Of a DNA stretch of 64,000 nucleotides, positions 1 to 64,000 are shown one piece after another. The translations under genes were made by a program, and so were the position numbers. The notes beneath the pieces are model-generated. The model did no database searches, was not told the DNA's origin, and saw only the letters and a list, made by a program, of their open reading frames with translations. Numbering within the stretch: the stretch's first letter is position 1; each line of letters starts with the position of its first letter. The stretch is from assembly GCF_900107855.1 (NCBI RefSeq), contig NZ_FNRJ01000006.1:1-64000 (forward strand), given 5' to 3'. The stretch is from Marinobacterium iners DSM 11526 (GTDB lineage: Bacteria > Pseudomonadota > Gammaproteobacteria > Pseudomonadales > Balneatricaceae).

Positions 1-289
1 CCGGTGTCTCGAATACCGAAGCTGCGTGAACAACGTGTTTAGTATTCACAGGTAGCAGCACTAGGAACAAGGAGCCGGCAATCATGAGCGCCAGCCCATT
101 AATATATCGAATATTAATGTCCCATAAACAACGTTAAACGAGCCCTATCGCGTTACGCCCTGCCCAGCTGTTTTGTGTTTGTCAGTCACTCACATTAGAA
201 TATGCATAACGACTAATAAGTAATCCAACGCAATAGTCACGCCGTAGCTAATCAAATCGGTTCATTACTTTACCAAGCAGGAGCTTACT
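1..289. other. Left-edge intergenic region
   Basis: No complete gene is visible. On the minus strand a short hydrophobic reading frame begins at an ATG near position 85 and runs off the window edge (about 28 residues). It could be the start of a membrane protein, but no ribosome binding site precedes it. The stretch just before position 280 is the leader of the next gene. Confidence 0.3.
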
Positions 290-520
290 GTGCTGTCACA
301 ACGCTACACCCGTCTGGTCACCACACTACTGATGTCGATGGTCATGGTTACCCTGATGACGTTTGTGATCACCGCCATCAACACCGGTTTCACCGAAGGC
401 TTCTCGTCACGTTGGGGCATGGCGATTCTGATTGCCTGGCCGATCGCGTTTCCGCTGATTTATGTGCTGCCCAAGCGCATGCAGATGCTGGCCGGTCGGA
501 TTTGCAGCCTGCCTCATTAA
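290..520 (+). CDS. DUF2798 family small membrane protein
   Basis: A 76-residue protein with two hydrophobic segments (about residues 8-30 and 43-60) separated by a short loop. This is the size and layout of the DUF2798 family, whose function is unknown. The start is a GTG preceded at a good distance by AGCAGGAG (about 277-284). It stands alone, followed by a short hairpin. Family assignment is by recognition of the two-helix pattern, not by a search. Confidence 0.7.
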   Translation: MLSQRYTRLVTTLLMSMVMVTLMTFVITAINTGFTEGFSSRWGMAILIAWPIAFPLIYVLPKRMQMLAGRICSLPH

Positions 521-544
521 ATCAGTGTACTGAGTTTGCCCCTC

Positions 545-568
545 GAGCCTGCACCTTGCAGGCTTTTG
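545..568 (+). terminator. Possible intrinsic terminator
   Basis: A 7-bp perfect stem AGCCTGC/GCAGGCT with a 5-nt loop is followed by a short T run. It lies 25 nt past the DUF2798 stop codon. The T run is short, so strength is uncertain. Confidence 0.45.
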
Positions 569-801
569 TCCCCTTGGCACAGCCTAACCTTCGATCCATC
601 CAACGGCCCCTTCTTGTCATCTTGGCCAGGCCAGAGCCTGTAATATATAAAAGCTATCGAACCATTAATTACGATTAATTTCACACATTCATTGCCGCTC
701 GATACCATAGCTCCATATTCGAAATGCGCCCAACGCCGAACGGGAGATCTACAGGACAGGCGGACGGTCGCAACATATAACTTTACCGAGAGATGACGCA
801 C

Positions 802-2340
802 ATGTTGGATACCAATCTGAAGCAGCAGTTGAACACCTACCTGAAGAACATTGTTACCCCGATCGAGCTGACACTGACCACCAATGACAGCGACAAGTCC
901 AAGGAACTGGCGGATCTGACACATGAGATCGCCGAGCTGTCTGACCAGATCAGTGTGAAGGCTGGCAGCGATCGTCGCGCACCGAGCATGGCCGTTGGCG
1001 CCGCCGGTCAGACACCGCGGGTCAACTTTGCCGGTATCCCCATGGGCCACGAATTCACCTCGCTGGTACTGGCATTGCTGCAGGCCGGCGGTCATCCGTC
1101 CAAGACCGATGCCGCACTGCAGGAGCAGATCCGCAACCTGAAGGGCGAATTCCACTTCGAGACCTACATCTCGCTGTCATGCCAGAACTGCCCGGACGTG
1201 GTACAGGCACTGAACCTGATGGCGGTGCTGAACCCGAACATTACCCACACCATGATCGATGGTGCGCTGTTCCAGCAGGAAGTTGAAGAACGTCAGATCA
1301 TGGCCGTGCCGTCCGTCTACCTGAACGGCGAACACTTTGGTCAGGGCCGCATGACGCTGCCGGAGATCGTCAACAAGCTGGATACCGGCGCCGCCGAGAA
1401 AAAGGCAGCCGAGCTGAACGAGCGCGAGCCTTACGAAGTGCTGGTGGTGGGCGGTGGCCCGGCCGGTGCCTCTGCTGCGATCTACGCCGCACGCAAGGGC
1501 ATCCGTACCGGTGTGGTCGCCGAGCGTTTCGGCGGTCAGGTGATGGATACGGTCGGCATCGAGAACTTCATCTCAGTGCCTTACACAGAAGGCCCGAAAC
1601 TGGTCGCCAGCCTGGAGCAGCACGTCAAGGAATATGAAGTCGAGGTGATCACCGAGCAGTCCGCCGCCAAATTGCGCAAGGGCGAGCTGATCGAGGTGGA
1701 GCTGGCCAGCGGTGCGACGCTGAAAAGCCGCAGCGTGATCCTGGCCACCGGTGCGCGCTGGCGTGAAATGAACGTGCCGGGCGAACAGGAGTACCGCGGC
1801 AAGGGCGTGGCCTACTGCCCGCACTGCGACGGCCCGCTGTTCAAGGGCAAGAGCGTGGCGGTAATCGGAGGAGGTAACTCCGGCATCGAGGCGGCGATCG
1901 ACTTGGCCGGTATTGTTAAAGACGTGACCGTGCTGGAATTCTCCGACACCCTGCGCGCCGACAGCGTGCTGGTGAAGAAGGCGGAGTCTCTGCCCAACAT
2001 CAAGATTATCAAGCAGGCGATGACCACCGAGGTTCTGGGTGACGGCAACAAGGTGATCGGCCTGAAATACAAGGACCGCAAGACCGATGAGTCTCACGTG
2101 GTGGATGTGGCCGGCATCTTCGTGCAGATCGGTTTGGTACCGAACAGCGAATGGCTGAAGGATTCACTGGAACTGACCGAGCGCGGCGAGATCGTGATCG
2201 ACAGCCACGGCGCCACTTCCATGCCGGGTGTGTTCGCGGCGGGTGACGTGACCGCCACACCGTACAAGCAGATCATCATCTCGATGGGATCAGGTGCAAC
2301 GGCTGCGCTGGGTGCCTTCGATCACCTGATCCGCAACTGA
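802..2340 (+). CDS. ahpF: Alkyl hydroperoxide reductase subunit F
   Basis: NADH-dependent flavoprotein disulfide reductase that reduces the peroxiredoxin AhpC. It shows the AhpF layout: an N-terminal tandem thioredoxin-like domain with a CxxC (SCQNCPDV), then a thioredoxin-reductase-like part with the GGGPAG FAD motif, the second CxxC (CPHCDGP) and the GGGNSG NAD motif. It ends in GVFAAGDV. Length (512 aa) is normal. An ATG at 793 is in frame, but the GAGAG at 788-792 is spaced correctly only for the ATG at 802, which also gives the MLDTN start typical of the family. No ahpC lies beside it, which is unusual. A terminator follows. Confidence 0.95.
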
Positions 2341-2390
2341 TCGCCCCTTCAAAGCGAACTCTATCTCTCTTCAGCGTTTTGCTGACTTCC

Positions 2391-2414
2391 ACCGCCCTTC
2401 GGGGCGGTTTTTTT
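2391..2414 (+). terminator. Intrinsic terminator after ahpF
   Basis: Stem CCGCCC/GGGCGG with a TTCG tetraloop followed by seven T residues, 51 nt past the ahpF stop. A clear Rho-independent terminator. Confidence 0.9.
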
Positions 2415-2420
2415 GTTCAG

Positions 2421-3305
2421 TCACCACGGCAATCCGCCCTTGAAACGTTCAATCAGAAAATCACACAGCAGCTGCAGTCGTGGCGAGCGCTGTCGCGCCT
2501 GTGGATACACCAGCCAGACGCCGCTATAGGGGTAACGGTACTGTTCCAGCATCGAGATCAGCTCACCACGCCTCAGGGCCGGCTCGACGTAATAGTCGGG
2601 CAGTTGGGCGATCCCCAACCCTTTGCTGACCGCATCCAGCAACGCAGGGCCAGAATTGGAACGCCAGTTGCCGCTGGCTTTCAGCTCCTTGCGCTGGCCA
2701 TTTTCACTGAACAGCCAGAAGCTGTTGGACCCCATCAGGCAGTTGTGTCGCCCCAGCTCTGACAGTGTATGTGGCATAGGGTGACGCTGCAGGTAACTGG
2801 CGCTGGCACAGAGGTATTCGCGCCGATCGCACAGGCGTCGCGCCAGTAAAGAGGAGTCCTTAAGCGTGCCCATGCGTACGGCCAGGTCATAGCCTTCGCT
2901 GATCAGATCGGTCTGACGGTTGGTCAGGTGCAGGTCGAGGCTGATTTTCGGGTACTGCAGCATGAAGTCGTTCAGCTGCGGCGCCAGAAAACGCTCACCG
3001 AAGGTGGTGGCACAGGTCACGCGAAGCGTACCGGAAGGCTCTGCCTGAAAACTGGACAGCTCTTCTTCCGCCGCGCTGAAGCCCTGCAGCAGTTCACGGC
3101 AGTGCTGAAAGTAGTGCTCGCCCGCTTCACTAAGCCGAAACTTGCGCGTGGTGCGATACAACAACGGCGTACTCAATTCAGCCTCCAGCCGGGCTACCAG
3201 CCGGCTGATATGCGAGGGCGAGACCCTGAGCTTGCGTGCCGCCGCCGAAAAGCTGCCCTGCTGTACTACCTCGACAAAGGCTTCTATAGCTTCCCAGTGC
3301 CGCAT
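2421..3305 (-). CDS. LysR-family regulator of the adjacent formaldehyde genes
   Basis: A 294-residue LysR-type regulator: N-terminal winged helix-turn-helix (about residues 1-60, with SFSAAARKLRVSPSHISRLV) and a substrate-binding domain. The start chosen (MRHWEAIEAF) follows GGGGAA. An upstream in-frame extension to 3365 lacks support. It is divergent from frmA with about 160 bp between them, the usual arrangement for an activator and its target. Pseudomonas has a LysR gene in the same place beside its glutathione-dependent formaldehyde dehydrogenase. A decayed second copy lies at 5690-5955. Confidence 0.88.
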   Translation of the reverse strand: MRHWEAIEAFVEVVQQGSFSAAARKLRVSPSHISRLVARLEAELSTPLLYRTTRKFRLSEAGEHYFQHCRELLQGFSAAEEELSSFQAEPSGTLRVTCATTFGERFLAPQLNDFMLQYPKISLDLHLTNRQTDLISEGYDLAVRMGTLKDSSLLARRLCDRREYLCASASYLQRHPMPHTLSELGRHNCLMGSNSFWLFSENGQRKELKASGNWRSNSGPALLDAVSKGLGIAQLPDYYVEPALRRGELISMLEQYRYPYSGVWLVYPQARQRSPRLQLLCDFLIERFKGGLPW

Positions 3306-3327
3306 TCTGTGTTCCCCGCCCGTCTGA

Positions 3328-4581
<1,254 letters not shown>

Positions 4582-4595
4582 TCAAGGAGAGTCCC

Positions 4596-5447
4596 ATGAC
4601 TCAAGCAGCCCCCGAGCTGGTCGCCAGCAACAAATGCTTTGACGGTTGGCTCAAGCGCTACAAACACAGTTCGACGACGACCGGCACGGAGATGGTGTTT
4701 GCCATCTACCTGCCACCGCAGGCACAAACGCAGCCGGTACCGGTACTGTACTGGCTGTCGGGCCTGACCTGTACGGATGAGAACTTCATGCAGAAAGCCG
4801 GTGCCCAACGCGTTGCCGCCGAACTGGGCGTCGCCATTGTTGCGCCGGATACCAGTCCGCGTGGAACCGACTTGCCCGGCGAGCATGACAGCTACGATTT
4901 CGGCTCCGGTGCCGGTTTTTATGTGAATGCGACCGAGACGCCCTGATCTGCTCACTATCGCATGTACGATTATGTGACCGACGAGCTGCCGGCACTGATC
5001 GAACAGCATTTTCCGGTAACCCAAAAACGCGCCATCAGTGGCCACTCCATGGGTGGTCACGGTGCGCTGATCTGTGCTTTGAAGAATCCGGGCCGATATG
5101 TATCGGTATCGGCTTTCGCGCCGATCAGTAATCCGATCAACTGCCCGTGGGGCGAAAAGGCGTTTTCAGGCTATCTGGGCACTGATCGCGAAGCATGGAA
5201 AGCCTGGGACAGCTGTGAACTGATCGCAACCGCGAAAGAACGGCTGCCGATTCTGGTGGATCAGGGCGAGGCGGATGATTTCCTGCAGGAACAGCTCAAG
5301 CCGGAAGCGCTGAAAGCAGCCTGTGCGTCGGCGGGACATCCGCTGGAGCTGCGCATGCGCCCCGGTTATGACCACAGCTACTTCTTCATCGCCAGCTTTA
5401 TCGGAGACCACCTGCGCCATCATGCCCGGGCGCTGGGCCTGGGCTGA
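4596..5447 (+). pseudogene. fghA: S-formylglutathione hydrolase with in-frame TGA
   Basis: Would hydrolyse S-formylglutathione to formate and glutathione, completing the frmA pathway. The reading frame is intact except for one TGA at 4944-4946 (codon 117), where the family has Trp (after NATETP, before the HYRMYDY segment). If that codon were TGG, the product would be a normal 283-aa esterase with the nucleophile Ser in GHSMGG (about residue 151) and the YDHSYFF histidine. As written only a 116-aa fragment or an N-terminally truncated product could be made. It may be a real nonsense mutation, a sequencing error, or low-level readthrough. ATG at 4596 follows AAGGAGAG. Confidence 0.88.
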
Positions 5448-5468
5448 AGCGCCGCCTGAAACAGGCAC

Positions 5469-5505
5469 AAAAACGCCGACCCGTGCAAGCCAGTCGGCGT
5501 TTTTC
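5469..5505. terminator. Bidirectional terminator after fghA
   Basis: Inverted repeat AACGCCGAC / GTCGGCGTT flanked by an A run on the left and a T run on the right, so it can act on both strands. The same element, with different loop sequence, follows the second fghA copy at about 14361. Confidence 0.8.
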
Positions 5506-5524
5506 GTACGCTTTCGCGTGACGC

Positions 5525-5700
5525 TTAGAGCGCTGCCAGTACCGCTTCAGCGCCGCTAGTCTCGACTAGTCTTTCTCGTCCACGTTCAGCAACTCAACCA
5601 CACCGTCGTTGACGATCATTGCGTAGCGCTGGCTGCGCTTGCCAAACTGGATACCGGCCAGGTCCAGGTCCAGCTTCAGACCCAGAGCCGACGCGCCAGC
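5525..5700 (-). pseudogene. Decayed C-terminal end of a peroxiredoxin gene
   Basis: The minus strand encodes recognisable Prx C-terminal sequence (GIQFGKRSQRYAMIVNDG, then ELLNVDEK) matching the end of the intact peroxiredoxin at 14425-14901. A short insertion then shifts the frame before the terminal VLAAL-like residues. Nothing N-terminal of about residue 105 remains; at about 5690-5700 the sequence runs into the LysR remnant across a few shared bases. It is much more diverged from its intact partner than the two fghA copies are from each other. Confidence 0.75.
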
Positions 5701-5955
5701 AGCGAAGAATCTTTCAACGTGCCCATGCGCACGGCCAGGTCATAGCCTCCGGTAATCAGAACCGTCTGGCGGTTGGTCAGGTACAGGTCGAGGCTGATTT
5801 CGGGCATTGCTCATGAAGTCGTTGAACTGGGGCGCCAGAAAGCGTTCACCGAAGGTGATGGCACAGGTGATGCGCAACTTGCCGGAGGGTTCGGATTGGA
5901 AACGGCCTTCCTGAACCACAGCCACATAGGCCTCGATTGCATTCCGCCGCCGCAT
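5690..5955 (-). pseudogene. Decayed second copy of the LysR regulator
   Basis: Clear homology to the LysR gene at 2421-3305: N-terminus MRRRNAIEAYVAVVQEG, then a deletion of roughly 190 nt that removes most of the helix-turn-helix. The sequence resumes at SEPSGKLRITC and the GERFLAPQ segment, then shifts frame and stops matching. It lies on the minus strand just before the accessory island, the same position and orientation relative to its neighbours as the intact copy has to frmA. Confidence 0.8.
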
Positions 5956-6160
5956 TCATCTTTCCTATACAGATTATTGCTGTACTGCAATAAAAAATAC
6001 CATGGCGGCGCTATTGGGGCACTAGATAATCGACTTCAGGAACCCTAAGATGAGAATGAGATCGTGGCATTTATTACCAGCGGGGATAGCTGGTTGAGAA
6101 AACACTAATATATAAAAGCGCTGATAATCGGCACCTTTTTAACTCAGAATAACTATAAAA

Positions 6161-7819
6161 ATGGATTCATTAAAAAGCCTTCTAGGCCACCCGCTACTGG
6201 AAGACGAGATTCTGGACAAAACCGAAGAGGGCAGAATCTATCTTCTCAATCAACGCATGCTGTTACTCCATGGCTATTCCTTAGCCAACCTGCGACGTGA
6301 GTTCATCGAACACGCCGGGCTCAAAACCACCCGGGAGATATTCACAAGACTGGGCTACCAGCAGGGTGCCGAAGATGCTTTGAAGCTTAAGCAGAAGGGG
6401 GTCAAGGATCTGGATGAACTTTTCTATTACGGCCCCAAGATCCGGGAGATGGAGGGTTTCGTACTGAACCGTGCTGTAGAACGGATGCAGTACGATGAGG
6501 ACACAGGCAAATTCTGGGGTGACTATATTTGGGAATCTTCCTGGGAGTCCAAGGCCCATCTGGAGCACCTTGGCGTCAGTGGTTTTCCCGCCTGTTGGTT
6601 GATGACGGGATACGCATGCGGCTACACCACAACCGTGATGGGACGCCCCATTCTGTGGAAAGAGGTCGAATGCGTGGCCATGGGTCACAAGCATTGCCGG
6701 GTTGTCGGAGTACCTCTCGAAGATGAAGAGGACATCGGCGAACATCTCAGCTTCATGCGGATAGAAGAGTTCGTCTCACCACCGAAGTCCAGCAGATGCT
6801 TGCAATTAGAGAGGTTACAGGCCGACGACAGCGAGACAGTCCTGCCCGATATCATCGGTTCATCACGCCAATTTAATGAGGTGGCCACACAATTAAAAAA
6901 AGTAGCGGTGACCAACTCTACCGTGTTGTTGATGGGTGAAAGCGGGGTTGGAAAGGAGCGATTCGCTCGCGCTCTACACTCCATCAGCAAACGTTCTGAC
7001 GGCCCCTTTGTCTCAGTTAACTGTGCGGCAATACCCGCTGATCTGGTGGAATCCGAACTATTTGGTGTGGAAAAAGGAGCCTTCACCGGCGCTGTCGAAT
7101 CCCGTCCGGGGCGCTTCGAGCGTGCTCACGGCGGCACATTGTTTCTTGATGAGATCAGCAGCTTACCCCTGGAAGCACAGGGCAAACTGCTGCGCGTACT
7201 CCAGGAGAGGGAGATCGAGCGAGTAGGCGGAACCAATACCAAAAAGGTCAACGTGAGAATCGTGGCCGCCGCCAACACCAACCTGTCAGAGGATGTGTTG
7301 CATGGCAAGTTCAGATCCGACCTCTACTACCGAATCAATATTTTCCCGGTGAAGATTCCACCGCTAAGGGAGCGAAAGGGCGATATCGCCTTGCTGGTCA
7401 ACCTGTTTATCAACCGCTTTGCCAATGAAATAGACAAGCATATTACCGGCATTTCAAGAAAGGCATTTACCCGGCTACTTAACCATGAGTGGCCCGGAAA
7501 TGTACGAGAATTGGAAAACGTCTGTGAGCGCGCGGTTATTCTTGCGGAAAATGACGGCAACATCGACATCCATCATCTGATGATCGACAACGACGATATC
7601 GCACTGGCTCAGAGCCATACACCGAACCCGATCACACAAGAATCTGCGATCGACCACCTGATCTCCAGCATTAATTCCTTCGATGAGATCGAAGACCTGA
7701 TACTAAAACATGCCCTTGAGCGCAATGACGGCAACGTATCGGCTGCCGCACGATACCTGAACTTAAGACGGGGCCAGTTTGAGTACCGACTGAAAAAGCA
7801 TCAGAATGCCGACAACTAA
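6161..7819 (+). CDS. DmpR/XylR-type sigma-54-dependent aromatic sensor-activator
   Basis: A 552-aa activator with the full DmpR layout: XylR_N/V4R sensor domain (about 1-205), linker, AAA+ domain (about 232-465) and Fis-type helix-turn-helix (about 510-547). Walker A is GESGVGKE (259-266), the sigma-54 contact loop GAFTGA (306-311), Walker B FLDE (328-331). The four sensor zinc ligands known from MopR/DmpR are kept (C145, E168, C171, C179). The aromatic-pocket Trp of the IDSFEVE-like segment appears as W124. The His of the GPQLH motif that contacts phenol in DmpR/MopR is Arg here (GPKIR, R95), suggesting a different effector. Its base composition is more AT-rich than the flanking core genes. 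Likely controls the units starting near 9164 and 13038. Confidence 0.9.
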
Positions 7820-7873
7820 GCCTATCCCACCCGAAGAAAACCGCTACAAGTGCCGCATTACACGTAATGCTGT

Positions 7874-8095
7874 TCACTTAAGCGGAGCAACTTTTCGGTT
7901 CACGGGATAGCGGGTTTCGGAAATCTTGACCGCCCTCGGCCTTGAGGAGCGAGAACGGTTATCCAGAAACAGGCTGGCCACTCCAGCTCTCAGTTCCGAG
8001 AACCTTACTCCCGTTCTCGATACCGGCTGCGCAGCCGCCATCACGATTAACTGAGCCGCGATATATTGATAGGCCGGTTTAAGAGGGCTGCCCAA
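7874..8095 (-). pseudogene. C-terminal fragment of an IS transposase (IS4-like)
   Basis: A 73-residue frame with a basic tail (RSSRPRAVKISETRYPVNRK) of the kind seen at the C-terminus of some IS4-family transposases. Its stop codon lies inside the left terminal inverted repeat, as expected for a transposase ending at an IS border. The catalytic region is missing. The family call rests on recall of the tail and the inverted repeats. Confidence 0.5.
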
Positions 8096-8110
8096 CTCTG
8101 TCTTTTCAAA

Positions 8111-8479
8111 CTAATGGTCCGCCATTACCCCACTCTCAAGGAACTGGCGCAACAGTGACAAGACACTGCCGTCCGTGAGCCGTCGGCTGAACTGGCGGAT
8201 GATCAAGTCATGGTTTAACGTGTCGAAGTATTTCGACAGGTCCATGTCCACGATCCACTCACATCGATAACGACGAATAAACAGCGTCGCCTTGCCTATC
8301 GCGTGATGGCCACTGCGTCCCGGACGATACGACGGATGAAAGTCCGGACCAAAGATCGGTTCAATCAGGCTCTACCCATCGATTCCGGCCGCACCTCGGT
8401 TGAGTTTGACGTGTTTGAAGGCTTGATACAGACGCCGCATCGACAGCAACTGTCCGTAAAAACTGTAGTATTTCCTCAT
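8111..8479 (-). pseudogene. Truncated group II intron reverse transcriptase
   Basis: The frame begins MRKYYSFYGQ and contains the intron-RT opening (YQAFKHVKLNRGAAGIDG). A TAG stop follows at codon 36, with an apparent small internal deletion. The frame resumes with YRPGRSGHHA and WIVDMDLSKYFDTLNHDLL-like residues (RT blocks up to the first catalytic Asp). It ends at codon 123, before the YADD motif, maturase and endonuclease regions. The product would be inactive. Confidence 0.85.
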
Positions 8480-8917
8480 ACCTGCTCAGCTTTAGGATGA
8501 CGACTCCGGTCGTTCCGGTTTTATCCTCCATACTGTTGCCAGGCTTCTCAGGCGGGAACTTCATCACTACTACAGCTTCATCTGCCACCTCACACCCGCT
8601 GTGGCCTTGGCTTTTACCTTGAGCCTCAACGTCCGGTCGGGCCGGATAGAGTGTCAGGCTTCCCCGGTTACTGCACCGGCTCCCTGTCAACGATTCCACC
8701 CTCAAGCACAGCACAGGTCTGACCGAGTATCGGGCTTCGCGCTATTTTGCACGCTTACCCACCTGCACTGCCGAAGTAGGTTCACTTGCGTTGTGTACCG
8801 TTAACCTCCTATGGCTTCCTTCAGACCCTGCCGTTGGCCAGCAACACCCTTGCCAACCGGGTTGTCTTCCCCTCAGTCAGGGCGACTCCTCCTTTTTGCC
8901 GGCTTCACCGGGCAAAC
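8480..8917 (-). ncRNA. 5' ribozyme part of a group II intron (probably IIC)
   Basis: About 440 nt lie between the RT start and a GTTTGCCCGGTG boundary at about 8917, the size expected for the intron sequence before the RT. The boundary falls directly after a terminator hairpin and its T run read in the same direction, which is the known target preference of class C introns. Domains V and VI are absent because the element is cut after the RT fragment, so it cannot splice. Confidence 0.65.
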
Positions 8918-8918
8918 A

Positions 8919-8954
8919 AAAAATCCGGTATCCAATGAAGAATACCGGATTTTC
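8919..8954. terminator. Terminator hairpin used as the intron target
   Basis: Stem ATCCGGTAT/ATACCGGAT (8923-8931 and 8942-8950) with a 10-nt loop. On the minus strand it is followed by TTTTTT and then the presumed intron 5' end; on the plus strand by TTTTC. It lies inside the IS remnant near its right inverted repeat, where IS elements often block read-through from outside. Confidence 0.75.
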
Positions 8955-9137
8955 TTAGAGCCTTCGGTCAGCAGCAAGTCTTAACCGAACAGCATTACGC
9001 GGCTCTTTTTATTTTAGTTCTGATTTCAAGAAAACATTCTGTTTTTTTTCGTCATATAGAAAAACCTGCGTATTGAAAACACTTCGAAAATCACCTAAAT
9101 AAATTCAACTATTTGTTTTTAAACATTTATTCAATAC

Positions 9138-9153
9138 TGGCCTGCTAAATGCT
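9138..9153 (+). promoter_or_regulatory. Sigma-54 promoter of the lipoprotein-Rieske operon
   Basis: TGGCCTGCTAAATGCT fits the -24/-12 consensus TGGCACGNNNNTTGCW: TGGC, the G at position 7, TGC and the final W are kept, with the required 10 nt between GG and GC. A start site is expected near 9164, 30 nt before the lipoprotein ATG. The upstream stretch to 9000 is AT-rich and ends at the IS remnant. No convincing XylR/DmpR upstream site was found there. Confidence 0.6.
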
Positions 9154-9193
9154 TAGTCATGACTGTCAATAAAAATAAAGATAGACAGTCACT

Positions 9194-9706
9194 ATGCGTA
9201 CCCCAATAAGAAGAAAAGAGAACGCCGTTTCCTGGCTTCGACCGGGAAATCCCGCCCTCGTCACACTGACACTAGCAGCCATCTTGCTGCTGAGCGCTTG
9301 CGAAGCCCCACTGAATTTGACCGGTGTCGATGGCCTGGTGCTGTCCCGCACCATCGGCAGCGAGGCCTGCGCCGATAGCAGTGTAATCGCGCTGGGCTTT
9401 GACAAGCAGCTCTGGCGTAGCGATGACGATGGCACGAGCCGGCAGGCGCTCTCCACCCCCACCCTGGAGAACCTGCTCGACCTGACCTGCGCCCCCGATG
9501 GCCGCTATTGGGCCACCGGCCAGGCCCATCCGGATCACCATCTGCCGGTGAACAAAGACACCTGTGTGTCCATTGATGACTCGCTCACCATGGTCGATGT
9601 CCAGGCACAGCACTGCACCACTGGCCAGTTCAAAGGGATTGTCGACCCCGACATGAGCCCACAAGACAAGTTCACGGTGCAAAACATGCATAGCTCAGGC
9701 AACTAA
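9194..9706 (+). CDS. Unrecognised lipoprotein heading the Rieske operon
   Basis: A 170-aa protein with a signal peptide and a lipobox (LLLSAC, about residues 31-36), so probably membrane-anchored and facing the periplasm. Cysteines recur in the mature part (CAD, LTCAPDG, DTCVS, QHCTTG). A WATGQAHPDH stretch loosely recalls BNR/Ycf48-like blades, but the protein is too short for a full propeller, so it may be truncated. I do not recognise the family. It lies just after the sigma-54 promoter and 108 nt before the Rieske oxygenase, with a hairpin in that gap. Confidence 0.6.
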   Translation: MRTPIRRKENAVSWLRPGNPALVTLTLAAILLLSACEAPLNLTGVDGLVLSRTIGSEACADSSVIALGFDKQLWRSDDDGTSRQALSTPTLENLLDLTCAPDGRYWATGQAHPDHHLPVNKDTCVSIDDSLTMVDVQAQHCTTGQFKGIVDPDMSPQDKFTVQNMHSSGN

Positions 9707-9756
9707 ACAATAACGAATACCACCGGTCCCGTGGACATGGACAGCCCGAGACCTTT

Positions 9757-9791
9757 GAGAGGTGCTTGCACCAGTAACACCCCTCTTTTTT
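9757..9791 (+). terminator. Hairpin with T run between the lipoprotein and Rieske genes
   Basis: GAGAGGTG (9757-9764) and CACCCCTC (9778-9785) pair over 8 positions with one mismatch, followed by six T residues. It has the form of an intrinsic terminator or attenuator, and sits 10 nt before the Rieske ribosome binding site. If it works, it sets the ratio of lipoprotein to oxygenase transcript. Confidence 0.6.
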
Positions 9792-9814
9792 CAAATCCAA
9801 GACGAGGTTTAAAC

Positions 9815-10870
9815 ATGGAACTGATTAATAAGAAAGATACTTCATTTCTGAAGAACACCTGGTATGTGGCGGCACTCACAACCGAAATTGACGCCGACAC
9901 CATGCTCAGTCGAAAAATCATCGGCGAAACCCTGCTGTTTTACCGCAAACAGAATGGCGAAGTGACCGCCATTCGCGACCGCTGCCCCCACCGATTTGCA
10001 CCGCTGAGCAAAGGGGTTCGCGATGGAGATGAAATCACCTGTAGTTACCATGGTCTGAAATTCAACTCAGACGGTCAGTGTACCCATAGCTCCCACGGCA
10101 GCGGAAAGATCCCTAAAGCATGTAAGGTTCGCAGTTTCCCGGTGGAGGAGCGGGACGGTTTTATCTGGATTTGGATGGGCAATCAGGAGAAAGCGGACAC
10201 TACCCAGATCATGGACTGTTCGATACTAAACCGTAAACCGGAAAGTGCCGTTGGCTACATCTACATGTACAACAAGTGCAACTACCAGCTGTTAACCGAC
10301 AACATCATGGACCTGAGCCATATCGATCACCTGCATGGACCGCTCATCAATACAAACGGCAAACTCAGCCCACTGCTACCCAAAGTAGAGGAGAACGGTT
10401 CTGTAGTCTCTGTACGCTGGGACTGGCTCGCCGAGCCTGCCATGCAACTGCTCGCGGTACATCTGGAGCGCCCAGAAGATCAGGCCAACCAGTTCTTCCA
10501 GGTCAACTGGCATGCCCCCTCCAACATGCACCTACAAGTAGCTGCGGTACAGGACAGCATGGACTACGAAAACGACGGGAGGATGCTCTATGACTACCAC
10601 ATCATGACTCCCGAATCGGAGTTCTCCACCCATTATTTCTTCGCCTCCGCCCGCAACTATTTGGAGGATGACGCCGAATACAACGCCGCCAAGATGGCCG
10701 GTATGAAGCAGGCGTTTGTCGAAGAGGATAAACCGATGATCGAAGCGCAACAGCAGGAGATGGGCGAGGCCGGTTTCTGGGAGCTGAACCCGATTCTGCT
10801 CTCCAGCGACGCAGGCGGTATCCGCGTACGTCGAAAGCTCGCCGAACTACTCGAAATCGAATCTGCTTAA
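9815..10870 (+). CDS. VanA-like Rieske non-heme iron oxygenase, catalytic subunit
   Basis: A 351-aa terminal oxygenase of the vanillate O-demethylase group. The Rieske [2Fe-2S] ligands are C57, H59, C76 and H79 (CPH...CSYH). The mononuclear iron ligands are H169 and H174 in DNIMDLSHIDHLH plus D332 in SSDAGG, with D166 as the likely bridging residue. Length matches VanA. The start is the ATG after GACGAGG (9801-9807); the in-frame extension to 9731 is discarded. The reductase partner follows 56 nt later. Related enzymes remove O- or N-methyl groups as formaldehyde or hydroxylate methyl groups. The substrate here is unknown; O-demethylation of a methoxylated aromatic is an inference from context. 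Confidence 0.9.
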   Translation: MELINKKDTSFLKNTWYVAALTTEIDADTMLSRKIIGETLLFYRKQNGEVTAIRDRCPHRFAPLSKGVRDGDEITCSYHGLKFNSDGQCTHSSHGSGKIPKACKVRSFPVEERDGFIWIWMGNQEKADTTQIMDCSILNRKPESAVGYIYMYNKCNYQLLTDNIMDLSHIDHLHGPLINTNGKLSPLLPKVEENGSVVSVRWDWLAEPAMQLLAVHLERPEDQANQFFQVNWHAPSNMHLQVAAVQDSMDYENDGRMLYDYHIMTPESEFSTHYFFASARNYLEDDAEYNAAKMAGMKQAFVEEDKPMIEAQQQEMGEAGFWELNPILLSSDAGGIRVRRKLAELLEIESA

Positions 10871-10926
10871 ACAGACCAAAGCCTGGTCACTATAAGGGCC
10901 AGGTTTTCACACCTGAGTGCACCATT

Positions 10927-11874
10927 ATGACGACCGAAGCCACAATAATTAAAAAAGAGACCATTGCCGACAACATCGTTCATCTGGTACTGGAAGACTG
11001 CCGGGGAAAAGGCTTTGCTCCCTTTGAACCCGGCGCCCATATCGACTTGCATATCGACGATAAGACGATTCGTCAGTACTCCTTGATCAATAGTCTCGAT
11101 GGTGGGCATACGTATGAGATCGCGATCCTGCGCGAGGCCAATGGCCGCGGCGGCTCCATCAAGGTACACGACACCCTGCAACCGGGTGACAAGGTCAAGG
11201 TCGGTCCGCCACGAAACGCCTTTCCTCTGCAACGATCCGATTTCTCGGTGCTGATAGCCGGCGGTATCGGCATTACGCCAATTATATCGATGGCCGATTA
11301 CCTGGAACACCAAGGCCAGCCCTTCACCCTGCACTACTGCACCCGTTCCGCTAAGGCTGCTGCACTGCGTGATCGTATCGAAAGCTCCACCTATGCCGAT
11401 CGCACACGATTCTATTTTGATGACCAAGCTATGCGCTTCGACCCCACCGCGCTTGAGATCGATATTCCAGACAAACGTCTCTATGTCTGCGGCCCCCAAG
11501 GCTTTATCGAGTTCATCAAGCGTAGCGCGGAGGAAGCGGGCTGGCCCAAAGAGCGTATCCACTATGAGTCATTTCAGAAGGCCGAGGGCGGTAAAACAGG
11601 GCACGGCAAGGCATTCACCCTCATCATCGACGGCACCGGTGACCAAGTTGAGGTTGCAGCAGATGAAACTGCCCTGGAAGCGCTTGAACGCAAAGGTTAT
11701 GAGATACCCTGCTCCTGTGAACAGGGGATCTGCGGTACCTGCATACTCGATGTTATTGCCGGCATTCCCGACCATCATGATGCATTCTTTACCGATAAGG
11801 AGCGACTGGAAAATCTTAGATTCACACCCTGTTGCTCACGCGCACTCACTCCTAGCTTGACAGTGAAACTCTGA
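10927..11874 (+). CDS. VanB-like oxygenase reductase (FMN, NAD, 2Fe-2S)
   Basis: A 315-aa phthalate dioxygenase reductase-type protein that passes electrons from NAD(P)H to the Rieske oxygenase. Order: flavin-binding domain with RQYSL (about residues 49-53), nucleotide-binding domain with AGGIGITP and YVCGPQGF, then a C-terminal plant-type ferredoxin with CSCEQGICGTC and a final Cys in TPCCSR. All four cluster cysteines are present. It is the expected redox partner of the preceding gene, and a terminator follows, so the operon is lipoprotein-oxygenase-reductase. Confidence 0.92.
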   Translation: MTTEATIIKKETIADNIVHLVLEDCRGKGFAPFEPGAHIDLHIDDKTIRQYSLINSLDGGHTYEIAILREANGRGGSIKVHDTLQPGDKVKVGPPRNAFPLQRSDFSVLIAGGIGITPIISMADYLEHQGQPFTLHYCTRSAKAAALRDRIESSTYADRTRFYFDDQAMRFDPTALEIDIPDKRLYVCGPQGFIEFIKRSAEEAGWPKERIHYESFQKAEGGKTGHGKAFTLIIDGTGDQVEVAADETALEALERKGYEIPCSCEQGICGTCILDVIAGIPDHHDAFFTDKERLENLRFTPCCSRALTPSLTVKL

Positions 11875-11921
11875 GCAAACTTGGTATCTACTTCGTTAAT
11901 TTTCCCGTCTGTACATATTTT

Positions 11922-11956
11922 AGCCGGAGCCAATCAGATAGTTCCGGCTCTTTTTT
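11922..11956 (+). terminator. Terminator of the Rieske operon
   Basis: AGCCGGA/TCCGGCT stem (11922-11928, 11943-11949) with a 14-nt loop, then C and six T residues. It closes the plus-strand operon before the convergent dioxygenase gene. Confidence 0.85.
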
Positions 11957-12056
11957 GTCTAACAACTTGTTAATAAAAACGGTAATTCAGATTTACGCAC
12001 CGGAAGAGAAGGCAACCAACCAACTGAGTGAGCCGATTGGTTGCGAAGAATGTGGA

Positions 12057-12977
12057 TCAGGTCAACACGCTGAGAAAAGCATCGTTGAGTACGCGATCAT
12101 GGTAGAAGATAGCCTTGCCGAGTTGCTCCGCATCCCAGGTAATCGGCTCATGGTCGGAGTAGAAGTAGTTACCACCAGCAAACACCTCATTGCGGTTGCC
12201 GGAGGGGTCAAAGAAATAAATAGTCTTGCCGTGGGTGATGCCATGGCGAGTCGGACCGATATCGATAGATGTATCGGTCATGGAAATCAGGTCGGCAGCA
12301 CGCAGCACTTCATCCCAAGACTCCAGCAGGAACGAGATGTGGTGCAATTTCCCCGGCTCCGGACACTCTATGAATGCAACATCGTGCGCTTTCATGCTAG
12401 AGGTCAAAAACGCGGCCACGCGGGTATCGCCATCCAAAACCTGTTCCACCAGATCGAAACCCAACACCTCGCGGAACAGGTCCACCGTACCGGCGATATT
12501 GGGACCATATAGCAAACAGTGATCCAGGCGCTGCGCTTTCATGCCCCTCAAGCCACGCGGCCAAGCTTCCGGGTTATGGTTGCTGACGCCCCAGCGACCG
12601 GTCTGCTCTTTGCTCGCGAACAGTTCGAATACATGGCCTGTGGGCGAGTCAAAACGCACACGACGTCCGCAACCGTTCAGTTCATTTTCGTGAATATCTT
12701 CAACCGTGCAGCCGTACTCAATCAGCTGCTGACGCAGAGTATCAACGGTGCTTTCGTTCAGGCACTTGTAACCGACAAAATCCAACCCAGGAACATCGGC
12801 TTCACGTAATACCAGAGAGAACTTGTCCACCTCGGTCCAAGCCTTAAGATAGACACGACCCTGCGGGTCTCGGTCCATTTCAATTAGACCCAGCACCTCG
12901 GTGTAGTGTTTAACTGCTTCATCCAGATCCAGTACGCGAATCTGCATATGTCCCGGTCTTAGTACGCCCTTTTTCAT
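12057..12977 (-). CDS. Catechol 2,3-dioxygenase (extradiol, XylE/DmpB type)
   Basis: Opens the ring of catechols next to the two hydroxyls (meta cleavage). Its 306 aa align almost end to end with remembered Xyl[16 protein letters not shown] at the start, [24 protein letters not shown], and the signature [21 protein letters not shown]. The iron ligands correspond to H153, H213 and E264. AAAAGGACA precedes the ATG. It converges on the Rieske operon and has its own sigma-54 promoter and upstream sites. No phenol hydroxylase, DmpQ-type ferredoxin or downstream meta-pathway genes are present in the window, so the product must be handled elsewhere. Confidence 0.96.
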
Positions 12978-13048
12978 TTAGAACTGTCCTTTTTTGTTAT
13001 AGGTAATACATTTTTTATCTTCGGAGCCCGATAGGCATGTAGATGATA

Positions 13049-13064
13049 AGCAATACTCATTCCA
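13049..13064 (-). promoter_or_regulatory. Sigma-54 promoter of catechol 2,3-dioxygenase
   Basis: On the minus strand, TGGAATGAGTATTGCT matches the -24/-12 consensus at 10 of 12 fixed positions, including both GG and TTGC with correct spacing. A start site near 13038 leaves a leader of about 60 nt before the dioxygenase ATG, with the ribosome site at about 12987. Confidence 0.72.
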
Positions 13065-13163
13065 ATCAGGGAATAGGTGCTTAATTTCCAAAAATTATCT
13101 TTAAAAACATAATCCTGAAAGACATCTACACATGAAAGGAGCAGTAAAACTAAATTTGAAAAA

Positions 13164-13230
13164 ACTTTGTTCAAATTAAATTTTTTCATATGAGAAATTC
13201 AGAAGTCCGATTTCTTCATTTGAACAACTC
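13164..13230 (-). promoter_or_regulatory. Pair of XylR/DmpR-like upstream activator sites
   Basis: The XylR half-site consensus is TTGANCAAATC. TTGAACAAAGT lies on the minus strand at 13164-13174 (9 of 11), embedded in a perfect inverted repeat AATTTGAA...TTCAAATT. TTGAACAACTC lies on the plus strand at 13220-13230 (10 of 11). They sit about 130 and 187 nt upstream of the predicted start site, the distance range used by XylR and DmpR, with AT-rich DNA suitable for bending in between. Confidence 0.55.
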
Positions 13231-13421
13231 TACCATCCCGATAAAGCGCCTTAATGCAATCACAACCAGCCCAGTGCAAAGCAAAACATTATTGCTGTAA
13301 TGAAAAAATCATTTCTTATCCGTTCTATATTCGATCATATCGGTTGAACTAGGAAAGCTGCGAATAAGTCCGCCGCGTGGGATAATGCCTACTGCATACG
13401 ATTAAGGACGCAGAGATAGAT

Positions 13422-13842
13422 CAGAAACTTACATTTGCTGACAGCGAGTTCAGCAACAAGCGCCGTCAGACCCGCAAGGAGAAATTTCTGGGCCGAATAG
13501 ATAAGTTGATCCCATGGACACGTCTCGAGGCCGTCATAAAGCCCCACGATCCCAAGGCCGGTAATGGCCGTCGGCCATACTCTTTTATCCACCATGCTTC
13601 GTATTCACTGCATGCAACAGTGGTATAACCTCAGTGATCCAGTCATTGAAGACGCACTGTACAAGATACCCTCAATACGGCTGTTTGCAGGCTGACACTG
13701 GATAAAGCGATCCCCGGTCACACCACCATTCTGAAGTTCCGGCATCTGCTCGAACGCCATGATATGGCCCAACAGGTTTTTGAAGAAGTGACTCAATGGC
13801 TATCTGAGATCGGTGTTCTTCTGAAAGAGGGCTCACTGGTTA
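13422..13842 (+). pseudogene. Frameshifted IS5-family transposase N-terminal remnant
   Basis: Three frames together give a typical IS5 transposase N-terminus: [10 protein letters not shown], then [21 protein letters not shown] and GRRPYS, then after a shift [23 protein letters not shown], then after another shift GHTTILKFRHLLERHDMAQQ and KEGSLV. It stops there, before the catalytic core, exactly where fghA-derived sequence begins. The junction marks a rearrangement at the right edge of the island. Confidence 0.85.
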
Positions 13843-14351
13843 ATACCAGTCCGCGTGGCACCGACCTGAGAAACCAATGTGACCGACGAGCTGCCGGCAC
13901 TGATCGAACAGCATTTTCCGGTAACCCAAAAACGCGCCATCAGTGGTCACTCCATGAGCGGCCACGGTGCGCTGATCTGTGCTTTGAAGAATCCGGGCCG
14001 ATATGTATCGGTATCGGCTTTCGCGCCGATCAGTAATCCGACCAACTGCCCCTGGGGCGAAAGGCGTTTTCAGGCTATCTGGGCACTGATCGCGAAGCAT
14101 GGAAAGCCTGGGACAGCTGTGAACTGATCGCAACCGCGAAAGAACGGCTGCCGATTCTGGTGGATCAGGGCGAGGCGGATGATTTCCTGCAGGAACAGCT
14201 CAAGCCGGAAGCACTGAAAGCAGCCTGTGCGTCGGCGGGGCACCCGCTGGAGCTGCGCCTGCAGCCGGGTTACGACCATAGCTACTTCTTCATCGCCAGC
14301 TTTATCGAAGACCACCTGCACCATCATGCCAGGGCGCTGATATCGGCCTGA
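13843..14351 (+). pseudogene. Truncated, frameshifted second copy of fghA
   Basis: Matches fghA from the TSPRGTDL codons, with about 95 nt missing after that, then follows the 3' half from the TDELPAL codons to the stop. By eye the long block (13877-14340) is about 95% identical to 4973-5436. It has a one-base loss in the AAAA of GGCGAAAAGG (near 14060) that shifts the frame, and GHSMGG has become GHSMSG. The 5' end is cut by the IS5 remnant. It cannot make an active hydrolase. Confidence 0.9.
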
Positions 14352-14360
14352 TATCAGCAT

Positions 14361-14402
14361 AAAAAAACGCCGACTGCACAGAGTGCAAGTCGGCGTTTTT
14401 TA
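14361..14402. terminator. Bidirectional terminator between fghA remnant and peroxiredoxin
   Basis: AACGCCGACT / AGTCGGCGTT stem with A and T runs on the two sides. It serves the convergent peroxiredoxin gene and matches the terminator after the first fghA copy. Confidence 0.85.
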
Positions 14403-14424
14403 TTGAGGCTCAGAACCTCAACAC

Positions 14425-14901
14425 TTACAGCGCGGCCAGAACGGTCTCGGCGCTGCTCTTGTCGATGCCTTTTTCGTCGATGTTCAGCAGCTCGATCTTG
14501 CCGTCGTTGACGATCATGGCGTAGCGCTGGCTGCGCTTGCCGAACTGGATGCCGGACAGGTCCTGATCCAGGCCCATGGCAGAGGCAAATTCACCGATGC
14601 CGTCGGCCAGCATGATAATTTCGTCGGCGTTCTGATCCTTGCCCCAGGCGTCCATTACGAACACGTCGTTGACCGCGGTGCAGATGATGCTGTCCACGCC
14701 CTTGGCCTTGATCTCGTCAGCCTTGACCACGAAGCCCGGCAGGTGGGTCATGGAGCAACCCGGAGTAAAGGCGCCCGGTACCGCAAACAGTACCACTTTC
14801 TTGCCGGCGAAGAGGTCAGCGGTCTGAACCGCTTCCGGCCCTTCCTTGCCCATCACGCGCAGTTCTACATTGGGAATAGTGTCACCGATCTGGATGCTCA
14901 T
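14425..14901 (-). CDS. Peroxiredoxin (Prx5-like)
   Basis: A 158-aa thiol peroxidase of the Prx5/redoxin group: peroxidatic Cys49 in PGAFTPGCS, then the conserved HLPG and the late QRYAMIV segment. It probably reduces hydroperoxides in the cytoplasm with glutathione or glutaredoxin as reductant; the reductant is inferred from the family. The start follows GGAGAGACC. It is the intact member of a pair: a decayed C-terminal piece of a related gene is at 5525-5700, and both lie immediately downstream of an fghA copy. Confidence 0.9.
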   Translation of the reverse strand: MSIQIGDTIPNVELRVMGKEGPEAVQTADLFAGKKVVLFAVPGAFTPGCSMTHLPGFVVKADEIKAKGVDSIICTAVNDVFVMDAWGKDQNADEIIMLADGIGEFASAMGLDQDLSGIQFGKRSQRYAMIVNDGKIELLNIDEKGIDKSSAETVLAAL

Positions 14902-14955
14902 ATGGTCTCTCCACAGCGTTATTGTTGACTGATTTACTCGGGATTGTAGCAGATC

Positions 14956-15309
14956 CTATTCATCAAGATAGTCAATCCAGCCACGCAGCAGACCGATAAA
15001 ATCCTCCAGCCCCGACTCGCAGGCTTCATCGGCCAGACCAAAGCCTCCTCCCAGCTCATCCAGATCGCCTTCAGCCTGGAGCCAGACGCGTGCGCTTTCA
15101 CTGTCCAGCTGCAGACTCAACTCTTGCCCATGCCAATCAAACTGCCCACGACGATCACTCAGCAGGGTTTCGACTCGCTGCAGGATACGTTCGGCTTCGC
15201 CCCGGTTATCACCCAGCGCCTCGCTCAGCCAGCGACCAAACAGCGCCTGTTCCATCTCGACGATCGCTTCGGGCTGATCGTAGAGGTCTCGTCTGAATTC
15301 GTATTCCAT
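14956..15309 (-). CDS. yacL: YacL family protein (UPF0231)
   Basis: A 117-aa acidic protein beginning MEYEFRRD, with the family's spacing of aromatic and acidic residues and the closing GLEDFIGLLR segment. YacL/UPF0231 proteins are conserved in gammaproteobacteria and have no established function. It marks the return to core genome to the right of the island. Confidence 0.8.
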   Translation of the reverse strand: MEYEFRRDLYDQPEAIVEMEQALFGRWLSEALGDNRGEAERILQRVETLLSDRRGQFDWHGQELSLQLDSESARVWLQAEGDLDELGGGFGLADEACESGLEDFIGLLRGWIDYLDE

Positions 15310-15404
15310 CGCGTTGTCTCACTCATGCATCCACTCGCGCCAGACGCGCGTAAGATGGAAATAGTACACCACCTGAACCGGGACCGGATGTCCCAGGAGA
15401 TCCC

Positions 15405-16748
15405 ATGACCGACACCCACAGCAAACCCCGCCGTGCTGCAGCAGTGCCCAGCAGCCGTTTTTCACGCATGGCCAGCCTGACCGGCCTGGCCGGGCGGGTG
15501 GCCGGCAATCTGGTTACCGAAGGCAGCAAGCAGTGGATGCAGGGCCGACGACCGGCGCTGTCCGAGCTGCTGCTCAGCCGCAAGAACCTGGAGCAGGTCG
15601 CCGACAAGCTGGCACGGATGCGCGGGGCGGCGATGAAGCTTGGCCAACTGATCTCCATGGACTCAGGGGCGCTGTTGCCACCGGAACTGGCAGCGGTACT
15701 GGAGCGGCTGCGTGATGATGCGGTGATCATGCCCGCGGCTCAGCTGGTCGGCGTACTGGAAAGCAACTGGGGCAGCGACTGGGATCAGCGCTTGGCGCAG
15801 TTCAGTTTTGATCCGGTGGCCGCCGCCTCCATCGGGCAGGTACACAAGGGCCGCACCCATGGCGGACGCGAGCTGGCGATCAAAATTCAGTATCCAGGTG
15901 TGCGTCGCAGCATCGACAGCGATATCGACAATGTTGTTTCCCTGCTGCGCCTCAGCGGTCTGCTGCCGCGAGAATTGGACATCGACCCGCTGGTGGCTGA
16001 AGCCAAGCAGCAGCTGCGGCTGGAGACGGATTACCTGCATGAGCAGCAACAGCTGCTGGCCTACGATGCGGCGCTGCTGGGCTCTCGTCATTATGATGCC
16101 CTGGCACTGCCCGGCGTCGACACCGAATTATCCACAGAACAGATCCTGTGCATGGATTTCATCGAGGGGGTCAGTCTGAAACAGGCGGCCGCTGAACAAG
16201 TCGCGCTCAAGGATCATATCCCCGCCCTGCTGCTGGAGCTGTTCTTCTGTGAGCTGTTTCAACTGCACTGCGTGCAGACCGATCCCAACCCGGCCAACTA
16301 CCAGTACAACCTGCAGCAGGACCGGCTGGTATTGCTGGATTTTGGCGCCGTGCGCCGTTTCTCGATCGACTTTGTACTGCAGTATCACCATGCCATCTGT
16401 GCCGCCACCGATCGTAACCAGACGGAACTGGCGCAGGCACTGGAAACGCTAGGCTTTTTCAGTCAGCGTCATGATGCCGCCAACCGCCAGGTTGTGCTGG
16501 ACATTTTCATGGAAGCCACCGAGCCGCTGCGCACGCCGGGGGCCTATGATTTTGGCAACTCAGATCTGGCCCAGCGGATTCATCAGCGCGGCATGGCAAT
16601 CAGCAGCGACCCGGACGCCTGGCATACACCACCGGCAGATGTGCTGTTTCTGCACCGCAAGATGGGCGGGCTGTTCATGCTCGCCTCCCAGCTCGGTGCC
16701 AACGTCGATGTTCATGTCATCTTCAATCGCTATCGGGAGCTTTCGTGA
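15405..16748 (+). CDS. ABC1/UbiB-family atypical kinase
   Basis: A 447-aa member of the AarF/ABC1/UbiB group. The KxGQ motif appears as AAMKLGQLISMD (about residues 70-81), followed by the alanine-rich AAASIGQVHKG loop, the invariant Lys in LAIKIQYPGV, and the metal-binding DPNPANYQY and LLDFGAVR. Family members support ubiquinone synthesis or lipid homeostasis as ATPases. This one is shorter than UbiB and is not in a ubi cluster, so its role is uncertain. Its stop overlaps the GTG of the next gene. Confidence 0.85.
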   Translation: MTDTHSKPRRAAAVPSSRFSRMASLTGLAGRVAGNLVTEGSKQWMQGRRPALSELLLSRKNLEQVADKLARMRGAAMKLGQLISMDSGALLPPELAAVLERLRDDAVIMPAAQLVGVLESNWGSDWDQRLAQFSFDPVAAASIGQVHKGRTHGGRELAIKIQYPGVRRSIDSDIDNVVSLLRLSGLLPRELDIDPLVAEAKQQLRLETDYLHEQQQLLAYDAALLGSRHYDALALPGVDTELSTEQILCMDFIEGVSLKQAAAEQVALKDHIPALLLELFFCELFQLHCVQTDPNPANYQYNLQQDRLVLLDFGAVRRFSIDFVLQYHHAICAATDRNQTELAQALETLGFFSQRHDAANRQVVLDIFMEATEPLRTPGAYDFGNSDLAQRIHQRGMAISSDPDAWHTPPADVLFLHRKMGGLFMLASQLGANVDVHVIFNRYRELS

Positions 16749-17506
16749 GCCTGTTGAGTTCGTTCGATTCCCCCATCACTGCTGTACTGATCGGTGCCAG
16801 CGGCGGCATTGGCCAGGCGGTGCTGGCACAGCTGCTGGACGAACCACGGGTCAGCCGGGTATACGCTTTCGCTCGCCGGATTCCCGAGCCACTGAAACAA
16901 CAGACGGAACGCAATCCGGATCGGCTCAGCCTGCACCCCATCGACTTGAGTCAGGAAGGCTCCATCATCGCCTGTGCCGAACAGCTCAAGGACGTAACCC
17001 CAAATCTGGTATTGATCACCTCGGGGCTTTTGCATTCAGAGGAGAGTTTGCCGGAGAAAAGCTGGCGCAACCTGGAGAGTGACTACTTCCAGCAGCAGAT
17101 GCAGATCAATGCGTTGGCACCGGCCTTGCTGGCCAAACATCTGATCCCACTGCTGCCGAAGGATCAACGAGCAGTATTTGCGGCGCTGTCGGCACGGGTA
17201 GGCAGTATCGGAGACAACCGGCTCGGTGGCTGGTACAGCTACCGCGCTAGCAAGGCGGCGTTAAATATGCTGCTGCGCTGTACCGCGATTGAAGCCAAAC
17301 GGCGCTGGCCCAAACTGGTGGTGGCGGGGTTGCATCCAGGCACCGTGGATACACCGCTGTCAGAACCGTTCCAGGCCCGTGTACCGGAAGGAAAATTGTT
17401 TACGCCCGAGTTTTCGGCCCGCTCACTGCTGCAGGTGATCGATGGCCTGACACCAATGGATTCAGGCAATGTGTTTGCTTGGGACGGTCAGCTGATTCAG
17501 CCCTGA
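16745..17506 (+). CDS. Short-chain dehydrogenase/reductase, CsgA-like
   Basis: A 253-aa SDR with the nucleotide motif GASGGIG near the N-terminus, the NxxA-region INALAP, the catalytic Ser in ALSAR and YSYRASK as the Tyr-Lys pair. A GTG start overlaps the previous stop by four bases, so the two genes are translationally coupled. Substrate unknown. Confidence 0.85.
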   Translation: MSLLSSFDSPITAVLIGASGGIGQAVLAQLLDEPRVSRVYAFARRIPEPLKQQTERNPDRLSLHPIDLSQEGSIIACAEQLKDVTPNLVLITSGLLHSEESLPEKSWRNLESDYFQQQMQINALAPALLAKHLIPLLPKDQRAVFAALSARVGSIGDNRLGGWYSYRASKAALNMLLRCTAIEAKRRWPKLVVAGLHPGTVDTPLSEPFQARVPEGKLFTPEFSARSLLQVIDGLTPMDSGNVFAWDGQLIQP

Positions 17507-17522
17507 TGCGGTAGCGGGGGCC

Positions 17523-17927
17523 TCAACCTTCGTCTGAAACCGGCTTCCAGCGGATGGTGACATCGCGAACACCCCAGTCGAGCGCGGCCCCAACATCCTC
17601 GCCCATGTAAATGTCGATCTTGCGCTCCCAACGGGGGTGCATCTTATCCAGTACCCGGTAGGTGCCCGGCAGGCCTTCGATCTGTACCTGCATGTTGTAA
17701 TCCAGGCCTTCTTCCAGCAGATCACGTGACACGGCAATCGCTTTCATTCCCGGTTTCAAGCGATCACCCCAGGCGGCAATCGCCGGGTTCCCCACCGTTT
17801 GCTCAGGTACCGAGTTATAGGCGGACGCCCTGACATCAAGTGCATGCTGCTCAGGTGCCGATTCGGCACAGCCCGAGAGCAGCAACCCACCGGCGAAGAG
17901 CAGACACTTGTATGAAGAAGATGGCAT
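17523..17927 (-). CDS. 3D-domain (RlpA-like fold) lipoprotein
   Basis: A 134-aa protein with a signal peptide and lipobox LLLSGC, then a compact domain with VRASAYNSVPEQT, WGDRLKPGMKAIAVSRDL and the closing DIYMG...ALDWG pattern. This is the 3D-type double-psi barrel found in lytic and peptidoglycan-associated proteins. It is probably an envelope lipoprotein; enzymatic activity is not shown. Confidence 0.75.
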   Translation of the reverse strand: MPSSSYKCLLFAGGLLLSGCAESAPEQHALDVRASAYNSVPEQTVGNPAIAAWGDRLKPGMKAIAVSRDLLEEGLDYNMQVQIEGLPGTYRVLDKMHPRWERKIDIYMGEDVGAALDWGVRDVTIRWKPVSDEG

Positions 17928-18010
17928 TTATCACCCTGATCGAATCTTTTGCGTGACTTTACCACTAACCGGGGGTATATAGCATCATCTCTGTTATGGA
18001 GGATACCCCT

Positions 18011-18673
18011 GTGTATTCACCGCCCGAACTTAATCTCGACCTGACCCAAAGCCTGTACGATAAGATCGCTGACGCACTGGTTGAGCAGGGCTATATCATT
18101 CTGCCCTCTGCCTTGCCTGAATCACTTGGCCATGCGTTGCGTCAGCACCTGCAGGCAATGGATGACGAGCAGTTTCGTCGCGCCGGTATCGGTCGTGAAC
18201 AGGATCACCAGCTGCACGGCGAGATCCGCCGTGATCAGATCCGTTGGCTGAGCCATCAGTCACTGATCGAGGCACAGTATCTGCGGTGGATGAACGATTT
18301 GCGTGAAGGGCTGAACCGGCGGCTGTTCATGGGGCTGTTCGATTATGAGGCCCACTTCGCCCACTATCCTGAAGGCGCGTTCTACAAACGGCACCTGGAT
18401 GCCTTCCGTGGCCAAACCAACCGCGTGCTGACAACGGTGTTTTACCTCAACCCTGACTGGCAACCTGAGCTTGGGGGCGAACTGTTGATCTGGCCGACCC
18501 ATGACAGCGAAGAGGTGGTCGAAAGGGTGGTGCCCCAGATGGGCACACTGGTTCTTTTCCTCAGCGAGCGTTTTCCGCATGAAGTGCTGCCGGCACGTGC
18601 CGATCGCTACAGCATCGCCGGCTGGTTCCGGGTCAATACCAGCATCAACAACCAGATCGACCCGCCCCACTGA
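18011..18673 (+). CDS. 2-oxoglutarate/Fe(II) oxygenase
   Basis: A protein of about 220 aa with the prolyl-4-hydroxylase-like iron site: H-x-D in YKRHLDAF, the distal His in FPHEVLPA and the 2OG-binding Arg in RYSIAGWFR. Start choice: an ATG at 17996 is in frame but has no ribosome site, while GGAGG (17998-18002) is well placed for the GTG at 18011. Substrate is unknown; relatives hydroxylate protein or small-molecule targets. Confidence 0.82.
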   Translation: MYSPPELNLDLTQSLYDKIADALVEQGYIILPSALPESLGHALRQHLQAMDDEQFRRAGIGREQDHQLHGEIRRDQIRWLSHQSLIEAQYLRWMNDLREGLNRRLFMGLFDYEAHFAHYPEGAFYKRHLDAFRGQTNRVLTTVFYLNPDWQPELGGELLIWPTHDSEEVVERVVPQMGTLVLFLSERFPHEVLPARADRYSIAGWFRVNTSINNQIDPPH

Positions 18674-18676
18674 ACC

Positions 18677-19669
18677 CTACAACAGTTTAAGCGGCGGCTG
18701 TTGCAACGCGCCCAGCTGTTCGCGCAACTGCAGGATATGCTCACCCCAGTAGCGTTCGGTGTTGAACCAGGTGAAGTTGTGCGGAAAAGCCGGGTCTTCC
18801 CAGCGTCGAGCAAGCCAGGCACTGTAATGCATCATTCTCAGGGTGCGCAGCGCCTCTACCAGATGCAGCTCACGCGGATCAAAATCAGCGAACTCACTGT
18901 ATCCCGCGATCACCTCAGCCAGCTGCAGCTGCTGCTGCACGCGGTCATCGCCGGTCAGCAGCATCCACAGGTCCTGAATCGCCGGGGCCATGCGCGCATC
19001 ATCAAAATCGACAAAGTTGGGCGTATCATCACGCCAGAGAATGTTGCCGCCATGACAGTCGCCATGCGCGCGAATCAGCTTCACCTCACCGGCGGCGGCA
19101 AAGCAGGCCTCGATCCCGTCGAGCAGATCGGCGCAGAGACTGGTGTACGCCTCACGCAGTGAAGACGGAATAAAGCCTTCACTGATCAATGCCACACTGT
19201 CACGACCGTAGGTCTGGATATCCAGCGCCGGACGGTGCACGAAGGGGCGCACAGCTCCGACCAGGTGGATTCGACCCAGAGTCTGCCCCAGCTGATACAA
19301 ATGGTCGGGGTCATCCAGCTCCGGTGCGCGCCCACCTCGGCGCTTGAACAGGGAGAACCGATAATCCTTGAAATGGAACAGGCTTTCACCGGCACTGTTG
19401 GTCAAGGGTGCTACCACCGGCAACTCCTGCTCAACCAACTCAAAACAGAACTGATGTTCTTCCAGGATCTGTTCATCACTCCAGCGCAAGGGGCGGTAAA
19501 ACTTGGCGATCAGTGGTTCACTTTCCTCTATACCCACTTGATAGACGCGGTTCTCGTAGCTGTTCAGTGCCAGAATACGGCCATCACTGAGGTAGCCCAT
19601 CGACTCCACCGCATCAATCACAGTATCGGGCGTCAACTGGTAGAACGGTTGGAGATTTTCTTGCTGCAT
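18677..19669 (-). CDS. srkA: Stress response serine/threonine kinase SrkA (YihE)
   Basis: A 330-aa aminoglycoside-phosphotransferase-fold kinase matching SrkA. N-terminus FYQLTPDTVIDAVES, GSYENRVY-type loop (NSYENRVYQVG), the catalytic HGDCHGGNILW and the metal DFDDARMAP. Known members counter stress-induced death by opposing MazF. It stands alone and converges on the 2OG oxygenase gene. Confidence 0.92.
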   Translation of the reverse strand: MQQENLQPFYQLTPDTVIDAVESMGYLSDGRILALNSYENRVYQVGIEESEPLIAKFYRPLRWSDEQILEEHQFCFELVEQELPVVAPLTNSAGESLFHFKDYRFSLFKRRGGRAPELDDPDHLYQLGQTLGRIHLVGAVRPFVHRPALDIQTYGRDSVALISEGFIPSSLREAYTSLCADLLDGIEACFAAAGEVKLIRAHGDCHGGNILWRDDTPNFVDFDDARMAPAIQDLWMLLTGDDRVQQQLQLAEVIAGYSEFADFDPRELHLVEALRTLRMMHYSAWLARRWEDPAFPHNFTWFNTERYWGEHILQLREQLGALQQPPLKLL

Positions 19670-19915
19670 GAGTCACCCCGAGTCAGATAGAACGGCATTC
19701 CAGTATCATCATTTGCCACTTAAGAATCGCTAGGATGACTTGGTATGCAAAGATAAACCACCTTGATTTATTATGAATCTGCTCTTTTACCAGGAAAGAT
19801 CAGGTTCTGTAATTGCAGGAAATGCCATATGTCACATCAGTCCAACGGCACTGAAGGTATAACCGAATGGGAAGGTGTACAATAAAGGACCTCAACTTAA
19901 AACATGGAGATAGTT

Positions 19916-20389
19916 ATGAAAGCAGCATCCATTCTGCTGTTGGCAGCAGGAGTTGGCACCATGAGCAATGTTACCGGCGTTCAGGCGTCTTCTCTTGTTG
20001 AGGCCTCCGATCCGGAGAAGATCGTTCAACTGGCCCGTGGCTTCGGTTCCGCCACTTTGGGAACAGATGACTATGGTGACCCGCTTATTACGGGCCGGAT
20101 TGACAGTAACAAATATGGTATCTATTTCTACAACTGCGAAGACAACAAAGACTGTGAAAACATCGTATTTTCCGCTGCCTGGGCTGACCAGCCTGTATCC
20201 TTGCAGAGAATCAATGAGTGGAACGAGACACAGCTTTTTGGCACGGCTTACCTGGACGAAGACGGCGACCCGAACATCGACATGCCCGTTAATTTGAAAT
20301 ATGGCGTCAGCAGCAGCAACTTCGATGACACTATCGACTGGTGGATGCTGACCATGAAGGAATTCGAAAAGTACATCCAGGACAACTGA
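19916..20389 (+). CDS. YbjN-domain secreted protein
   Basis: About 157 aa with a signal peptide (LLLAAGVGTMSNVTGVQA) followed by a YbjN-like domain: LARGFGSATLG, GIYFYNC and FSAAW, then the INEWNETQLFG and DMPVNL segments. Start: the ATG at 19904 is in frame, but GGAGATA (19906-19912) serves the ATG at 19916. YbjN-type proteins are linked to stress and motility; no function is assigned to this exported form. Confidence 0.75.
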   Translation: MKAASILLLAAGVGTMSNVTGVQASSLVEASDPEKIVQLARGFGSATLGTDDYGDPLITGRIDSNKYGIYFYNCEDNKDCENIVFSAAWADQPVSLQRINEWNETQLFGTAYLDEDGDPNIDMPVNLKYGVSSSNFDDTIDWWMLTMKEFEKYIQDN

Positions 20390-20399
20390 CCCACTATAG

Positions 20400-20435
20400 C
20401 TGACGCTGACTCATCCAGGAATGAGTCAGCGTCAG
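20400..20435. terminator. Perfect 15-bp inverted repeat between convergent genes
   Basis: CTGACGCTGACTCAT and its exact complement flank a 6-nt loop, overlapping the stop codon of the LysR gene. There is no T run, so it may act as a barrier hairpin rather than a classical terminator. Confidence 0.55.
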
Positions 20436-21331
20436 GCTTCGGACACAGGTGTCAGGTCCTGCTGCATCTCCTGCAGAATCCAGTCACGAAACGCTTGCAT
20501 GCCATAGGTGAGCTGGCGCTTCTCCTGATAGACCAGATAGAACGCCCTTGGTTTGTCCAGCGTGATATCAAACGGCACCACCAGCTGTCCCGCTTCCAGT
20601 TCTCGCTGCACCAGCGCCCGATCAGCCAGTGATACACCTATCCCTTCAATGGCCGCCGACACGGCCAGTGCGGTACTGGAGAAAGACATGGTTCGGGTTG
20701 ATGTGTTGGCTCTGACGCCCAGCTGCTGCAGAATCTGCTGCCATTCCTGCCTCCGTCCACTGACGTGAATAAGCGTTCGCTTGAGCAGATCTTCAGGGCT
20801 GTTCAGCCCCTCTGCCAACTTGGGGCTGCACACCGGCGTCGAGACCAGATAGCGCAGAAAATGGATATCCACCCCCCGCCAGTTGCCTTCGCCGTAATAC
20901 ACCGCCATATCGGTATCGGAGTGTTCGAAATCGATAAAGCCAGTGGTGGAACTGAAGCGCAGCTCCACGTCCGGGTACTGCTCCTGAAACCGGGTAATGC
21001 GCGGCACCAGCCAGCGGGTCAAAAACGCAGGCGCTACGCTGATGTTGACCGCACTCAGGTTCGGTGATGTCATCAAACGCCGCGTTGCACTTTCAATTTC
21101 ATCCAGCGCCAGCTGTACGGAAGGAAGGTAGCGCTCGCCGGCCGCGGTCAGACTGACCTTGCGTTTCTCGCGCCGAAACAGCTTCAAGCCCAAAAATTCT
21201 TCAAGCAACTTGATCTGATGACTGATCGCAGACGGGGTCACGAACAGTTCCTCTGCAGCTTCGTTGAAGCTCAGGTTTCGCGCGGCAGACTCGAAACTGC
21301 GCAGGGCGTTGAGCGGTGGCAGACGGCGGAT
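20432..21331 (-). CDS. GcvA-like LysR regulator with apparent ATC start
   Basis: A 299-residue LysR regulator. The N-terminal RRLPPLNALRSFESAARNLSF segment is the usual opening of GcvA/AmpR-like members, which start MRRLPPL. Here the codon in that place (21329-21331) reads ATC, preceded at 7 nt by AGAGGAG. There is no ATG, GTG or TTG between an upstream in-frame stop and codon 31; a GTG there would remove half of the helix-turn-helix. ATC or the nearby CTG may be the start, or the gene lost its start, or the base is an error. It is divergent from the small gene at 21460. Confidence 0.8.
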   Translation of the reverse strand: MRRLPPLNALRSFESAARNLSFNEAAEELFVTPSAISHQIKLLEEFLGLKLFRREKRKVSLTAAGERYLPSVQLALDEIESATRRLMTSPNLSAVNISVAPAFLTRWLVPRITRFQEQYPDVELRFSSTTGFIDFEHSDTDMAVYYGEGNWRGVDIHFLRYLVSTPVCSPKLAEGLNSPEDLLKRTLIHVSGRRQEWQQILQQLGVRANTSTRTMSFSSTALAVSAAIEGIGVSLADRALVQRELEAGQLVVPFDITLDKPRAFYLVYQEKRQLTYGMQAFRDWILQEMQQDLTPVSEA

Positions 21332-21459
21332 GGTGGCGCTCCTCTTATAGTTTAGTTTTTTTCAACTATAGCCTGAAAAACAATCTTTTGTGGCAATGCA
21401 GCATAGACCTTAGTATAACGCCTGAAAATTAACCCCCATTTGAGGAGCTCTACTCGAAA

Positions 21460-21645
21460 ATGTCCGACTTCAATCGCATGGTAATGACACAAAATGGAAT
21501 GGTAGACGTGGATTACTATGTTGAACAAGCTCGCCGTGAGCGTGCTGAATTCATCATGCAGGGAATCGCGTCACTGTACCGCCGCGTTGCTCGCCTGTTG
21601 AAACCGCGTCGTCCGCTGGCAGGTGCCACCGCGCTGGTTAACTGA
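21460..21645 (+). CDS. Small basic hypothetical protein
   Basis: A 61-residue protein with an acidic N-terminal half (VDVDYYVEQARRERAEF) and an arginine/lysine-rich C-terminal half (YRRVARLLKPRRP). GAGGAG stands before the ATG. Its size and basic tail recall small DUF1127-like proteins, but no signature is clear. It is transcribed away from the LysR gene and may be its target. Confidence 0.6.
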   Translation: MSDFNRMVMTQNGMVDVDYYVEQARRERAEFIMQGIASLYRRVARLLKPRRPLAGATALVN

Positions 21646-21660
21646 GACAGAGTAGACTGT

Positions 21661-21683
21661 GGAGCGGGTCACAATCCCGCTCC
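21661..21683. terminator. Hairpin between convergent genes
   Basis: GGAGCGGG/CCCGCTCC, perfect 8-bp stem with 7-nt loop, overlapping the stop of the HD-GYP gene. There is no T run, so terminator function is uncertain. Confidence 0.45.
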
Positions 21684-23054
21684 TGCATTCACTTCAGCGA
21701 CATCCAGTTCCTGAATCGCGGCTTTCAGCGCTGCAAAACAGTCGGCATCGATTGCCGTGTGCAAGTTCTCCGCCATCATCTCCAGTGCCTGTGCTACCGG
21801 AATGGCTCCTCGATAGGGGCGTTCAGCCGTAATGGCATCGAAGATGTCTGCGGTTGTGATAATCCGGGTTTCCCGCGTGATCTGTTCTGCCTTGAGCTGT
21901 TTGGGATATCCCTTGCCATCCAGCCGTTCATGGTGAGCGCCAGCCACCTGTGCCAATTCGCTGAATACGCCAATACGCGACAGAATCTCTTCCGTAAAGC
22001 GGGCATGATTCTGTACCTGTTGCCATTCATCCGCATCCAGCTTGCCAGGTTTGTCGAGAATGCTGTTACTCACGCCCAGCTTACCGATATCGTGCAGCAG
22101 TGCACCACGTCGAAGCCAGCGGCGCCGTTGCGGCTCGATATCCAATTGCTCGGCTATCAGATCGGTATAGAGAGCCACTCGCTCGCTGTGACCGGCGGTG
22201 TAGGGACTTTTGGCATCCACTACCTGACCAAAGGCTGCAGCCACTCGGTCCAGGTAGTCTTCATTCACCTCAATTTCATGTCCTGCCGGCGACAGAGCCA
22301 GCACGCGTTCAGGCAGCTCTGGGCTGGCCAGCATCGACCAGAAGTCAGCCGACTCCGCTGCCTGCTCAAGGGCTTTCACCAATGCCGGATCAAACCAGTG
22401 GCCGCTGCGCGCTCGCGCCTCATCCAGTGCTGCATCAGGCCCGGCCGCGGCATGGAACACCTCCACCACCTGCGCCAGTAGCGCCACGCGTGAATACAAC
22501 GGAATGGCCTCACCGGACCGTTGTTCGGGTTGACCTGTTCCGCTCCAGTGTTCATCCAATGAATGGATACCGGCCGCTACCGACTCACTGAAACCCAGAT
22601 CTCGCGCAATGGATGCACCCCGTTCACAGCGGGTCGCAATCAGCTCAGTGGCAATAGATTCACCGTTGCGGGCAATATTCAACAGCCGCTTGAAACGTTC
22701 GGCAACACCGGCATCACGCCCGGTATGCTGCAGCAGAAACCTGATCACCTGCGTCAGGCTACCGTTAACCCATTTAAAGTCACGCTTGAAGCCAAGATCA
22801 TCCGTGCCATACAGCTGACAGATACGCGCGGCATTGCTGCTGCAGCCCAAGTCTTTCAGTAAAAGCGTGTAATACAGCTCCCAGCGTGCAGCGTCATCCA
22901 GGCCCAGCTGATCCGCCAGATGCATACCAATCCAGCAACAGCGCATGCAATGCCCCGGTGGTTGCCCCTCGGTCATGTCCAGCGCATGCGACAATGCACT
23001 GATCAGCTCTGACAGTTTCATGCCGGTGGTACCGGCCAGATTCCAGCGTTCCAT
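21669..23054 (-). CDS. HD-GYP domain phosphodiesterase-like protein
   Basis: A 461-aa soluble protein with two HD-type regions. The C-terminal one is a full HD-GYP domain: AGHSERV, LLHDIGKLGVS, HARFTEEIL, GAHHERLDGKGYPKQL and ADIFDAITAERPYR. It should hydrolyse cyclic di-GMP. The N-terminal half resembles a divergent HD domain (PPGHCMRCCWIGMHLAD) lacking the usual HD pair. No receiver or sensor domain is visible. A second in-frame ATG 11 codons in (MKLSELISALS) is also a plausible start. Confidence 0.88.
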   Translation of the reverse strand: MERWNLAGTTGMKLSELISALSHALDMTEGQPPGHCMRCCWIGMHLADQLGLDDAARWELYYTLLLKDLGCSSNAARICQLYGTDDLGFKRDFKWVNGSLTQVIRFLLQHTGRDAGVAERFKRLLNIARNGESIATELIATRCERGASIARDLGFSESVAAGIHSLDEHWSGTGQPEQRSGEAIPLYSRVALLAQVVEVFHAAAGPDAALDEARARSGHWFDPALVKALEQAAESADFWSMLASPELPERVLALSPAGHEIEVNEDYLDRVAAAFGQVVDAKSPYTAGHSERVALYTDLIAEQLDIEPQRRRWLRRGALLHDIGKLGVSNSILDKPGKLDADEWQQVQNHARFTEEILSRIGVFSELAQVAGAHHERLDGKGYPKQLKAEQITRETRIITTADIFDAITAERPYRGAIPVAQALEMMAENLHTAIDADCFAALKAAIQELDVAEVNAGAGL

Positions 23055-23110
23055 TCACCGCTCCAGCAACATGTCTGGTACTCAGTATACGCACAGAGCA
23101 GCGGGTTGAG

Positions 23111-23989
23111 TCACCCTGCCCGCAACTCGGCCCGCGTCCACTGACGCCAGCGAGCATTCACCCAAAGCGACAACAGGATAATCGCGCCACCGATCAGCAA
23201 ACGCGGGATGTCCGCATCCCGATTCCAGATCACGAGGTTGACGACCAGCCCGGCCGGCACCAGTGCATTATTCATGATGCCCAGCGTACCGGCATCCACC
23301 TGAGTCGCACCCTTGTTCCAGAAGAAGAACCCCAGCCCTGAGGCCACCAGCCCAAGCCAACTCAACACTGTCCAGTGTGTTGTCGTCTGAGGCAGACGTT
23401 CCATGTTACCCAGCATCAGAAAGGCGGGCAGTACCAGTGCAAACGCTCCGATAAAGAAAAAGCCAAACACCTGCCAGAGATTTTGCCCATCAGGATAATA
23501 GTGGCGCACCAAATGAGCATAGCCGACCTGACCCGCCGCAAAGGCAAGATTGGCCAACTGCAGAATCAGAAAACCGGTAATAAACGCCTCGCTGACACCA
23601 TCGTAGCGGATAATTGCCGCGCCCAGCACAGCGACCAGCGTCGAGATAATGGGCCCGAGGCTGAAACGACGTTTCAGTGCGTTATCCACCAGTGCCACAT
23701 AGAGCGGCGTGAAAATGGTGAACAGCAGCACCTCCGGCACACTGAGATATTCAAACGAGAGATACAGACAGGTATAGGTCAGCCCGAATTGCAGCGCCCC
23801 AACCAGCGTGACACCGACCATAAACCCGGGTGCAAAACGGGCAGGACGCAGCAGCGGGATAAATATCATCCCCGCCAGCACAATGCGAGTCAGGACTGAA
23901 AAGTAACTGTCCACCTGACCGGCGAGATACTCACCGATCAGGCTGAAAGACACCGCCCACAGCAGCGTGACGGCAATCAGGTAGTTCAT
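23111..23989 (-). CDS. EamA-family (DMT) transporter
   Basis: A 292-aa inner-membrane protein with about ten hydrophobic helices in two EamA-like halves; the second starts around residue 150. It includes the characteristic GATQVDAGTLGIMNNALVP stretch. Family members export metabolites or amino acids; the substrate is not evident. Single gene. Confidence 0.82.
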   Translation of the reverse strand: MNYLIAVTLLWAVSFSLIGEYLAGQVDSYFSVLTRIVLAGMIFIPLLRPARFAPGFMVGVTLVGALQFGLTYTCLYLSFEYLSVPEVLLFTIFTPLYVALVDNALKRRFSLGPIISTLVAVLGAAIIRYDGVSEAFITGFLILQLANLAFAAGQVGYAHLVRHYYPDGQNLWQVFGFFFIGAFALVLPAFLMLGNMERLPQTTTHWTVLSWLGLVASGLGFFFWNKGATQVDAGTLGIMNNALVPAGLVVNLVIWNRDADIPRLLIGGAIILLSLWVNARWRQWTRAELRAG

Positions 23990-24071
23990 TCATATGCTCC
24001 AGCATGATGGCATTACGCCGCAAGCATACTGGATTTTATCCCTTGAGCAGACCTGCTTGGTAGCAAGCGGT

Positions 24072-24335
24072 TCAACTTTGCGAGCGCGGCTGCATTACCA
24101 GCTCGGCCCATGACTGGGTCGATGTCAGATCCGGCCCTGTCACCTTGTCGGCCTCTTCCACTGCGCTGCTCTGTGTCTGCACACGCTGCGGGGCATGTGG
24201 ATTGATTACATGCGGCACCTCTTCAGTATTGAACATGACCAGCCGAGGCGGACCACTCATCAAAAGGGGCTGCAGGACCTGAGGCAAGCCGGCAAAAGTC
24301 AGTATAACTGTCAGGATCATAATCAGACGCAGCAT
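24072..24335 (-). CDS. Hypothetical membrane-anchored small protein
   Basis: An 87-aa protein with one N-terminal hydrophobic helix (MLRLIMILTVILTFAG) and a polar tail. AAGGAGAACGTCC precedes the ATG at 24335; a longer frame starting at 24365 has no such support. No family recognised. Confidence 0.55.
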   Translation of the reverse strand: MLRLIMILTVILTFAGLPQVLQPLLMSGPPRLVMFNTEEVPHVINPHAPQRVQTQSSAVEEADKVTGPDLTSTQSWAELVMQPRSQS

Positions 24336-24365
24336 GGACGTTCTCCTTGAATCGTTTCTGAACAA

Positions 24366-24590
24366 ACAACATCAAAAGCTGTGCCATATTAATCAAAATA
24401 ATTTAATATCAATGGGTTACGAAAAAAATCAAGCGAAGATCATAAGCGTTCGGGGTTTGGCAGAAGGCAATACTGCCAAAAGTGTCGCAGAATACTTGAC
24501 ATATTGTGACGTGAAGAACCTATTTATTTAAAATCAATGACTTATGGCGTATCTTTTTTGCAACACACATTTACCCAACGTCCAGAAAGA
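24366..24590. other. AT-rich intergenic stretch
   Basis: No gene I can support. A 65-codon plus-strand frame covers most of it but has atypical AT-rich codons and no ribosome site. Confidence 0.4.
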
Positions 24591-24591
24591 C

Positions 24592-24613
24592 AAAACCCGG
24601 CCTGAGCCGGGTT
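24592..24613 (-). terminator. Terminator of the tkt-epd-pgk-fba operon
   Basis: On the minus strand AACCCGGC-TCAG-GCCGGGTT followed by TTG. It lies 26 nt past the fba stop. Confidence 0.75.
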
Positions 24614-24638
24614 CTGGGGTATCGCATGTGCGCTCCGA

Positions 24639-25703
24639 TCAGTTGATCTTTGCGTCCAGTTCTCCGCGCTCGTAACGCTCGGACATATGCTCCAGCGAGA
24701 TCGCCTTGATCTTGCTGGCATGACCGGCGGTACCAAAGGCTTCGTAACGGGCGACACAGATCTCGGTCATCGCTTGCATGGTGGCCTTGAGGAATTTGCG
24801 CGGGTCGAACTCGGCCGGGTTTTCGGCCAGGAAGCGACGCACGGCACCGGTAGACGCCAGACGCAGGTCGGTGTCGATGTTGACCTTGCGCACACCGTAC
24901 TTGATGCCTTCAACGATCTGCTCCACCGGTACACCGTAGGTTTCCGGAATCTCGCCACCGAACTGGTTGATCACCGCCAGCCATTCCTGAGGAACGGAGG
25001 AGGAACCGTGCATCACCAAGTGGGTAGTGGGGATACGTTCGTGGATCGCACGGATGCGGTCAATTGCCAGAATATCGCCTGTCGGCGGCTTGGTGAACTT
25101 GTAGGCACCGTGGGAGGTACCGCATGCGATCGCCAGCGCATCCACGTTGGTGGCCTTGACGAAGTCGGCGGCTTCATCCGGATCGGTCAGCATCTGGTCG
25201 TGGGTCAGGATACCCTCAGCGCCAATACCGTCCTCTTCACCGGCCTGTCCGGTTTCCAGCGAGCCCAGGCAGCCCAGTTCGCCTTCAACGGAGACACCAC
25301 AGGCGTGCGCCATCTCAACGGTACGACGGGTGACGTCGACGTTGTAGGCATAATCGGTCGGGGTCTTGCCGTCTTCGCCCAGAGAGCCGTCCATCATGAC
25401 TGAGGAGAAGCCCATGGCGATGGAACGCTGGCAGACTGCCGGGCTGGTACCGTGGTCCTGGTGCATGCACACCGGCACGTCCGGGAACTCTTCAATCGCC
25501 GCCAGAATCATGTGGCGCAGGAAGTTGGAACCGGCGTACTTGCGCGCACCGGCAGAGGCCTGAACGATCACCGGCGAGTCGGTCTTGGCCGCCGCTTCCA
25601 TGATCGCACGCATCTGCTCCAGGTTGTTGACGTTGAACGCCGGAATGCCGTAGCCATATTCGGCGGCATGGTCCAGCAGCTGACGCATGGAGATCAAAGC
25701 CAT
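24639..25703 (-). CDS. fba: Class II fructose-bisphosphate aldolase
   Basis: Zinc-dependent aldolase joining or splitting fructose 1,6-bisphosphate in glycolysis and gluconeogenesis. A 354-aa class IIB type: [11 protein letters not shown] at the N-terminus, the zinc and catalytic region [17 protein letters not shown], and VLHGSS-type [13 protein letters not shown]. Last gene of the operon, 33 nt after pgk. Confidence 0.96.
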
Positions 25704-25736
25704 GGTTTCACCCTTTGAATTGGTTCATCAAAAATC

Positions 25737-26903
25737 TTATTTGGCTGCACGCTGTTCCAGCATGGCAACCGCCGGCAGTACCTTGCCTTCCACAAACTCC
25801 AGGAAGGCACCACCGCCAGTGGAGATGTAAGAGATCTTATCAGCGATGTCGTATTTATCCACCGCAGCCAGCGTGTCGCCACCACCAGCGATGGAGAAAC
25901 CGGCGCTGTTAGCGATCGCCAGTGACAATGCCTTGGTGCCTTCGCCGAACTGATCGAACTCGAACACGCCGACCGGTCCGTTCCAGATAATGGTGCCGGC
26001 GCTGCTCAGCAGGGCAGCCAAGTTCTTGGCGGATTCGGGGCCAATGTCCAGAATCATTTCGTCGTCGGCTACGTCGTCAGCGGACTTGATCACCGCTTCA
26101 GCGGTCTCGGCAAATTCCTTGGCAACAACGACATCAACCGGCAGCGGGATGTTGACCTTTTCCATCAGCGCCTTGGCCGCCGGAATCAGATCATGTTCGC
26201 ACAGGGACTTGCCCACCGGCTTACCAGCTGCCGCGAGGAAGGTGTTGGCGATACCGCCACCGACGATCAACTGATCGCACTTCTCGGACAATGCATTCAG
26301 CACTTCCAGCTTGGTGGACACCTTGGAGCCGCCAACGATGGCAACCATCGGACGAGCCGGGTTGTCCAGCGCCTTGGCCAGCGCATCCAGTTCATTGGCC
26401 AGCAGCGGACCTGCGCAGGCGATGGGAGCGAATTTGCCAACACCATGGGTCGAGGCCTGAGCGCGGTGGGCAGTACCGAAAGCATCCATCACGTAGACAT
26501 CACACAGTGCCGCCATCTTTTTCGACAGCTCTTCGTTGTCCTTTTTCTCGCCCGGATTGAAGCGTACGTTTTCCAGCAGGACCAGTTCACCTTCACCCAC
26601 TTCAAAGCCGCCGTCCAGCCAGTCCTTGACCAGCGGTACCGGACGCTGCAGCAATTTGCTGATATGTTCGGCCACCGGCGCCAGCGAGTACTTTTCTTCG
26701 TATTCGCCTTCGGTGGGGCGGCCCAAGTGGGACATTACCATCACTTTGGCACCGGCTTTCAGTGCCACTTCGATGGTGGGCAGAGAAGCACGGATACGGG
26801 CGTCGGAGGTCACTTGACCATCCTTGACCGGAACATTGAGATCTTCACGGATCAGCACGCGCTTGCCGGCCAGATCCAGATCAGTCATCTTCAAAACGCT
26901 CAT
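25737..26903 (-). CDS. pgk: Phosphoglycerate kinase
   Basis: Converts 1,3-bisphosphoglycerate and ADP to 3-phosphoglycerate and ATP. A 388-aa protein with [23 protein letters not shown], the [12 protein letters not shown] hinge region and the C-terminal GGGDTLAAV nucleotide loop. Length and order normal. Confidence 0.97.
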
Positions 26904-26937
26904 CAGAGGGATTCCTGTTTCTTGTTAGTTCAGTCAA

Positions 26938-27957
26938 TCAGTCCTTGAGCTGCAGCCAGTACCGGGAGAGATCCAGCATCCGGTTGGCAAACGCCCATTC
27001 ATTGTCAAACCAGCACAACAGCTTCAGCAGTCGGCCACAGGACACCCGCGTTTGGGTACCGTCAACCACCGCCGAACGGGGATCCGTATTGAAATCCACC
27101 GACGCATGCGGCTCTTCGGTATAGCCCAACAGCCCGGCCAGTTCATTGTCGGCCGCTGCGCGCAGCATAGTGTTGATCTGTTGCGGGTCGGTATCCTGCT
27201 GCAGGTTCACCGACAGGTCCATTAGCGAAACGTTGATGGTCGGCACCCGCACGTGCAGACACTCGAAGCGCCCCGCCAGATGCGGCAACAGGCGATCAAT
27301 TCCACGGCTCAAGCCGGTATCCACGGGGATAATCGACTGCATGGCACTGCGCGCCAGGCGCAGGTCACTGCGGTGATAGCTGTCGATCACCGGCTGATCA
27401 TTCATCGCCGAGTGGATGGTAGTCGTCACCCCACTTTCAATGCCGAAGTGGCGATCCAGCAGATCCAGCACCGGCACCACACAGTTGGTGGTGCAGGAGG
27501 CCGCCGAGGCGATGCGGTGTTCTGCCTTGAGGCTGGACTCGTTAAAGCCAAATACCACTGTGGCATCGATATCCGCCTGCGCCGGGTGCGAATACAGCAA
27601 CCGCCTGGCACCGCTGGCCAGATGACGCTCGGCATCGGCTCGAGTGCGAAAGGCGCCGGAACATTCCAGCACCAGGTCCACATCCAGCTCGCCCCAGGGA
27701 ATCTGCTCGGGCTCTGCCAAGCTGAATACCCGGATACGGTCACCGTTGATCAGCAGGGCTTCGCCATCGTTTTCGACAGAACAGGGAAAGCGCCCATGAG
27801 TGGTGTCATAACGGGTCAGGTAGGTGAGCGTGTCCAGATCCGACAGCTCATTGATCGCCACCACCTGCAACTGGTGCTGCAGGCCGCGTTGATAGACCGC
27901 CCTGAGCACGCCCTGGCCGATACGACCGTAGCCGTTGATCGCGATTCTGTAGCTCAT
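26938..27957 (-). CDS. epd: Erythrose-4-phosphate dehydrogenase (GAPDH family)
   Basis: A 339-aa GAPDH-like enzyme with the Rossmann motif INGYGRIGQG and the catalytic ASCTTNC. Its place between tkt and pgk is the usual position of epd, which oxidises erythrose 4-phosphate for pyridoxal phosphate synthesis. A glyceraldehyde-3-phosphate role cannot be excluded from sequence alone. The in-frame extension to 28005 is not used; MSYRIAING is the family start. Confidence 0.88.
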   Translation of the reverse strand: MSYRIAINGYGRIGQGVLRAVYQRGLQHQLQVVAINELSDLDTLTYLTRYDTTHGRFPCSVENDGEALLINGDRIRVFSLAEPEQIPWGELDVDLVLECSGAFRTRADAERHLASGARRLLYSHPAQADIDATVVFGFNESSLKAEHRIASAASCTTNCVVPVLDLLDRHFGIESGVTTTIHSAMNDQPVIDSYHRSDLRLARSAMQSIIPVDTGLSRGIDRLLPHLAGRFECLHVRVPTINVSLMDLSVNLQQDTDPQQINTMLRAAADNELAGLLGYTEEPHASVDFNTDPRSAVVDGTQTRVSCGRLLKLLCWFDNEWAFANRMLDLSRYWLQLKD

Positions 27958-28035
27958 CCGGCGCTCATGCTGACCAGAACTGCAACAACATGCCGCCGGG
28001 CGCACAGAGTGCCCGGCAGTACGTTTTGCAGCGGT

Positions 28036-30030
28036 TTACAGCAGGCCTTCAACAGTGCTGACCACATTCTCGACGGTGAAGCCGAAGTGCTTGAACAGGT
28101 CGCCGGCCGGGGCGGATTCGCCGAAGCTGCGCATGCCGACGATGGCGCCGTTCAGGCCCACGTACTTGTACCAGAAATCGGCGTGAGCCGCTTCCACGGC
28201 AACGCGAGCGGTAACGGCGGCGGGAAGTACCTGCTCCTTGTACGCCGCATCCTGCTTGTCAAAACGCTCGGTACAGGGCATGGAAACTACACGGATCTGC
28301 TTGCCCTTGGCGCTCAGCGCATCGGCTGCGTCCATGGCCAGACCGACCTCGGAGCCAGTGGCGATCAGGATCGCATCCGGAGTACCGGCGCAGTCACGCA
28401 GGATGTAGCCACCGCGTTCAATGGCGTCGATCTGAGCCGCATCGCGGTTCTGGTGCGGCAGGTTCTGACGCGAGAAAATCAGCGCGCTGGGGCCGTCGGT
28501 GCGCTGCACGGAAGACTTCCACGACACGGCGGATTCCACCGCGTCACAGGGACGCCAGGTTTCCATGTTCGGGGTCAGACGCAGGTTGGCGATCTGCTCG
28601 ATCGGCTGATGCGTCGGGCCATCTTCGCCCAGACCGATGGAGTCATGGGTGTAGACGAACAGCACACGCTGTTTCATCAGGGCGGCCATGCGCACCGCGT
28701 TGCGGGCGTACTCCATGAATACCAGGAAGGTGGCGCCGTAAGGAATGAAACCTCCGTGCAGGGCAATACCGTTCATGATCGCGCTCATGCCGAATTCGCG
28801 CACACCGTAGTGGATGTAGTTGCCGTTGGCATCATTGCGGCTCAGGCCCTTGGAGCCGGACCAAAGCGTCAGGTTGGAACCGGCCAAATCGGCAGAGCCG
28901 CCCATAAATTCCGGCAGCATCGGACCGAAGGCCTCGATGGCATTCTGCGAGGCCTTGCGCGAGGCGATGGTGTCGCCCTTCTCGGCCACCTGGGCGATCC
29001 AAGCATCCGCCTTTTCAGTGAAGTCGGCCGGCAGGTCGCCGGACAGACGGCGCAGCAGTTCTTCGGCCAGTTCCGGGTACGCGGTCTGATAGGCGCTCAG
29101 TCGCTCATTCCAGTCATTTTCGGCGTTGGAGCCAGCTTCACGCGCATCCCAAAGCTCATACAGCTCTTCGGGGATTTCAAATTCAGGATGTGCCCATTGC
29201 AACGCGTCACGCGCCAGCATGATCTCGTCATGGCCCAGAGGCGCACCGTGGCACTCTTCCTTGCCCTGCTTGTTGGGCGAACCGAAACCGATGATAGTCT
29301 TGCAGCAGATCAGGGTCGGCTGCTCGGTGTTTTCACGAGCATTCTCGATGGCAGCACGAATCTGGTCGCTGTCGTGACCATCGATGTCACGGATCACTTG
29401 CCAGCCGTAGGCTTCGAAACGTGCCGGAGTATCGTCAGTGAACCAGCCTTCCACTTCGCCGTCGATGGAGATGCCGTTGTCATCCCAGAATGCGATCAGT
29501 TTGCCCAGACCCAAAGTACCGGCCAGAGCACAGGCTTCGTGAGAGACCCCTTCCATCAGGCAGCCATCGCCCATAAAGGTGTAAGTGTAATGGTCGATGA
29601 TGTCGTGACCGTCACGGTTGAACTGGGCCGCCAGCGCTTTTTCGGCAATCGCCATGCCCACGGCGTTGGTGACACCCTGACCCAGCGGACCGGTTGTGGT
29701 TTCAACACCCGGGCAGTAGCCGTATTCCGGATGACCGGCAGTCTTGCTGTGCAGCTGGCGGAAGTTCTTCAGATCATCGATGCTGACATCGTAGCCGGTC
29801 AGGTGCAGCAGCGAGTAGATCAGCATGGAGCCATGGCCGTTGGACAGCACGAAGCGGTCACGGTCATACCAGTGCGGGTTGCCGGGGTTGTGCTTCATGA
29901 AGTCGTTCCACAACACTTCGGCGATATCCGCCATGCCCATGGGGGCACCCGGGTGACCGGATTTTGCTTTCTGTACGGCGTCCATGCTCAATGCGCGAAT
30001 GGCATTGGCAAGTTCTCGGCGAGAGGACAT
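28036..30030 (-). CDS. tkt: Transketolase
   Basis: Thiamine-diphosphate enzyme of the pentose phosphate pathway. 664 aa starting [17 protein letters not shown] after CCAGGAGTAG; a 40-codon extension upstream lacks support. It shows [23 protein letters not shown], the ThDP motif [13 protein letters not shown] and the pyrimidine-domain [16 protein letters not shown]. First gene of the tkt-epd-pgk-fba operon, divergent from metK. Confidence 0.96.
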
Positions 30031-30303
30031 CAATCTACTCCTGGGGCTGGACCCAACCTTGAGGTTTACGGAATCGGAATATAAAGGCGCAATTTTCGCC
30101 CAGATAGCGACCAGCTTCAAATCCATTTGTGCAAATGGAGTGTTTTTCATGCAGTCATCGCAAAATTTTCAGCCAAAATCGAACCAGATGTTATGCACAA
30201 CCCCTGCGCTGACGTTAAAATGTGCGGTTTATTCAACCCAAACCGTATCAGCCCGGCATCGCCCCGGCTGCTCCTAACCACTGTGTGAGGATTATTACCG
30301 GAA

Positions 30304-31494
30304 ATGAGCGAATATAGCCTGTTCACCTCCGAGTCCGTGTCTGAAGGGCACCCGGACAAAATTGCCGACCAGATTTCCGATGCCGTCCTGGACGCCATCA
30401 TCGCGGAAGACAAGTATGCCCGTGTTGCCTGTGAAACCATGGTCAAGACCGGTGTGGCGATCGTCTCCGGCGAAATCAGCACTTCGGCCTGGATCGACCT
30501 GGAAGATCTGGTACGCGGCGTGATCTGTGATATCGGCTACACCTCTTCTGACGTGGGTTACGATGGCGAAACCTGCGGCGTGATCAACATCATCGGCAAG
30601 CAGTCCGTGGATATCGCCCAAGGCGTTGACCGCAGCCGTCCGGAAGATCAGGGTGCCGGTGACCAGGGCCTGATGTTCGGTTACGCCTCCAACGAAACCG
30701 ACGTGCTGATGCCCGCGCCAATCACTTTCTCTCACCGCCTGGTGGAACGTCAGGCCGAAGCACGCAAGTCTGGCCTGCTGCCTTGGCTGCGTCCCGACGC
30801 CAAGTCACAGGTGACCTGCCGCTATGAAAACGGCCAGCCGGTGGCGATCGATGCAGTTGTACTGTCTACCCAGCACAACCCGGACGTGTCCCAGGCCGAC
30901 CTGCAGGAAGCGGTACAGGAGCTGATCATCAAGCACGTACTGCCGGCAGAACTGCTGCACAAGGGCACCCAGTATCACATCAACCCGACCGGCAAGTTCG
31001 TCATCGGTGGCCCGGTGGGCGACTGTGGTCTGACCGGCCGCAAGATCATCGTGGACACCTACGGCGGCATGGCCCGTCACGGTGGTGGCGCGTTCTCCGG
31101 CAAGGACCCGTCCAAGGTAGACCGTTCCGCTGCCTACGCCGGTCGCTACGTAGCCAAGAATATCGTTGCCGCCGGCCTGGCCGACCGCATCGAGATTCAG
31201 GTCTCCTACGCCATCGGCGTGGCCGAGCCGACTTCGGTATCGATCAATACCTTCGGCACCGGCAAAATCAGCGACGACAAGATCATCGAACTGGTGCGCG
31301 AGCACTTTGATCTGCGTCCGTACGCAATCACCCGTATGCTCGACCTGCTGCACCCGATGTACCGTCAGACCGCGGCATACGGCCACTTCGGTCGTGATCC
31401 CTTCGAGATGACTGTGGGTGATGACACCTTCATGGCCTTCCCCTGGGAGATGACCGACAAGGCTGACGCTTTGCGTGCGGCGGCTGGAATCTGA
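30304..31494 (+). CDS. metK: S-adenosylmethionine synthetase
   Basis: Makes SAM from methionine and ATP. 396 aa with [49 protein letters not shown] and [19 protein letters not shown]. Normal length. No SAM or SAH riboswitch is recognisable in the 273-nt gap upstream. The gene is followed by a large structured element. Confidence 0.97.
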
Positions 31495-31509
31495 TTTCAG
31501 CCCATCCCC

Positions 31510-31662
31510 GGCTGATGGCCGCACTTGTGGGTGACACGCTTTTCGTCATCCATGACCGCTCGACTGCCGCCTCTGACCGCCATGGACGGCGGAAATGCCG
31601 AAAATGCAGGAGCAATTTTCGGCCAGGCGGCAGACGGTCACCCACAAGCACCGCCATCAGCC
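31510..31662. ncRNA. Large branched inverted-repeat element between metK and rsmE
   Basis: Outer arms 31510-31535 and 31637-31662 pair as 12 bp plus 10 bp separated by a 4x4 internal loop. Inside is a perfect 9-bp stem (31564-31572 with 31625-31633) enclosing two hairpins: CCGCC/GGCGG (31577-31592) and GCCGAAAAT/ATTTTCGGC (31597-31623, 9-nt loop). Both the nested pairing and the length exceed a terminator, and there is no T run. It could be a structured RNA in the metK 3' UTR, an rsmE leader, or a small palindromic mobile element. I do not recognise a known class. Confidence 0.5.
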
Positions 31663-31770
31663 TGCCTTGACCAAAGCCTCAGTTTCGGACCGGACAATCC
31701 CCCTACAACTGGCATCCCCCACCTGCCCTGCGCCATAATAGCGGCTGAACTTTCAGTCAGCAGGACCGCT

Positions 31771-32499
31771 ATGCGTATCCCCCGGGTATATGAACCACAG
31801 CCTTTGGCCCCCGGCCTCTGTATCGACCTCGGCGATACCACCATCCAGCACGTCATCCGTGCCCTGCGCCTGCGCGAAGGCGATCGCATCTGCCTGTTCA
31901 ACGGCGATGGTCATGAATACCCTGCCGTGCTGACTCAGGTCGACAAACGCTCGGCCCAGGCAACGCTGGAACCGGCACTGACACCGACGGTCGAATCAGC
32001 ATTGCAGATTCATGTCGGCCAAACCCTGTCCCGCGGTGAGCGGATGGATTATGCAGTACAGAAAGCCACCGAGATGGGCGTCAGTCGTATTACACCGCTG
32101 ACCAGCGAACGCTGCGAGGTCAAACTCAAGGCCGAACGTGAAGACAAGCGTCTGCGTCACTGGCAGCAGGTAGCTATCAGTGCCTGCGAGCAGAGCCAGC
32201 GATCTCGGGTACCCGAGATCGCCGAAGTCAGCCCGCTGCTGGACTGGATTCAAACCGTCGAAGCCGATCTCAAACTGGTACTGCATCACCACACGGCTCG
32301 CCCGCTGCAGACGATGGAAGCGCCCGGCTCGGTTGCGCTGCTGATCGGCCCCGAGGGCGGACTGACCGAAGCCGAAGTGGACGCGGCACTGGCCGCCGGC
32401 TTCGAACCGGTCGCCTTTGGCCCGCGGGTGATGCGCACCGAAACCGCACCGGTTGCCGCCTGCGCCATTCTGCAGTATCTCTGGGGCGATCTGGGTTAA
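31771..32499 (+). CDS. rsmE: 16S rRNA (uracil-1498-N3) methyltransferase
   Basis: SPOUT-class RNA methyltransferase. 242 aa starting MRIPRVYEPQ after CAGGA; the in-frame extension back to 31525 runs through the inverted-repeat element and is rejected. Knot motifs LLIGPEGGLTEAEV and FGPRVMRTETAPVAA are typical. gshB follows 34 nt later. Confidence 0.93.
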   Translation: MRIPRVYEPQPLAPGLCIDLGDTTIQHVIRALRLREGDRICLFNGDGHEYPAVLTQVDKRSAQATLEPALTPTVESALQIHVGQTLSRGERMDYAVQKATEMGVSRITPLTSERCEVKLKAEREDKRLRHWQQVAISACEQSQRSRVPEIAEVSPLLDWIQTVEADLKLVLHHHTARPLQTMEAPGSVALLIGPEGGLTEAEVDAALAAGFEPVAFGPRVMRTETAPVAACAILQYLWGDLG

Positions 32500-32533
32500 G
32501 ATTGAACGCACATTCAGCACAGGAATTTTTCAG

Positions 32534-33487
32534 ATGACGATTAAAGTCGGCGTGGTGATGGACCCCATCGAGCAGATCACCTACAAAAAGGACAGCTCAC
32601 TGGCGATGCTCTGGGCCGCGCAACGCAAGGGCTGGGAGCTGCACTACATGGAACAGCAGCACCTGTTCCTGCGTGACGGCAAGGTGAAGGGGCAGATGGC
32701 ACCGCTGAAGGTGGCCATGGACCCGGACAACTGGTTTGAGCGCGGCGAGTATGTGATACGCGACCTGGCCGAGTTGGACGTGATCCTGATGCGCAAGGAC
32801 CCTCCGTTCGATAACGAATTCATCTACAGCACCCACCTGTTGGCGATGGCGGAATCCGAGGGCACCCTGATCGTCAACCGTACCGGCAGCTTGCGTGACT
32901 TCAATGAAAAGTTGTTTGCCACCCACTTTCCACAATGCTGCCCGCCGGTACTGGTGACACGCCGGGCCGATCTGTTGCGCCAGTTCCACGCTGAGCACAA
33001 GAATGTCATCTTCAAGCCGCTGGACGGCATGGGCGGCTCGTCCATCTTCCATATTCGTGAAGACGGCACCAACCTGGGCGTCATCATCGAGACCCTGACC
33101 GCCCACGGTACCCAGACCATCATGGCGCAGAAGTACATCCCCGAAATCAAGGACGGCGACAAACGCATCCTGATGATCAACGGTGAGCCTGTACCCTATG
33201 CGCTGGCCCGTATTCCCATGGCCGGTGAAACCCGTGGCAACCTGGCCGCCGGCGGTCGTGGCGAAGGCCGCCCACTCACGGATCGCGATCGCTGGATCTG
33301 TGAACAGGTCGGCCCAACGCTGAAAGAAAAGGGCCTGCTGTTCGTGGGTCTGGATGTGATCGGCGATTACCTGACCGAAATAAACGTCACCAGCCCTACC
33401 TGCATCCGCGAACTGGACCAGCAGTTTGATCTGGATATCGGCATGCAGCTGATGGACTGCATTGATGAGGTATTGAAAACACGATGA
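32534..33487 (+). CDS. gshB: Glutathione synthetase
   Basis: ATP-grasp ligase adding glycine to gamma-glutamylcysteine. 317 aa with GVVMDPI and the KDSSLAML start region, KPLDGMGGSSIF, KEGDKRI-type IKDGDKRILMING and the Mg-binding INVTSPTC. The ATG follows AGGAAT. It supplies the glutathione used by the frmA pathway. Overlaps the next gene by four bases. Confidence 0.96.
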   Translation: MTIKVGVVMDPIEQITYKKDSSLAMLWAAQRKGWELHYMEQQHLFLRDGKVKGQMAPLKVAMDPDNWFERGEYVIRDLAELDVILMRKDPPFDNEFIYSTHLLAMAESEGTLIVNRTGSLRDFNEKLFATHFPQCCPPVLVTRRADLLRQFHAEHKNVIFKPLDGMGGSSIFHIREDGTNLGVIIETLTAHGTQTIMAQKYIPEIKDGDKRILMINGEPVPYALARIPMAGETRGNLAAGGRGEGRPLTDRDRWICEQVGPTLKEKGLLFVGLDVIGDYLTEINVTSPTCIRELDQQFDLDIGMQLMDCIDEVLKTR

Positions 33488-34431
33488 TCAAAAGGGGCAT
33501 GCACCTGCCGCTTTGGCATATTATGAACAGAGATCGCTTCGGCTTCATGCTGTTCATTGCCACGGCAGTACACGGTGTGCTCCTGCTTGCCTTGAGCTTC
33601 TCACTCCCTGAACGAGAACCTCCGCGCCAGACACTGGATGTCACCCTGGCGCAGTATCCGCAGCAGGACGCACCGGACAAGGCCGACTTCATTGCCCAAC
33701 ATAACCAAATGGGCAGCGGGAGCAATGATGACGCTACCACGCCGGCTACCACTGAAATGGCGCCACTGGCCAGTGAAACACCTCAGGAGCAGGCCGCTCA
33801 GCAGGCACCCGCACCGCCAGAACCTGAGCAACCCCCGGCACCGGAACCCGAGCCGGGCAACAGCCCCGAACAGCAGGAGAGCCAGGCACAGGGCCAGAAG
33901 GCTATTGTCGCCACTCAAAGCGAGCAAAAGCCCCGCGCCAGCGAGCCGAAGCCACAACAGGCCGCGGCTGCTCCTCCACCGGTCAACGCCAACTCCACTT
34001 CATTGCTAAACCGGGCTTTGGAAATGGCCAGCCTGCAGACACAGCTGGATCTGGAGCGTGAAACGCGTGCCAGAAAGCCTCGTGTCCTGCGCCTGACATC
34101 AGCCTCTACCCAGGCACATTCCTATGCCAGCTATCTGGATAACTGGCGTCGCCGAGTCGAGACCGTGGGCAACCTGAACTACCCGGAGCAGGCCCGCAAT
34201 CAGGGGCTGCAGGGCAAACTGCGACTGCTGGTGGCACTGCGCCCTGACGGCAGTGTCGAAAACATCGAAATTCTGCAGTCCTCCGGCCACCGAGCACTTG
34301 ATGAGGGTGCCATTCGCATCGTACAGCTGGCTTCTCCGTTCCAGAGTTTTCCCATTGAGCTGCGTAAGGACGTGGATCGACTTGAAATCATTCGTACCTG
34401 GAAATTTGAGAAACAGACACGGGTGTACTAA
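33484..34431 (+). CDS. TonB-family energy transducer
   Basis: A 315-aa protein with one N-terminal membrane helix (FMLFIATAVHGVLLLALSF), a long Pro/Glu/Gln-rich periplasmic spacer (about residues 95-160) and a C-terminal TonB domain (YPEQARNQGLQGKLRLLVALRPDGSVENIEIL...). In Pseudomonas the gene between gshB and algH is tonB3, linked to twitching motility. An in-frame ATG 14 codons downstream is an alternative start. Confidence 0.9.
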   Translation: MIKRGMHLPLWHIMNRDRFGFMLFIATAVHGVLLLALSFSLPEREPPRQTLDVTLAQYPQQDAPDKADFIAQHNQMGSGSNDDATTPATTEMAPLASETPQEQAAQQAPAPPEPEQPPAPEPEPGNSPEQQESQAQGQKAIVATQSEQKPRASEPKPQQAAAAPPPVNANSTSLLNRALEMASLQTQLDLERETRARKPRVLRLTSASTQAHSYASYLDNWRRRVETVGNLNYPEQARNQGLQGKLRLLVALRPDGSVENIEILQSSGHRALDEGAIRIVQLASPFQSFPIELRKDVDRLEIIRTWKFEKQTRVY

Positions 34432-34468
34432 GCCTTAACCATACCCAAGCGGCGAAGAGAGATTCACC

Positions 34469-35041
34469 ATGTCCCACACCCTTACCTCACTTCGTGATCA
34501 TTTCCTGATCTCCATGCCGCACCTGCATGATGAGACCTTTACCCAAACCGTTGTCTACATCTGCGACCACAGCGAGTACGGCGCCATGGGGATTGTCGTC
34601 AACCGTCCCAGCGGTATTCGCCTGTGTGACCTGCTATCACACCTGGAGCTGGAAGACAACACCGGACTCTGGTCCGAACGCCCGGTTTTCAATGGCGGTC
34701 CTGTACGGGATGATCGCGGCTTTGTACTGCACCGCACCGAACCACAGCAGCAGTGGCTATCCAGCCATCCCATCAATGACGAAATCAGTCTGACCACTTC
34801 ACTTGATATTCTGGAGGCGATCGCACGCAACGAGGGCCCTGATACCTTTCTGGTCGCCTTGGGCTACGCAGGCTGGGGTCCAGAGCAACTGGAGCAGGAA
34901 ATGTGCGACAACCTCTGGTTAAGCTGTCCGGCAAATTCAGATATACTTTTCCATCTGCCGCTGGAAGACCGCCTGCAGGCGGCTGCCGCGACTCTGGGTA
35001 TCAACCTGAACCTGTTGCCGGCCCATGCCGGACACGCCTGA
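34469..35041 (+). CDS. algH: YqgE/AlgH family protein (UPF0301)
   Basis: 190 aa with FLISMPHLHDETFTQTVVYIC, GAMGIVVNRPSGI and FNGGPVRDDRGFVLH, all typical of YqgE/AlgH. Proposed to be a regulator; biochemical role unsettled. Conserved neighbour of ruvX. Confidence 0.92.
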   Translation: MSHTLTSLRDHFLISMPHLHDETFTQTVVYICDHSEYGAMGIVVNRPSGIRLCDLLSHLELEDNTGLWSERPVFNGGPVRDDRGFVLHRTEPQQQWLSSHPINDEISLTTSLDILEAIARNEGPDTFLVALGYAGWGPEQLEQEMCDNLWLSCPANSDILFHLPLEDRLQAAAATLGINLNLLPAHAGHA

Positions 35042-35054
35042 CTGAACGGACTTG

Positions 35055-35537
35055 ATGAGCAGCGACACCCAACAGGTGCTGGGGTTTGACTTCGGCACCA
35101 CACGCATAGGTCTGGCCATCGGCCAGAGCCTGACCGCCACTGCCACCCCGATTGAGCCAGTGCGGGCTCGCGACGGCATGCCTGACTGGTCACAACTGGA
35201 TGCTGCCATTGCCGAGTGGCAGCCTGACGCACTGGTAGTGGGCATTCCACTCAACATGGACGGCACCATCTCCGAGATGGCACGCCGCGCACGCAAGTTC
35301 GCCAACCGGATTCAGGATCGCTACCAGCTGCCCTGTTATCTCTGTGACGAACGCCTGACCACCGCAGAAGCCAAACGCATTCACCTGGACGCCGGCGGCG
35401 GCACCAACTTCAAGCAAGAATCGATCGACGGTATCGCCGCCCGCCTGATTCTGGAGGACTGGTTCAACAGTCCCGACCGCATTCCCAGCCACACCCGACT
35501 GGAGGACCTCTATGGTATCGGGAACACTGAGTGTTGA
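35055..35537 (+). CDS. ruvX: YqgF/RuvX Holliday-junction resolvase-like nuclease
   Basis: 160 aa of RNase H-like fold: [15 protein letters not shown] with the first catalytic Asp, [10 protein letters not shown], and [10 protein letters not shown]. Known for 16S rRNA 5' end maturation. A TTG one codon upstream is also open, but ATG at 35055 is preferred. It overlaps pyrR by 26 nt. Confidence 0.93.
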
Positions 35538-36021
35538 TGCACTGCTCGACAAGATGGCGAGCGAAACCCGCGCCCTGATCACCCGTCGCGATCTCAAGGA
35601 CCCGCTGATGATCGGCATCCGTACCGGCGGTGTCTGGCTGGCAGAGCGCTTGCACCGGCAGCTGGAACTGACCAGCCCGCTGGGCGTATTGGATATCAGC
35701 TTCTACCGTGACGATTTCACTCAGGTGGGCATCAACCCGAAAGTACAGCCCAGCCAACTGCCCTGCGCCACCGAAGGCCGGGACATTCTGCTGGTGGACG
35801 ATGTCATCATGAGTGGCCGCACCATTCGCGCCGCCTTGAACGAACTGTTTGACTATGGCCGTCCCGCTTCCGTCAGCCTGATTACCCTGCTGGATCTGCA
35901 GCGCCGTGAGCTGCCGATTCAGGCCGATGTGATCGGCGGCACTCTGGCACTGGGACCGGACCAGCTGGTCAAGCTGAACGGCCCGGAACCCCTTACCCTG
36001 ACCATCCGTCAGCGTGACTGA
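35512..36021 (+). CDS. pyrR: PyrR-type uracil phosphoribosyltransferase/regulator
   Basis: 169 aa with the PRPP-binding motif [17 protein letters not shown]. It is placed just before pyrB, as in Pseudomonas. PyrR acts on pyrimidine gene expression and as a uracil phosphoribosyltransferase in other bacteria. Whether it regulates here is not visible; I see no attenuator in the 20-nt pyrR-pyrB gap. Confidence 0.93.
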
Positions 36022-36041
36022 ACCGACAAGAGACTGCATCC

Positions 36042-37052
36042 ATGTTTGAGGCCAATGACCCGAACTCCATTCAGCTGACCGCTGACGGTCAGCTGCGGCA
36101 CTTCCTCACCACCGAGGGGCTGCCGCGAGAGCTGTTGATCGAGATTCTCGACACAGCGGATTCCTTCGTCGACATGGGCGAGCAGCAGGTGAAGAAAGTC
36201 CCGCTGCTGCGTGGCAAAACCGTTGCCAACCTTTTTTTCGAAAACAGCACCCGTACCCTGTCCACCTTTGAACTGGCCGCCAAACGCCTGTCGGCGGACG
36301 TGCTGAACCTGAACATCAACACTTCGTCCACCAAGAAAGGGGAAACCCTGAAGGACACGTTGATGACCCTGCAGGCGATGCACTCCGACATGTTTGTTGT
36401 TCGCCATGCCGACAGCGGCGCCGCCCATTTCATCGCTCAGCACGTGACACCCAATGTTGCCGTGATCAACGCCGGTGATGGCCGTCACGCCCACCCGACT
36501 CAAGCGATGCTGGACATGCTTACCATCCGTCGTCACAAAGGGGAATTCGCCCCGCTGAAGGTCGCTATTGTGGGTGATATTCTGCACTCCCGCGTGGCCC
36601 GCTCGCAGATCCATGCCCTGCGCACCTTGGGCGTACACGAGATACGCGTTATCGCGCCCAAAACCCTTCTGCCGCGCCACATTGAGGCACTGGGCGTTAA
36701 GGTGTATACCGAGATGGCATCAGGGCTGCGCGATGTGGATGTCATCATGATGCTGCGTTTGCAGAAGGAACGCATGCAGAGCGCCCTGCTGCCGAGTGAA
36801 GCCGAGTTCTACAAGCTCTACGGCCTGAACCGCGACAAACTGGCCTATGCCAAGCCGGATGCGGTGGTGATGCACCCCGGCCCGATCAATCGCGGCGTCG
36901 AGATCGAGTCCGAGGTCGCCGATGGCCCGCGCTCGCTGATTCTGGATCAGGTAACCAATGGCATCGCCGTACGTATGGCTGTCATGTCCAAAGCGATGAG
37001 CGGTCAGCTGTCCCAGCGAGCCGCCACTGACAATGCATCACGGGAGGCCTGA
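36042..37052 (+). CDS. pyrB: Aspartate carbamoyltransferase catalytic subunit
   Basis: 336 aa with the carbamoyl-phosphate motif [19 protein letters not shown] and the aspartate region [11 protein letters not shown]. Belongs to the class of ATCases that carry an N-terminal extension and assemble with an inactive dihydroorotase partner; that partner follows 4 nt downstream. Confidence 0.96.
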
Positions 37053-37056
37053 GTTG

Positions 37057-38331
37057 ATGAATATTCTGATTTCCGATGGCCGCGTGATCGATCCGGCTCA
37101 ATCGCTTGACCAGATCACCGACCTGTATATCAGCCAGGGTGAAATTTGCGCCATTGGCGCCGCTCCCGAAGGTTTTCATGCCGATGAGGTGATCAATGCT
37201 GAAGGTCAGATCGTCTGCCCCGGCCTGATCGACCTGTGCACTACCCTGCGCGAGCCGGGCCAGACCCGCAAGGGCACCATTGCCAGCGAAACCGCCGCGG
37301 CCGCGGCCGGTGGCATCACCACGCTTGTCGTGACGCCCGACACCAGTCCGATAGTGGAAACCGCTGCCGTGGCCGAATTGATCCAGGATCGCGCCTCCGA
37401 TATCGGCTTTGCCCGAGTCCTGCCCATGGGGGCTCTAACCCAGGGCTTGCACGGTGAACAGCTCGCACCGCTGCACGGACTGGCCAGCTCCGGCTGCATC
37501 GCCTTTACCAACCTGCGCCGTCCCTTCGGTAACAGCCAGATTCTCCTGCGCTGCCTTGAATATGCTGCTACCCACGACCTGCTGGTGGTGTTCCAGGCAC
37601 AGGATGCTGCACTGGCTGCCAACGGTTGCATGCATGACGATACCACCAGTACCCGACTGGGCCTGAACGGCATTCCCGAAGCGGCCGAAACCATCGAGGT
37701 ATCACGCTGCCTGCTGCTGGTGGAGCAGACCGGTGTGCGCGCCCACTTCGGTCAGCTTTCCTGCGAACGCTCGGTACGGATGATCGAAGCCGCCCGTGAG
37801 CGCGGTCTGCAGGTCAGCGCCGATGTGGCGATCCAGAACCTGTTGCTGACCGATGAAAGCGTCAACGGCTTCAACTCGGCCTATCATGTGCAGCCGCCGC
37901 TGCGCAGCCAGCTTGACCGGGCCGGGTTACGCCAGGGACTGGTCACCGGCACCATCAGCGCCATCTGCTCCGACCATCAGCCGCATGACCCCATCGCCAA
38001 GCAGGCACCCTTTGCCGCGACCGAGCCGGGCATGAGCGGGCTGGAAACCCTGTTGCCGCTGAGTCTTCGACTGGTGGAACAGCAGTTGCTGGAGCTGCCG
38101 CAGCTGATTGAGTCACTGACGATTGCCCCTGCCCGCATTCTGGGTCTGGATGCCGGCACACTGGAAGTGGGGTCTCAGGCCGATATTTGCGTGTTTGATC
38201 CTGCAACCGAATGGACTGTGAGCGAGGACAGCCTGAGGTCCGCCGGCAAGAATACGCCATTCCTCGGTCAGACACTCAAGGGACAGGTCAAAGCCACCCT
38301 GATGGATGGTCGCATCGTGTTCCGGCGTTAA
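37057..38331 (+). CDS. pyrC': Inactive dihydroorotase-like subunit of ATCase
   Basis: A 424-aa dihydroorotase homologue. The zinc motif HxH before LREPGQ in active enzymes is replaced (DLCTTLREPGQ), and the carbamylated-lysine context is altered, so it should not bind the catalytic metals. Pseudomonas has the same non-catalytic pyrC' partner, needed for ATCase assembly. The ATG follows GGGAGGCC; a longer frame from 37033 is not used. Active dihydroorotase must be encoded elsewhere. Confidence 0.9.
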   Translation: MNILISDGRVIDPAQSLDQITDLYISQGEICAIGAAPEGFHADEVINAEGQIVCPGLIDLCTTLREPGQTRKGTIASETAAAAAGGITTLVVTPDTSPIVETAAVAELIQDRASDIGFARVLPMGALTQGLHGEQLAPLHGLASSGCIAFTNLRRPFGNSQILLRCLEYAATHDLLVVFQAQDAALAANGCMHDDTTSTRLGLNGIPEAAETIEVSRCLLLVEQTGVRAHFGQLSCERSVRMIEAARERGLQVSADVAIQNLLLTDESVNGFNSAYHVQPPLRSQLDRAGLRQGLVTGTISAICSDHQPHDPIAKQAPFAATEPGMSGLETLLPLSLRLVEQQLLELPQLIESLTIAPARILGLDAGTLEVGSQADICVFDPATEWTVSEDSLRSAGKNTPFLGQTLKGQVKATLMDGRIVFRR

Positions 38332-38359
38332 CGGATCAAATTGACAGCTGCAGACAACA

Positions 38360-38399
38360 AAAAGCGGGAGCCTCCCGGATAGAGACTCCCGCTTTTTTT
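38360..38399 (+). terminator. Terminator of the pyr operon
   Basis: AAGCGGGAG/CTCCCGCTT stem with a 15-nt loop and a run of T residues; the A run on the left side allows some activity for the convergent pilU transcript too. Confidence 0.88.
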
Positions 38400-38415
38400 G
38401 TTCCCTGAAGCAGGA

Positions 38416-39585
38416 TTACATCCCCTTCACGTCCACATTGCCCTTCAAGTTCAGGCTGTCGTCTTCATCCTGCAGCGTGAAACTGGGCATGTCATCCGCC
38501 GCACCATCGGCCTTGCCACTGGTTTCTTCATCCAGCTTGATCATCAGACGCAGGTCGTTGGCCGAGTCGGCGTGAGCCAGTGCCGCTTCGTAGGTGATGA
38601 CACCATCGCGATACAGCTCGAACAGCGCTTGGTCGAAGGTGCGCATACCCAGGTTGGTAGACTTCTTGATCACATCCTTGATCTCGTGCACCTGACCCTT
38701 GCGGATATGATCCTGGATCAGCGGCGAGTTGATCATTACTTCAATTGCCGCACGACGCCCCTTGCCATCCACGGTCGGCAGCAGCTGCTGCGCCACAATC
38801 GCCTTCAGGTTAAGTGACATGTCCATCCAGATCTGGTCATGATGCTCGGGCCCAAAGAAGGAGATGATGCGATCCAGCGCCTGGTTGGCGTTGTTGGCGT
38901 GCAGGGTTGCCATGCACAGGTGGCCGGTTTCGGCGAACTGCAGGCCGAATTTCATGGTTTCAGCCGAGCGAATTTCACCCATCAAAATCACGTCAGGTGC
39001 CTGACGCAGCGTGTTTTTCAGTGCCACGTCAAAGGATTCTGTATCGATCCCCACTTCACGCTGAGTGACAATACTCTTTTTGTGATTGTGGATATATTCG
39101 ATTGGGTCTTCGATGGTGATGATGTGACCAGCGTGATTATCGTTACGGTAGTCGATCATTGATGCCAGCGAGGTAGACTTACCGGTCGAGGTACCACCCA
39201 CGAACAGAATCAGTCCACGCTTGGTCATGGAGAGCTCACGCAGCACGTTCGGCAGCTTCAGTTCATCCATGGTGGGAATATGGTTGTTGATGGCACGCAA
39301 CACCATCCCCGGCGTATTGCGCTGCATGAATGCACTGACACGGAAACGGCCAATGCCGGGCGCACTGATGGCGAAGTTACACTCGTTGGTGCCTTCAAAC
39401 TCGGCCAGCTGTTTGTCGTTCATGGTGCTGTACACCAGAGCGCGTGTCTGGCTGGGTTTGAGTGTTTCCTTGGTCAGCGGCCGGATGGTGCCGTCTACCT
39501 TGATCGAGGGGGCGGCACCTGCGGTGACAAACAGATCCGATGCCCCCCGGTCCACCATTACCTTCAGCAGTTGAGTAAAATCCAC
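38416..39585 (-). CDS. pilU: Type IV pilus retraction ATPase PilU
   Basis: 389 aa hexameric ATPase: Walker A GGTSTGKSTS, ITIEDPIE, Walker B-region VILMGEIRSAE and HLCMATLHANNANQALDRI. The variant Walker A and the long acidic C-terminal tail (after residue 345) mark it as PilU rather than PilT. Downstream of pilT with 24 nt between them. Confidence 0.95.
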   Translation of the reverse strand: MDFTQLLKVMVDRGASDLFVTAGAAPSIKVDGTIRPLTKETLKPSQTRALVYSTMNDKQLAEFEGTNECNFAISAPGIGRFRVSAFMQRNTPGMVLRAINNHIPTMDELKLPNVLRELSMTKRGLILFVGGTSTGKSTSLASMIDYRNDNHAGHIITIEDPIEYIHNHKKSIVTQREVGIDTESFDVALKNTLRQAPDVILMGEIRSAETMKFGLQFAETGHLCMATLHANNANQALDRIISFFGPEHHDQIWMDMSLNLKAIVAQQLLPTVDGKGRRAAIEVMINSPLIQDHIRKGQVHEIKDVIKKSTNLGMRTFDQALFELYRDGVITYEAALAHADSANDLRLMIKLDEETSGKADGAADDMPSFTLQDEDDSLNLKGNVDVKGM

Positions 39586-39609
39586 TGTATTGCTCCTGTT
39601 GAATCAGGC

Positions 39610-40644
39610 TCAGAATGAGCTGGGGGTCTTCGCCTTTTCACGGGCCGTTTCACGCGAGATCAGGCCCTTCTGAACCAGTTCAAGCAACGACTGATCCAGC
39701 GTCTTCATGCCGTAGGCGGCACCTGTCTGAATCGCCGAGTACATCTGCGCCACTTTGTCTTCACGGATCAGGTTACGTACTGCAGCAGTACCGATCATGA
39801 TTTCGTGCGCCGCGACACGTCCACCCTTCGGTTTTTTCAGCAGAGTCTGAGAGATAACCCCCTGCAGTGACTCCGACAGCATGGAACGCACCATGTCCTT
39901 TTCCGCCGCCGGGAACACGTCAATGATACGGTCGATGGTCTTGGCCGCCGAAGTGGTGTGCAGGGTGCCGAACACCAGGTGACCGGTTTCCGCTGCGGTC
40001 AACGCCAGGCGGATGGTTTCCAGGTCTCGCATCTCACCCACCAGGATCACGTCCGGGTCTTCACGCAGCGCCGAACGCAGCGCGTTGGCAAAACTGTGAG
40101 TATCACGATGGACCTCACGCTGGTTGATCAGGCACTTCTTGCTTTCGTGGACAAACTCGATAGGGTCTTCAATGGTCAGAATGTGGTCGGAGCGGGTATC
40201 GTTGACGTAATCGATCATCGCCGCCAAGGTGGTACTCTTACCGGAGCCGGTGGGGCCGGTGACCAGTACCAAGCCGCGCGCCTGTTCCGCCAGATCCTGA
40301 AACACCTTGCCCATACCCAGATCATCCAGTGTGAGCACTTTGCTGGGTACGGTTCGGAATACCGCAGCCGCGCCCCGGTGCTGGTTGAAGGCGTTGACAC
40401 GAAAACGGGACAGCTTGGGAACTTCGAACGAGAAATCCACTTCCAGATTCTCTTCATATTCCTTACGCTGTTTGTCGTTCATGATGTCGTACACCAGCGT
40501 GTGCACCTGTTTGTGCTCCAGTGCCGGCAACTTGATTCGGCGCACATCACCGTCTACACGGATCATGGGCGGCATGCCGGAGGTCAGGTGCAAGTCGGAT
40601 GCGCCCTGTTGTACGGCAAATGACAAAAGTTCTGTAATATCCAT
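39610..40644 (-). CDS. pilT: Type IV pilus retraction ATPase PilT
   Basis: 344 aa starting MDITELLSFAVQQGASDLHL; the 23-codon extension upstream is discarded. GPTGSGKSTTLAAMIDY, ILTIEDPIEFVH, VILVGEMRDLET, HTTSAAKTIDRIID and the AxRNLIRE motif (AVRNLIRED) are all present. With pilU it powers twitching motility and DNA uptake. Confidence 0.97.
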   Translation of the reverse strand: MDITELLSFAVQQGASDLHLTSGMPPMIRVDGDVRRIKLPALEHKQVHTLVYDIMNDKQRKEYEENLEVDFSFEVPKLSRFRVNAFNQHRGAAAVFRTVPSKVLTLDDLGMGKVFQDLAEQARGLVLVTGPTGSGKSTTLAAMIDYVNDTRSDHILTIEDPIEFVHESKKCLINQREVHRDTHSFANALRSALREDPDVILVGEMRDLETIRLALTAAETGHLVFGTLHTTSAAKTIDRIIDVFPAAEKDMVRSMLSESLQGVISQTLLKKPKGGRVAAHEIMIGTAAVRNLIREDKVAQMYSAIQTGAAYGMKTLDQSLLELVQKGLISRETAREKAKTPSSF

Positions 40645-40741
40645 AATCAGTCGAGATCCGCAGCAGCTTCCTTTAAACTTTACTGTTCTAGCAGAATAGG
40701 TACAGCCTGCCAATGACAGTCGTCAGTATTCATACAGCCTT

Positions 40742-41434
40742 ATGTTAGCAGACAAATATTCAGCCGTACGCCAGCAGATCAGGCTGGCATGTGAAAATGC
40801 CGCACGCAGCCCTGACAGCGTAGCACTGCTGGCCGTGAGCAAAACGCGCAGTGCCGATGAAGTACGCGAACTGAGCCACTGTGGCCAGCGTGCCTTTGGC
40901 GAGAACTATCTGCAGGAAGCACTGGACAAGATTGACGCCCTGTCTGGCCTGGATCTCGAGTGGCACTTCATCGGCCCGATACAGTCCAACAAGACACGCC
41001 CGATTGCCGAGCACTTCGATTGGGTACACAGCGTGGATCGGCTCAAAATTGCCAGCCGCCTTTCAGAACAGCGTCCGGTACAGCTGCCACCTCTGAACAT
41101 CTGCCTGCAGGTGAATATCAGTGATGAGGCAAGCAAGTCCGGCTGTACACCAGATGAGTTGCCCGCACTGGCCGACGCCGTTGCCCGGTTGCCGAATCTG
41201 CGCCTGCGTGGTCTGATGGCAATCCCGAAACCGGAAGATAATCCGCAGCGCCAGCGAGCGGTCTTTGCACAGGTGAGGCAGTTGCTGGAGCAGCTGCAGC
41301 ACACTCAACCTGCGCTGGACACATTGTCGATGGGGATGTCAGCTGACACAGAGGCAGCCATACTGGAAGGCTCGACCATGGTACGTGTCGGTACCGCCTT
41401 GTTTGGTCCACGCAACCCGCCTTCAACCCGTTAA
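40742..41434 (+). CDS. yggS: PLP-homeostasis protein YggS
   Basis: 230 aa alanine-racemase-fold PLP carrier: the PLP lysine in LLAVSKTRSADEV, FGENYLQEAL, WHFIGPIQSNKTR and LSMGMSADTEAAI. First gene of a run that continues with proC and yggT; divergent from pilT. Confidence 0.95.
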   Translation: MLADKYSAVRQQIRLACENAARSPDSVALLAVSKTRSADEVRELSHCGQRAFGENYLQEALDKIDALSGLDLEWHFIGPIQSNKTRPIAEHFDWVHSVDRLKIASRLSEQRPVQLPPLNICLQVNISDEASKSGCTPDELPALADAVARLPNLRLRGLMAIPKPEDNPQRQRAVFAQVRQLLEQLQHTQPALDTLSMGMSADTEAAILEGSTMVRVGTALFGPRNPPSTR

Positions 41435-41461
41435 GCCACCTACAGGATTGAGACAGACATT

Positions 41462-42289
41462 ATGAGCCAGTCACCCGTAATTGCATTCATCGGCGCCGGC
41501 AACATGGCCCGCGCCATCATCGGCGGACTGTTGGAAAACGGCTTTGCTGCCGCTGACCTCTGGGCCTCCGAGCCGGATACCGAGCGGTTGCAGGATCTGG
41601 CCGAGCGTGGCCTTAATGTGACCAGCGACAACCGTGCCGCGGTTGCCGCCGCCGATATTGTAGTGCTGGCAGTCAAGCCACAGGTGATGAAGGCCGTTGT
41701 CACTGATCTGGCAAGCGCTGTCCAGTCTCGTCAGCCGCTGATGGTATCGATCGCCGCCGGTATCAGCCTGGATGCGCTTGATCGCTGGCTTGGCGGCGAG
41801 ATCGCATTGGTGCGCTGCATGCCCAACACTCCATCACTGGTACAAACCGGTGCCAGTGGCCTGTTTGCGAACAGCCGTGTCAGTGCCGAACAACGCCAGC
41901 AGGCCACCACCGTGCTGGAAGCGGTCGGCATCGCACTTTGGGTACAAAGTGAGGCTGAACTGGATGCCGTTACCGCCATATCAGGATCAGGCCCGGCCTA
42001 TTATTTCCTGATGATGGAAGCAATGACCGCTGCCGGTGTCAAACTGGGTCTCAGCGAAGAGACCGCGCGCGGCTTGACTCTTCAGACCGCCCTGGGTGCC
42101 GCACGTATGGCCAGCAACAGTGAGGTGAACCCGACCGAGCTGCGCCGCCGCGTCACCTCGCCCAACGGTACGACTGAACGCGCCATCAAAACGTTCCAGG
42201 CCGAAGGTTTCGACGCACTGGTTGAAAACGCACTCACCGCTTGCCGTGACCGCTCTGTGGAGCTGGCCGGTGAGCTGTGCCAAGACTGA
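41462..42289 (+). CDS. proC: Pyrroline-5-carboxylate reductase
   Basis: Last step of proline synthesis. 275 aa with the nucleotide motif FIGAGNMARAIIGG, VRCMPNTPSLVQTG and the C-terminal LRRRVTSPNGTTERAI signature. Co-transcribed with yggS. Confidence 0.96.
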   Translation: MSQSPVIAFIGAGNMARAIIGGLLENGFAAADLWASEPDTERLQDLAERGLNVTSDNRAAVAAADIVVLAVKPQVMKAVVTDLASAVQSRQPLMVSIAAGISLDALDRWLGGEIALVRCMPNTPSLVQTGASGLFANSRVSAEQRQQATTVLEAVGIALWVQSEAELDAVTAISGSGPAYYFLMMEAMTAAGVKLGLSEETARGLTLQTALGAARMASNSEVNPTELRRRVTSPNGTTERAIKTFQAEGFDALVENALTACRDRSVELAGELCQD

Positions 42290-42309
42290 TTACCGAGACA
42301 GGAGCCATT

Positions 42310-42867
42310 ATGGGACAGGACCCGATCACCCTCATCATTCGCACGCTGGGTGAGATTTATGTCTTCATGCTGGTGCTGCGCTTTCTGCTGCAGCTGGCCA
42401 GAGCTGATTATTACAATCCGATATCCCAGGCCGTGGTACGCCTGACACAACCACCGGTGCGTCCGTTGCAAATGCTGCTGCGCCCGCGTGGTCGCTTTGA
42501 TGCCTCGCCACTGATCGTTGCACTGGTGGTCAAGGCCGTAACGCTGCTGCTGATCTTCCAGCTCGCCGGCGCACTGGCCCAGGCATCGATCAATCCATTG
42601 CAGCTACTGATCTTCTCTGCCGTCGAGGTGATTGATACCATTCTGACAATTTATTTCTGGGCGGTGATTGGTGCCGTCATCATCAGCTGGATCTCGCCTG
42701 ACAGCTATCACCCGGCACCACAGCTTTTGCTGCAGCTGACCGAACCCCTGTTTGCACTGGCACGCAAGGTAATCCCGCCGATTGGCGGACTGGATCTATC
42801 GCCGATTCTTATTTTTCTGGTGATCCAGATCCTGCAGTCCCAGCTGGGTCGACTGCTGGCGTTCTGA
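42310..42867 (+). CDS. yggT: YggT family membrane protein
   Basis: 185 aa with paired YGGT repeats and about four to five hydrophobic helices; each repeat has a P-L-PLQ/P-F-ARK type loop (VRPLQMLLRPRG and LFALARKVIPP). The ATG after GACAGGAG is chosen over an in-frame upstream ATG overlapping proC. Conserved neighbour of proC; role in osmotic or division-related processes is only proposed. Confidence 0.9.
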   Translation: MGQDPITLIIRTLGEIYVFMLVLRFLLQLARADYYNPISQAVVRLTQPPVRPLQMLLRPRGRFDASPLIVALVVKAVTLLLIFQLAGALAQASINPLQLLIFSAVEVIDTILTIYFWAVIGAVIISWISPDSYHPAPQLLLQLTEPLFALARKVIPPIGGLDLSPILIFLVIQILQSQLGRLLAF

Positions 42868-42886
42868 AATCGATTGAGAGACAAAA

Positions 42887-44059
42887 ATGCCCGCTGTAAT
42901 CCCTGAAGATTCCGTTGGTCTGGTTACACCTCGGAAAATCCATTTCGATCAGCCACTGGCGCTGAGCTGCGGCCGCAGCCTTGAACGGTGGGACCTGATG
43001 GTGGAAACCTACGGTGAACTCAATGCCGATGCATCCAACGCCGTGCTGATCTGCCATGCCTTGTCCGGCCACCACCACGCCGCCGGCTACCACGACATGG
43101 ATGAACGCAAGCCCGGCTGGTGGGATTCGGCCATTGGCCCCGGCAAAACCATCGACACCAACCGTTTTTTTGTGGTCAGCCTTAACAACCTGGGTGGCTG
43201 CCACGGCTCCACCGGCCCGAACAGCCTCAACCCTGACACCGGCAAACCCTATGGCCCCGATTTCCCGATCATGACGGTTCTGGATTGGGTCAACAGTCAG
43301 GCACGACTGGCGGACCGGCTCGGCATCACTCAGTGGGCCGCCGTGGTCGGCGGCAGCTTGGGTGGCATGCAGGCCCTGCAGTGGTCGATCAGTTACCCCG
43401 AGCGGCTGCGCCACTGCGTCGTGATCGCTTCGGCTGCCAAATTGAGTGCCCAGAACATCGCGTTCAACGAGGTTGCCCGGCAGGCCATCAGCAAGGACCC
43501 GGAGTTCCATAACGGCCACTATTATGAGGAAGGCGTTGTGCCGCGTACCGGGCTGATGCTGGCTCGCATGGTGGGCCATATCACCTATCTGTCGGACGAT
43601 GGTATGCGTGAAAAATTTGGCCGTGAACTGAAAGACGGTAAGCTCAGTTTCGACTTCAACCCGCAGTTTGAAGTGGAGTCATACCTGCAATATCAGGGCG
43701 AGCGATTTTCATCCTCCTTCGATGCCAACACCTATCTGTTGATGACCAAGGCGCTGGACTACTTCGATCCAGCCGGTGAACAGGGTGACAACCTGGCCGC
43801 GGCCCTGGCACCGGCCCGCTGCAACTACCTGGTGGTTTCCTTTACCACTGACTGGCGTTTTTCACCAGAGCGCTCACGTGAGCTGGTGGATGGTTTGATC
43901 GCCGCTGGCAAGCCGGTCAGTTATGCCGAAATTGACGCACCACAGGGGCACGACGCCTTCCTGATTCCGATTCCGCGCTACATGGAGGTGTTCGGTGGCT
44001 ACATGAACCGCATCGCCAACAGTCTGACACCGGCCGAAGGAGAACTGAATGCGCGCTGA
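42887..44059 (+). CDS. metX: Homoserine O-acyltransferase MetX
   Basis: Activates homoserine for methionine synthesis. 390 aa alpha/beta hydrolase: [11 protein letters not shown], the nucleophile in [29 protein letters not shown] with the Asp and GHDAFL with the His. Whether it uses succinyl- or acetyl-CoA cannot be told with certainty; MetX proteins paired with MetW in gammaproteobacteria often use succinyl-CoA. Overlaps metW by 11 nt. Confidence 0.94.
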
Positions 44060-44639
44060 TCTGGAAATTATTGACGAGTGGATTCAGCCCGGCTCACGGG
44101 TGCTTGACCTGGGCTGCGGTGATGGTGAGCTGCTGGCGCACCTGGTGCAGCACAAACAGGTCAGTGGCTACGGCCTTGAGATCGACCACGACAATCTGAC
44201 CACCTGTGTCGAGCGCGGCGTCAGCGTGATCGAGAAGGATATCGACGATGGCCTGACCAGCATTCGCAACAACAGTTTCGACTACGTAATCATGACCCAG
44301 GCATTGCAGAGCATGCACCGCCCGGATCTCATCGTCGACGAGATGCTGCGTATAGGTCGCGAGTGCATTGTGACCTTCCCCAACTTTGCACACTGGCGTG
44401 CGCGTGGCTATCTTACCTTCAGGGGCAAGATGCCGGTTTCAAAGTTTCTGCCCTACACTTGGTACAACACACCGAACATTCATTTCTGTACTTTCAAGGA
44501 TTTCGAGCAACTGTGTGTTGACCGCAATATCGAAATCCTGGAGCGGACCGTGGTTGACCACGCGCATCGCCATCGCTGGTGGATCAAGCTGTGGCCCAAC
44601 ATGCTGGGCGAAATCGCCATCTACCGTATTACCCGCTGA
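44049..44639 (+). CDS. metW: Methionine biosynthesis protein MetW
   Basis: 196 aa methyltransferase-fold protein ([36 protein letters not shown]) that is the constant partner of MetX and is needed for its activity in some bacteria. Translationally coupled to metX. Confidence 0.94.
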
Positions 44640-44652
44640 CAGGAGGCCTGAC

Positions 44653-45105
44653 ATGAACCTGATTACCACCCACCTGACCCGGCTGCTATTGAGCAGCACA
44701 CTGCTGCTGAGCACGACGGCTCTGGCGGAACAGATGATCTCTGATGGCCGTTATGAAATTCATTACAACGCCTTCAACTCCAGCTTCATCACCCCTGAAG
44801 TGGCGCAGCTCAACAATATTACCCGAAGCAAATACCGCGCTTTGGTGAATGTGTCGGTACTGAAGTTTGAGGAGGATGGCAGCAAGACACCGGTCACCGC
44901 TATCGTGAACGGGCAGGTCGCCAATCTACTGGGGCAGGCTCAACAGATGGAATTTCAGAAGATCGACGAAGGCAATGCGCTGTATTACATCGGCAGTTTC
45001 CGCTTTACTGAGGAAGAGCGTCTCAAAATCAGCCTGGAAGTACAGCCTGATCCGAATGAGTCTCCCTACAATATTGAATTTGAACAGACCTTTTACACGG
45101 ATTGA
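44653..45105 (+). CDS. DUF4426 periplasmic protein
   Basis: 150 aa with a signal peptide (LLLSSTLLLSTTALA) and a beta-rich domain: YEIHYNAFNSSFITPEVA, RSKYRALVNVSVL, EFEQTFYTD. DUF4426 regularly sits after metW; function unknown. The ATG follows AGGAGGCC. Confidence 0.88.
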   Translation: MNLITTHLTRLLLSSTLLLSTTALAEQMISDGRYEIHYNAFNSSFITPEVAQLNNITRSKYRALVNVSVLKFEEDGSKTPVTAIVNGQVANLLGQAQQMEFQKIDEGNALYYIGSFRFTEEERLKISLEVQPDPNESPYNIEFEQTFYTD

Positions 45106-45113
45106 ATGAGTAC

Positions 45114-45722
45114 ATGATCAACAAAATCGTGCTGGCCAGCGGTAATCGCGGCAAGTTGAAAGAGTTCAACGAAATCTTTGCACCGCTGCAGATCGACGTA
45201 ATGCCCCAGTCCGACTTTGCGGTGCAGGATGCCGATGAGACAGGCCTCAGTTTCGTCGAGAACGCCATCATCAAGGCACGACACGCTGCTCGGGCTACCG
45301 GCCTGCCGGCACTCTCTGATGACTCAGGGCTGGAAGTGGATGCGCTGAATGGTGCACCGGGGATCTACTCGGCGCGCTACGCCGGCGCCGGCTGCGGCGA
45401 TGACGAGAACAACCGCAAGCTGCTGCAGGCGCTTGAACAAGTGCCCGCCGAGCAGCGCAGTGCCCGCTTCCAATGCGTGCTGGTGTTCATGCGTCACGCA
45501 GAGGACCCGACCCCTCTGATCTGTCAGGGAAGCTGGGAAGGTGTCATTCTGGATACTCCACGCGGTCATAATGGTTTCGGCTATGACCCACTGTTCTTCG
45601 TTCCCGAACTCAACTGCGCCAGTGCCGAGCTCTCGTCAGAGCAGAAACAAAAATACAGCCACCGCGGCAAAGCGGTGCGCCAGTTCATCGAACAGATCGG
45701 CCCCTGGCTCAAGCACGCATGA
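45114..45722 (+). CDS. rdgB: dITP/XTP pyrophosphatase
   Basis: Removes deaminated purine nucleotides (dITP, XTP). 202 aa with IVLASGNRGKLKEF, SGLEVDALNGAPGIYSARYAG, GFGYDPLFFVPE and SHRGKAVRQF. Start: the ATG at 45114 is preferred over the TTG at 45102. Overlaps hemW by four bases. Confidence 0.95.
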   Translation: MINKIVLASGNRGKLKEFNEIFAPLQIDVMPQSDFAVQDADETGLSFVENAIIKARHAARATGLPALSDDSGLEVDALNGAPGIYSARYAGAGCGDDENNRKLLQALEQVPAEQRSARFQCVLVFMRHAEDPTPLICQGSWEGVILDTPRGHNGFGYDPLFFVPELNCASAELSSEQKQKYSHRGKAVRQFIEQIGPWLKHA

Positions 45723-46858
45723 GCCTGCCGCCTCTGTCGCTCTACGTACACATCCCCTGGTGTGTACGCAAATGTCCCTATTGTGATTTCAACTCCCATG
45801 CCGCTCCAGAGCAGCTGCCGGAAGATGCCTATGTGCAGGCCCTGCTGGATGATCTGGACAGCGAACTGCCACTGATACAGAGGCGGCCCTTGCAGTCCAT
45901 CTTCATCGGTGGCGGTACACCCAGCCTGTTCAGCGCACAGGCCATCGGACAGATCCTGCAGGGTGTTGCTGCCCGAATACCGTTTGCCGACGATATCGAG
46001 ATCACTCTGGAAGCCAACCCCGGCACCTTTGAACTGGCCCGCTTTGAGGGTTTCCGGAACGCTGGCGTCAACCGCCTTTCCATCGGTGTGCAAAGCTTCA
46101 ATGCCGAGCATCTGCAGCGCCTCGGACGCATTCACAATCCGGTCGAGGCCCTTGCCGCGGCCCGTGCCGCAGTGGAAATTTTTCCGCGGGTCAATCTGGA
46201 TTTGATGCATGGACTACCGGAGCAGACACCGGCCGAAGCCATGGATGATCTGCAGCAGGCACTGGAAATCAACCCCGGTCACCTGTCCTGGTATCAGCTG
46301 ACCATCGAACCCAATACCGAGTTTCACGCCCGCCCACCGAGTCTGCCACTGGATGAAGCACTGTGGGATATTCAGGAGCAGGGGCAGGCACTACTGGAAA
46401 AGACCGGCTACCGGCAGTATGAGATCTCAGCCTACGCTCGGCCTGGACAGCAGGCTCGACACAACCTGAATTACTGGCAGTTTGGTGACTACATCGGTAT
46501 CGGTGCGGGAGCCCACGGCAAGCTGAGTCGGTATGAAGGGGGCCAACTGATCATCGAACGCCGTCACAAACTGCGCCAGCCCAAGGGCTATTTTGATCCG
46601 GCGTTGCGACTGGCAGGTCAGGAGGTGATTACGGCAGACGAGCTGGCGTTCGAGTTTATGCTCAATGCCCTGCGCCTGACGGATGGCGTCAGCGCCGAAC
46701 TGTTCCGTGAGCGGACCGGCCTGTCACTGGAACATATCGAGCCTTTGCTGCAGCAGGCGCGCCAGCGAGGCTTACTGGTTGAAGCACCAAACCGGCTGGC
46801 ACCTACGTTACAGGGGCGACTGTTCCTGAATGACCTGCTGGAGCTGTTTCTCGACTAG
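45719..46858 (+). CDS. hemW: Heme chaperone HemW (radical SAM)
   Basis: 379 aa radical SAM protein: the Cx3Cx2C cluster motif in HIPWCVRKCPYCDF, FIGGGTPSLF, SIGVQSFN and the coproporphyrinogen-oxidase-like C-terminal domain. HemW lacks CPO activity and delivers heme. Last gene of the yggS run. Confidence 0.94.
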   Translation: MSLPPLSLYVHIPWCVRKCPYCDFNSHAAPEQLPEDAYVQALLDDLDSELPLIQRRPLQSIFIGGGTPSLFSAQAIGQILQGVAARIPFADDIEITLEANPGTFELARFEGFRNAGVNRLSIGVQSFNAEHLQRLGRIHNPVEALAAARAAVEIFPRVNLDLMHGLPEQTPAEAMDDLQQALEINPGHLSWYQLTIEPNTEFHARPPSLPLDEALWDIQEQGQALLEKTGYRQYEISAYARPGQQARHNLNYWQFGDYIGIGAGAHGKLSRYEGGQLIIERRHKLRQPKGYFDPALRLAGQEVITADELAFEFMLNALRLTDGVSAELFRERTGLSLEHIEPLLQQARQRGLLVEAPNRLAPTLQGRLFLNDLLELFLD

Positions 46859-46870
46859 CACTCTCGCCAT

Positions 46871-46889
46871 CGCGCTACAGTGTAGCGCG
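46871..46889. other. Hairpin between convergent hemW and HAD genes
   Basis: Perfect 8-bp stem CGCGCTAC/GTAGCGCG with a 3-nt loop overlapping the HAD stop codon. No T run; possibly a barrier to converging transcription. Confidence 0.4.
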
Positions 46890-47609
46890 ACTGTTGGCAC
46901 GCAAGCCCATCTGTGACACCACAGCCGGAATGGCAGACAGACAGTTTACTGTTTCATCCGCACGAGCCGGCTGTGGCCAGTTTTGCCCTGGCAGATTCAC
47001 CCAAATTGTCCACATGCCTACCTGCCGAGCCGCCTGCACATCATTGATCGGGTGATCACCCACATGTACCACCTGCTCCGGCCGCAACCCGGTATGTTCC
47101 AGCGCTTTCTCGAACATGCCGGGATGCGGCTTGGCCGAACCGACCCCGTCGGCGTTGTACTGGAAATCAAACAGGCTGCCGATCAGTGTCTGGCCTACAT
47201 CGGCATTACCGTTGCTCAGCGCACCGATCACATAACCATCCCGGCGCAGCTGCTCCAGCATCGCCTGGGCGTGCTCAAACAGCTCAACCTGATGGCGGGC
47301 ACGGATAAACACATCAAAGGCCGCTGCCGCCATCTGCCGAGCCTGATCATCAGAATAACCGGCACTCAGGCACCCCTGTTCCAGCAGGCGCAGGCGCACC
47401 TGAGTCATGCTGTGCGCAATATCCGGCTCCTGCTGCAGCAATCGCTGACGCATGGCCGAACCTTCGGCCAGATCGGCCAGCACATGGTTTTGAGTAAACA
47501 GCGGCGCATTCTGTTCCAGCCAATCCCAGAGCTCACGGTTTGCCTGATGGATCACCGGGTCGACCGCCCAGAGAGTATCGTCCAGGTCGAAGGTTACGCA
47601 CTTAATCAT
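46875..47609 (-). CDS. HAD-superfamily phosphatase (YigB-like)
   Basis: 244 aa with the nucleophile motif FDLDDTLWAVD, GALSNGNAD and HVGDHPINDVQAARQVGM. In enterobacteria yigB follows xerC and encodes a flavin-mononucleotide phosphatase; the same position here supports that type, but the substrate is inferred. Overlaps xerC by 8 nt. Confidence 0.88.
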   Translation of the reverse strand: MIKCVTFDLDDTLWAVDPVIHQANRELWDWLEQNAPLFTQNHVLADLAEGSAMRQRLLQQEPDIAHSMTQVRLRLLEQGCLSAGYSDDQARQMAAAAFDVFIRARHQVELFEHAQAMLEQLRRDGYVIGALSNGNADVGQTLIGSLFDFQYNADGVGSAKPHPGMFEKALEHTGLRPEQVVHVGDHPINDVQAARQVGMWTIWVNLPGQNWPQPARADETVNCLSAIPAVVSQMGLRANSRATL

Positions 47610-48513
47610 CCGTTTTCTGCCTTGCCCGCGGGTGGGCCTGTTCGTAGACCTCCATCAGATGCTGGAAGTCGAGATGAGTGTAGATCTGGGTGGTGCTGAT
47701 ATTGGCATGCCCGAGCAGCTCCTGCACCGCACGCAGGTCACCGCTGGATTCCAGCAGGTGACTGGCAAAACTGTGACGCAGGCGGTGCGGATAGACCCGC
47801 CCCTGCGTGCCCTGTTGCTCACCGCGCTTGCGCAGGCGTTGCTCTACCGCACGTGTAGTCAAGCGCTTGCCTCGCTGGCCTGTAAACAGTGCCGTTTCAT
47901 CCGGCGCGGCCAGCCCCTGCCTCACCCCCAGCCATTGGCGTATCGCCTGTACCGCCAATCGACCAATCGGAAGCTGGCGCATCTTGTTACCCTTGCCCGT
48001 CACCACAAGGCTGGCATCAGCAAGATCGATATCGCGCATGTTCAAGCTGACCAGTTCAGATACACGCAAGCCGGACGAATAGATCAATTCCATCATGGCT
48101 CGATCGCGAATATCCAGCGGTTCGTCCCCTTCCACCTCCAGCAGTGCCGATACCTGTTCGGTATCCAGTGTCTGCGGCAGACGACGTCCTGCCCGGGGGG
48201 CCTGCACAGCCAGTGCCGGATTACTCTGTACCCAACCTTCACGCGCCAGAAAACGGTAGAAGCTGCGAGTTGCCGACAGCAGTCGCTGCAGGCTGCGGCC
48301 TGACAGGCCCTGACCATGCAATCCTGCAATGGCGCGGCGCAGCACCGGCTCGGTCAGCTGGTCCCAGCACTCGTGGTGGGTGCGGCTCAGCTCGGCATGG
48401 AGGGTTTCAAGGTCGCGACGGTAATTCTTGAGGGTGTGCGGGGAGAGCTGACGCTCCACCCGCAGGTAGTGCAGAAAGGTATCGGGCCAGCCATGTACGC
48501 CCGGAGCCGCCAT
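47602..48513 (-). CDS. xerC: Tyrosine recombinase XerC
   Basis: Resolves chromosome dimers at dif with XerD. About 303 aa: N-terminal SAM-like domain (FLHYLRVERQLSPHTLKNYRRDL) and catalytic core with Arg in IYSSGLRVSELVSL, HRLRHSFASHLLE, LGHANISTTQIYTHL carrying the Tyr. The start at 48513 puts it next to the DUF484 gene; an extension to 48573 is rejected. Confidence 0.95.
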   Translation of the reverse strand: MAAPGVHGWPDTFLHYLRVERQLSPHTLKNYRRDLETLHAELSRTHHECWDQLTEPVLRRAIAGLHGQGLSGRSLQRLLSATRSFYRFLAREGWVQSNPALAVQAPRAGRRLPQTLDTEQVSALLEVEGDEPLDIRDRAMMELIYSSGLRVSELVSLNMRDIDLADASLVVTGKGNKMRQLPIGRLAVQAIRQWLGVRQGLAAPDETALFTGQRGKRLTTRAVEQRLRKRGEQQGTQGRVYPHRLRHSFASHLLESSGDLRAVQELLGHANISTTQIYTHLDFQHLMEVYEQAHPRARQKTDD

Positions 48514-48514
48514 G

Positions 48515-49213
48515 TCAGCCCCGCTGTTCCTGAAGAATGCGGAAGATGATGCGGCTGAGGACCTCCCCCACATAACTCAGAAACAGGGTACCCTGACTGC
48601 TCTGGAAGTAATTGGGATCATAACTTCCGATCGCCAGCAGGCCGAGGGTATCACCCTTAACCAGCGGTACCACTGCCGCAGACTGTACCTTGACCGCGCG
48701 GTCCTGAAACAGGAAACGGTTCATCGCCTCCGACAGCTGACCGCAGCTGGGCAGATTGGTCTCGATCAGCGGCTGCACCAGCGAGTCTTCGGCTCGTGCC
48801 AGGGTACGGATGCTGTTGCTCTCCAGCGAACGCTCACTGAACAGCAGCAGTGCGGTTTCATCACCATAGAAATCGTGGCACAGACTCTCTTCAACCGCCA
48901 CAGCCACATCATCCAGGGTCCAGGCCTCCAGCAGCGCCAGCACCATGCGCTTGGTCTTCTCGAACTGCACATCATTGTGACGTGCGGCATCGATCATATC
49001 GGCAAGATGACCGTGCAACAGCTGGTTGCGCTCACGCAGCAACGAGGTCTGGCGTTCCACCAGAGACACCGTCGTCCCACGCTGATGCGGGACATAGAGC
49101 TTTTCCAGCAGCCAGGTGTGTTCGGTAAAGAAATCCGGATGACTCGCCAGATAGTCAGCGACCTGTTCGGCGCTCAGCGTGGGTGCCTCCAGCACATTGC
49201 TTGCATCATTCAT
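48515..49213 (-). CDS. DUF484 family GAF-like protein
   Basis: 232 aa: N-terminal helix-rich segment ([22 protein letters not shown]), coiled coil with [12 protein letters not shown], then a GAF-like domain. Constant companion of dapF and xerC in gammaproteobacteria; function unknown. Overlaps dapF by four bases. Confidence 0.9.
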
Positions 49214-50040
49214 AAGTAGATCTGTCCTTCGTAAACGGTTGCTGCCGGGCCGGTCATGCGCAATGACGAGCCTTCACCCGGCCAGCGGATGCGAAGCTCA
49301 CCACCAGGCAGGTGTACCAATACCTCTTCATCGAGCAGCCCACGCAAACGCCCAGCCACCACAGCGGCACAGGCCCCCGTACCACAGGCCAATGTTTCCC
49401 CGGCGCCACGCTCATACACGCGCAGGCGAATCTCGCCCCGATTGATCACCTGCATGAAACCGATATTGGCCTTTTTCGGGAACCGCGGATGGGCTTCAAG
49501 TGCCGGCCCCAGCGTTTCCACCGCCGCCGTATCCACATCATCCACCAACAGCACACCATGGGGGTTCCCCATGGAGACAACGCTCAACTCAATCGTCTCG
49601 CCATCAACCTCAACTGGATAGACAACCGCCTGCTGCTCGGCGCTGAACGGCACCTCGGCGGGACGCAGCTCGGGTACACCCATGTCCACATCCACCTGAC
49701 GGTCAGGCAGCAGATACAGAATGGCCTGACCGCGAGCCGTCTCCACATGGATTTCGTCCTTCACGGTGAGCCGACGCTCGCGCACGAAACGACCGAAACA
49801 ACGAGCGCCGTTACCGCAGTGTTCCACCTCGGAACCGTCTGCATTGTAAATGCGGTAACGGAAGTCCATGTCCGGTCGGCTTGGCGGCTCCACCAGCAGC
49901 AGCTGATCGAAGCCGATACCGGTATGGCGGTCGGCGAGTTTGCGCACGATTTTGGGTGTCAGACGAACCCGCTGTGACAGCGCATCGATCACCATGAAAT
50001 CGTTACCCAAGCCGTGCATTTTGGTAAAGCGAACCAGCAT
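49210..50040 (-). CDS. dapF: Diaminopimelate epimerase
   Basis: Converts LL- to meso-diaminopimelate for lysine and peptidoglycan. 276 aa with [13 protein letters not shown], the two catalytic cysteines in [13 protein letters not shown] and [11 protein letters not shown]. Follows lysA by 15 nt. Confidence 0.97.
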
Positions 50041-50055
50041 GATGCTTAGACTCCG

Positions 50056-51309
50056 TCAGGCTTCAGGCAACAGCTGTTCGCCGCGCATCAGATCATTAAG
50101 CGTTTCGCGCGCACGGACCAGGCAGGCCTGATTGTCATCTACCATCACCTCCGCCGGGCGCGGACGCGTATTGTAGTTGGACGCCATCACAAAACCGTAG
50201 GCGCCCGCGGAACATACCGCCAAAAGATCACCTGGCTGCAGGTTCAGCTGACGATCCTTGCCGAGGAAGTCACCGGTTTCACACACGGGGCCCACCAGAT
50301 CCCAGTGCTTGCTTTCGCCCTCTTCACGCAGCTCGACCGGAATGATCTCCTGATAGGCACCGTACAGAGACGGGCGGATCAGGTCATTCATGGCACCATC
50401 AATGATGGCAAAATTCTTGTCACCGGTCTGCTTGAGGAATTCGACCCGTGTCAGCATGACACCGGCATTGGCAGCGATGGAACGACCCGGCTCGAAGATC
50501 AGTTTGTAATCACGCCCTGCAAGCTTTTGCAGTATTGCGGCAATGTATGCGCCTGGTGCCGGCGGTGTTTCATTGGTATAGCAAACCCCAAGGCCGCCCC
50601 CAAGATCCAGATGATGGATATGAATCCCTTCCTGGGCCAATGTATCCAGCAGCGCCAACAGACGATCGATGGCATCAAGGAAGGGGCTGACGTCGGTCAG
50701 CTGGCTGCCGATGTGGCAATCCATACCCACCACGTCCACATGCTCCAGCGCCGCAGCGCGGCGATAGACATCAGCGGCCGTATCGATATCGATGCCAAAC
50801 TTGTTCTCTTTCAGCCCCGTCGATATGTAGGGATGTGTGCCCGCATCCACATCCGGATTGACGCGGAAGGAGACCGGTGCCTTGACGCCCATCTCCCCGG
50901 CGACCGCATTGACGCGATCCAGCTCGGCATCGGATTCGATGTTGAAGCAGAGAATACCCACTTCAAGCGCGCGGCGAATTTCGGCGGGCTGCTTGCCGAC
51001 ACCGGAAAACACCACCTTGCGCGGATCGCCGCCGGCACGCAGCACGCGCTCCAGCTCGCCGGCGGAGACGATATCGAAACCGGCACCCAGACGCGCCAGT
51101 ACGTTCAGCACCGCCAGGTTGGAGTTGGCCTTGACGGCGTAGCACACCAGCGCATCACGCCCCTCAAGTGCCTGGGCGTAATCCAGATAGGCCCGCTCCA
51201 GCGCATCGCGGGAGTAAACGTAGGTCGGGGTACCGAACTCTTCGGCGATGCGGCTCAGTGCCACTTCTTCGGCGTGCAGGCGACCGTTGCGGTATTCAAA
51301 GTTATCCAT
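50056..51309 (-). CDS. lysA: Diaminopimelate decarboxylase
   Basis: PLP enzyme making lysine from meso-DAP. 417-codon frame from MDNFEYRNG, with the PLP lysine in CYAVKANSN, HLDLGGGLGV, EPGRSIAANAGV and GPVCETGDFLGKDR. The frame runs upstream to 51381 but that part is out-of-frame lptM. Its ATG overlaps the lptM stop by eight bases. Confidence 0.96.
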   Translation of the reverse strand: MDNFEYRNGRLHAEEVALSRIAEEFGTPTYVYSRDALERAYLDYAQALEGRDALVCYAVKANSNLAVLNVLARLGAGFDIVSAGELERVLRAGGDPRKVVFSGVGKQPAEIRRALEVGILCFNIESDAELDRVNAVAGEMGVKAPVSFRVNPDVDAGTHPYISTGLKENKFGIDIDTAADVYRRAAALEHVDVVGMDCHIGSQLTDVSPFLDAIDRLLALLDTLAQEGIHIHHLDLGGGLGVCYTNETPPAPGAYIAAILQKLAGRDYKLIFEPGRSIAANAGVMLTRVEFLKQTGDKNFAIIDGAMNDLIRPSLYGAYQEIIPVELREEGESKHWDLVGPVCETGDFLGKDRQLNLQPGDLLAVCSAGAYGFVMASNYNTRPRPAEVMVDDNQACLVRARETLNDLMRGEQLLPEA

Positions 51310-51439
51310 GGACACTCTCGTTGTGACTGATGTGGTGAGCCGCCGTCTCGTCCGGCAGATAGAGCGGGCCCTTCTGACCACAGCCCGACAGCAGCAGAGC
51401 GCCCAGCAGGAGTGCGGGCCAGCAGCGTTTCAGCATCAT
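51302..51439 (-). CDS. lptM: LptM (YifL) small outer-membrane lipoprotein
   Basis: A 45-residue lipoprotein too short for usual ORF cut-offs: MMLKRCWPALLLGALLLSGC as signal and lipobox, then the family hallmark GQKGPLYLP. LptM stabilises the LPS translocon LptDE. AAAAAGGGATTG precedes the tandem ATGs. First gene of the lptM-lysA-dapF-DUF484-xerC operon, divergent from cyaY as is usual. Confidence 0.93.
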   Translation of the reverse strand: MMLKRCWPALLLGALLLSGCGQKGPLYLPDETAAHHISHNESVHG

Positions 51440-51575
51440 CAATCCCTTTTTAATCGGTTGACCACCCACCAAGGGCAGTATTTAACCGGCAATTATACCC
51501 TTAGCCACGGGGGCTGAGTACCGCTGCAGGCTGAGTTATACTCATCGCCCATACACACCTGCAGAGAGTGACCCG

Positions 51576-51896
51576 ATGACCGAATCCGAATTCATGAGCC
51601 GAGTGGATGCAACACTGGAACGGATCGAAGAGATCCTGGACGACGCCGAAAGCGATCTGGACTACGAAAGCCAGGGCGGCATGATGACGGTGAAATGCGA
51701 AAACGGCAGCCAGATCATCTTTACCCGCCAGCCACCGGTGAAACAGCTTTGGGTTGCCACCCGCAACGGCGGCTTCCATTTTGACCATGATGGCGAACAG
51801 TGGCTGCGCGATACCGATGGCGCGACTCTGGCCGAGGTGCTGGCGGGCGCCTTTGCCGAACAGGCAGGTGAAAGCTTCGATTTTAAGGGCGTCTGA
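51576..51896 (+). CDS. cyaY: Frataxin-like iron-sulfur assembly protein CyaY
   Basis: 106 aa with the acidic helix EEILDDAESDLDYE, then GGMMTVKCENGSQIIFTRQ and the KQLWVATRNGGFHFD sheet region. Binds iron and IscS and tunes cluster assembly. Monocistronic. Confidence 0.95.
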   Translation: MTESEFMSRVDATLERIEEILDDAESDLDYESQGGMMTVKCENGSQIIFTRQPPVKQLWVATRNGGFHFDHDGEQWLRDTDGATLAEVLAGAFAEQAGESFDFKGV

Positions 51897-51983
51897 TTTC
51901 AGTGAAGTCGGATTTGCTTGGGGGGAGTGAAACGGGGCAGCCCCGGCAACAGTGCCCCTCTCGATTCAACGGGTCACTGCCCT

Positions 51984-53249
51984 TCAGCCCTGACTGAGCA
52001 GGCGTGATACCGCCTGCTCCAGCCGATCCAGCGCGCCTCGATTGGCGGCGACAAAGGCCGCTGCCTGCTGCCCCGCTTCACGCCGCCGGTCCACGCCTTC
52101 AAGCCAGATCGATAACTGCGCCTGCAGCCCGGCAGCATCGGCAACCCGCACCAGCCCACCTGCTTCCTTCAGCGCATCGGTAATGCTCTGGAAGTTGAAA
52201 CAGTCCGGTCCCATCACCACCGGCAGCCCCAGTGCCGCCGGCTCCAGCGGATTATGCCCGCCGGTACCGCTGAAGCTGCCGCCGACGAAGGCGATATCCG
52301 CCGCCGCGTAGAACAGCATCAGCTCGCCCATGCTGTCGCCCAGATACAATTCGGTATGTTCGTCTGGCCGATCGCCACGGCTGCGACGTACCAGCCTGTC
52401 GCTGTAGCCACGGCATAATTCCGCCACAGCATCGAAGCGTTCCGGGTGACGAGGCACCAGGATCAGCGCCAGCTCGGGATGCACCGCCTTGAGTTGCTGC
52501 CAGGCCTGCAGCAGAATCTCATCCTCGCCCTGATGAGTACTGGCCGCGATCAGCACCGGGCGCTCAAGGCCCAGCTGTTCCCGCAACGTGCGCCCCGACG
52601 CAACTTGCCCGGCGTCAGGCTCGAGATCGAATTTGATACTGCCGGTCACATCGACCCGTTCAGGTGGCATGCCCAGCACAGCAAAGCGCTCCGCATCCGC
52701 CGGCGCCTGAGCGGCGATCAGGCTCAGTTGCTGCAACATCGGTTTTGTCAGGGCTGAAAAACGCTGATAGCCGCGCGCCGAACGCTCCGACAGCCGCGCA
52801 TTGGCCAACAGCACCGGCACCTCGGCGCGGGCACATTGGTTGATCAGATTGGGCCAGAGTTCGGTTTCAACAATGATGCACAGCTCGGGATGAGTGCGGC
52901 GCAAAAAGGCCCGCAGCGCCAGCGGCAGATCCCAGGGACAGAAGCGCTGTTCAACTCGATCACCGAACAGCGTGCGCACCTGAGCCGCACCGGTGGGTGT
53001 CATATTGGTGATCAACAGCCGATGCTGTGGATAACGCGCCAGCAGGCGGTTCACCAGGGGCGCAATCGCCACCGTTTCACCCACTGATACGGCGTGGATC
53101 CAGATCACCGGCTGGCCGACGGCAGGCCCAAGCCCCAGCCGCTGAGACCAGTTTTGCCGATACCCGGGTGCCTTGCGACCACGCCACCAGAGGCGCAGCA
53201 GCAGGATGGGCAGCAGCAGGTAGAACAGGAGAGTGTAGAGCTGTCGCAT
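51984..53249 (-). CDS. waaA: Kdo transferase
   Basis: Adds Kdo to lipid A precursor. 421 aa starting MRQLYTLLFYLLLP (N-terminal membrane helix); the 36-codon frame extension to 53357 is rejected. GESVGE-type SVGETVAIAPLV, ETELWPNLI, IAASTHQGEDEIL and GGSFSGTGGHNPLEPAALGLPVV are typical of GT30. Divergent from the glycosyltransferase gene at 53376. Confidence 0.95.
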   Translation of the reverse strand: MRQLYTLLFYLLLPILLLRLWWRGRKAPGYRQNWSQRLGLGPAVGQPVIWIHAVSVGETVAIAPLVNRLLARYPQHRLLITNMTPTGAAQVRTLFGDRVEQRFCPWDLPLALRAFLRRTHPELCIIVETELWPNLINQCARAEVPVLLANARLSERSARGYQRFSALTKPMLQQLSLIAAQAPADAERFAVLGMPPERVDVTGSIKFDLEPDAGQVASGRTLREQLGLERPVLIAASTHQGEDEILLQAWQQLKAVHPELALILVPRHPERFDAVAELCRGYSDRLVRRSRGDRPDEHTELYLGDSMGELMLFYAAADIAFVGGSFSGTGGHNPLEPAALGLPVVMGPDCFNFQSITDALKEAGGLVRVADAAGLQAQLSIWLEGVDRRREAGQQAAAFVAANRGALDRLEQAVSRLLSQG

Positions 53250-53375
53250 GGGCGCCGATACATGGTTGAATAAAGCCTGCAGTGTAACACTGCCGGAGCA
53301 TACAGCCGAACGCTGGAACCCCCGGCGCATATCGGGGACAATGCAGGCAACTGCCACCGTTCAGCGGATCTGAAT

Positions 53376-54383
53376 ATGGATAACACTCAACATCTGCCCG
53401 AGGCCGACTCTCGGCCGAAGCGACCAAGTCTGACCTGCATACTGCCGGCCTTCAATGAGGCGGAAAACCTGCGTCACTTGATCCCGGAGTTGAGCCAGTA
53501 CCTGCAGAAATTCTCCGATGAGATTGAGCTGCTGGTGGTCGACGATGGCAGTCAGGATGATACTGCTGCCCTGGTCAGTGCCCTGACCCATGAATATCCC
53601 GTCACGCTGCTGCAGCTGTCACGCAATTTCGGCAAGGAAGCAGCGCTCAGTGCAGGGATAGACCATGCCGATGGTGACGTTGTTCTGCTTATGGACTCCG
53701 ATGGTCAGCATCCGCTTGCCGTGGTCGATCAGTTCTTTCATCACTGGCACCAGGGCTGGGAGATGGTCTATGGCGTGCGTGAAGATCGCTCGGACGAGTC
53801 CCATGCCAAGCGTCATCTGACCAATCTGTTTTACAAAATCCTCAGCCGCAGTGCCGAGATCGACATCCACCCGGATGCCGGTGATTTTCGCCTGCTCGAT
53901 CGCAAGGTGGTGCAGGCATTGCGCCAACTGCCTGAGCGCTCGCGCATGATGAAGGGGTTGTATGCCTGGGTCGGCTTTCCCAGCAAGGCGGTGACCTTTC
54001 AAGTCGCACCGCGCATGGGTGGCAGCACCAACTTCCGCCTGCGTCACTTGTCGTCCCTGGCCCTGACCGGCTTCACCAGCTTCAGCAGTGCGCCGCTGCG
54101 CATCTGGATGTTGATCGGAGCCGGGGTCTCGGTGCTGTCAGTCTTGTATGCGTTCATTATCGTGCTGCGCACACTGATTTTCGGTTCAGACGTACCCGGC
54201 TGGCCCACCATCGCGGCAGGAATCGCTTTTCTTGGCGGTATTCAGCTGTTTTCGGTGGGGATTCTGGGCGAGTACATTGCCCGCATCTTCTCTGAAGTGA
54301 AGGCGCGTCCGCTGTATCTGGTTGGGCGTCAGGTTTCCTTCCGCGATCGTGCCGAAACTCGGGATAACAGCGATGACGCGTGA
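53376..54383 (+). CDS. GT2 polyprenyl-phosphate glycosyltransferase (GtrB/ArnC/FlmF2 type)
   Basis: 335 aa: GT2 catalytic domain with CILPAFNEAENL, VVDDGSQDDT, LMDSDGQHP and the DAGDFRLLDR segment, then two C-terminal membrane helices (about 225-300). Such enzymes attach a sugar to undecaprenyl phosphate on the cytoplasmic face. The following GtrA-like, deacetylase and GT39 genes suggest that sugar ends on lipid A or another envelope acceptor. Confidence 0.9.
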   Translation: MDNTQHLPEADSRPKRPSLTCILPAFNEAENLRHLIPELSQYLQKFSDEIELLVVDDGSQDDTAALVSALTHEYPVTLLQLSRNFGKEAALSAGIDHADGDVVLLMDSDGQHPLAVVDQFFHHWHQGWEMVYGVREDRSDESHAKRHLTNLFYKILSRSAEIDIHPDAGDFRLLDRKVVQALRQLPERSRMMKGLYAWVGFPSKAVTFQVAPRMGGSTNFRLRHLSSLALTGFTSFSSAPLRIWMLIGAGVSVLSVLYAFIIVLRTLIFGSDVPGWPTIAAGIAFLGGIQLFSVGILGEYIARIFSEVKARPLYLVGRQVSFRDRAETRDNSDDA

Positions 54384-54744
54384 AGCCCTGAGCTTTATCG
54401 CGGTCGGGGTCAGTGCCCTGCTGGTACACTGGTTGGTAGTAATTGCACTGGTCCCTCTGGCCGGACTGCACCCGCTGATCGCCAACGTGATCGCCTTTCT
54501 GGTGGCGTTCAATGTCAGCTACTTTGGCCATCGCCACCTGACCTTTCGCGCAAGTGACCGCTCACACCGCCAGACACTGCCGCGCTTTGCGGCTGTCGCG
54601 GCCAGCAGCTTTCTGGTGAATGAGGCGATGTACTGGGCGCTGCTGACTCTCACCCCAATGCGCTACGATATCGCCATGCTGCTGGTACTGGGCACGGTGG
54701 CCGTGCTGACCTATCTGCTGGGCAAGTTCTGGGCGTTCGCATGA
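54373..54744 (+). CDS. GtrA-family flippase-like membrane protein
   Basis: 123 aa with four hydrophobic helices and the GtrA features NVIAFLVAFNVSYFGHRHLTFR and YLLGKFWAF. Thought to flip polyprenyl-linked sugars across the membrane. Overlaps the GT2 gene by 11 nt and the next gene by four bases, so the three are tightly coupled. Confidence 0.88.
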   Translation: MTREALSFIAVGVSALLVHWLVVIALVPLAGLHPLIANVIAFLVAFNVSYFGHRHLTFRASDRSHRQTLPRFAAVAASSFLVNEAMYWALLTLTPMRYDIAMLLVLGTVAVLTYLLGKFWAFA

Positions 54745-55529
54745 CTCGATCACTTGTGCTGTGTGCCGATGATTTCGGCATGGCTGACGGCATCAACCGT
54801 GCCATTCTGGAGCTGATCGACCTTGGTCGCCTGTCGGCCACCAGCTGCATGACCACCATGCCAGCCTGGACAGAAGGCGCCGCTGCCGCTTTGATTGCAC
54901 GACATGACCGCGCAGCGCTGGGCCTGCACTTCAATCTCACCGAAGGTGATAATGCCACTCCTCTGGGGAAGCTGATGCAGCAAAGCCTGCTGGGGCAGCT
55001 GGATACCGGACGGGTACAGCAGGCATTGAACCGGCAACTGGACCGTTTCGAGGCGTTAACCGGACTGCCACCGGACTTTGTCGACGGCCACCAGCACATT
55101 CAGATGTTTCCGGGCATTCGCGATATTGTGCTGCAGACGCTGCAGCAGCGTTATCAACAGCAGCGCCCCTGGGTTCGGGTATCAAACCCTGCAATCGGCG
55201 GTCATGATGCCGGTTTCAAGGCTGTGGTACTGCGGCTGATGGGACTGGGGTTTGAGCAGCGGCGACGACAGCACTCCGTTGCCGGCAATCGAAGTTTCGC
55301 CGGCATGTACTCGCTGCAACCAGATGCCGGTTTTGAACTCATGCTGCAGCACTGGCTGAAAACGCTACCCGAAGGTGCGTTGATCATGTGCCACCCGGGG
55401 CACACCGATGGCCAATCCGGACTGGCCCGTGCACGGCAACAGGAATGCGACTGGCTCGCCGGTGACGCCTTCGGCGCCGCCCTTCAACAGAGTCAGCGCT
55501 CACTTACGGTGATACCTGCACTGGATTGA
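54741..55529 (+). CDS. ChbG/HpnK (YdjC, NaxD-like) carbohydrate deacetylase
   Basis: 262 aa of the YdjC fold: LCADDFGMADGINRAI with the metal Asp pair, LGLHFNLTEGD, VDGHQHIQMFPGI and the late CHPGHTDG. Metal-dependent N-deacetylases of this family act on chitooligosaccharides or, as NaxD in Francisella and Bordetella, on undecaprenyl-phosphate-linked N-acetylhexosamine. The neighbours favour the second role. Confidence 0.85.
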   Translation: MTRSLVLCADDFGMADGINRAILELIDLGRLSATSCMTTMPAWTEGAAAALIARHDRAALGLHFNLTEGDNATPLGKLMQQSLLGQLDTGRVQQALNRQLDRFEALTGLPPDFVDGHQHIQMFPGIRDIVLQTLQQRYQQQRPWVRVSNPAIGGHDAGFKAVVLRLMGLGFEQRRRQHSVAGNRSFAGMYSLQPDAGFELMLQHWLKTLPEGALIMCHPGHTDGQSGLARARQQECDWLAGDAFGAALQQSQRSLTVIPALD

Positions 55530-55554
55530 GCCGTTGTTTACTGGCTGGAAACGT

Positions 55555-57024
55555 CTATCGGCTGCAATCGGCTTGCGGCAACCACAGTCGCCAACTGATC
55601 GACAACGGCGCCAGATCAGGCAAACGTGGCCAGGGCAGACTGAGTTCACCTTCGGAATCCCATTGCCCCGCTTCCGGCAGCGCTAACTGCCAGCGGCTGT
55701 CTTTCGTTTCCCAGATCAACACCCCGCCCTGCTGTTCTAAACGCGCCTGATCAGCCCAGGACGCCAGCGCCAGATCCCCATCCGGAATGACTGAGGCACG
55801 TGGGCTCAGATTGATCGCCACGGTCTCGGCCAGCCAGTAGTCACCGGCCACCAGTTGCAGCGGACAGTCGGTATGCTGCAGCCATTGTTGCTGCAGGGTG
55901 TTGGCCAATGCCTGATCCGGCCAACCGGTGCGAGACGGCTTGTCACGAACCTGATCCTTGAAGCCCACAAAGAGCAGCATCAATACGCTCAGCAGCAACA
56001 GGAAAATGGCAAATGCCCACAGCAGGCGCTTCCAGCGCTCTCGCAGCACCTCCAGCGGAATTATCGATGCCAGTATCAGGCCGGACAGGTTCCACATGGG
56101 CGCGCCCCACATGTCACGGGTGCCAGCCCCTGTGATCATGGCTCCCAGCGCCGTCAGCAGTGCCGGCATCAGCCCGATCCAGAACAGAAAGGCGGCGCCT
56201 TCAACGGGACGCTGCCAGCAACTCCGGCGCCAGAAGCCCGCCATCAATAACAAGAGCAGCAACGGCAGATGGTCTACAAGCTGTACCAGCAGGAACTTCA
56301 GCGGCCCCAGCCAGCGGGATTCGGTGGCAGACGCTGCAGCCGAGCGTGCCGCCGCATAGCTGAACGGCAGAAAATCATGCGCCACCAGCCAGAGCAGGTG
56401 CGGCAAAAAAACCAGCCCCATTACCAGCACACCGAGCCAGAGCTGCGGCTTCAGCAGCTTCTTCCTCAGCGGTGGATGTACAATCAGCCACAAGAACATG
56501 GGCGCCAGCAGCATGATGTAGGAGTACTTGGTGAGCAGTCCAAGCCCGGACACCAACCCGAGCAGCAGCCAGTTTAGCCAGCGATCCTGGCTGATGGCGC
56601 GGTGAAAAAACAACACTGCCGCCGCCCAGATCGGCATCTGTGCCACATTGTGGTTGAATTCGATGGTGGGCCAGGTAAAGAAATACACGCCCAGCAGCGC
56701 CAACACGCCAAAAGCTGCACGTTCCCGATCCAGGGTGCGGCAGCCAAGATGCCAGACACAGAGCAGAGTCAGGCCGATGCACAGCTGACTCAGCAGAAAG
56801 GGACCAACATCACCCAGGGCGAGCTCAAACAGGTACAGAATCCAGGCCGGAAGCGGCGGATGCTTGTAATAGCCCCACTGCCACTCCTGCCCCCAGTAGA
56901 CACCCTCCACCACATCGAGCGGCAGACTCTCAACCAGCAAACCCGGCAGCAGTGCCCAGCTGATCAACTGCAGTGCAAGCAGCCACAGCAGCCCGCGGTA
57001 ACAGATCGACTGCGCGGTTTTCAT
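55555..57024 (-). CDS. GT39/ArnT-like lipid A glycosyltransferase
   Basis: 489 aa integral membrane protein with about a dozen helices and the PMT_2-type first loop (EGVYWGQEWQWGYYKHPPLPAWILY) carrying the catalytic acidic residue. It resembles ArnT/FlmK, which move an amino sugar from undecaprenyl phosphate to lipid A in the periplasm. It is convergent with the deacetylase gene and 5 nt downstream of msbA. Confidence 0.85.
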   Translation of the reverse strand: MKTAQSICYRGLLWLLALQLISWALLPGLLVESLPLDVVEGVYWGQEWQWGYYKHPPLPAWILYLFELALGDVGPFLLSQLCIGLTLLCVWHLGCRTLDRERAAFGVLALLGVYFFTWPTIEFNHNVAQMPIWAAAVLFFHRAISQDRWLNWLLLGLVSGLGLLTKYSYIMLLAPMFLWLIVHPPLRKKLLKPQLWLGVLVMGLVFLPHLLWLVAHDFLPFSYAAARSAAASATESRWLGPLKFLLVQLVDHLPLLLLLLMAGFWRRSCWQRPVEGAAFLFWIGLMPALLTALGAMITGAGTRDMWGAPMWNLSGLILASIIPLEVLRERWKRLLWAFAIFLLLLSVLMLLFVGFKDQVRDKPSRTGWPDQALANTLQQQWLQHTDCPLQLVAGDYWLAETVAINLSPRASVIPDGDLALASWADQARLEQQGGVLIWETKDSRWQLALPEAGQWDSEGELSLPWPRLPDLAPLSISWRLWLPQADCSR

Positions 57025-57029
57025 GCCTG

Positions 57030-58802
57030 CTACTCCGTATCGGTCTGCAGAATATGGAACTTGGAATAGGCCCCCTGCTGTTCCAGCAGTTCGGAGTGAG
57101 AACCCTGTTCAATGATGCGACCGTCCTCCATCACCACGATGATGTCGGCTTTTTCAATGGTGGACAGGCGGTGTGCTATCACCAGCGTGGTTCGACCACG
57201 CATCACCTCTTCCAGTGCATCCTGAATGTGCCGCTCAGACTCACTGTCCAGCGCCGATGTCGCCTCATCCAGGATCAAAATCGGGGCATCCTTCAAAATG
57301 GCGCGGGCGATGGCGATACGCTGACGTTGACCGCCGGAGAGCAACACACCATTTTCACCCACTCGGGTATGAATTCCCTGCGGCAGACGTTCGACAAACT
57401 CGGTTACGTGAGCAGCTTCTGCCGCCGCCAGAATGGCGGTCTCACTGGCACCGGCCATGGCGCCATAGGCAATATTTTCGGCGATAGTGCCGTTGAACAG
57501 CACCACATTCTGGTTCACCAGTGATATCTGGCTACGCAGGCTATCCAGCGTAAACGATTCCAGTGGCTCGCCATTGACCAGCAACTCACCCGTCCAGCCA
57601 TCATTGAAACGTGGCAACAGGCTGGCCATCGTGGTCTTGCCGCTGCCGGAACGCCCCACCAGAGCAACACTTCTCCCCTGCGGCAGGCTCAGGCAAATAT
57701 CCTGCAGCACCTCCTTGTCCGTGCCGGGATAGGCAAAATGCAGGTGGCGGAATTCGATATCCCCGATCCGCTCCAGCGTGCGGCTGCCACTGTCCTGTTC
57801 AACCGGCTCATCCAGCACTTCAAACAGACTTTCTGCTGCGGCGATCCCCTTCTGCACGATAGACGTGATATCGGTAAGCAGGCGCAGCGGTTTGGTGATC
57901 ATGCCGGCTGCGGTCAGAAACGCTACAAAGCCACCGGTGCTCATGCTGCCCATCACATCCGGGTGCATCGCCAGAAACAGCAGCGCCGACAATGCCAGCG
58001 CGACCAACAACTGAATGATCGGAGTATTGAGCGACTGGGTCACCACCAGCTTCATGAACTGACGCTTGTTGTGCAGGCTGGCCTGCTCAAAGCGCCCCCG
58101 CTCGGCTTCGGCACCACCAAAGATGCGCACCACCTGATAGCCCTTGATCGATTCGGAGGCCGACTCGGTGATATCACCCACCGATTTCTGAATGCGGCGG
58201 CTTAACTTGCGCATCCGCTTGGCGGCCATGGATACCACTAATCCGATCAATGGCCCGGCGGCAATGAAGATCAGGGTCAACTTCCAGTTGAGGTAAAACA
58301 TGTAGCCCAAAAGCCCCGCAACCGTAAGGCCTTCACGGAACAGAACCTTGATTGCATTGGTTACGGCCTCGGTTACCTGCTCGACGTTGTAGGTCAGTTT
58401 TGCCAACAGTTCGCCACTGGATTTGTGGCTGTAGTAATGAGAAGGCAGCAACAACAGGCGTTCGAAAACCTGGGTACGCAGGCGATGGATCACCTCCCGT
58501 CCTACATAAGCGATGCTGTAGTTGCCAATAAAGGCCCCCAAGCCTCGCAGAATGAAAATCCCCATCACGGCAGCGGCCAGAAACCAGCGCTGGTCATAGT
58601 CATTGCGCTGTACTGTATCGACCACCATTTCAAGCCATTTGGCTGAGAGCGCCTGGCCTGCACCATAGATGGCAAAACCGATAAAGCTGACCAAAAATAT
58701 CAGCCAAAGCGGGCGCACATAGACCAGCAAGCGTTTGTACGTTTGCCAGGCGCTGTCTACTTCCGGATGACTTTCACTTTTCAAGGTCTGGTCAGACTGC
58801 AT
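57030..58802 (-). CDS. msbA: Lipid A export ABC transporter MsbA
   Basis: 590 aa half-transporter: six-helix membrane domain (about 25-315) then an ATPase with [46 protein letters not shown] and [12 protein letters not shown]. Flips lipid A-core to the outer leaflet. The ATG at 58802 is chosen over an 8-codon extension. It overlaps the epimerase gene by 11 nt. Confidence 0.94.
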
Positions 58803-59814
58803 AGTACTCCCGATACCACTGCACAAATCGATTCACCCCCTCGTCAACAGACGTGGCCGGCTTGTAACCAACACTCTGCTGCAACGCACTGCTGTCGGCG
58901 GAGGTATCAGGCACATCACCCGGCTGAAGTGGCAACATTTCCTTGTGCGCTTTCTTGCCGGTGGCCGTTTCGATTGCAGCGATAAAATCACCCAGCTTGA
59001 CCGCATCACTGTTGCCGATGTTGTAAAGCCTGAAGGGTGCCTTGCTGGTGGCCGGATCAGGATGATCGCTGTCCCAGTCCGGGTTTGAACAGGCCGGTTG
59101 ATCACTGGCGCGAATCACACCTTCAACGATGTCATCGATATAGGTGAAATCACGCGAGTGATTGCCGTTATTGAACACCTTGATCGGCTCGCCGGCCAGA
59201 ATACGACTGGTAAACAGATGAGGCGCCATATCGGGGCGCCCCCAGGGGCCATATACCGTAAAAAAGCGCAGCCCCGTGGTGGGCAGGCCAAACAGGTGAC
59301 TGTAACTGTGCGCCATCAACTCATTGGAGCGTTTGGTGGCCGCATAGAACTGTACCGGATGGTTAACGCCGTCATGTTCACTGAAAGGCATGTGGGTATT
59401 GGCACCATAGACACTGCTGGTGCTGGCATAGGTCAGATGCCCGACCTGATGCTGTCGGCACGCCTCCAGTACGTTTACAAAACCGACCAGATTGCTTTCC
59501 ACATAGGCGTGAGGATTTTCAATTGAGTAGCGCACACCCGCCTGAGCGGCCAGGTGAATGACTCGGTCAAACCGGTGTTCGGCAAAACAGGATTCAACCG
59601 CATCACGATCTGCAAGATTGGCGCGGATAAACTGGTAGGTTGAGCCGGTATCTGCTGCCGTCTGCTCCAGACAGCTCAGGCGAGCCTCCTTCAGACCGGT
59701 GTCATAGTAGTCGTTGACGTTGTCAAAACCGACCACCTCATCACCACGCTGGAGCAGCTTCATCACGGTATGGAAACCAATAAATCCGGCATTGCCGGTG
59801 ACCAGTACTTTCAT
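58792..59814 (-). CDS. NAD-dependent sugar epimerase, probably UDP-glucuronate 4-epimerase
   Basis: 340 aa extended [25 protein letters not shown] and YAATKRSNE as the Tyr-Lys pair, [12 protein letters not shown]. The best fit is the CapI/UDP-glucuronate epimerase group, supported by the adjacent ugd which makes UDP-glucuronate. Product would be UDP-galacturonate for envelope polysaccharide or LPS core. Confidence 0.88.
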
Positions 59815-59823
59815 GGTATCGCC

Positions 59824-60993
59824 TCAGGAGTCGCTGCCAAACAGATCTCGTGTGAAAACCTTTGCTTCACAATCCTGAATCTCGTTCGCCAGCCGATTGG
59901 CCAGAATTACATCACTGATCTGTTTGAACTCGTTCAGATCACGAATCACGCGGGAGTTGAAGAAATAGTCTTCATCCAACACAGGCTCATATACCACCAC
60001 TTCAATTCCCTTGGCCTTGATCCGTTTCATCACGCCTTGTATGGCAGAGGCTCGGAAGTTGTCCGAGCCGGATTTCATCACCAAACGATAGACTCCCACC
60101 ACTTTCGGGTTACGCGCAATCACGGAGTTGGCGATAAAGTCCTTGCGGGTGGTATTGGAATCCACGATGGCGCGAATCAGGTTGTTGGGTACCTGATCAT
60201 AGTTGGCCAACAACTGCTTGGTATCCTTGGGCAGACAGTAACCGCCGTAGCCAAAAGAAGGATTGTTATAGTGGTTACCAATACGTGGGTCGAGTCCAAC
60301 ACCTTCAATAATCTGTCGGGTACTCAGGCCATGCGACTGAGCGTAGCTGTCAAGCTCGTTGAAATAGGCAACACGCATCGCCAGATAGGTATTGGCAAAA
60401 AGTTTGATCGCTTCGGCTTCAGTGGAGTCAGTGAACAGAACCGACACATCCTGCTTCAGCGCGCCTTGCCTGAGCAGGCTTGCAAAGCGCTCGGCTCTCT
60501 CGGACTGTTCGCCCACGACGATGCGTGAAGGATACAGGTTGTCATACAACGCCTTGCCTTCGCGCAGGAACTCCGGCGAGAAAATCAGGTTGTGTGTGCC
60601 CAGACGCTGTGCCAGCTCACGGGTATAGCCCACCGGCACCGTGGACTTGATCACCATCACCGCCTGTGGGTTTATCGCCAGTACATCCTGCACCACGGCT
60701 TCAACACTGCGGGTGTTGAAGTAGTTGGTCTGTGGGTCGTAATCGGTGGGCGTGGCAATGATGACAAACTCGGCACCGGCATACGCCTCGTGCTTGTCCA
60801 GTGTTGCCCGCAATTGCAGCTTGCCGGAGGCCAGGTACTGGCTGATCTCGACATCCTCGATTGGCGACTCGCCTCGATTAAGCTGATCCACCTTATGACT
60901 CAGGATATCCAGCGCTACTACCTCGTTGTGCTGAGCCAGCAATACCGCATTGGAAAGCCCTACGTAGCCTGTGCCTGCAACTGCTATTTTCAT
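59824..60993 (-). CDS. ugd: UDP-glucose 6-dehydrogenase
   Basis: 389 aa: [13 protein letters not shown] nucleotide motif, [24 protein letters not shown], and the active-site segment [14 protein letters not shown] with the catalytic Cys. Makes UDP-glucuronate. Operon with the epimerase and msbA. Confidence 0.95.
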
Positions 60994-61141
60994 CTATAAC
61001 CTTTCAGCTATCGGGTCCGAAGATAAGTGGTGCATCATACCATGAGAAAATCGGGCAGGGATGTTACAGCCCGTATCGGTTTGCCGCTTGGGTGTCACCA
61101 CTTTACAATCAGCCCTGTCATGACCTGCTGCAAGAGAGCCC

Positions 61142-62071
61142 GTGAGCCAACACACCGCACCTGACAAGCGCTTTATGAGCCCTCGATTCTGGCCTGCCCG
61201 AATCGGTATCGGTCTCTTATGGCTGCTTAACCGCCTGCCTTGGCGCTGGCAGATCCGTCTCGGCCGCGTATTGGGGCATATGCTTTTTTACATGAGCCCG
61301 CGCCGACGCCATGTGACAGAGGTCAACATCCGCCTGTGCTTTCCTGAGCTGAGCGACGTTGAACAAGCGAAACTGGTCCGCTCGGTGTTTGCCAACAACG
61401 GCATCGGCCTGTTCGAGACAGCCATGGCCTGGTGGACTCCACGGGAAAAGCTGAAGGGTCACTTTACACTCAAGGGGCAAGAGCACCTGGATGCTGCCTT
61501 GGCCAAGGGTAAGGGCGTTATTTTATTGGGCGCACATTTTTCGACCCTCGACCTGGGCGGACTTCTGTTTTCAGACTTTTACCCAGTCGATGCCATGTAT
61601 CGCCGCCACAACAATCCACTACTGGAACGGATCATTACCCGTTGCCGCCAACGCTGTTTCGAGCTGGTGATTGAGCGCTCGGAGATTCGAACCGTCCTGA
61701 AGGCTCTGCGCAACAACCACATTGTCTGGTACGCACCTGATCAGGACTTTGGCAGTCACCAGTCGGTGTATGCACCCTTTTTCGGCGTTCCTGCAGCAAC
61801 CATTACCGCAACCACACGCATGGTAAAGCTGAACAATTCACCGATTTTGATGCTGGCACAGCACCGCCTGCCAGACGACTCGGGCTACGAACTGGAACTG
61901 TTCCCTGCAATCGAGCCATTCCCGACCGGTGATGAAGAGATCGATGCAGCCCGGGTCAATGCCGAAATTGAGCGCGCCATCCGCAAGGACCCAGCGCAGT
62001 ACATGTGGGTGCACCGTCGCTTCAAAACGCACCCACAGGGCAAGAATTACCTGTATCGCAGGCAGCCATAG
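61142..62071 (+). CDS. lpxL: Lipid A acyltransferase (LpxL/HtrB family)
   Basis: 309 aa membrane-anchored late acyltransferase: N-terminal helix, HX4D motif in GAHFSTLDLGG, MYRRHNNPLLE, VWYAPDQDFG and YMWVHRRFKTHPQG. The start is GTG following GAGAG. LpxL rather than LpxM is favoured by the overall motif pattern, but the two are close. Confidence 0.88.
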   Translation: MSQHTAPDKRFMSPRFWPARIGIGLLWLLNRLPWRWQIRLGRVLGHMLFYMSPRRRHVTEVNIRLCFPELSDVEQAKLVRSVFANNGIGLFETAMAWWTPREKLKGHFTLKGQEHLDAALAKGKGVILLGAHFSTLDLGGLLFSDFYPVDAMYRRHNNPLLERIITRCRQRCFELVIERSEIRTVLKALRNNHIVWYAPDQDFGSHQSVYAPFFGVPAATITATTRMVKLNNSPILMLAQHRLPDDSGYELELFPAIEPFPTGDEEIDAARVNAEIERAIRKDPAQYMWVHRRFKTHPQGKNYLYRRQP

Positions 62072-63919
62072 TCAGCTCAGCAGCCACTCCAGCGGATCTA
62101 CGGTTTCAGGCGGCCTGGCCCCCGCCTGTTCAACAAACAGGCGATACCAGATCGCCAGCTGAATCAGCGCAGCAACAGGCTCTACCAGTTTCCTGTCCAG
62201 TTGTGGCAGCTTGGCAAGCAGGCCCTGCAGCTCCTTTCTATCCAGTATCTCGGCCAACAACGGGGACCCCATAAGCGCCTGCTCAAGCCTGACAGGGTCC
62301 AGTGATCTGATCCAGTCGGCAACCGGCACGGAAAAGCCTTTTTTGCGCCCTTGCTCAACCTGAGGAAGGTGTGCCTGAAGCCATTTGCGCGGCAGATATT
62401 TACCGGTTCGCCCACGCTGTCGTAACGACTGCGGCAGCGACAGTCCGAACAACACCAGTCGATGATCCAGAAAAGGCACCCTGCCTTCTACACCCTTGAC
62501 CATCATCATCCGATCCGCCTTTACCAGCAGATCATCCGCCAGCCAGGTCGCGATATCGGTCGCCTGCATGCGTGTCAAACGATCAAGGCCTGCAAACCGT
62601 TTCCAGTTCTGGATAAAGGGCGCTCGCCAATGGCCAAACAGACTTGCCTGCTGTGAAGGCTTGATCAGGTCCAGTGCCTGCGACCGATTAAAACGACCTT
62701 TGGTTCTGAAACCACCACTGCCGGGAACCCTCAGCTGAGCAAGCCAACGCTGAAACACAGGCATGCGATAGCGACCATAACCGGCAAACACTTCATCGCC
62801 TCCTTCGCCGCTCAATACCACTTTGTGGCTCTGCGAGGCCCTGTCTGCCAGTACCAGCGTTGGCAGCGACGCGAAGTCACCCATCAGCTCATCACTGGCC
62901 CAAATCGCATATACCAGTTGGTCAAACAGCCTGATCGGCTCTGATTTAACGTACTCAAGCTCAAGGCTACAGGCCTGGGCCACAGCACCTGCGGCCTCTG
63001 ACTCGTCATGCACGGTTGTGCTGTTAAAGGCCAAACTCCAGGCTTTGGGCAGTTGTTTACCAAAACTGCAACGACTGAGCTCTGTAGCCAATATTGATGA
63101 ATCAACACCTCCGGACAGAAAGAGCCCCACCGGCACATCGGAGCGCAGATGCTTTTGCAGCACATCCTGCAGCAGCTCATCAAAGGTCTCCAGGGCAGCC
63201 TGCTCGTCACCCTTGAATACCGGCTGTTCTTTAAGCGACTGTTCCAGCGACCACCAGATGCCTGTCTCAATATTTCCATCCGGCAAAACCTTGAGGAATC
63301 CACCCGGTGGTACACGGCAAATACCCTTGATCGCCGTTTCATCACCAGACGCAAAGTTGATCTGCAGGAATCGCCCTACCGCTTCCAGATTGGGCTGCAG
63401 TTTGTCCGGCAACACCCTGACCAACGCCTTGATTTCCGAAGCAAAAGCAATGCCGCCGGGCAATTCGCAGTAATAAAGCGGTTTGATACCGAAGCGGTCG
63501 CGTACCAGCAGCAGCTCACCGTTGCTGCGGTTATAAAGCGCAAAGGCAAACATGCCTTCCAGCTGATGCGCAAAGTCTGCGTCGGGGCCTGAGTCTGATG
63601 CAGACAGTGGCAAAATGGTTTCGCAGTCAGAGCCGGTATTGAATCTTTCACCCCGCCCCTGCAGCGACTGCCTCAGCTCCACATGGTTATAGATTTCCCC
63701 ATTGGCGACCAGGACCCGCTGCCGGTCTTGTGAATACAGAGGCTGTTGTCCGTGTTCCAGATCGATAATTGAAAGTCGGGTATGGATGAGGGCGACCCCC
63801 TGCTCGGCAAACACGCCCTGCCCATCGGGTCCGCGATGAGACAGCGCAGCCGCCATCCGAGCAGGAAGTTCAGCATCAATGTCACGCCCTGGGGTGTAGA
63901 TGCCGGCTATTCCGCACAT
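62072..63919 (-). CDS. asnB: Glutamine-dependent asparagine synthetase-like amidotransferase
   Basis: 615 aa: N-terminal glutaminase domain with Cys2 (MCGIAGIYTPG) and ALSHRGPDGQG, then the ATP-pyrophosphatase domain with LSGGVDSS and VVLSGEGGDEVFAGYGRY. It could make asparagine, but such genes inside envelope polysaccharide clusters often amidate sugars such as uronic acids; ugd and the uronate epimerase nearby make that plausible. It converges on lpxL with no gap. Confidence 0.88.
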   Translation of the reverse strand: MCGIAGIYTPGRDIDAELPARMAAALSHRGPDGQGVFAEQGVALIHTRLSIIDLEHGQQPLYSQDRQRVLVANGEIYNHVELRQSLQGRGERFNTGSDCETILPLSASDSGPDADFAHQLEGMFAFALYNRSNGELLLVRDRFGIKPLYYCELPGGIAFASEIKALVRVLPDKLQPNLEAVGRFLQINFASGDETAIKGICRVPPGGFLKVLPDGNIETGIWWSLEQSLKEQPVFKGDEQAALETFDELLQDVLQKHLRSDVPVGLFLSGGVDSSILATELSRCSFGKQLPKAWSLAFNSTTVHDESEAAGAVAQACSLELEYVKSEPIRLFDQLVYAIWASDELMGDFASLPTLVLADRASQSHKVVLSGEGGDEVFAGYGRYRMPVFQRWLAQLRVPGSGGFRTKGRFNRSQALDLIKPSQQASLFGHWRAPFIQNWKRFAGLDRLTRMQATDIATWLADDLLVKADRMMMVKGVEGRVPFLDHRLVLFGLSLPQSLRQRGRTGKYLPRKWLQAHLPQVEQGRKKGFSVPVADWIRSLDPVRLEQALMGSPLLAEILDRKELQGLLAKLPQLDRKLVEPVAALIQLAIWYRLFVEQAGARPPETVDPLEWLLS

Positions 63920-64000
63920 CAGCGAGCTCCCGCCAAGAGCTGCTCATACAAGGCGTGATAGGCCGATACAATGGCCTCTTGGCCAAAACGCTGCTCCAAC
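63919..64000 (-). CDS. Glycosyltransferase, C-terminal end only
   Basis: The last 26 codons visible read LEQRFGQEAIVSAYHALYEQLLAG, a typical end of GT4-type glycosyltransferases. The TGA overlaps the asnB ATG (TGATG). The rest lies beyond the window. Confidence 0.6.
   Translation of the reverse strand, partial: LEQRFGQEAIVSAYHALYEQLLAGAR

Follow-up and report, generated by a model that had tools for sequence, protein, structure and literature searches.

A putative acquired module for guaiacol-type O-demethylation with an Arg100-type DmpR-family regulator in Marinobacterium iners

What would a sensor of the DmpR family control when its neighbors encode a Rieske oxygenase pair and a ring-cleaving dioxygenase? 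This question is raised by the first 64,000 nucleotides of contig NZ_FNRJ01000006.1 of Marinobacterium iners DSM 11526 (assembly GCF_900107855.1; Balneatricaceae in GTDB), hereafter the window. The initial annotation had placed a DmpR-type regulator, a VanA/VanB-like Rieske pair and a catechol 2,3-dioxygenase (C23O) there; all of them were recovered at 6161-12977, with all frames open, and form the following module:

6161..7819, plus strand: DmpR/MobR-type sigma-54-dependent activator with R100-type sensor, 552 aa (XylR_N, V4R, Sigma54_activat, HTH_8)
9815..10870, plus strand: gdmA-like oxygenase subunit of a Rieske O-demethylase, 351 aa (Rieske and VanA_C, Pfam)
10927..11874, plus strand: gdmB-like VanB-type reductase (NAD_binding_1 and C-terminal Fer2)
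12057..12977, minus strand: C23O (TIGR03211)

We consider it probable that these genes form an acquired, self-regulated catabolic module, which would demethylate a guaiacol-type 2-methoxyphenol and then open the ring. Guaiacol-like phenols occur in lignin and smoke, and so small a module, equipped with a sensor of its own, would serve directly as a guaiacol biosensor and as a pathway cassette.

The oxygenase matches the PDB entry 7qwt (E 1.3e-116, 49% identity), and both proteins belong to a GdmA clade comprising 14 of the 47 rows of the tree (support 100/100). The tree contained DdmC, without named VanA, LigX or TsaM, and L004 was omitted as the same gene as L037. The Rieske protein did not group with a known unrelated substrate, DdmC falling outside the clade; this placement, together with gene context, supports the proposed reading of the window oxygenase as a relative of the guaiacol O-demethylase GdmA with a predicted guaiacol-type O-demethylation activity. 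The Rieske C-x-H...C-x2-H and the 2-His-1-Asp ligands (DdmC columns 49, 51, 68, 71, 157, 160, 165 and 294) are kept, but these columns are common to all 47 rows and thus not specific to GdmA. Likewise, the replacement of DdmC Asn230 and Trp285 (presumably its carboxylate contacts) says little, because both are also replaced in all 32 non-clade rows besides DdmC.

Within the GdmA clade, the window oxygenase belongs to a six-row sub-clade (92/94, not starred) that is sister to the one holding 7qwt, and two genomes (G076 and G057) encode two GdmA paralogues each, so that substrates may have diverged. Both observations would agree with the possible, though doubtful, alternative that the same machinery prefers 4-methylguaiacol, 2-ethoxyphenol, 3-methoxycatechol or veratrole over guaiacol, with C23O acting on the matching catechol. 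Against it, the C23O scores well over the TIGR03211 cut-off (422.5 versus 320.2 bits) and directly adjoins gdmA/gdmB in three of the 13 clade loci with context. Where the preferred substrate is another 2-methoxyphenol, this alternative is nested in our preferred reading. Counted against the preferred reading itself were the identity of only 49% to the 7QWT enzyme and the sister position of the sub-clade.

The reductase partner expected of GdmA systems is present as gdmB, which is 44% identical to the neighbor of the gdmA-like gene on plasmid pBB1 of C. necator N-1; a VanB-type reductase occurs at 11 of the 13 loci. Near some other gdmA genes we observed meta-pathway, phenol hydroxylase or frm genes. 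A plasmid search matched 707 records, the best 5 of which (H1-H5, at least 45% identity) supplied the plasmid loci, taken from H1, H2, H4 and H5 with H3 left out.

The search for the linkage of regulator, Rieske pair and C23O in other genomes, suggested at the outset, revealed the full block in two other genera: in a Marinobacterium MAG, within the frm locus of that MAG, and in Amphritea atlantica (the two loci L061 and L062). Since both keep the four genes in the same order, a chance assembly was ruled out. The module C23O is 88% and 85% identical to the C23O next to gdmB in L061 and L062, respectively, and 52-75% identical to the four other C23O genes of the host. Comparison with Marinobacterium (silent sites near saturation) gave pN/pS values of 0.125/0.745 for the regulator, 0.113/0.646 for gdmA, 0.195/0.725 for gdmB and 0.073/0.727 for C23O, which indicate protein constraint since the split from Marinobacterium, a measure covering the whole branch and not host time alone. 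The hydroxylase reported as absent is indeed missing from the module; the genome, on the other hand, contains two phenol hydroxylase clusters outside it. It also has dmpG at three places, and no match to a proteobacterial catechol 1,2-dioxygenase was found in it.

In support of the suggestion that C23O is transcribed from a promoter of its own, a conserved motif lies ahead of it, and a similar one precedes the gdm genes:

9138..9153, plus strand: putative sigma-54-type (-24/-12) motif of the gdm transcript, TGGCCTGCTAAATGCT (motif match)
13049..13064, minus strand: putative sigma-54-type motif of the C23O gene, TGGAATGAGTATTGCT (motif match)

In L061 and L062 a like motif lies 57-59 nt ahead of the aligned ATG on the gdm side, and in all three loci one lies 82-90 nt ahead of the C23O start. 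Altogether, 6/6 promoter regions (three loci, both transcripts) contain such a motif, against an expectation of 0.046 per 150 nt from its frequency in the window itself. In the mechanism that we propose, the activator would sense a 2-methoxyphenol, most likely guaiacol, and together with sigma-54 RNA polymerase would turn on the two transcripts, gdm on the plus and C23O on the minus strand. GdmB would draw electrons from NAD(P)H and hand them to GdmA; the oxygenase would hydroxylate the methoxy group, releasing formaldehyde and leaving catechol. After ring opening of the catechol by C23O, the meta pathway of the host would complete the degradation.

The Rieske pair follows the regulator as described, but not directly, with two remnants in between:

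7870..8930 (outer limits approximate), minus strand: group II intron remnant (Rfam RF02001 at 8675-8844)
9194..9706, plus strand: 170-aa ORF of fused remnants, from a YCF48-like lipoprotein (N-terminal part) and a DUF1329 protein (C-terminal part) (tblastn)

In the same-species genome G193, pieces of the intron remnant matched three sites (89-93%). An ordinary 170-aa lipoprotein ahead of gdmA was considered and ruled out, since the ORF joins the opposite ends of a YCF48-MMPL-DUF1302-DUF1329 gene row; intact YCF48/DUF1329 genes are present in L038 (Pfam). The surroundings of the module contain further remnants and the frm genes:

3466..4581, plus strand: resident frmA, S-(hydroxymethyl)glutathione dehydrogenase (TIGR02818, 737.7 bits, cut-off 543.95)
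4596..5447, plus strand: resident frmB, S-formylglutathione hydrolase, with in-frame TGA at 4944-4946
5469..5673, minus strand: peroxiredoxin-gene end unlike the resident one, insert left edge (79% to the same-species genome)
5683..5903, minus strand: lysR fragment unlike the resident one, insert left edge (about 80%)
13349..13848, plus strand: remnant of a repeated element (transposase gene), which we take to be IS5-type, insert right edge (repeat matches in same-genus genomes, mostly 75-90%)
13843..14340, plus strand: frmB fragment (95-96% to the same-species genome)

By protein search, the same-species genome and six congeners yielded no GdmA-like protein with an identity above 33%, and no DNA match to the gdmA stretch exceeded 27 bases among the candidates scored (40 of 43 to 65 in each of six genomes). 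These absences rule out that the module belongs to the species core; it is evidently accessory and acquired, and the remnants mark where it was inserted next to the resident frm genes. The order at the insert (frmB, unlike peroxiredoxin end, unlike lysR, module, frmB fragment, peroxiredoxin) would be explained by a Campbell-type integration of a circle with crossover at frmB; because the frmB fragment is 95% resident-like, this would additionally require gene conversion or a nearby crossover. A lysR gene adjoins the regulator in L061 as well. The locus presents a case of a catabolic block entering the chromosome beside genes that handle its toxic by-product.

The formaldehyde system envisaged next to the module is only partly upheld. 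The frmA gene is intact and lies within about 10 kb of gdmA at four of the 13 loci, while the system is compromised in this assembly because an in-frame stop interrupts frmB and the second frmB copy amounts to a fragment (all further frmB matches are pieces of this one fragment, 13.84-14.34 kb); the case for formaldehyde removal is weaker than first claimed. Together with the group II intron remnant, the fused ORF and the repeated-element remnant, the broken frm copies might suggest a decaying import, whose genes are open and poorly expressed owing to the intron remnant, deletions and interrupted frmB. We regard this as improbable given that the four module genes remain open, both sigma-54-type motifs are retained and the proteins appear constrained over the branch discussed above. 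The remnants between regulator and gdmA and the interrupted frmB were nevertheless counted against the preferred reading.

The sensor was initially annotated as altered, and it has Arg at DmpR position 100 (His in DmpR) and Trp at position 170 (Phe in DmpR), within a XylR_N-V4R-AAA-Fis domain order with GAFTGA; among NCBIfam models it scores best with MobR (526 bits, under the model cut-off of 999). We compared 63 regulators, drawn from 30 top-scoring and 20 low-scoring loci plus others, after dropping L093 (short frame, top 30) and L125 (low-scoring 20) and leaving out an own-genome activator on C34 that is without the N-terminal domain. Taking as gdm-linked the regulator most like ours at each locus, nine gdmA-linked regulators form one clade (100/99), all with Arg at His100 and Trp or Ala at Phe170; neither replacement occurs in any of the 54 others, including three from gdmA loci. 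The clade stands beside gdmA in nine loci of five genera (our own, G080, G076/G098/G110, G057 and Sphaerotilus). Regulators from G175 and G116 score lower in the XylR_N match than the gdmA-linked ones. The R100 type is found at nine of the 13 clade loci and absent at four, one of them cut by a contig end; these four loci and the paralogue pairs in two genomes were also counted against the preferred reading.

PMC7264223 describes DmpR His100 as positioning the phenol hydroxyl, and this residue of DmpR-type phenol sensors is Arg in the window regulator and the other eight of its clade. An ordinary phenol sensor that is merely an incidental neighbor of gdmAB is thus very unlikely, even though the regulator is of the DmpR family, the genome has two phenol hydroxylase clusters and, at L031, L034 and L038, His100-type regulators (counted among the 54) are no more than 10 kb away from gdmA. 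The nine-locus linkage speaks against it, and so do two further XylR_N regulators in the host genome, one adjoining the phenol hydroxylase cluster on C47. The regulator is the part of the module that looks new, a distinct branch. We lean slightly towards the view that the R100 regulators constitute a distinct DmpR/XylR effector class of dedicated guaiacol-type methoxyphenol sensors, with Arg100 and Trp/Ala170 replacing His100 and Phe170, that travel with GdmAB (and, in three loci, C23O), together making up a methoxyphenol module that is portable and regulates itself. The clade would offer a sharp, cheap test of effector change among DmpR-family sensors.

Bleem et al. 2022 reportedly described GdmAB of Cupriavidus necator N-1, Novosphingobium aromaticivorans F199 and Sphingomonas/Rhizorhabdus wittichii RW1. 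PMC12997858, PMC11837543 and PMC13288931 cite that work for the enzyme as a guaiacol O-demethylase, and 7QWT is given as GdmA of R. wittichii RW1 in a table of PMC12445004. The chemistry is therefore already known and the enzyme system itself is not new, so that the initial view that no such module had been described holds only for the full combination of GdmAB, R100-type regulator and C23O, which was not found in the open-access literature searched. The same literature, in which the original GdmAB paper is represented by articles citing it, yielded no description of an R100-clade regulator or of marine carriers of the module. Like GdmAB, the window pair is a two-component Rieske O-demethylase of the same clade as 7QWT with a VanB-type reductase; it differs in sequence (49% identity to 7QWT, 48% to the pBB1 gene), and its locus additionally holds the R100-type DmpR relative as well as a C23O preceded by a separate sigma-54-type motif. 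On pBB1, frmA and frmB homologues lie directly 3' of the gdmA-like gene, probably the characterized C. necator N-1 gene, and no R100-type regulator was found within 9 kb of it. F199, according to PMC11837543, uses 1,2-cleavage of catechol, in contrast to the C23O of the window locus.

DdmC and VanA share the Rieske and VanA_C domains with the window oxygenase, DdmC being placed outside the GdmA clade. Both illustrate O-demethylation chemistry, DdmC as dicamba and VanA as vanillate O-demethylase. Finally, DmpR, MopR and MobR share with the window regulator the domain order, the Zn-ligand columns, Trp128 and GAFTGA; the latter differs from them by the His100 to Arg and Phe170 to Trp replacements, its separate clade (100/99) and its position beside a Rieske demethylase, whereas theirs is beside phenol hydroxylase.

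The four genes that the initial annotation had assigned to the module are present as open frames at the coordinates it claimed, in a window that spans contig C23 from its start to 64 kb (genome 3.92 Mb). The gap between regulator and oxygenase holds an intron remnant and a short open frame, and the relevant features are as follows.

5469-5903: left insert edge; end of a peroxiredoxin gene (79%) and part of a lysR gene (80%), both differing from the resident copies
6161-7819: regulator; XylR_N, V4R, Sigma54_activat and HTH_8 domains
7870-8930, minus strand: group II intron remnant, of a family with matching pieces in the same-species genome G193
9194-9706: 170-aa ORF; N-terminal part of a YCF48-like lipoprotein and C-terminal part of a DUF1329 protein
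9815-10870: oxygenase (gdmA), 351 aa; Rieske and VanA_C domains
10927-11874: reductase (gdmB); NAD-binding and C-terminal Fer2 domains
12057-12977, minus strand: catechol 2,3-dioxygenase (C23O), 422.5 bits on the family model (cut-off 320.2)
13349-14340: right insert edge; remnant of a repeated element and a resident-like frmB fragment

The closest solved structure to the window oxygenase is 7qwt (E 1.3e-116), with the dicamba demethylase DdmC behind it (7.8e-62). According to a review table, 7QWT is GdmA, the guaiacol O-demethylase oxygenase, of Rhizorhabdus wittichii RW1 (PMC12445004); GdmAB is also treated in PMC12997858 and PMC11837543. A phylogeny of 47 Rieske proteins united the window protein with 7qwt and a plasmid gene of C. 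necator N-1 in a single 14-row clade (support 100/100); DdmC and two further VanA-like proteins of the host fell outside. Within this clade the window protein belongs to a six-row subgroup (92/94, under the starred level) sister to the 7qwt group, a position that does not fix its substrate. The ligand columns are conserved in all 47 rows. At the columns of DdmC Asn230 and Trp285, which we take to be contacts of the substrate carboxylate, the window protein has Leu/Gly and 7qwt Leu/Ala. This would fit, weakly, a substrate without a carboxylate, the argument being weak because the 32 other non-DdmC rows also lack Asn or Trp there (0/32).

The part that looks new is the sensor. In DmpR the phenol hydroxyl is described as held between His100 and Trp128, and XylR is listed with Tyr at position 100 (PMC7264223). 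We aligned 63 regulators, namely nine labelled as gdm-linked and 54 others (29 XylR_N regulators of relatives with top scores and 19 with low scores, two from the host itself (C47, C11), CapR/DmpR, and the regulators with the phenol-hydroxyl His (His100-type) at gdmA loci L031, L034 and L038). Position 100 is Arg in 9/9 gdm-linked sequences (R100-type) and His (48), Thr (3) or Asp (3) in the others; position 170 is Trp (7) or Ala (2) in the former and Phe (50) or Tyr (4) in the latter. Trp128, Tyr155 and the Zn-ligand columns (149, 172, 175 and 183 by our count) are retained in all nine, and GAFTGA is exact in seven. The eight linked regulators covered by the XylR_N search score 70-89 bits, under nearly all other matches; those of genomes G097, G175 and G116 are also low-scoring. 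Since the nine share Arg100 and form a single clade (100/99), the altered sensor that had been noted in the window is a trait that many gdm loci share by inheritance.

A protein of at least 45% identity to the oxygenase occurs in 7 of the 193 related genomes searched, its own counted. The search for the regulator-Rieske-C23O linkage recovered the same block, with C23O in reverse orientation, in L061 (a Marinobacterium MAG; lysR, regulator, gdmA, gdmB, C23O, frmA, frmB, the lysR gene in reverse orientation) and L062 (Amphritea atlantica DSM 18887; regulator to C23O). Thirteen clade members had genomic context: the window, L061, L062, L037-L042 and L031-L034. An R100-type regulator is found at nine (window, L061, L062, L037-L041 and L034 of Sphaerotilus), although at L037 it lies 3.4 kb off with other genes intervening; no such regulator turned up at L032, L033 or L042, nor at L031, where a His100-type one stands. 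A VanB-type reductase is present at 11/13 loci, none being found at L037 or at L042, which stops at its contig end. C23O is adjacent at three (L038 has one ~9 kb off, cut by the locus edge), and frmA lies within about 10 kb at four (window, L061, L033, L034). In G076 (L039 and L062) and in G057 (L037 and L038) gdmA is present as two diverged paralogues, every one with its own R100-type regulator at the locus.

Using our own sigma-54-type score (obligatory GG-N10-GC plus at least 5/7 further consensus letters), we found a motif upstream of both the gdm transcript and C23O at all three loci, window, L061 and L062 (6/6 regions of 150 nt), against an expectation of 0.046 per region at the rate observed in the window itself. 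Across the window, a looser pattern is generally commoner than in shuffles (41 vs 23.6), which this window-derived rate accounts for. The C23O motif lies 82-90 nt from its gene. The gdm motif lies 56-59 nt from an ATG aligned across the three loci, which opens the 170-aa ORF in the window and, in L061 and L062, short ORFs (45 and 60 codons), and about 345 nt (L061, L062) or 677 nt (window) from gdmA itself. The paired motifs would fit joint control of both transcripts by the adjacent activator. Just 5' of the first gdm-transcript ATG stands an inverted repeat, ACTGTC...GACAGT (window 9162-9189), which L061 and L062 have at the equivalent position.

The insert is missing from G193, whose match to the window runs through frmB as far as about 5435 (98.6%) and resumes from 13877 (98.4% over 8.1 kb). 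A protein search of G193 and six congeners found no GdmA-like protein above 33% identity, and G+C is 51% in the insert vs 57% in the window. The remnants at the two edges (5469-5903 and 13349-14340) may reflect a circle that integrated at frmB, and the lysR-module-frm order in L061 suggests that an frm locus had housed the block in the donor. G193 has pieces matching the group II intron at three places; resident elements therefore probably struck the module once it had arrived. In L038 the regulator and gdmAB are directly preceded by a row in which YCF48-like and DUF1329 genes flank MMPL and DUF1302 genes; the 170-aa ORF fuses the two ends of such a row (YCF48-MMPL-DUF1302-DUF1329), as an internal deletion would leave it.

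The host genome has five C23O genes, the window's one counted, dmpG-type aldolases above cut-off at three places and phenol hydroxylase genes at two. As these genes are present and no match to a proteobacterial catechol 1,2-dioxygenase was obtained in the genome, catechol would take meta cleavage. The adjacent formaldehyde detoxification that had been proposed stands in part: frmA is intact, but the sole full-length frmB match in the genome has an in-frame TGA (4944-4946), the remaining matches being pieces of a fragment. The corresponding codon is open in G193, and the TGA may be a sequencing error.

Bleem et al. 2022 is reportedly the original GdmAB paper. The initial annotation's remark that it knew no described module of this composition needs dividing: neither the full composition nor the sensor clade was found described in the open-access literature searched, but the enzyme belongs to a described family. 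The window enzyme is a new member of GdmAB, and the combination of an R100-type regulator, GdmAB, C23O and paired sigma-54-type motifs, sometimes with frm genes, is a new variant, in which it is the sensor clade that merits testing.
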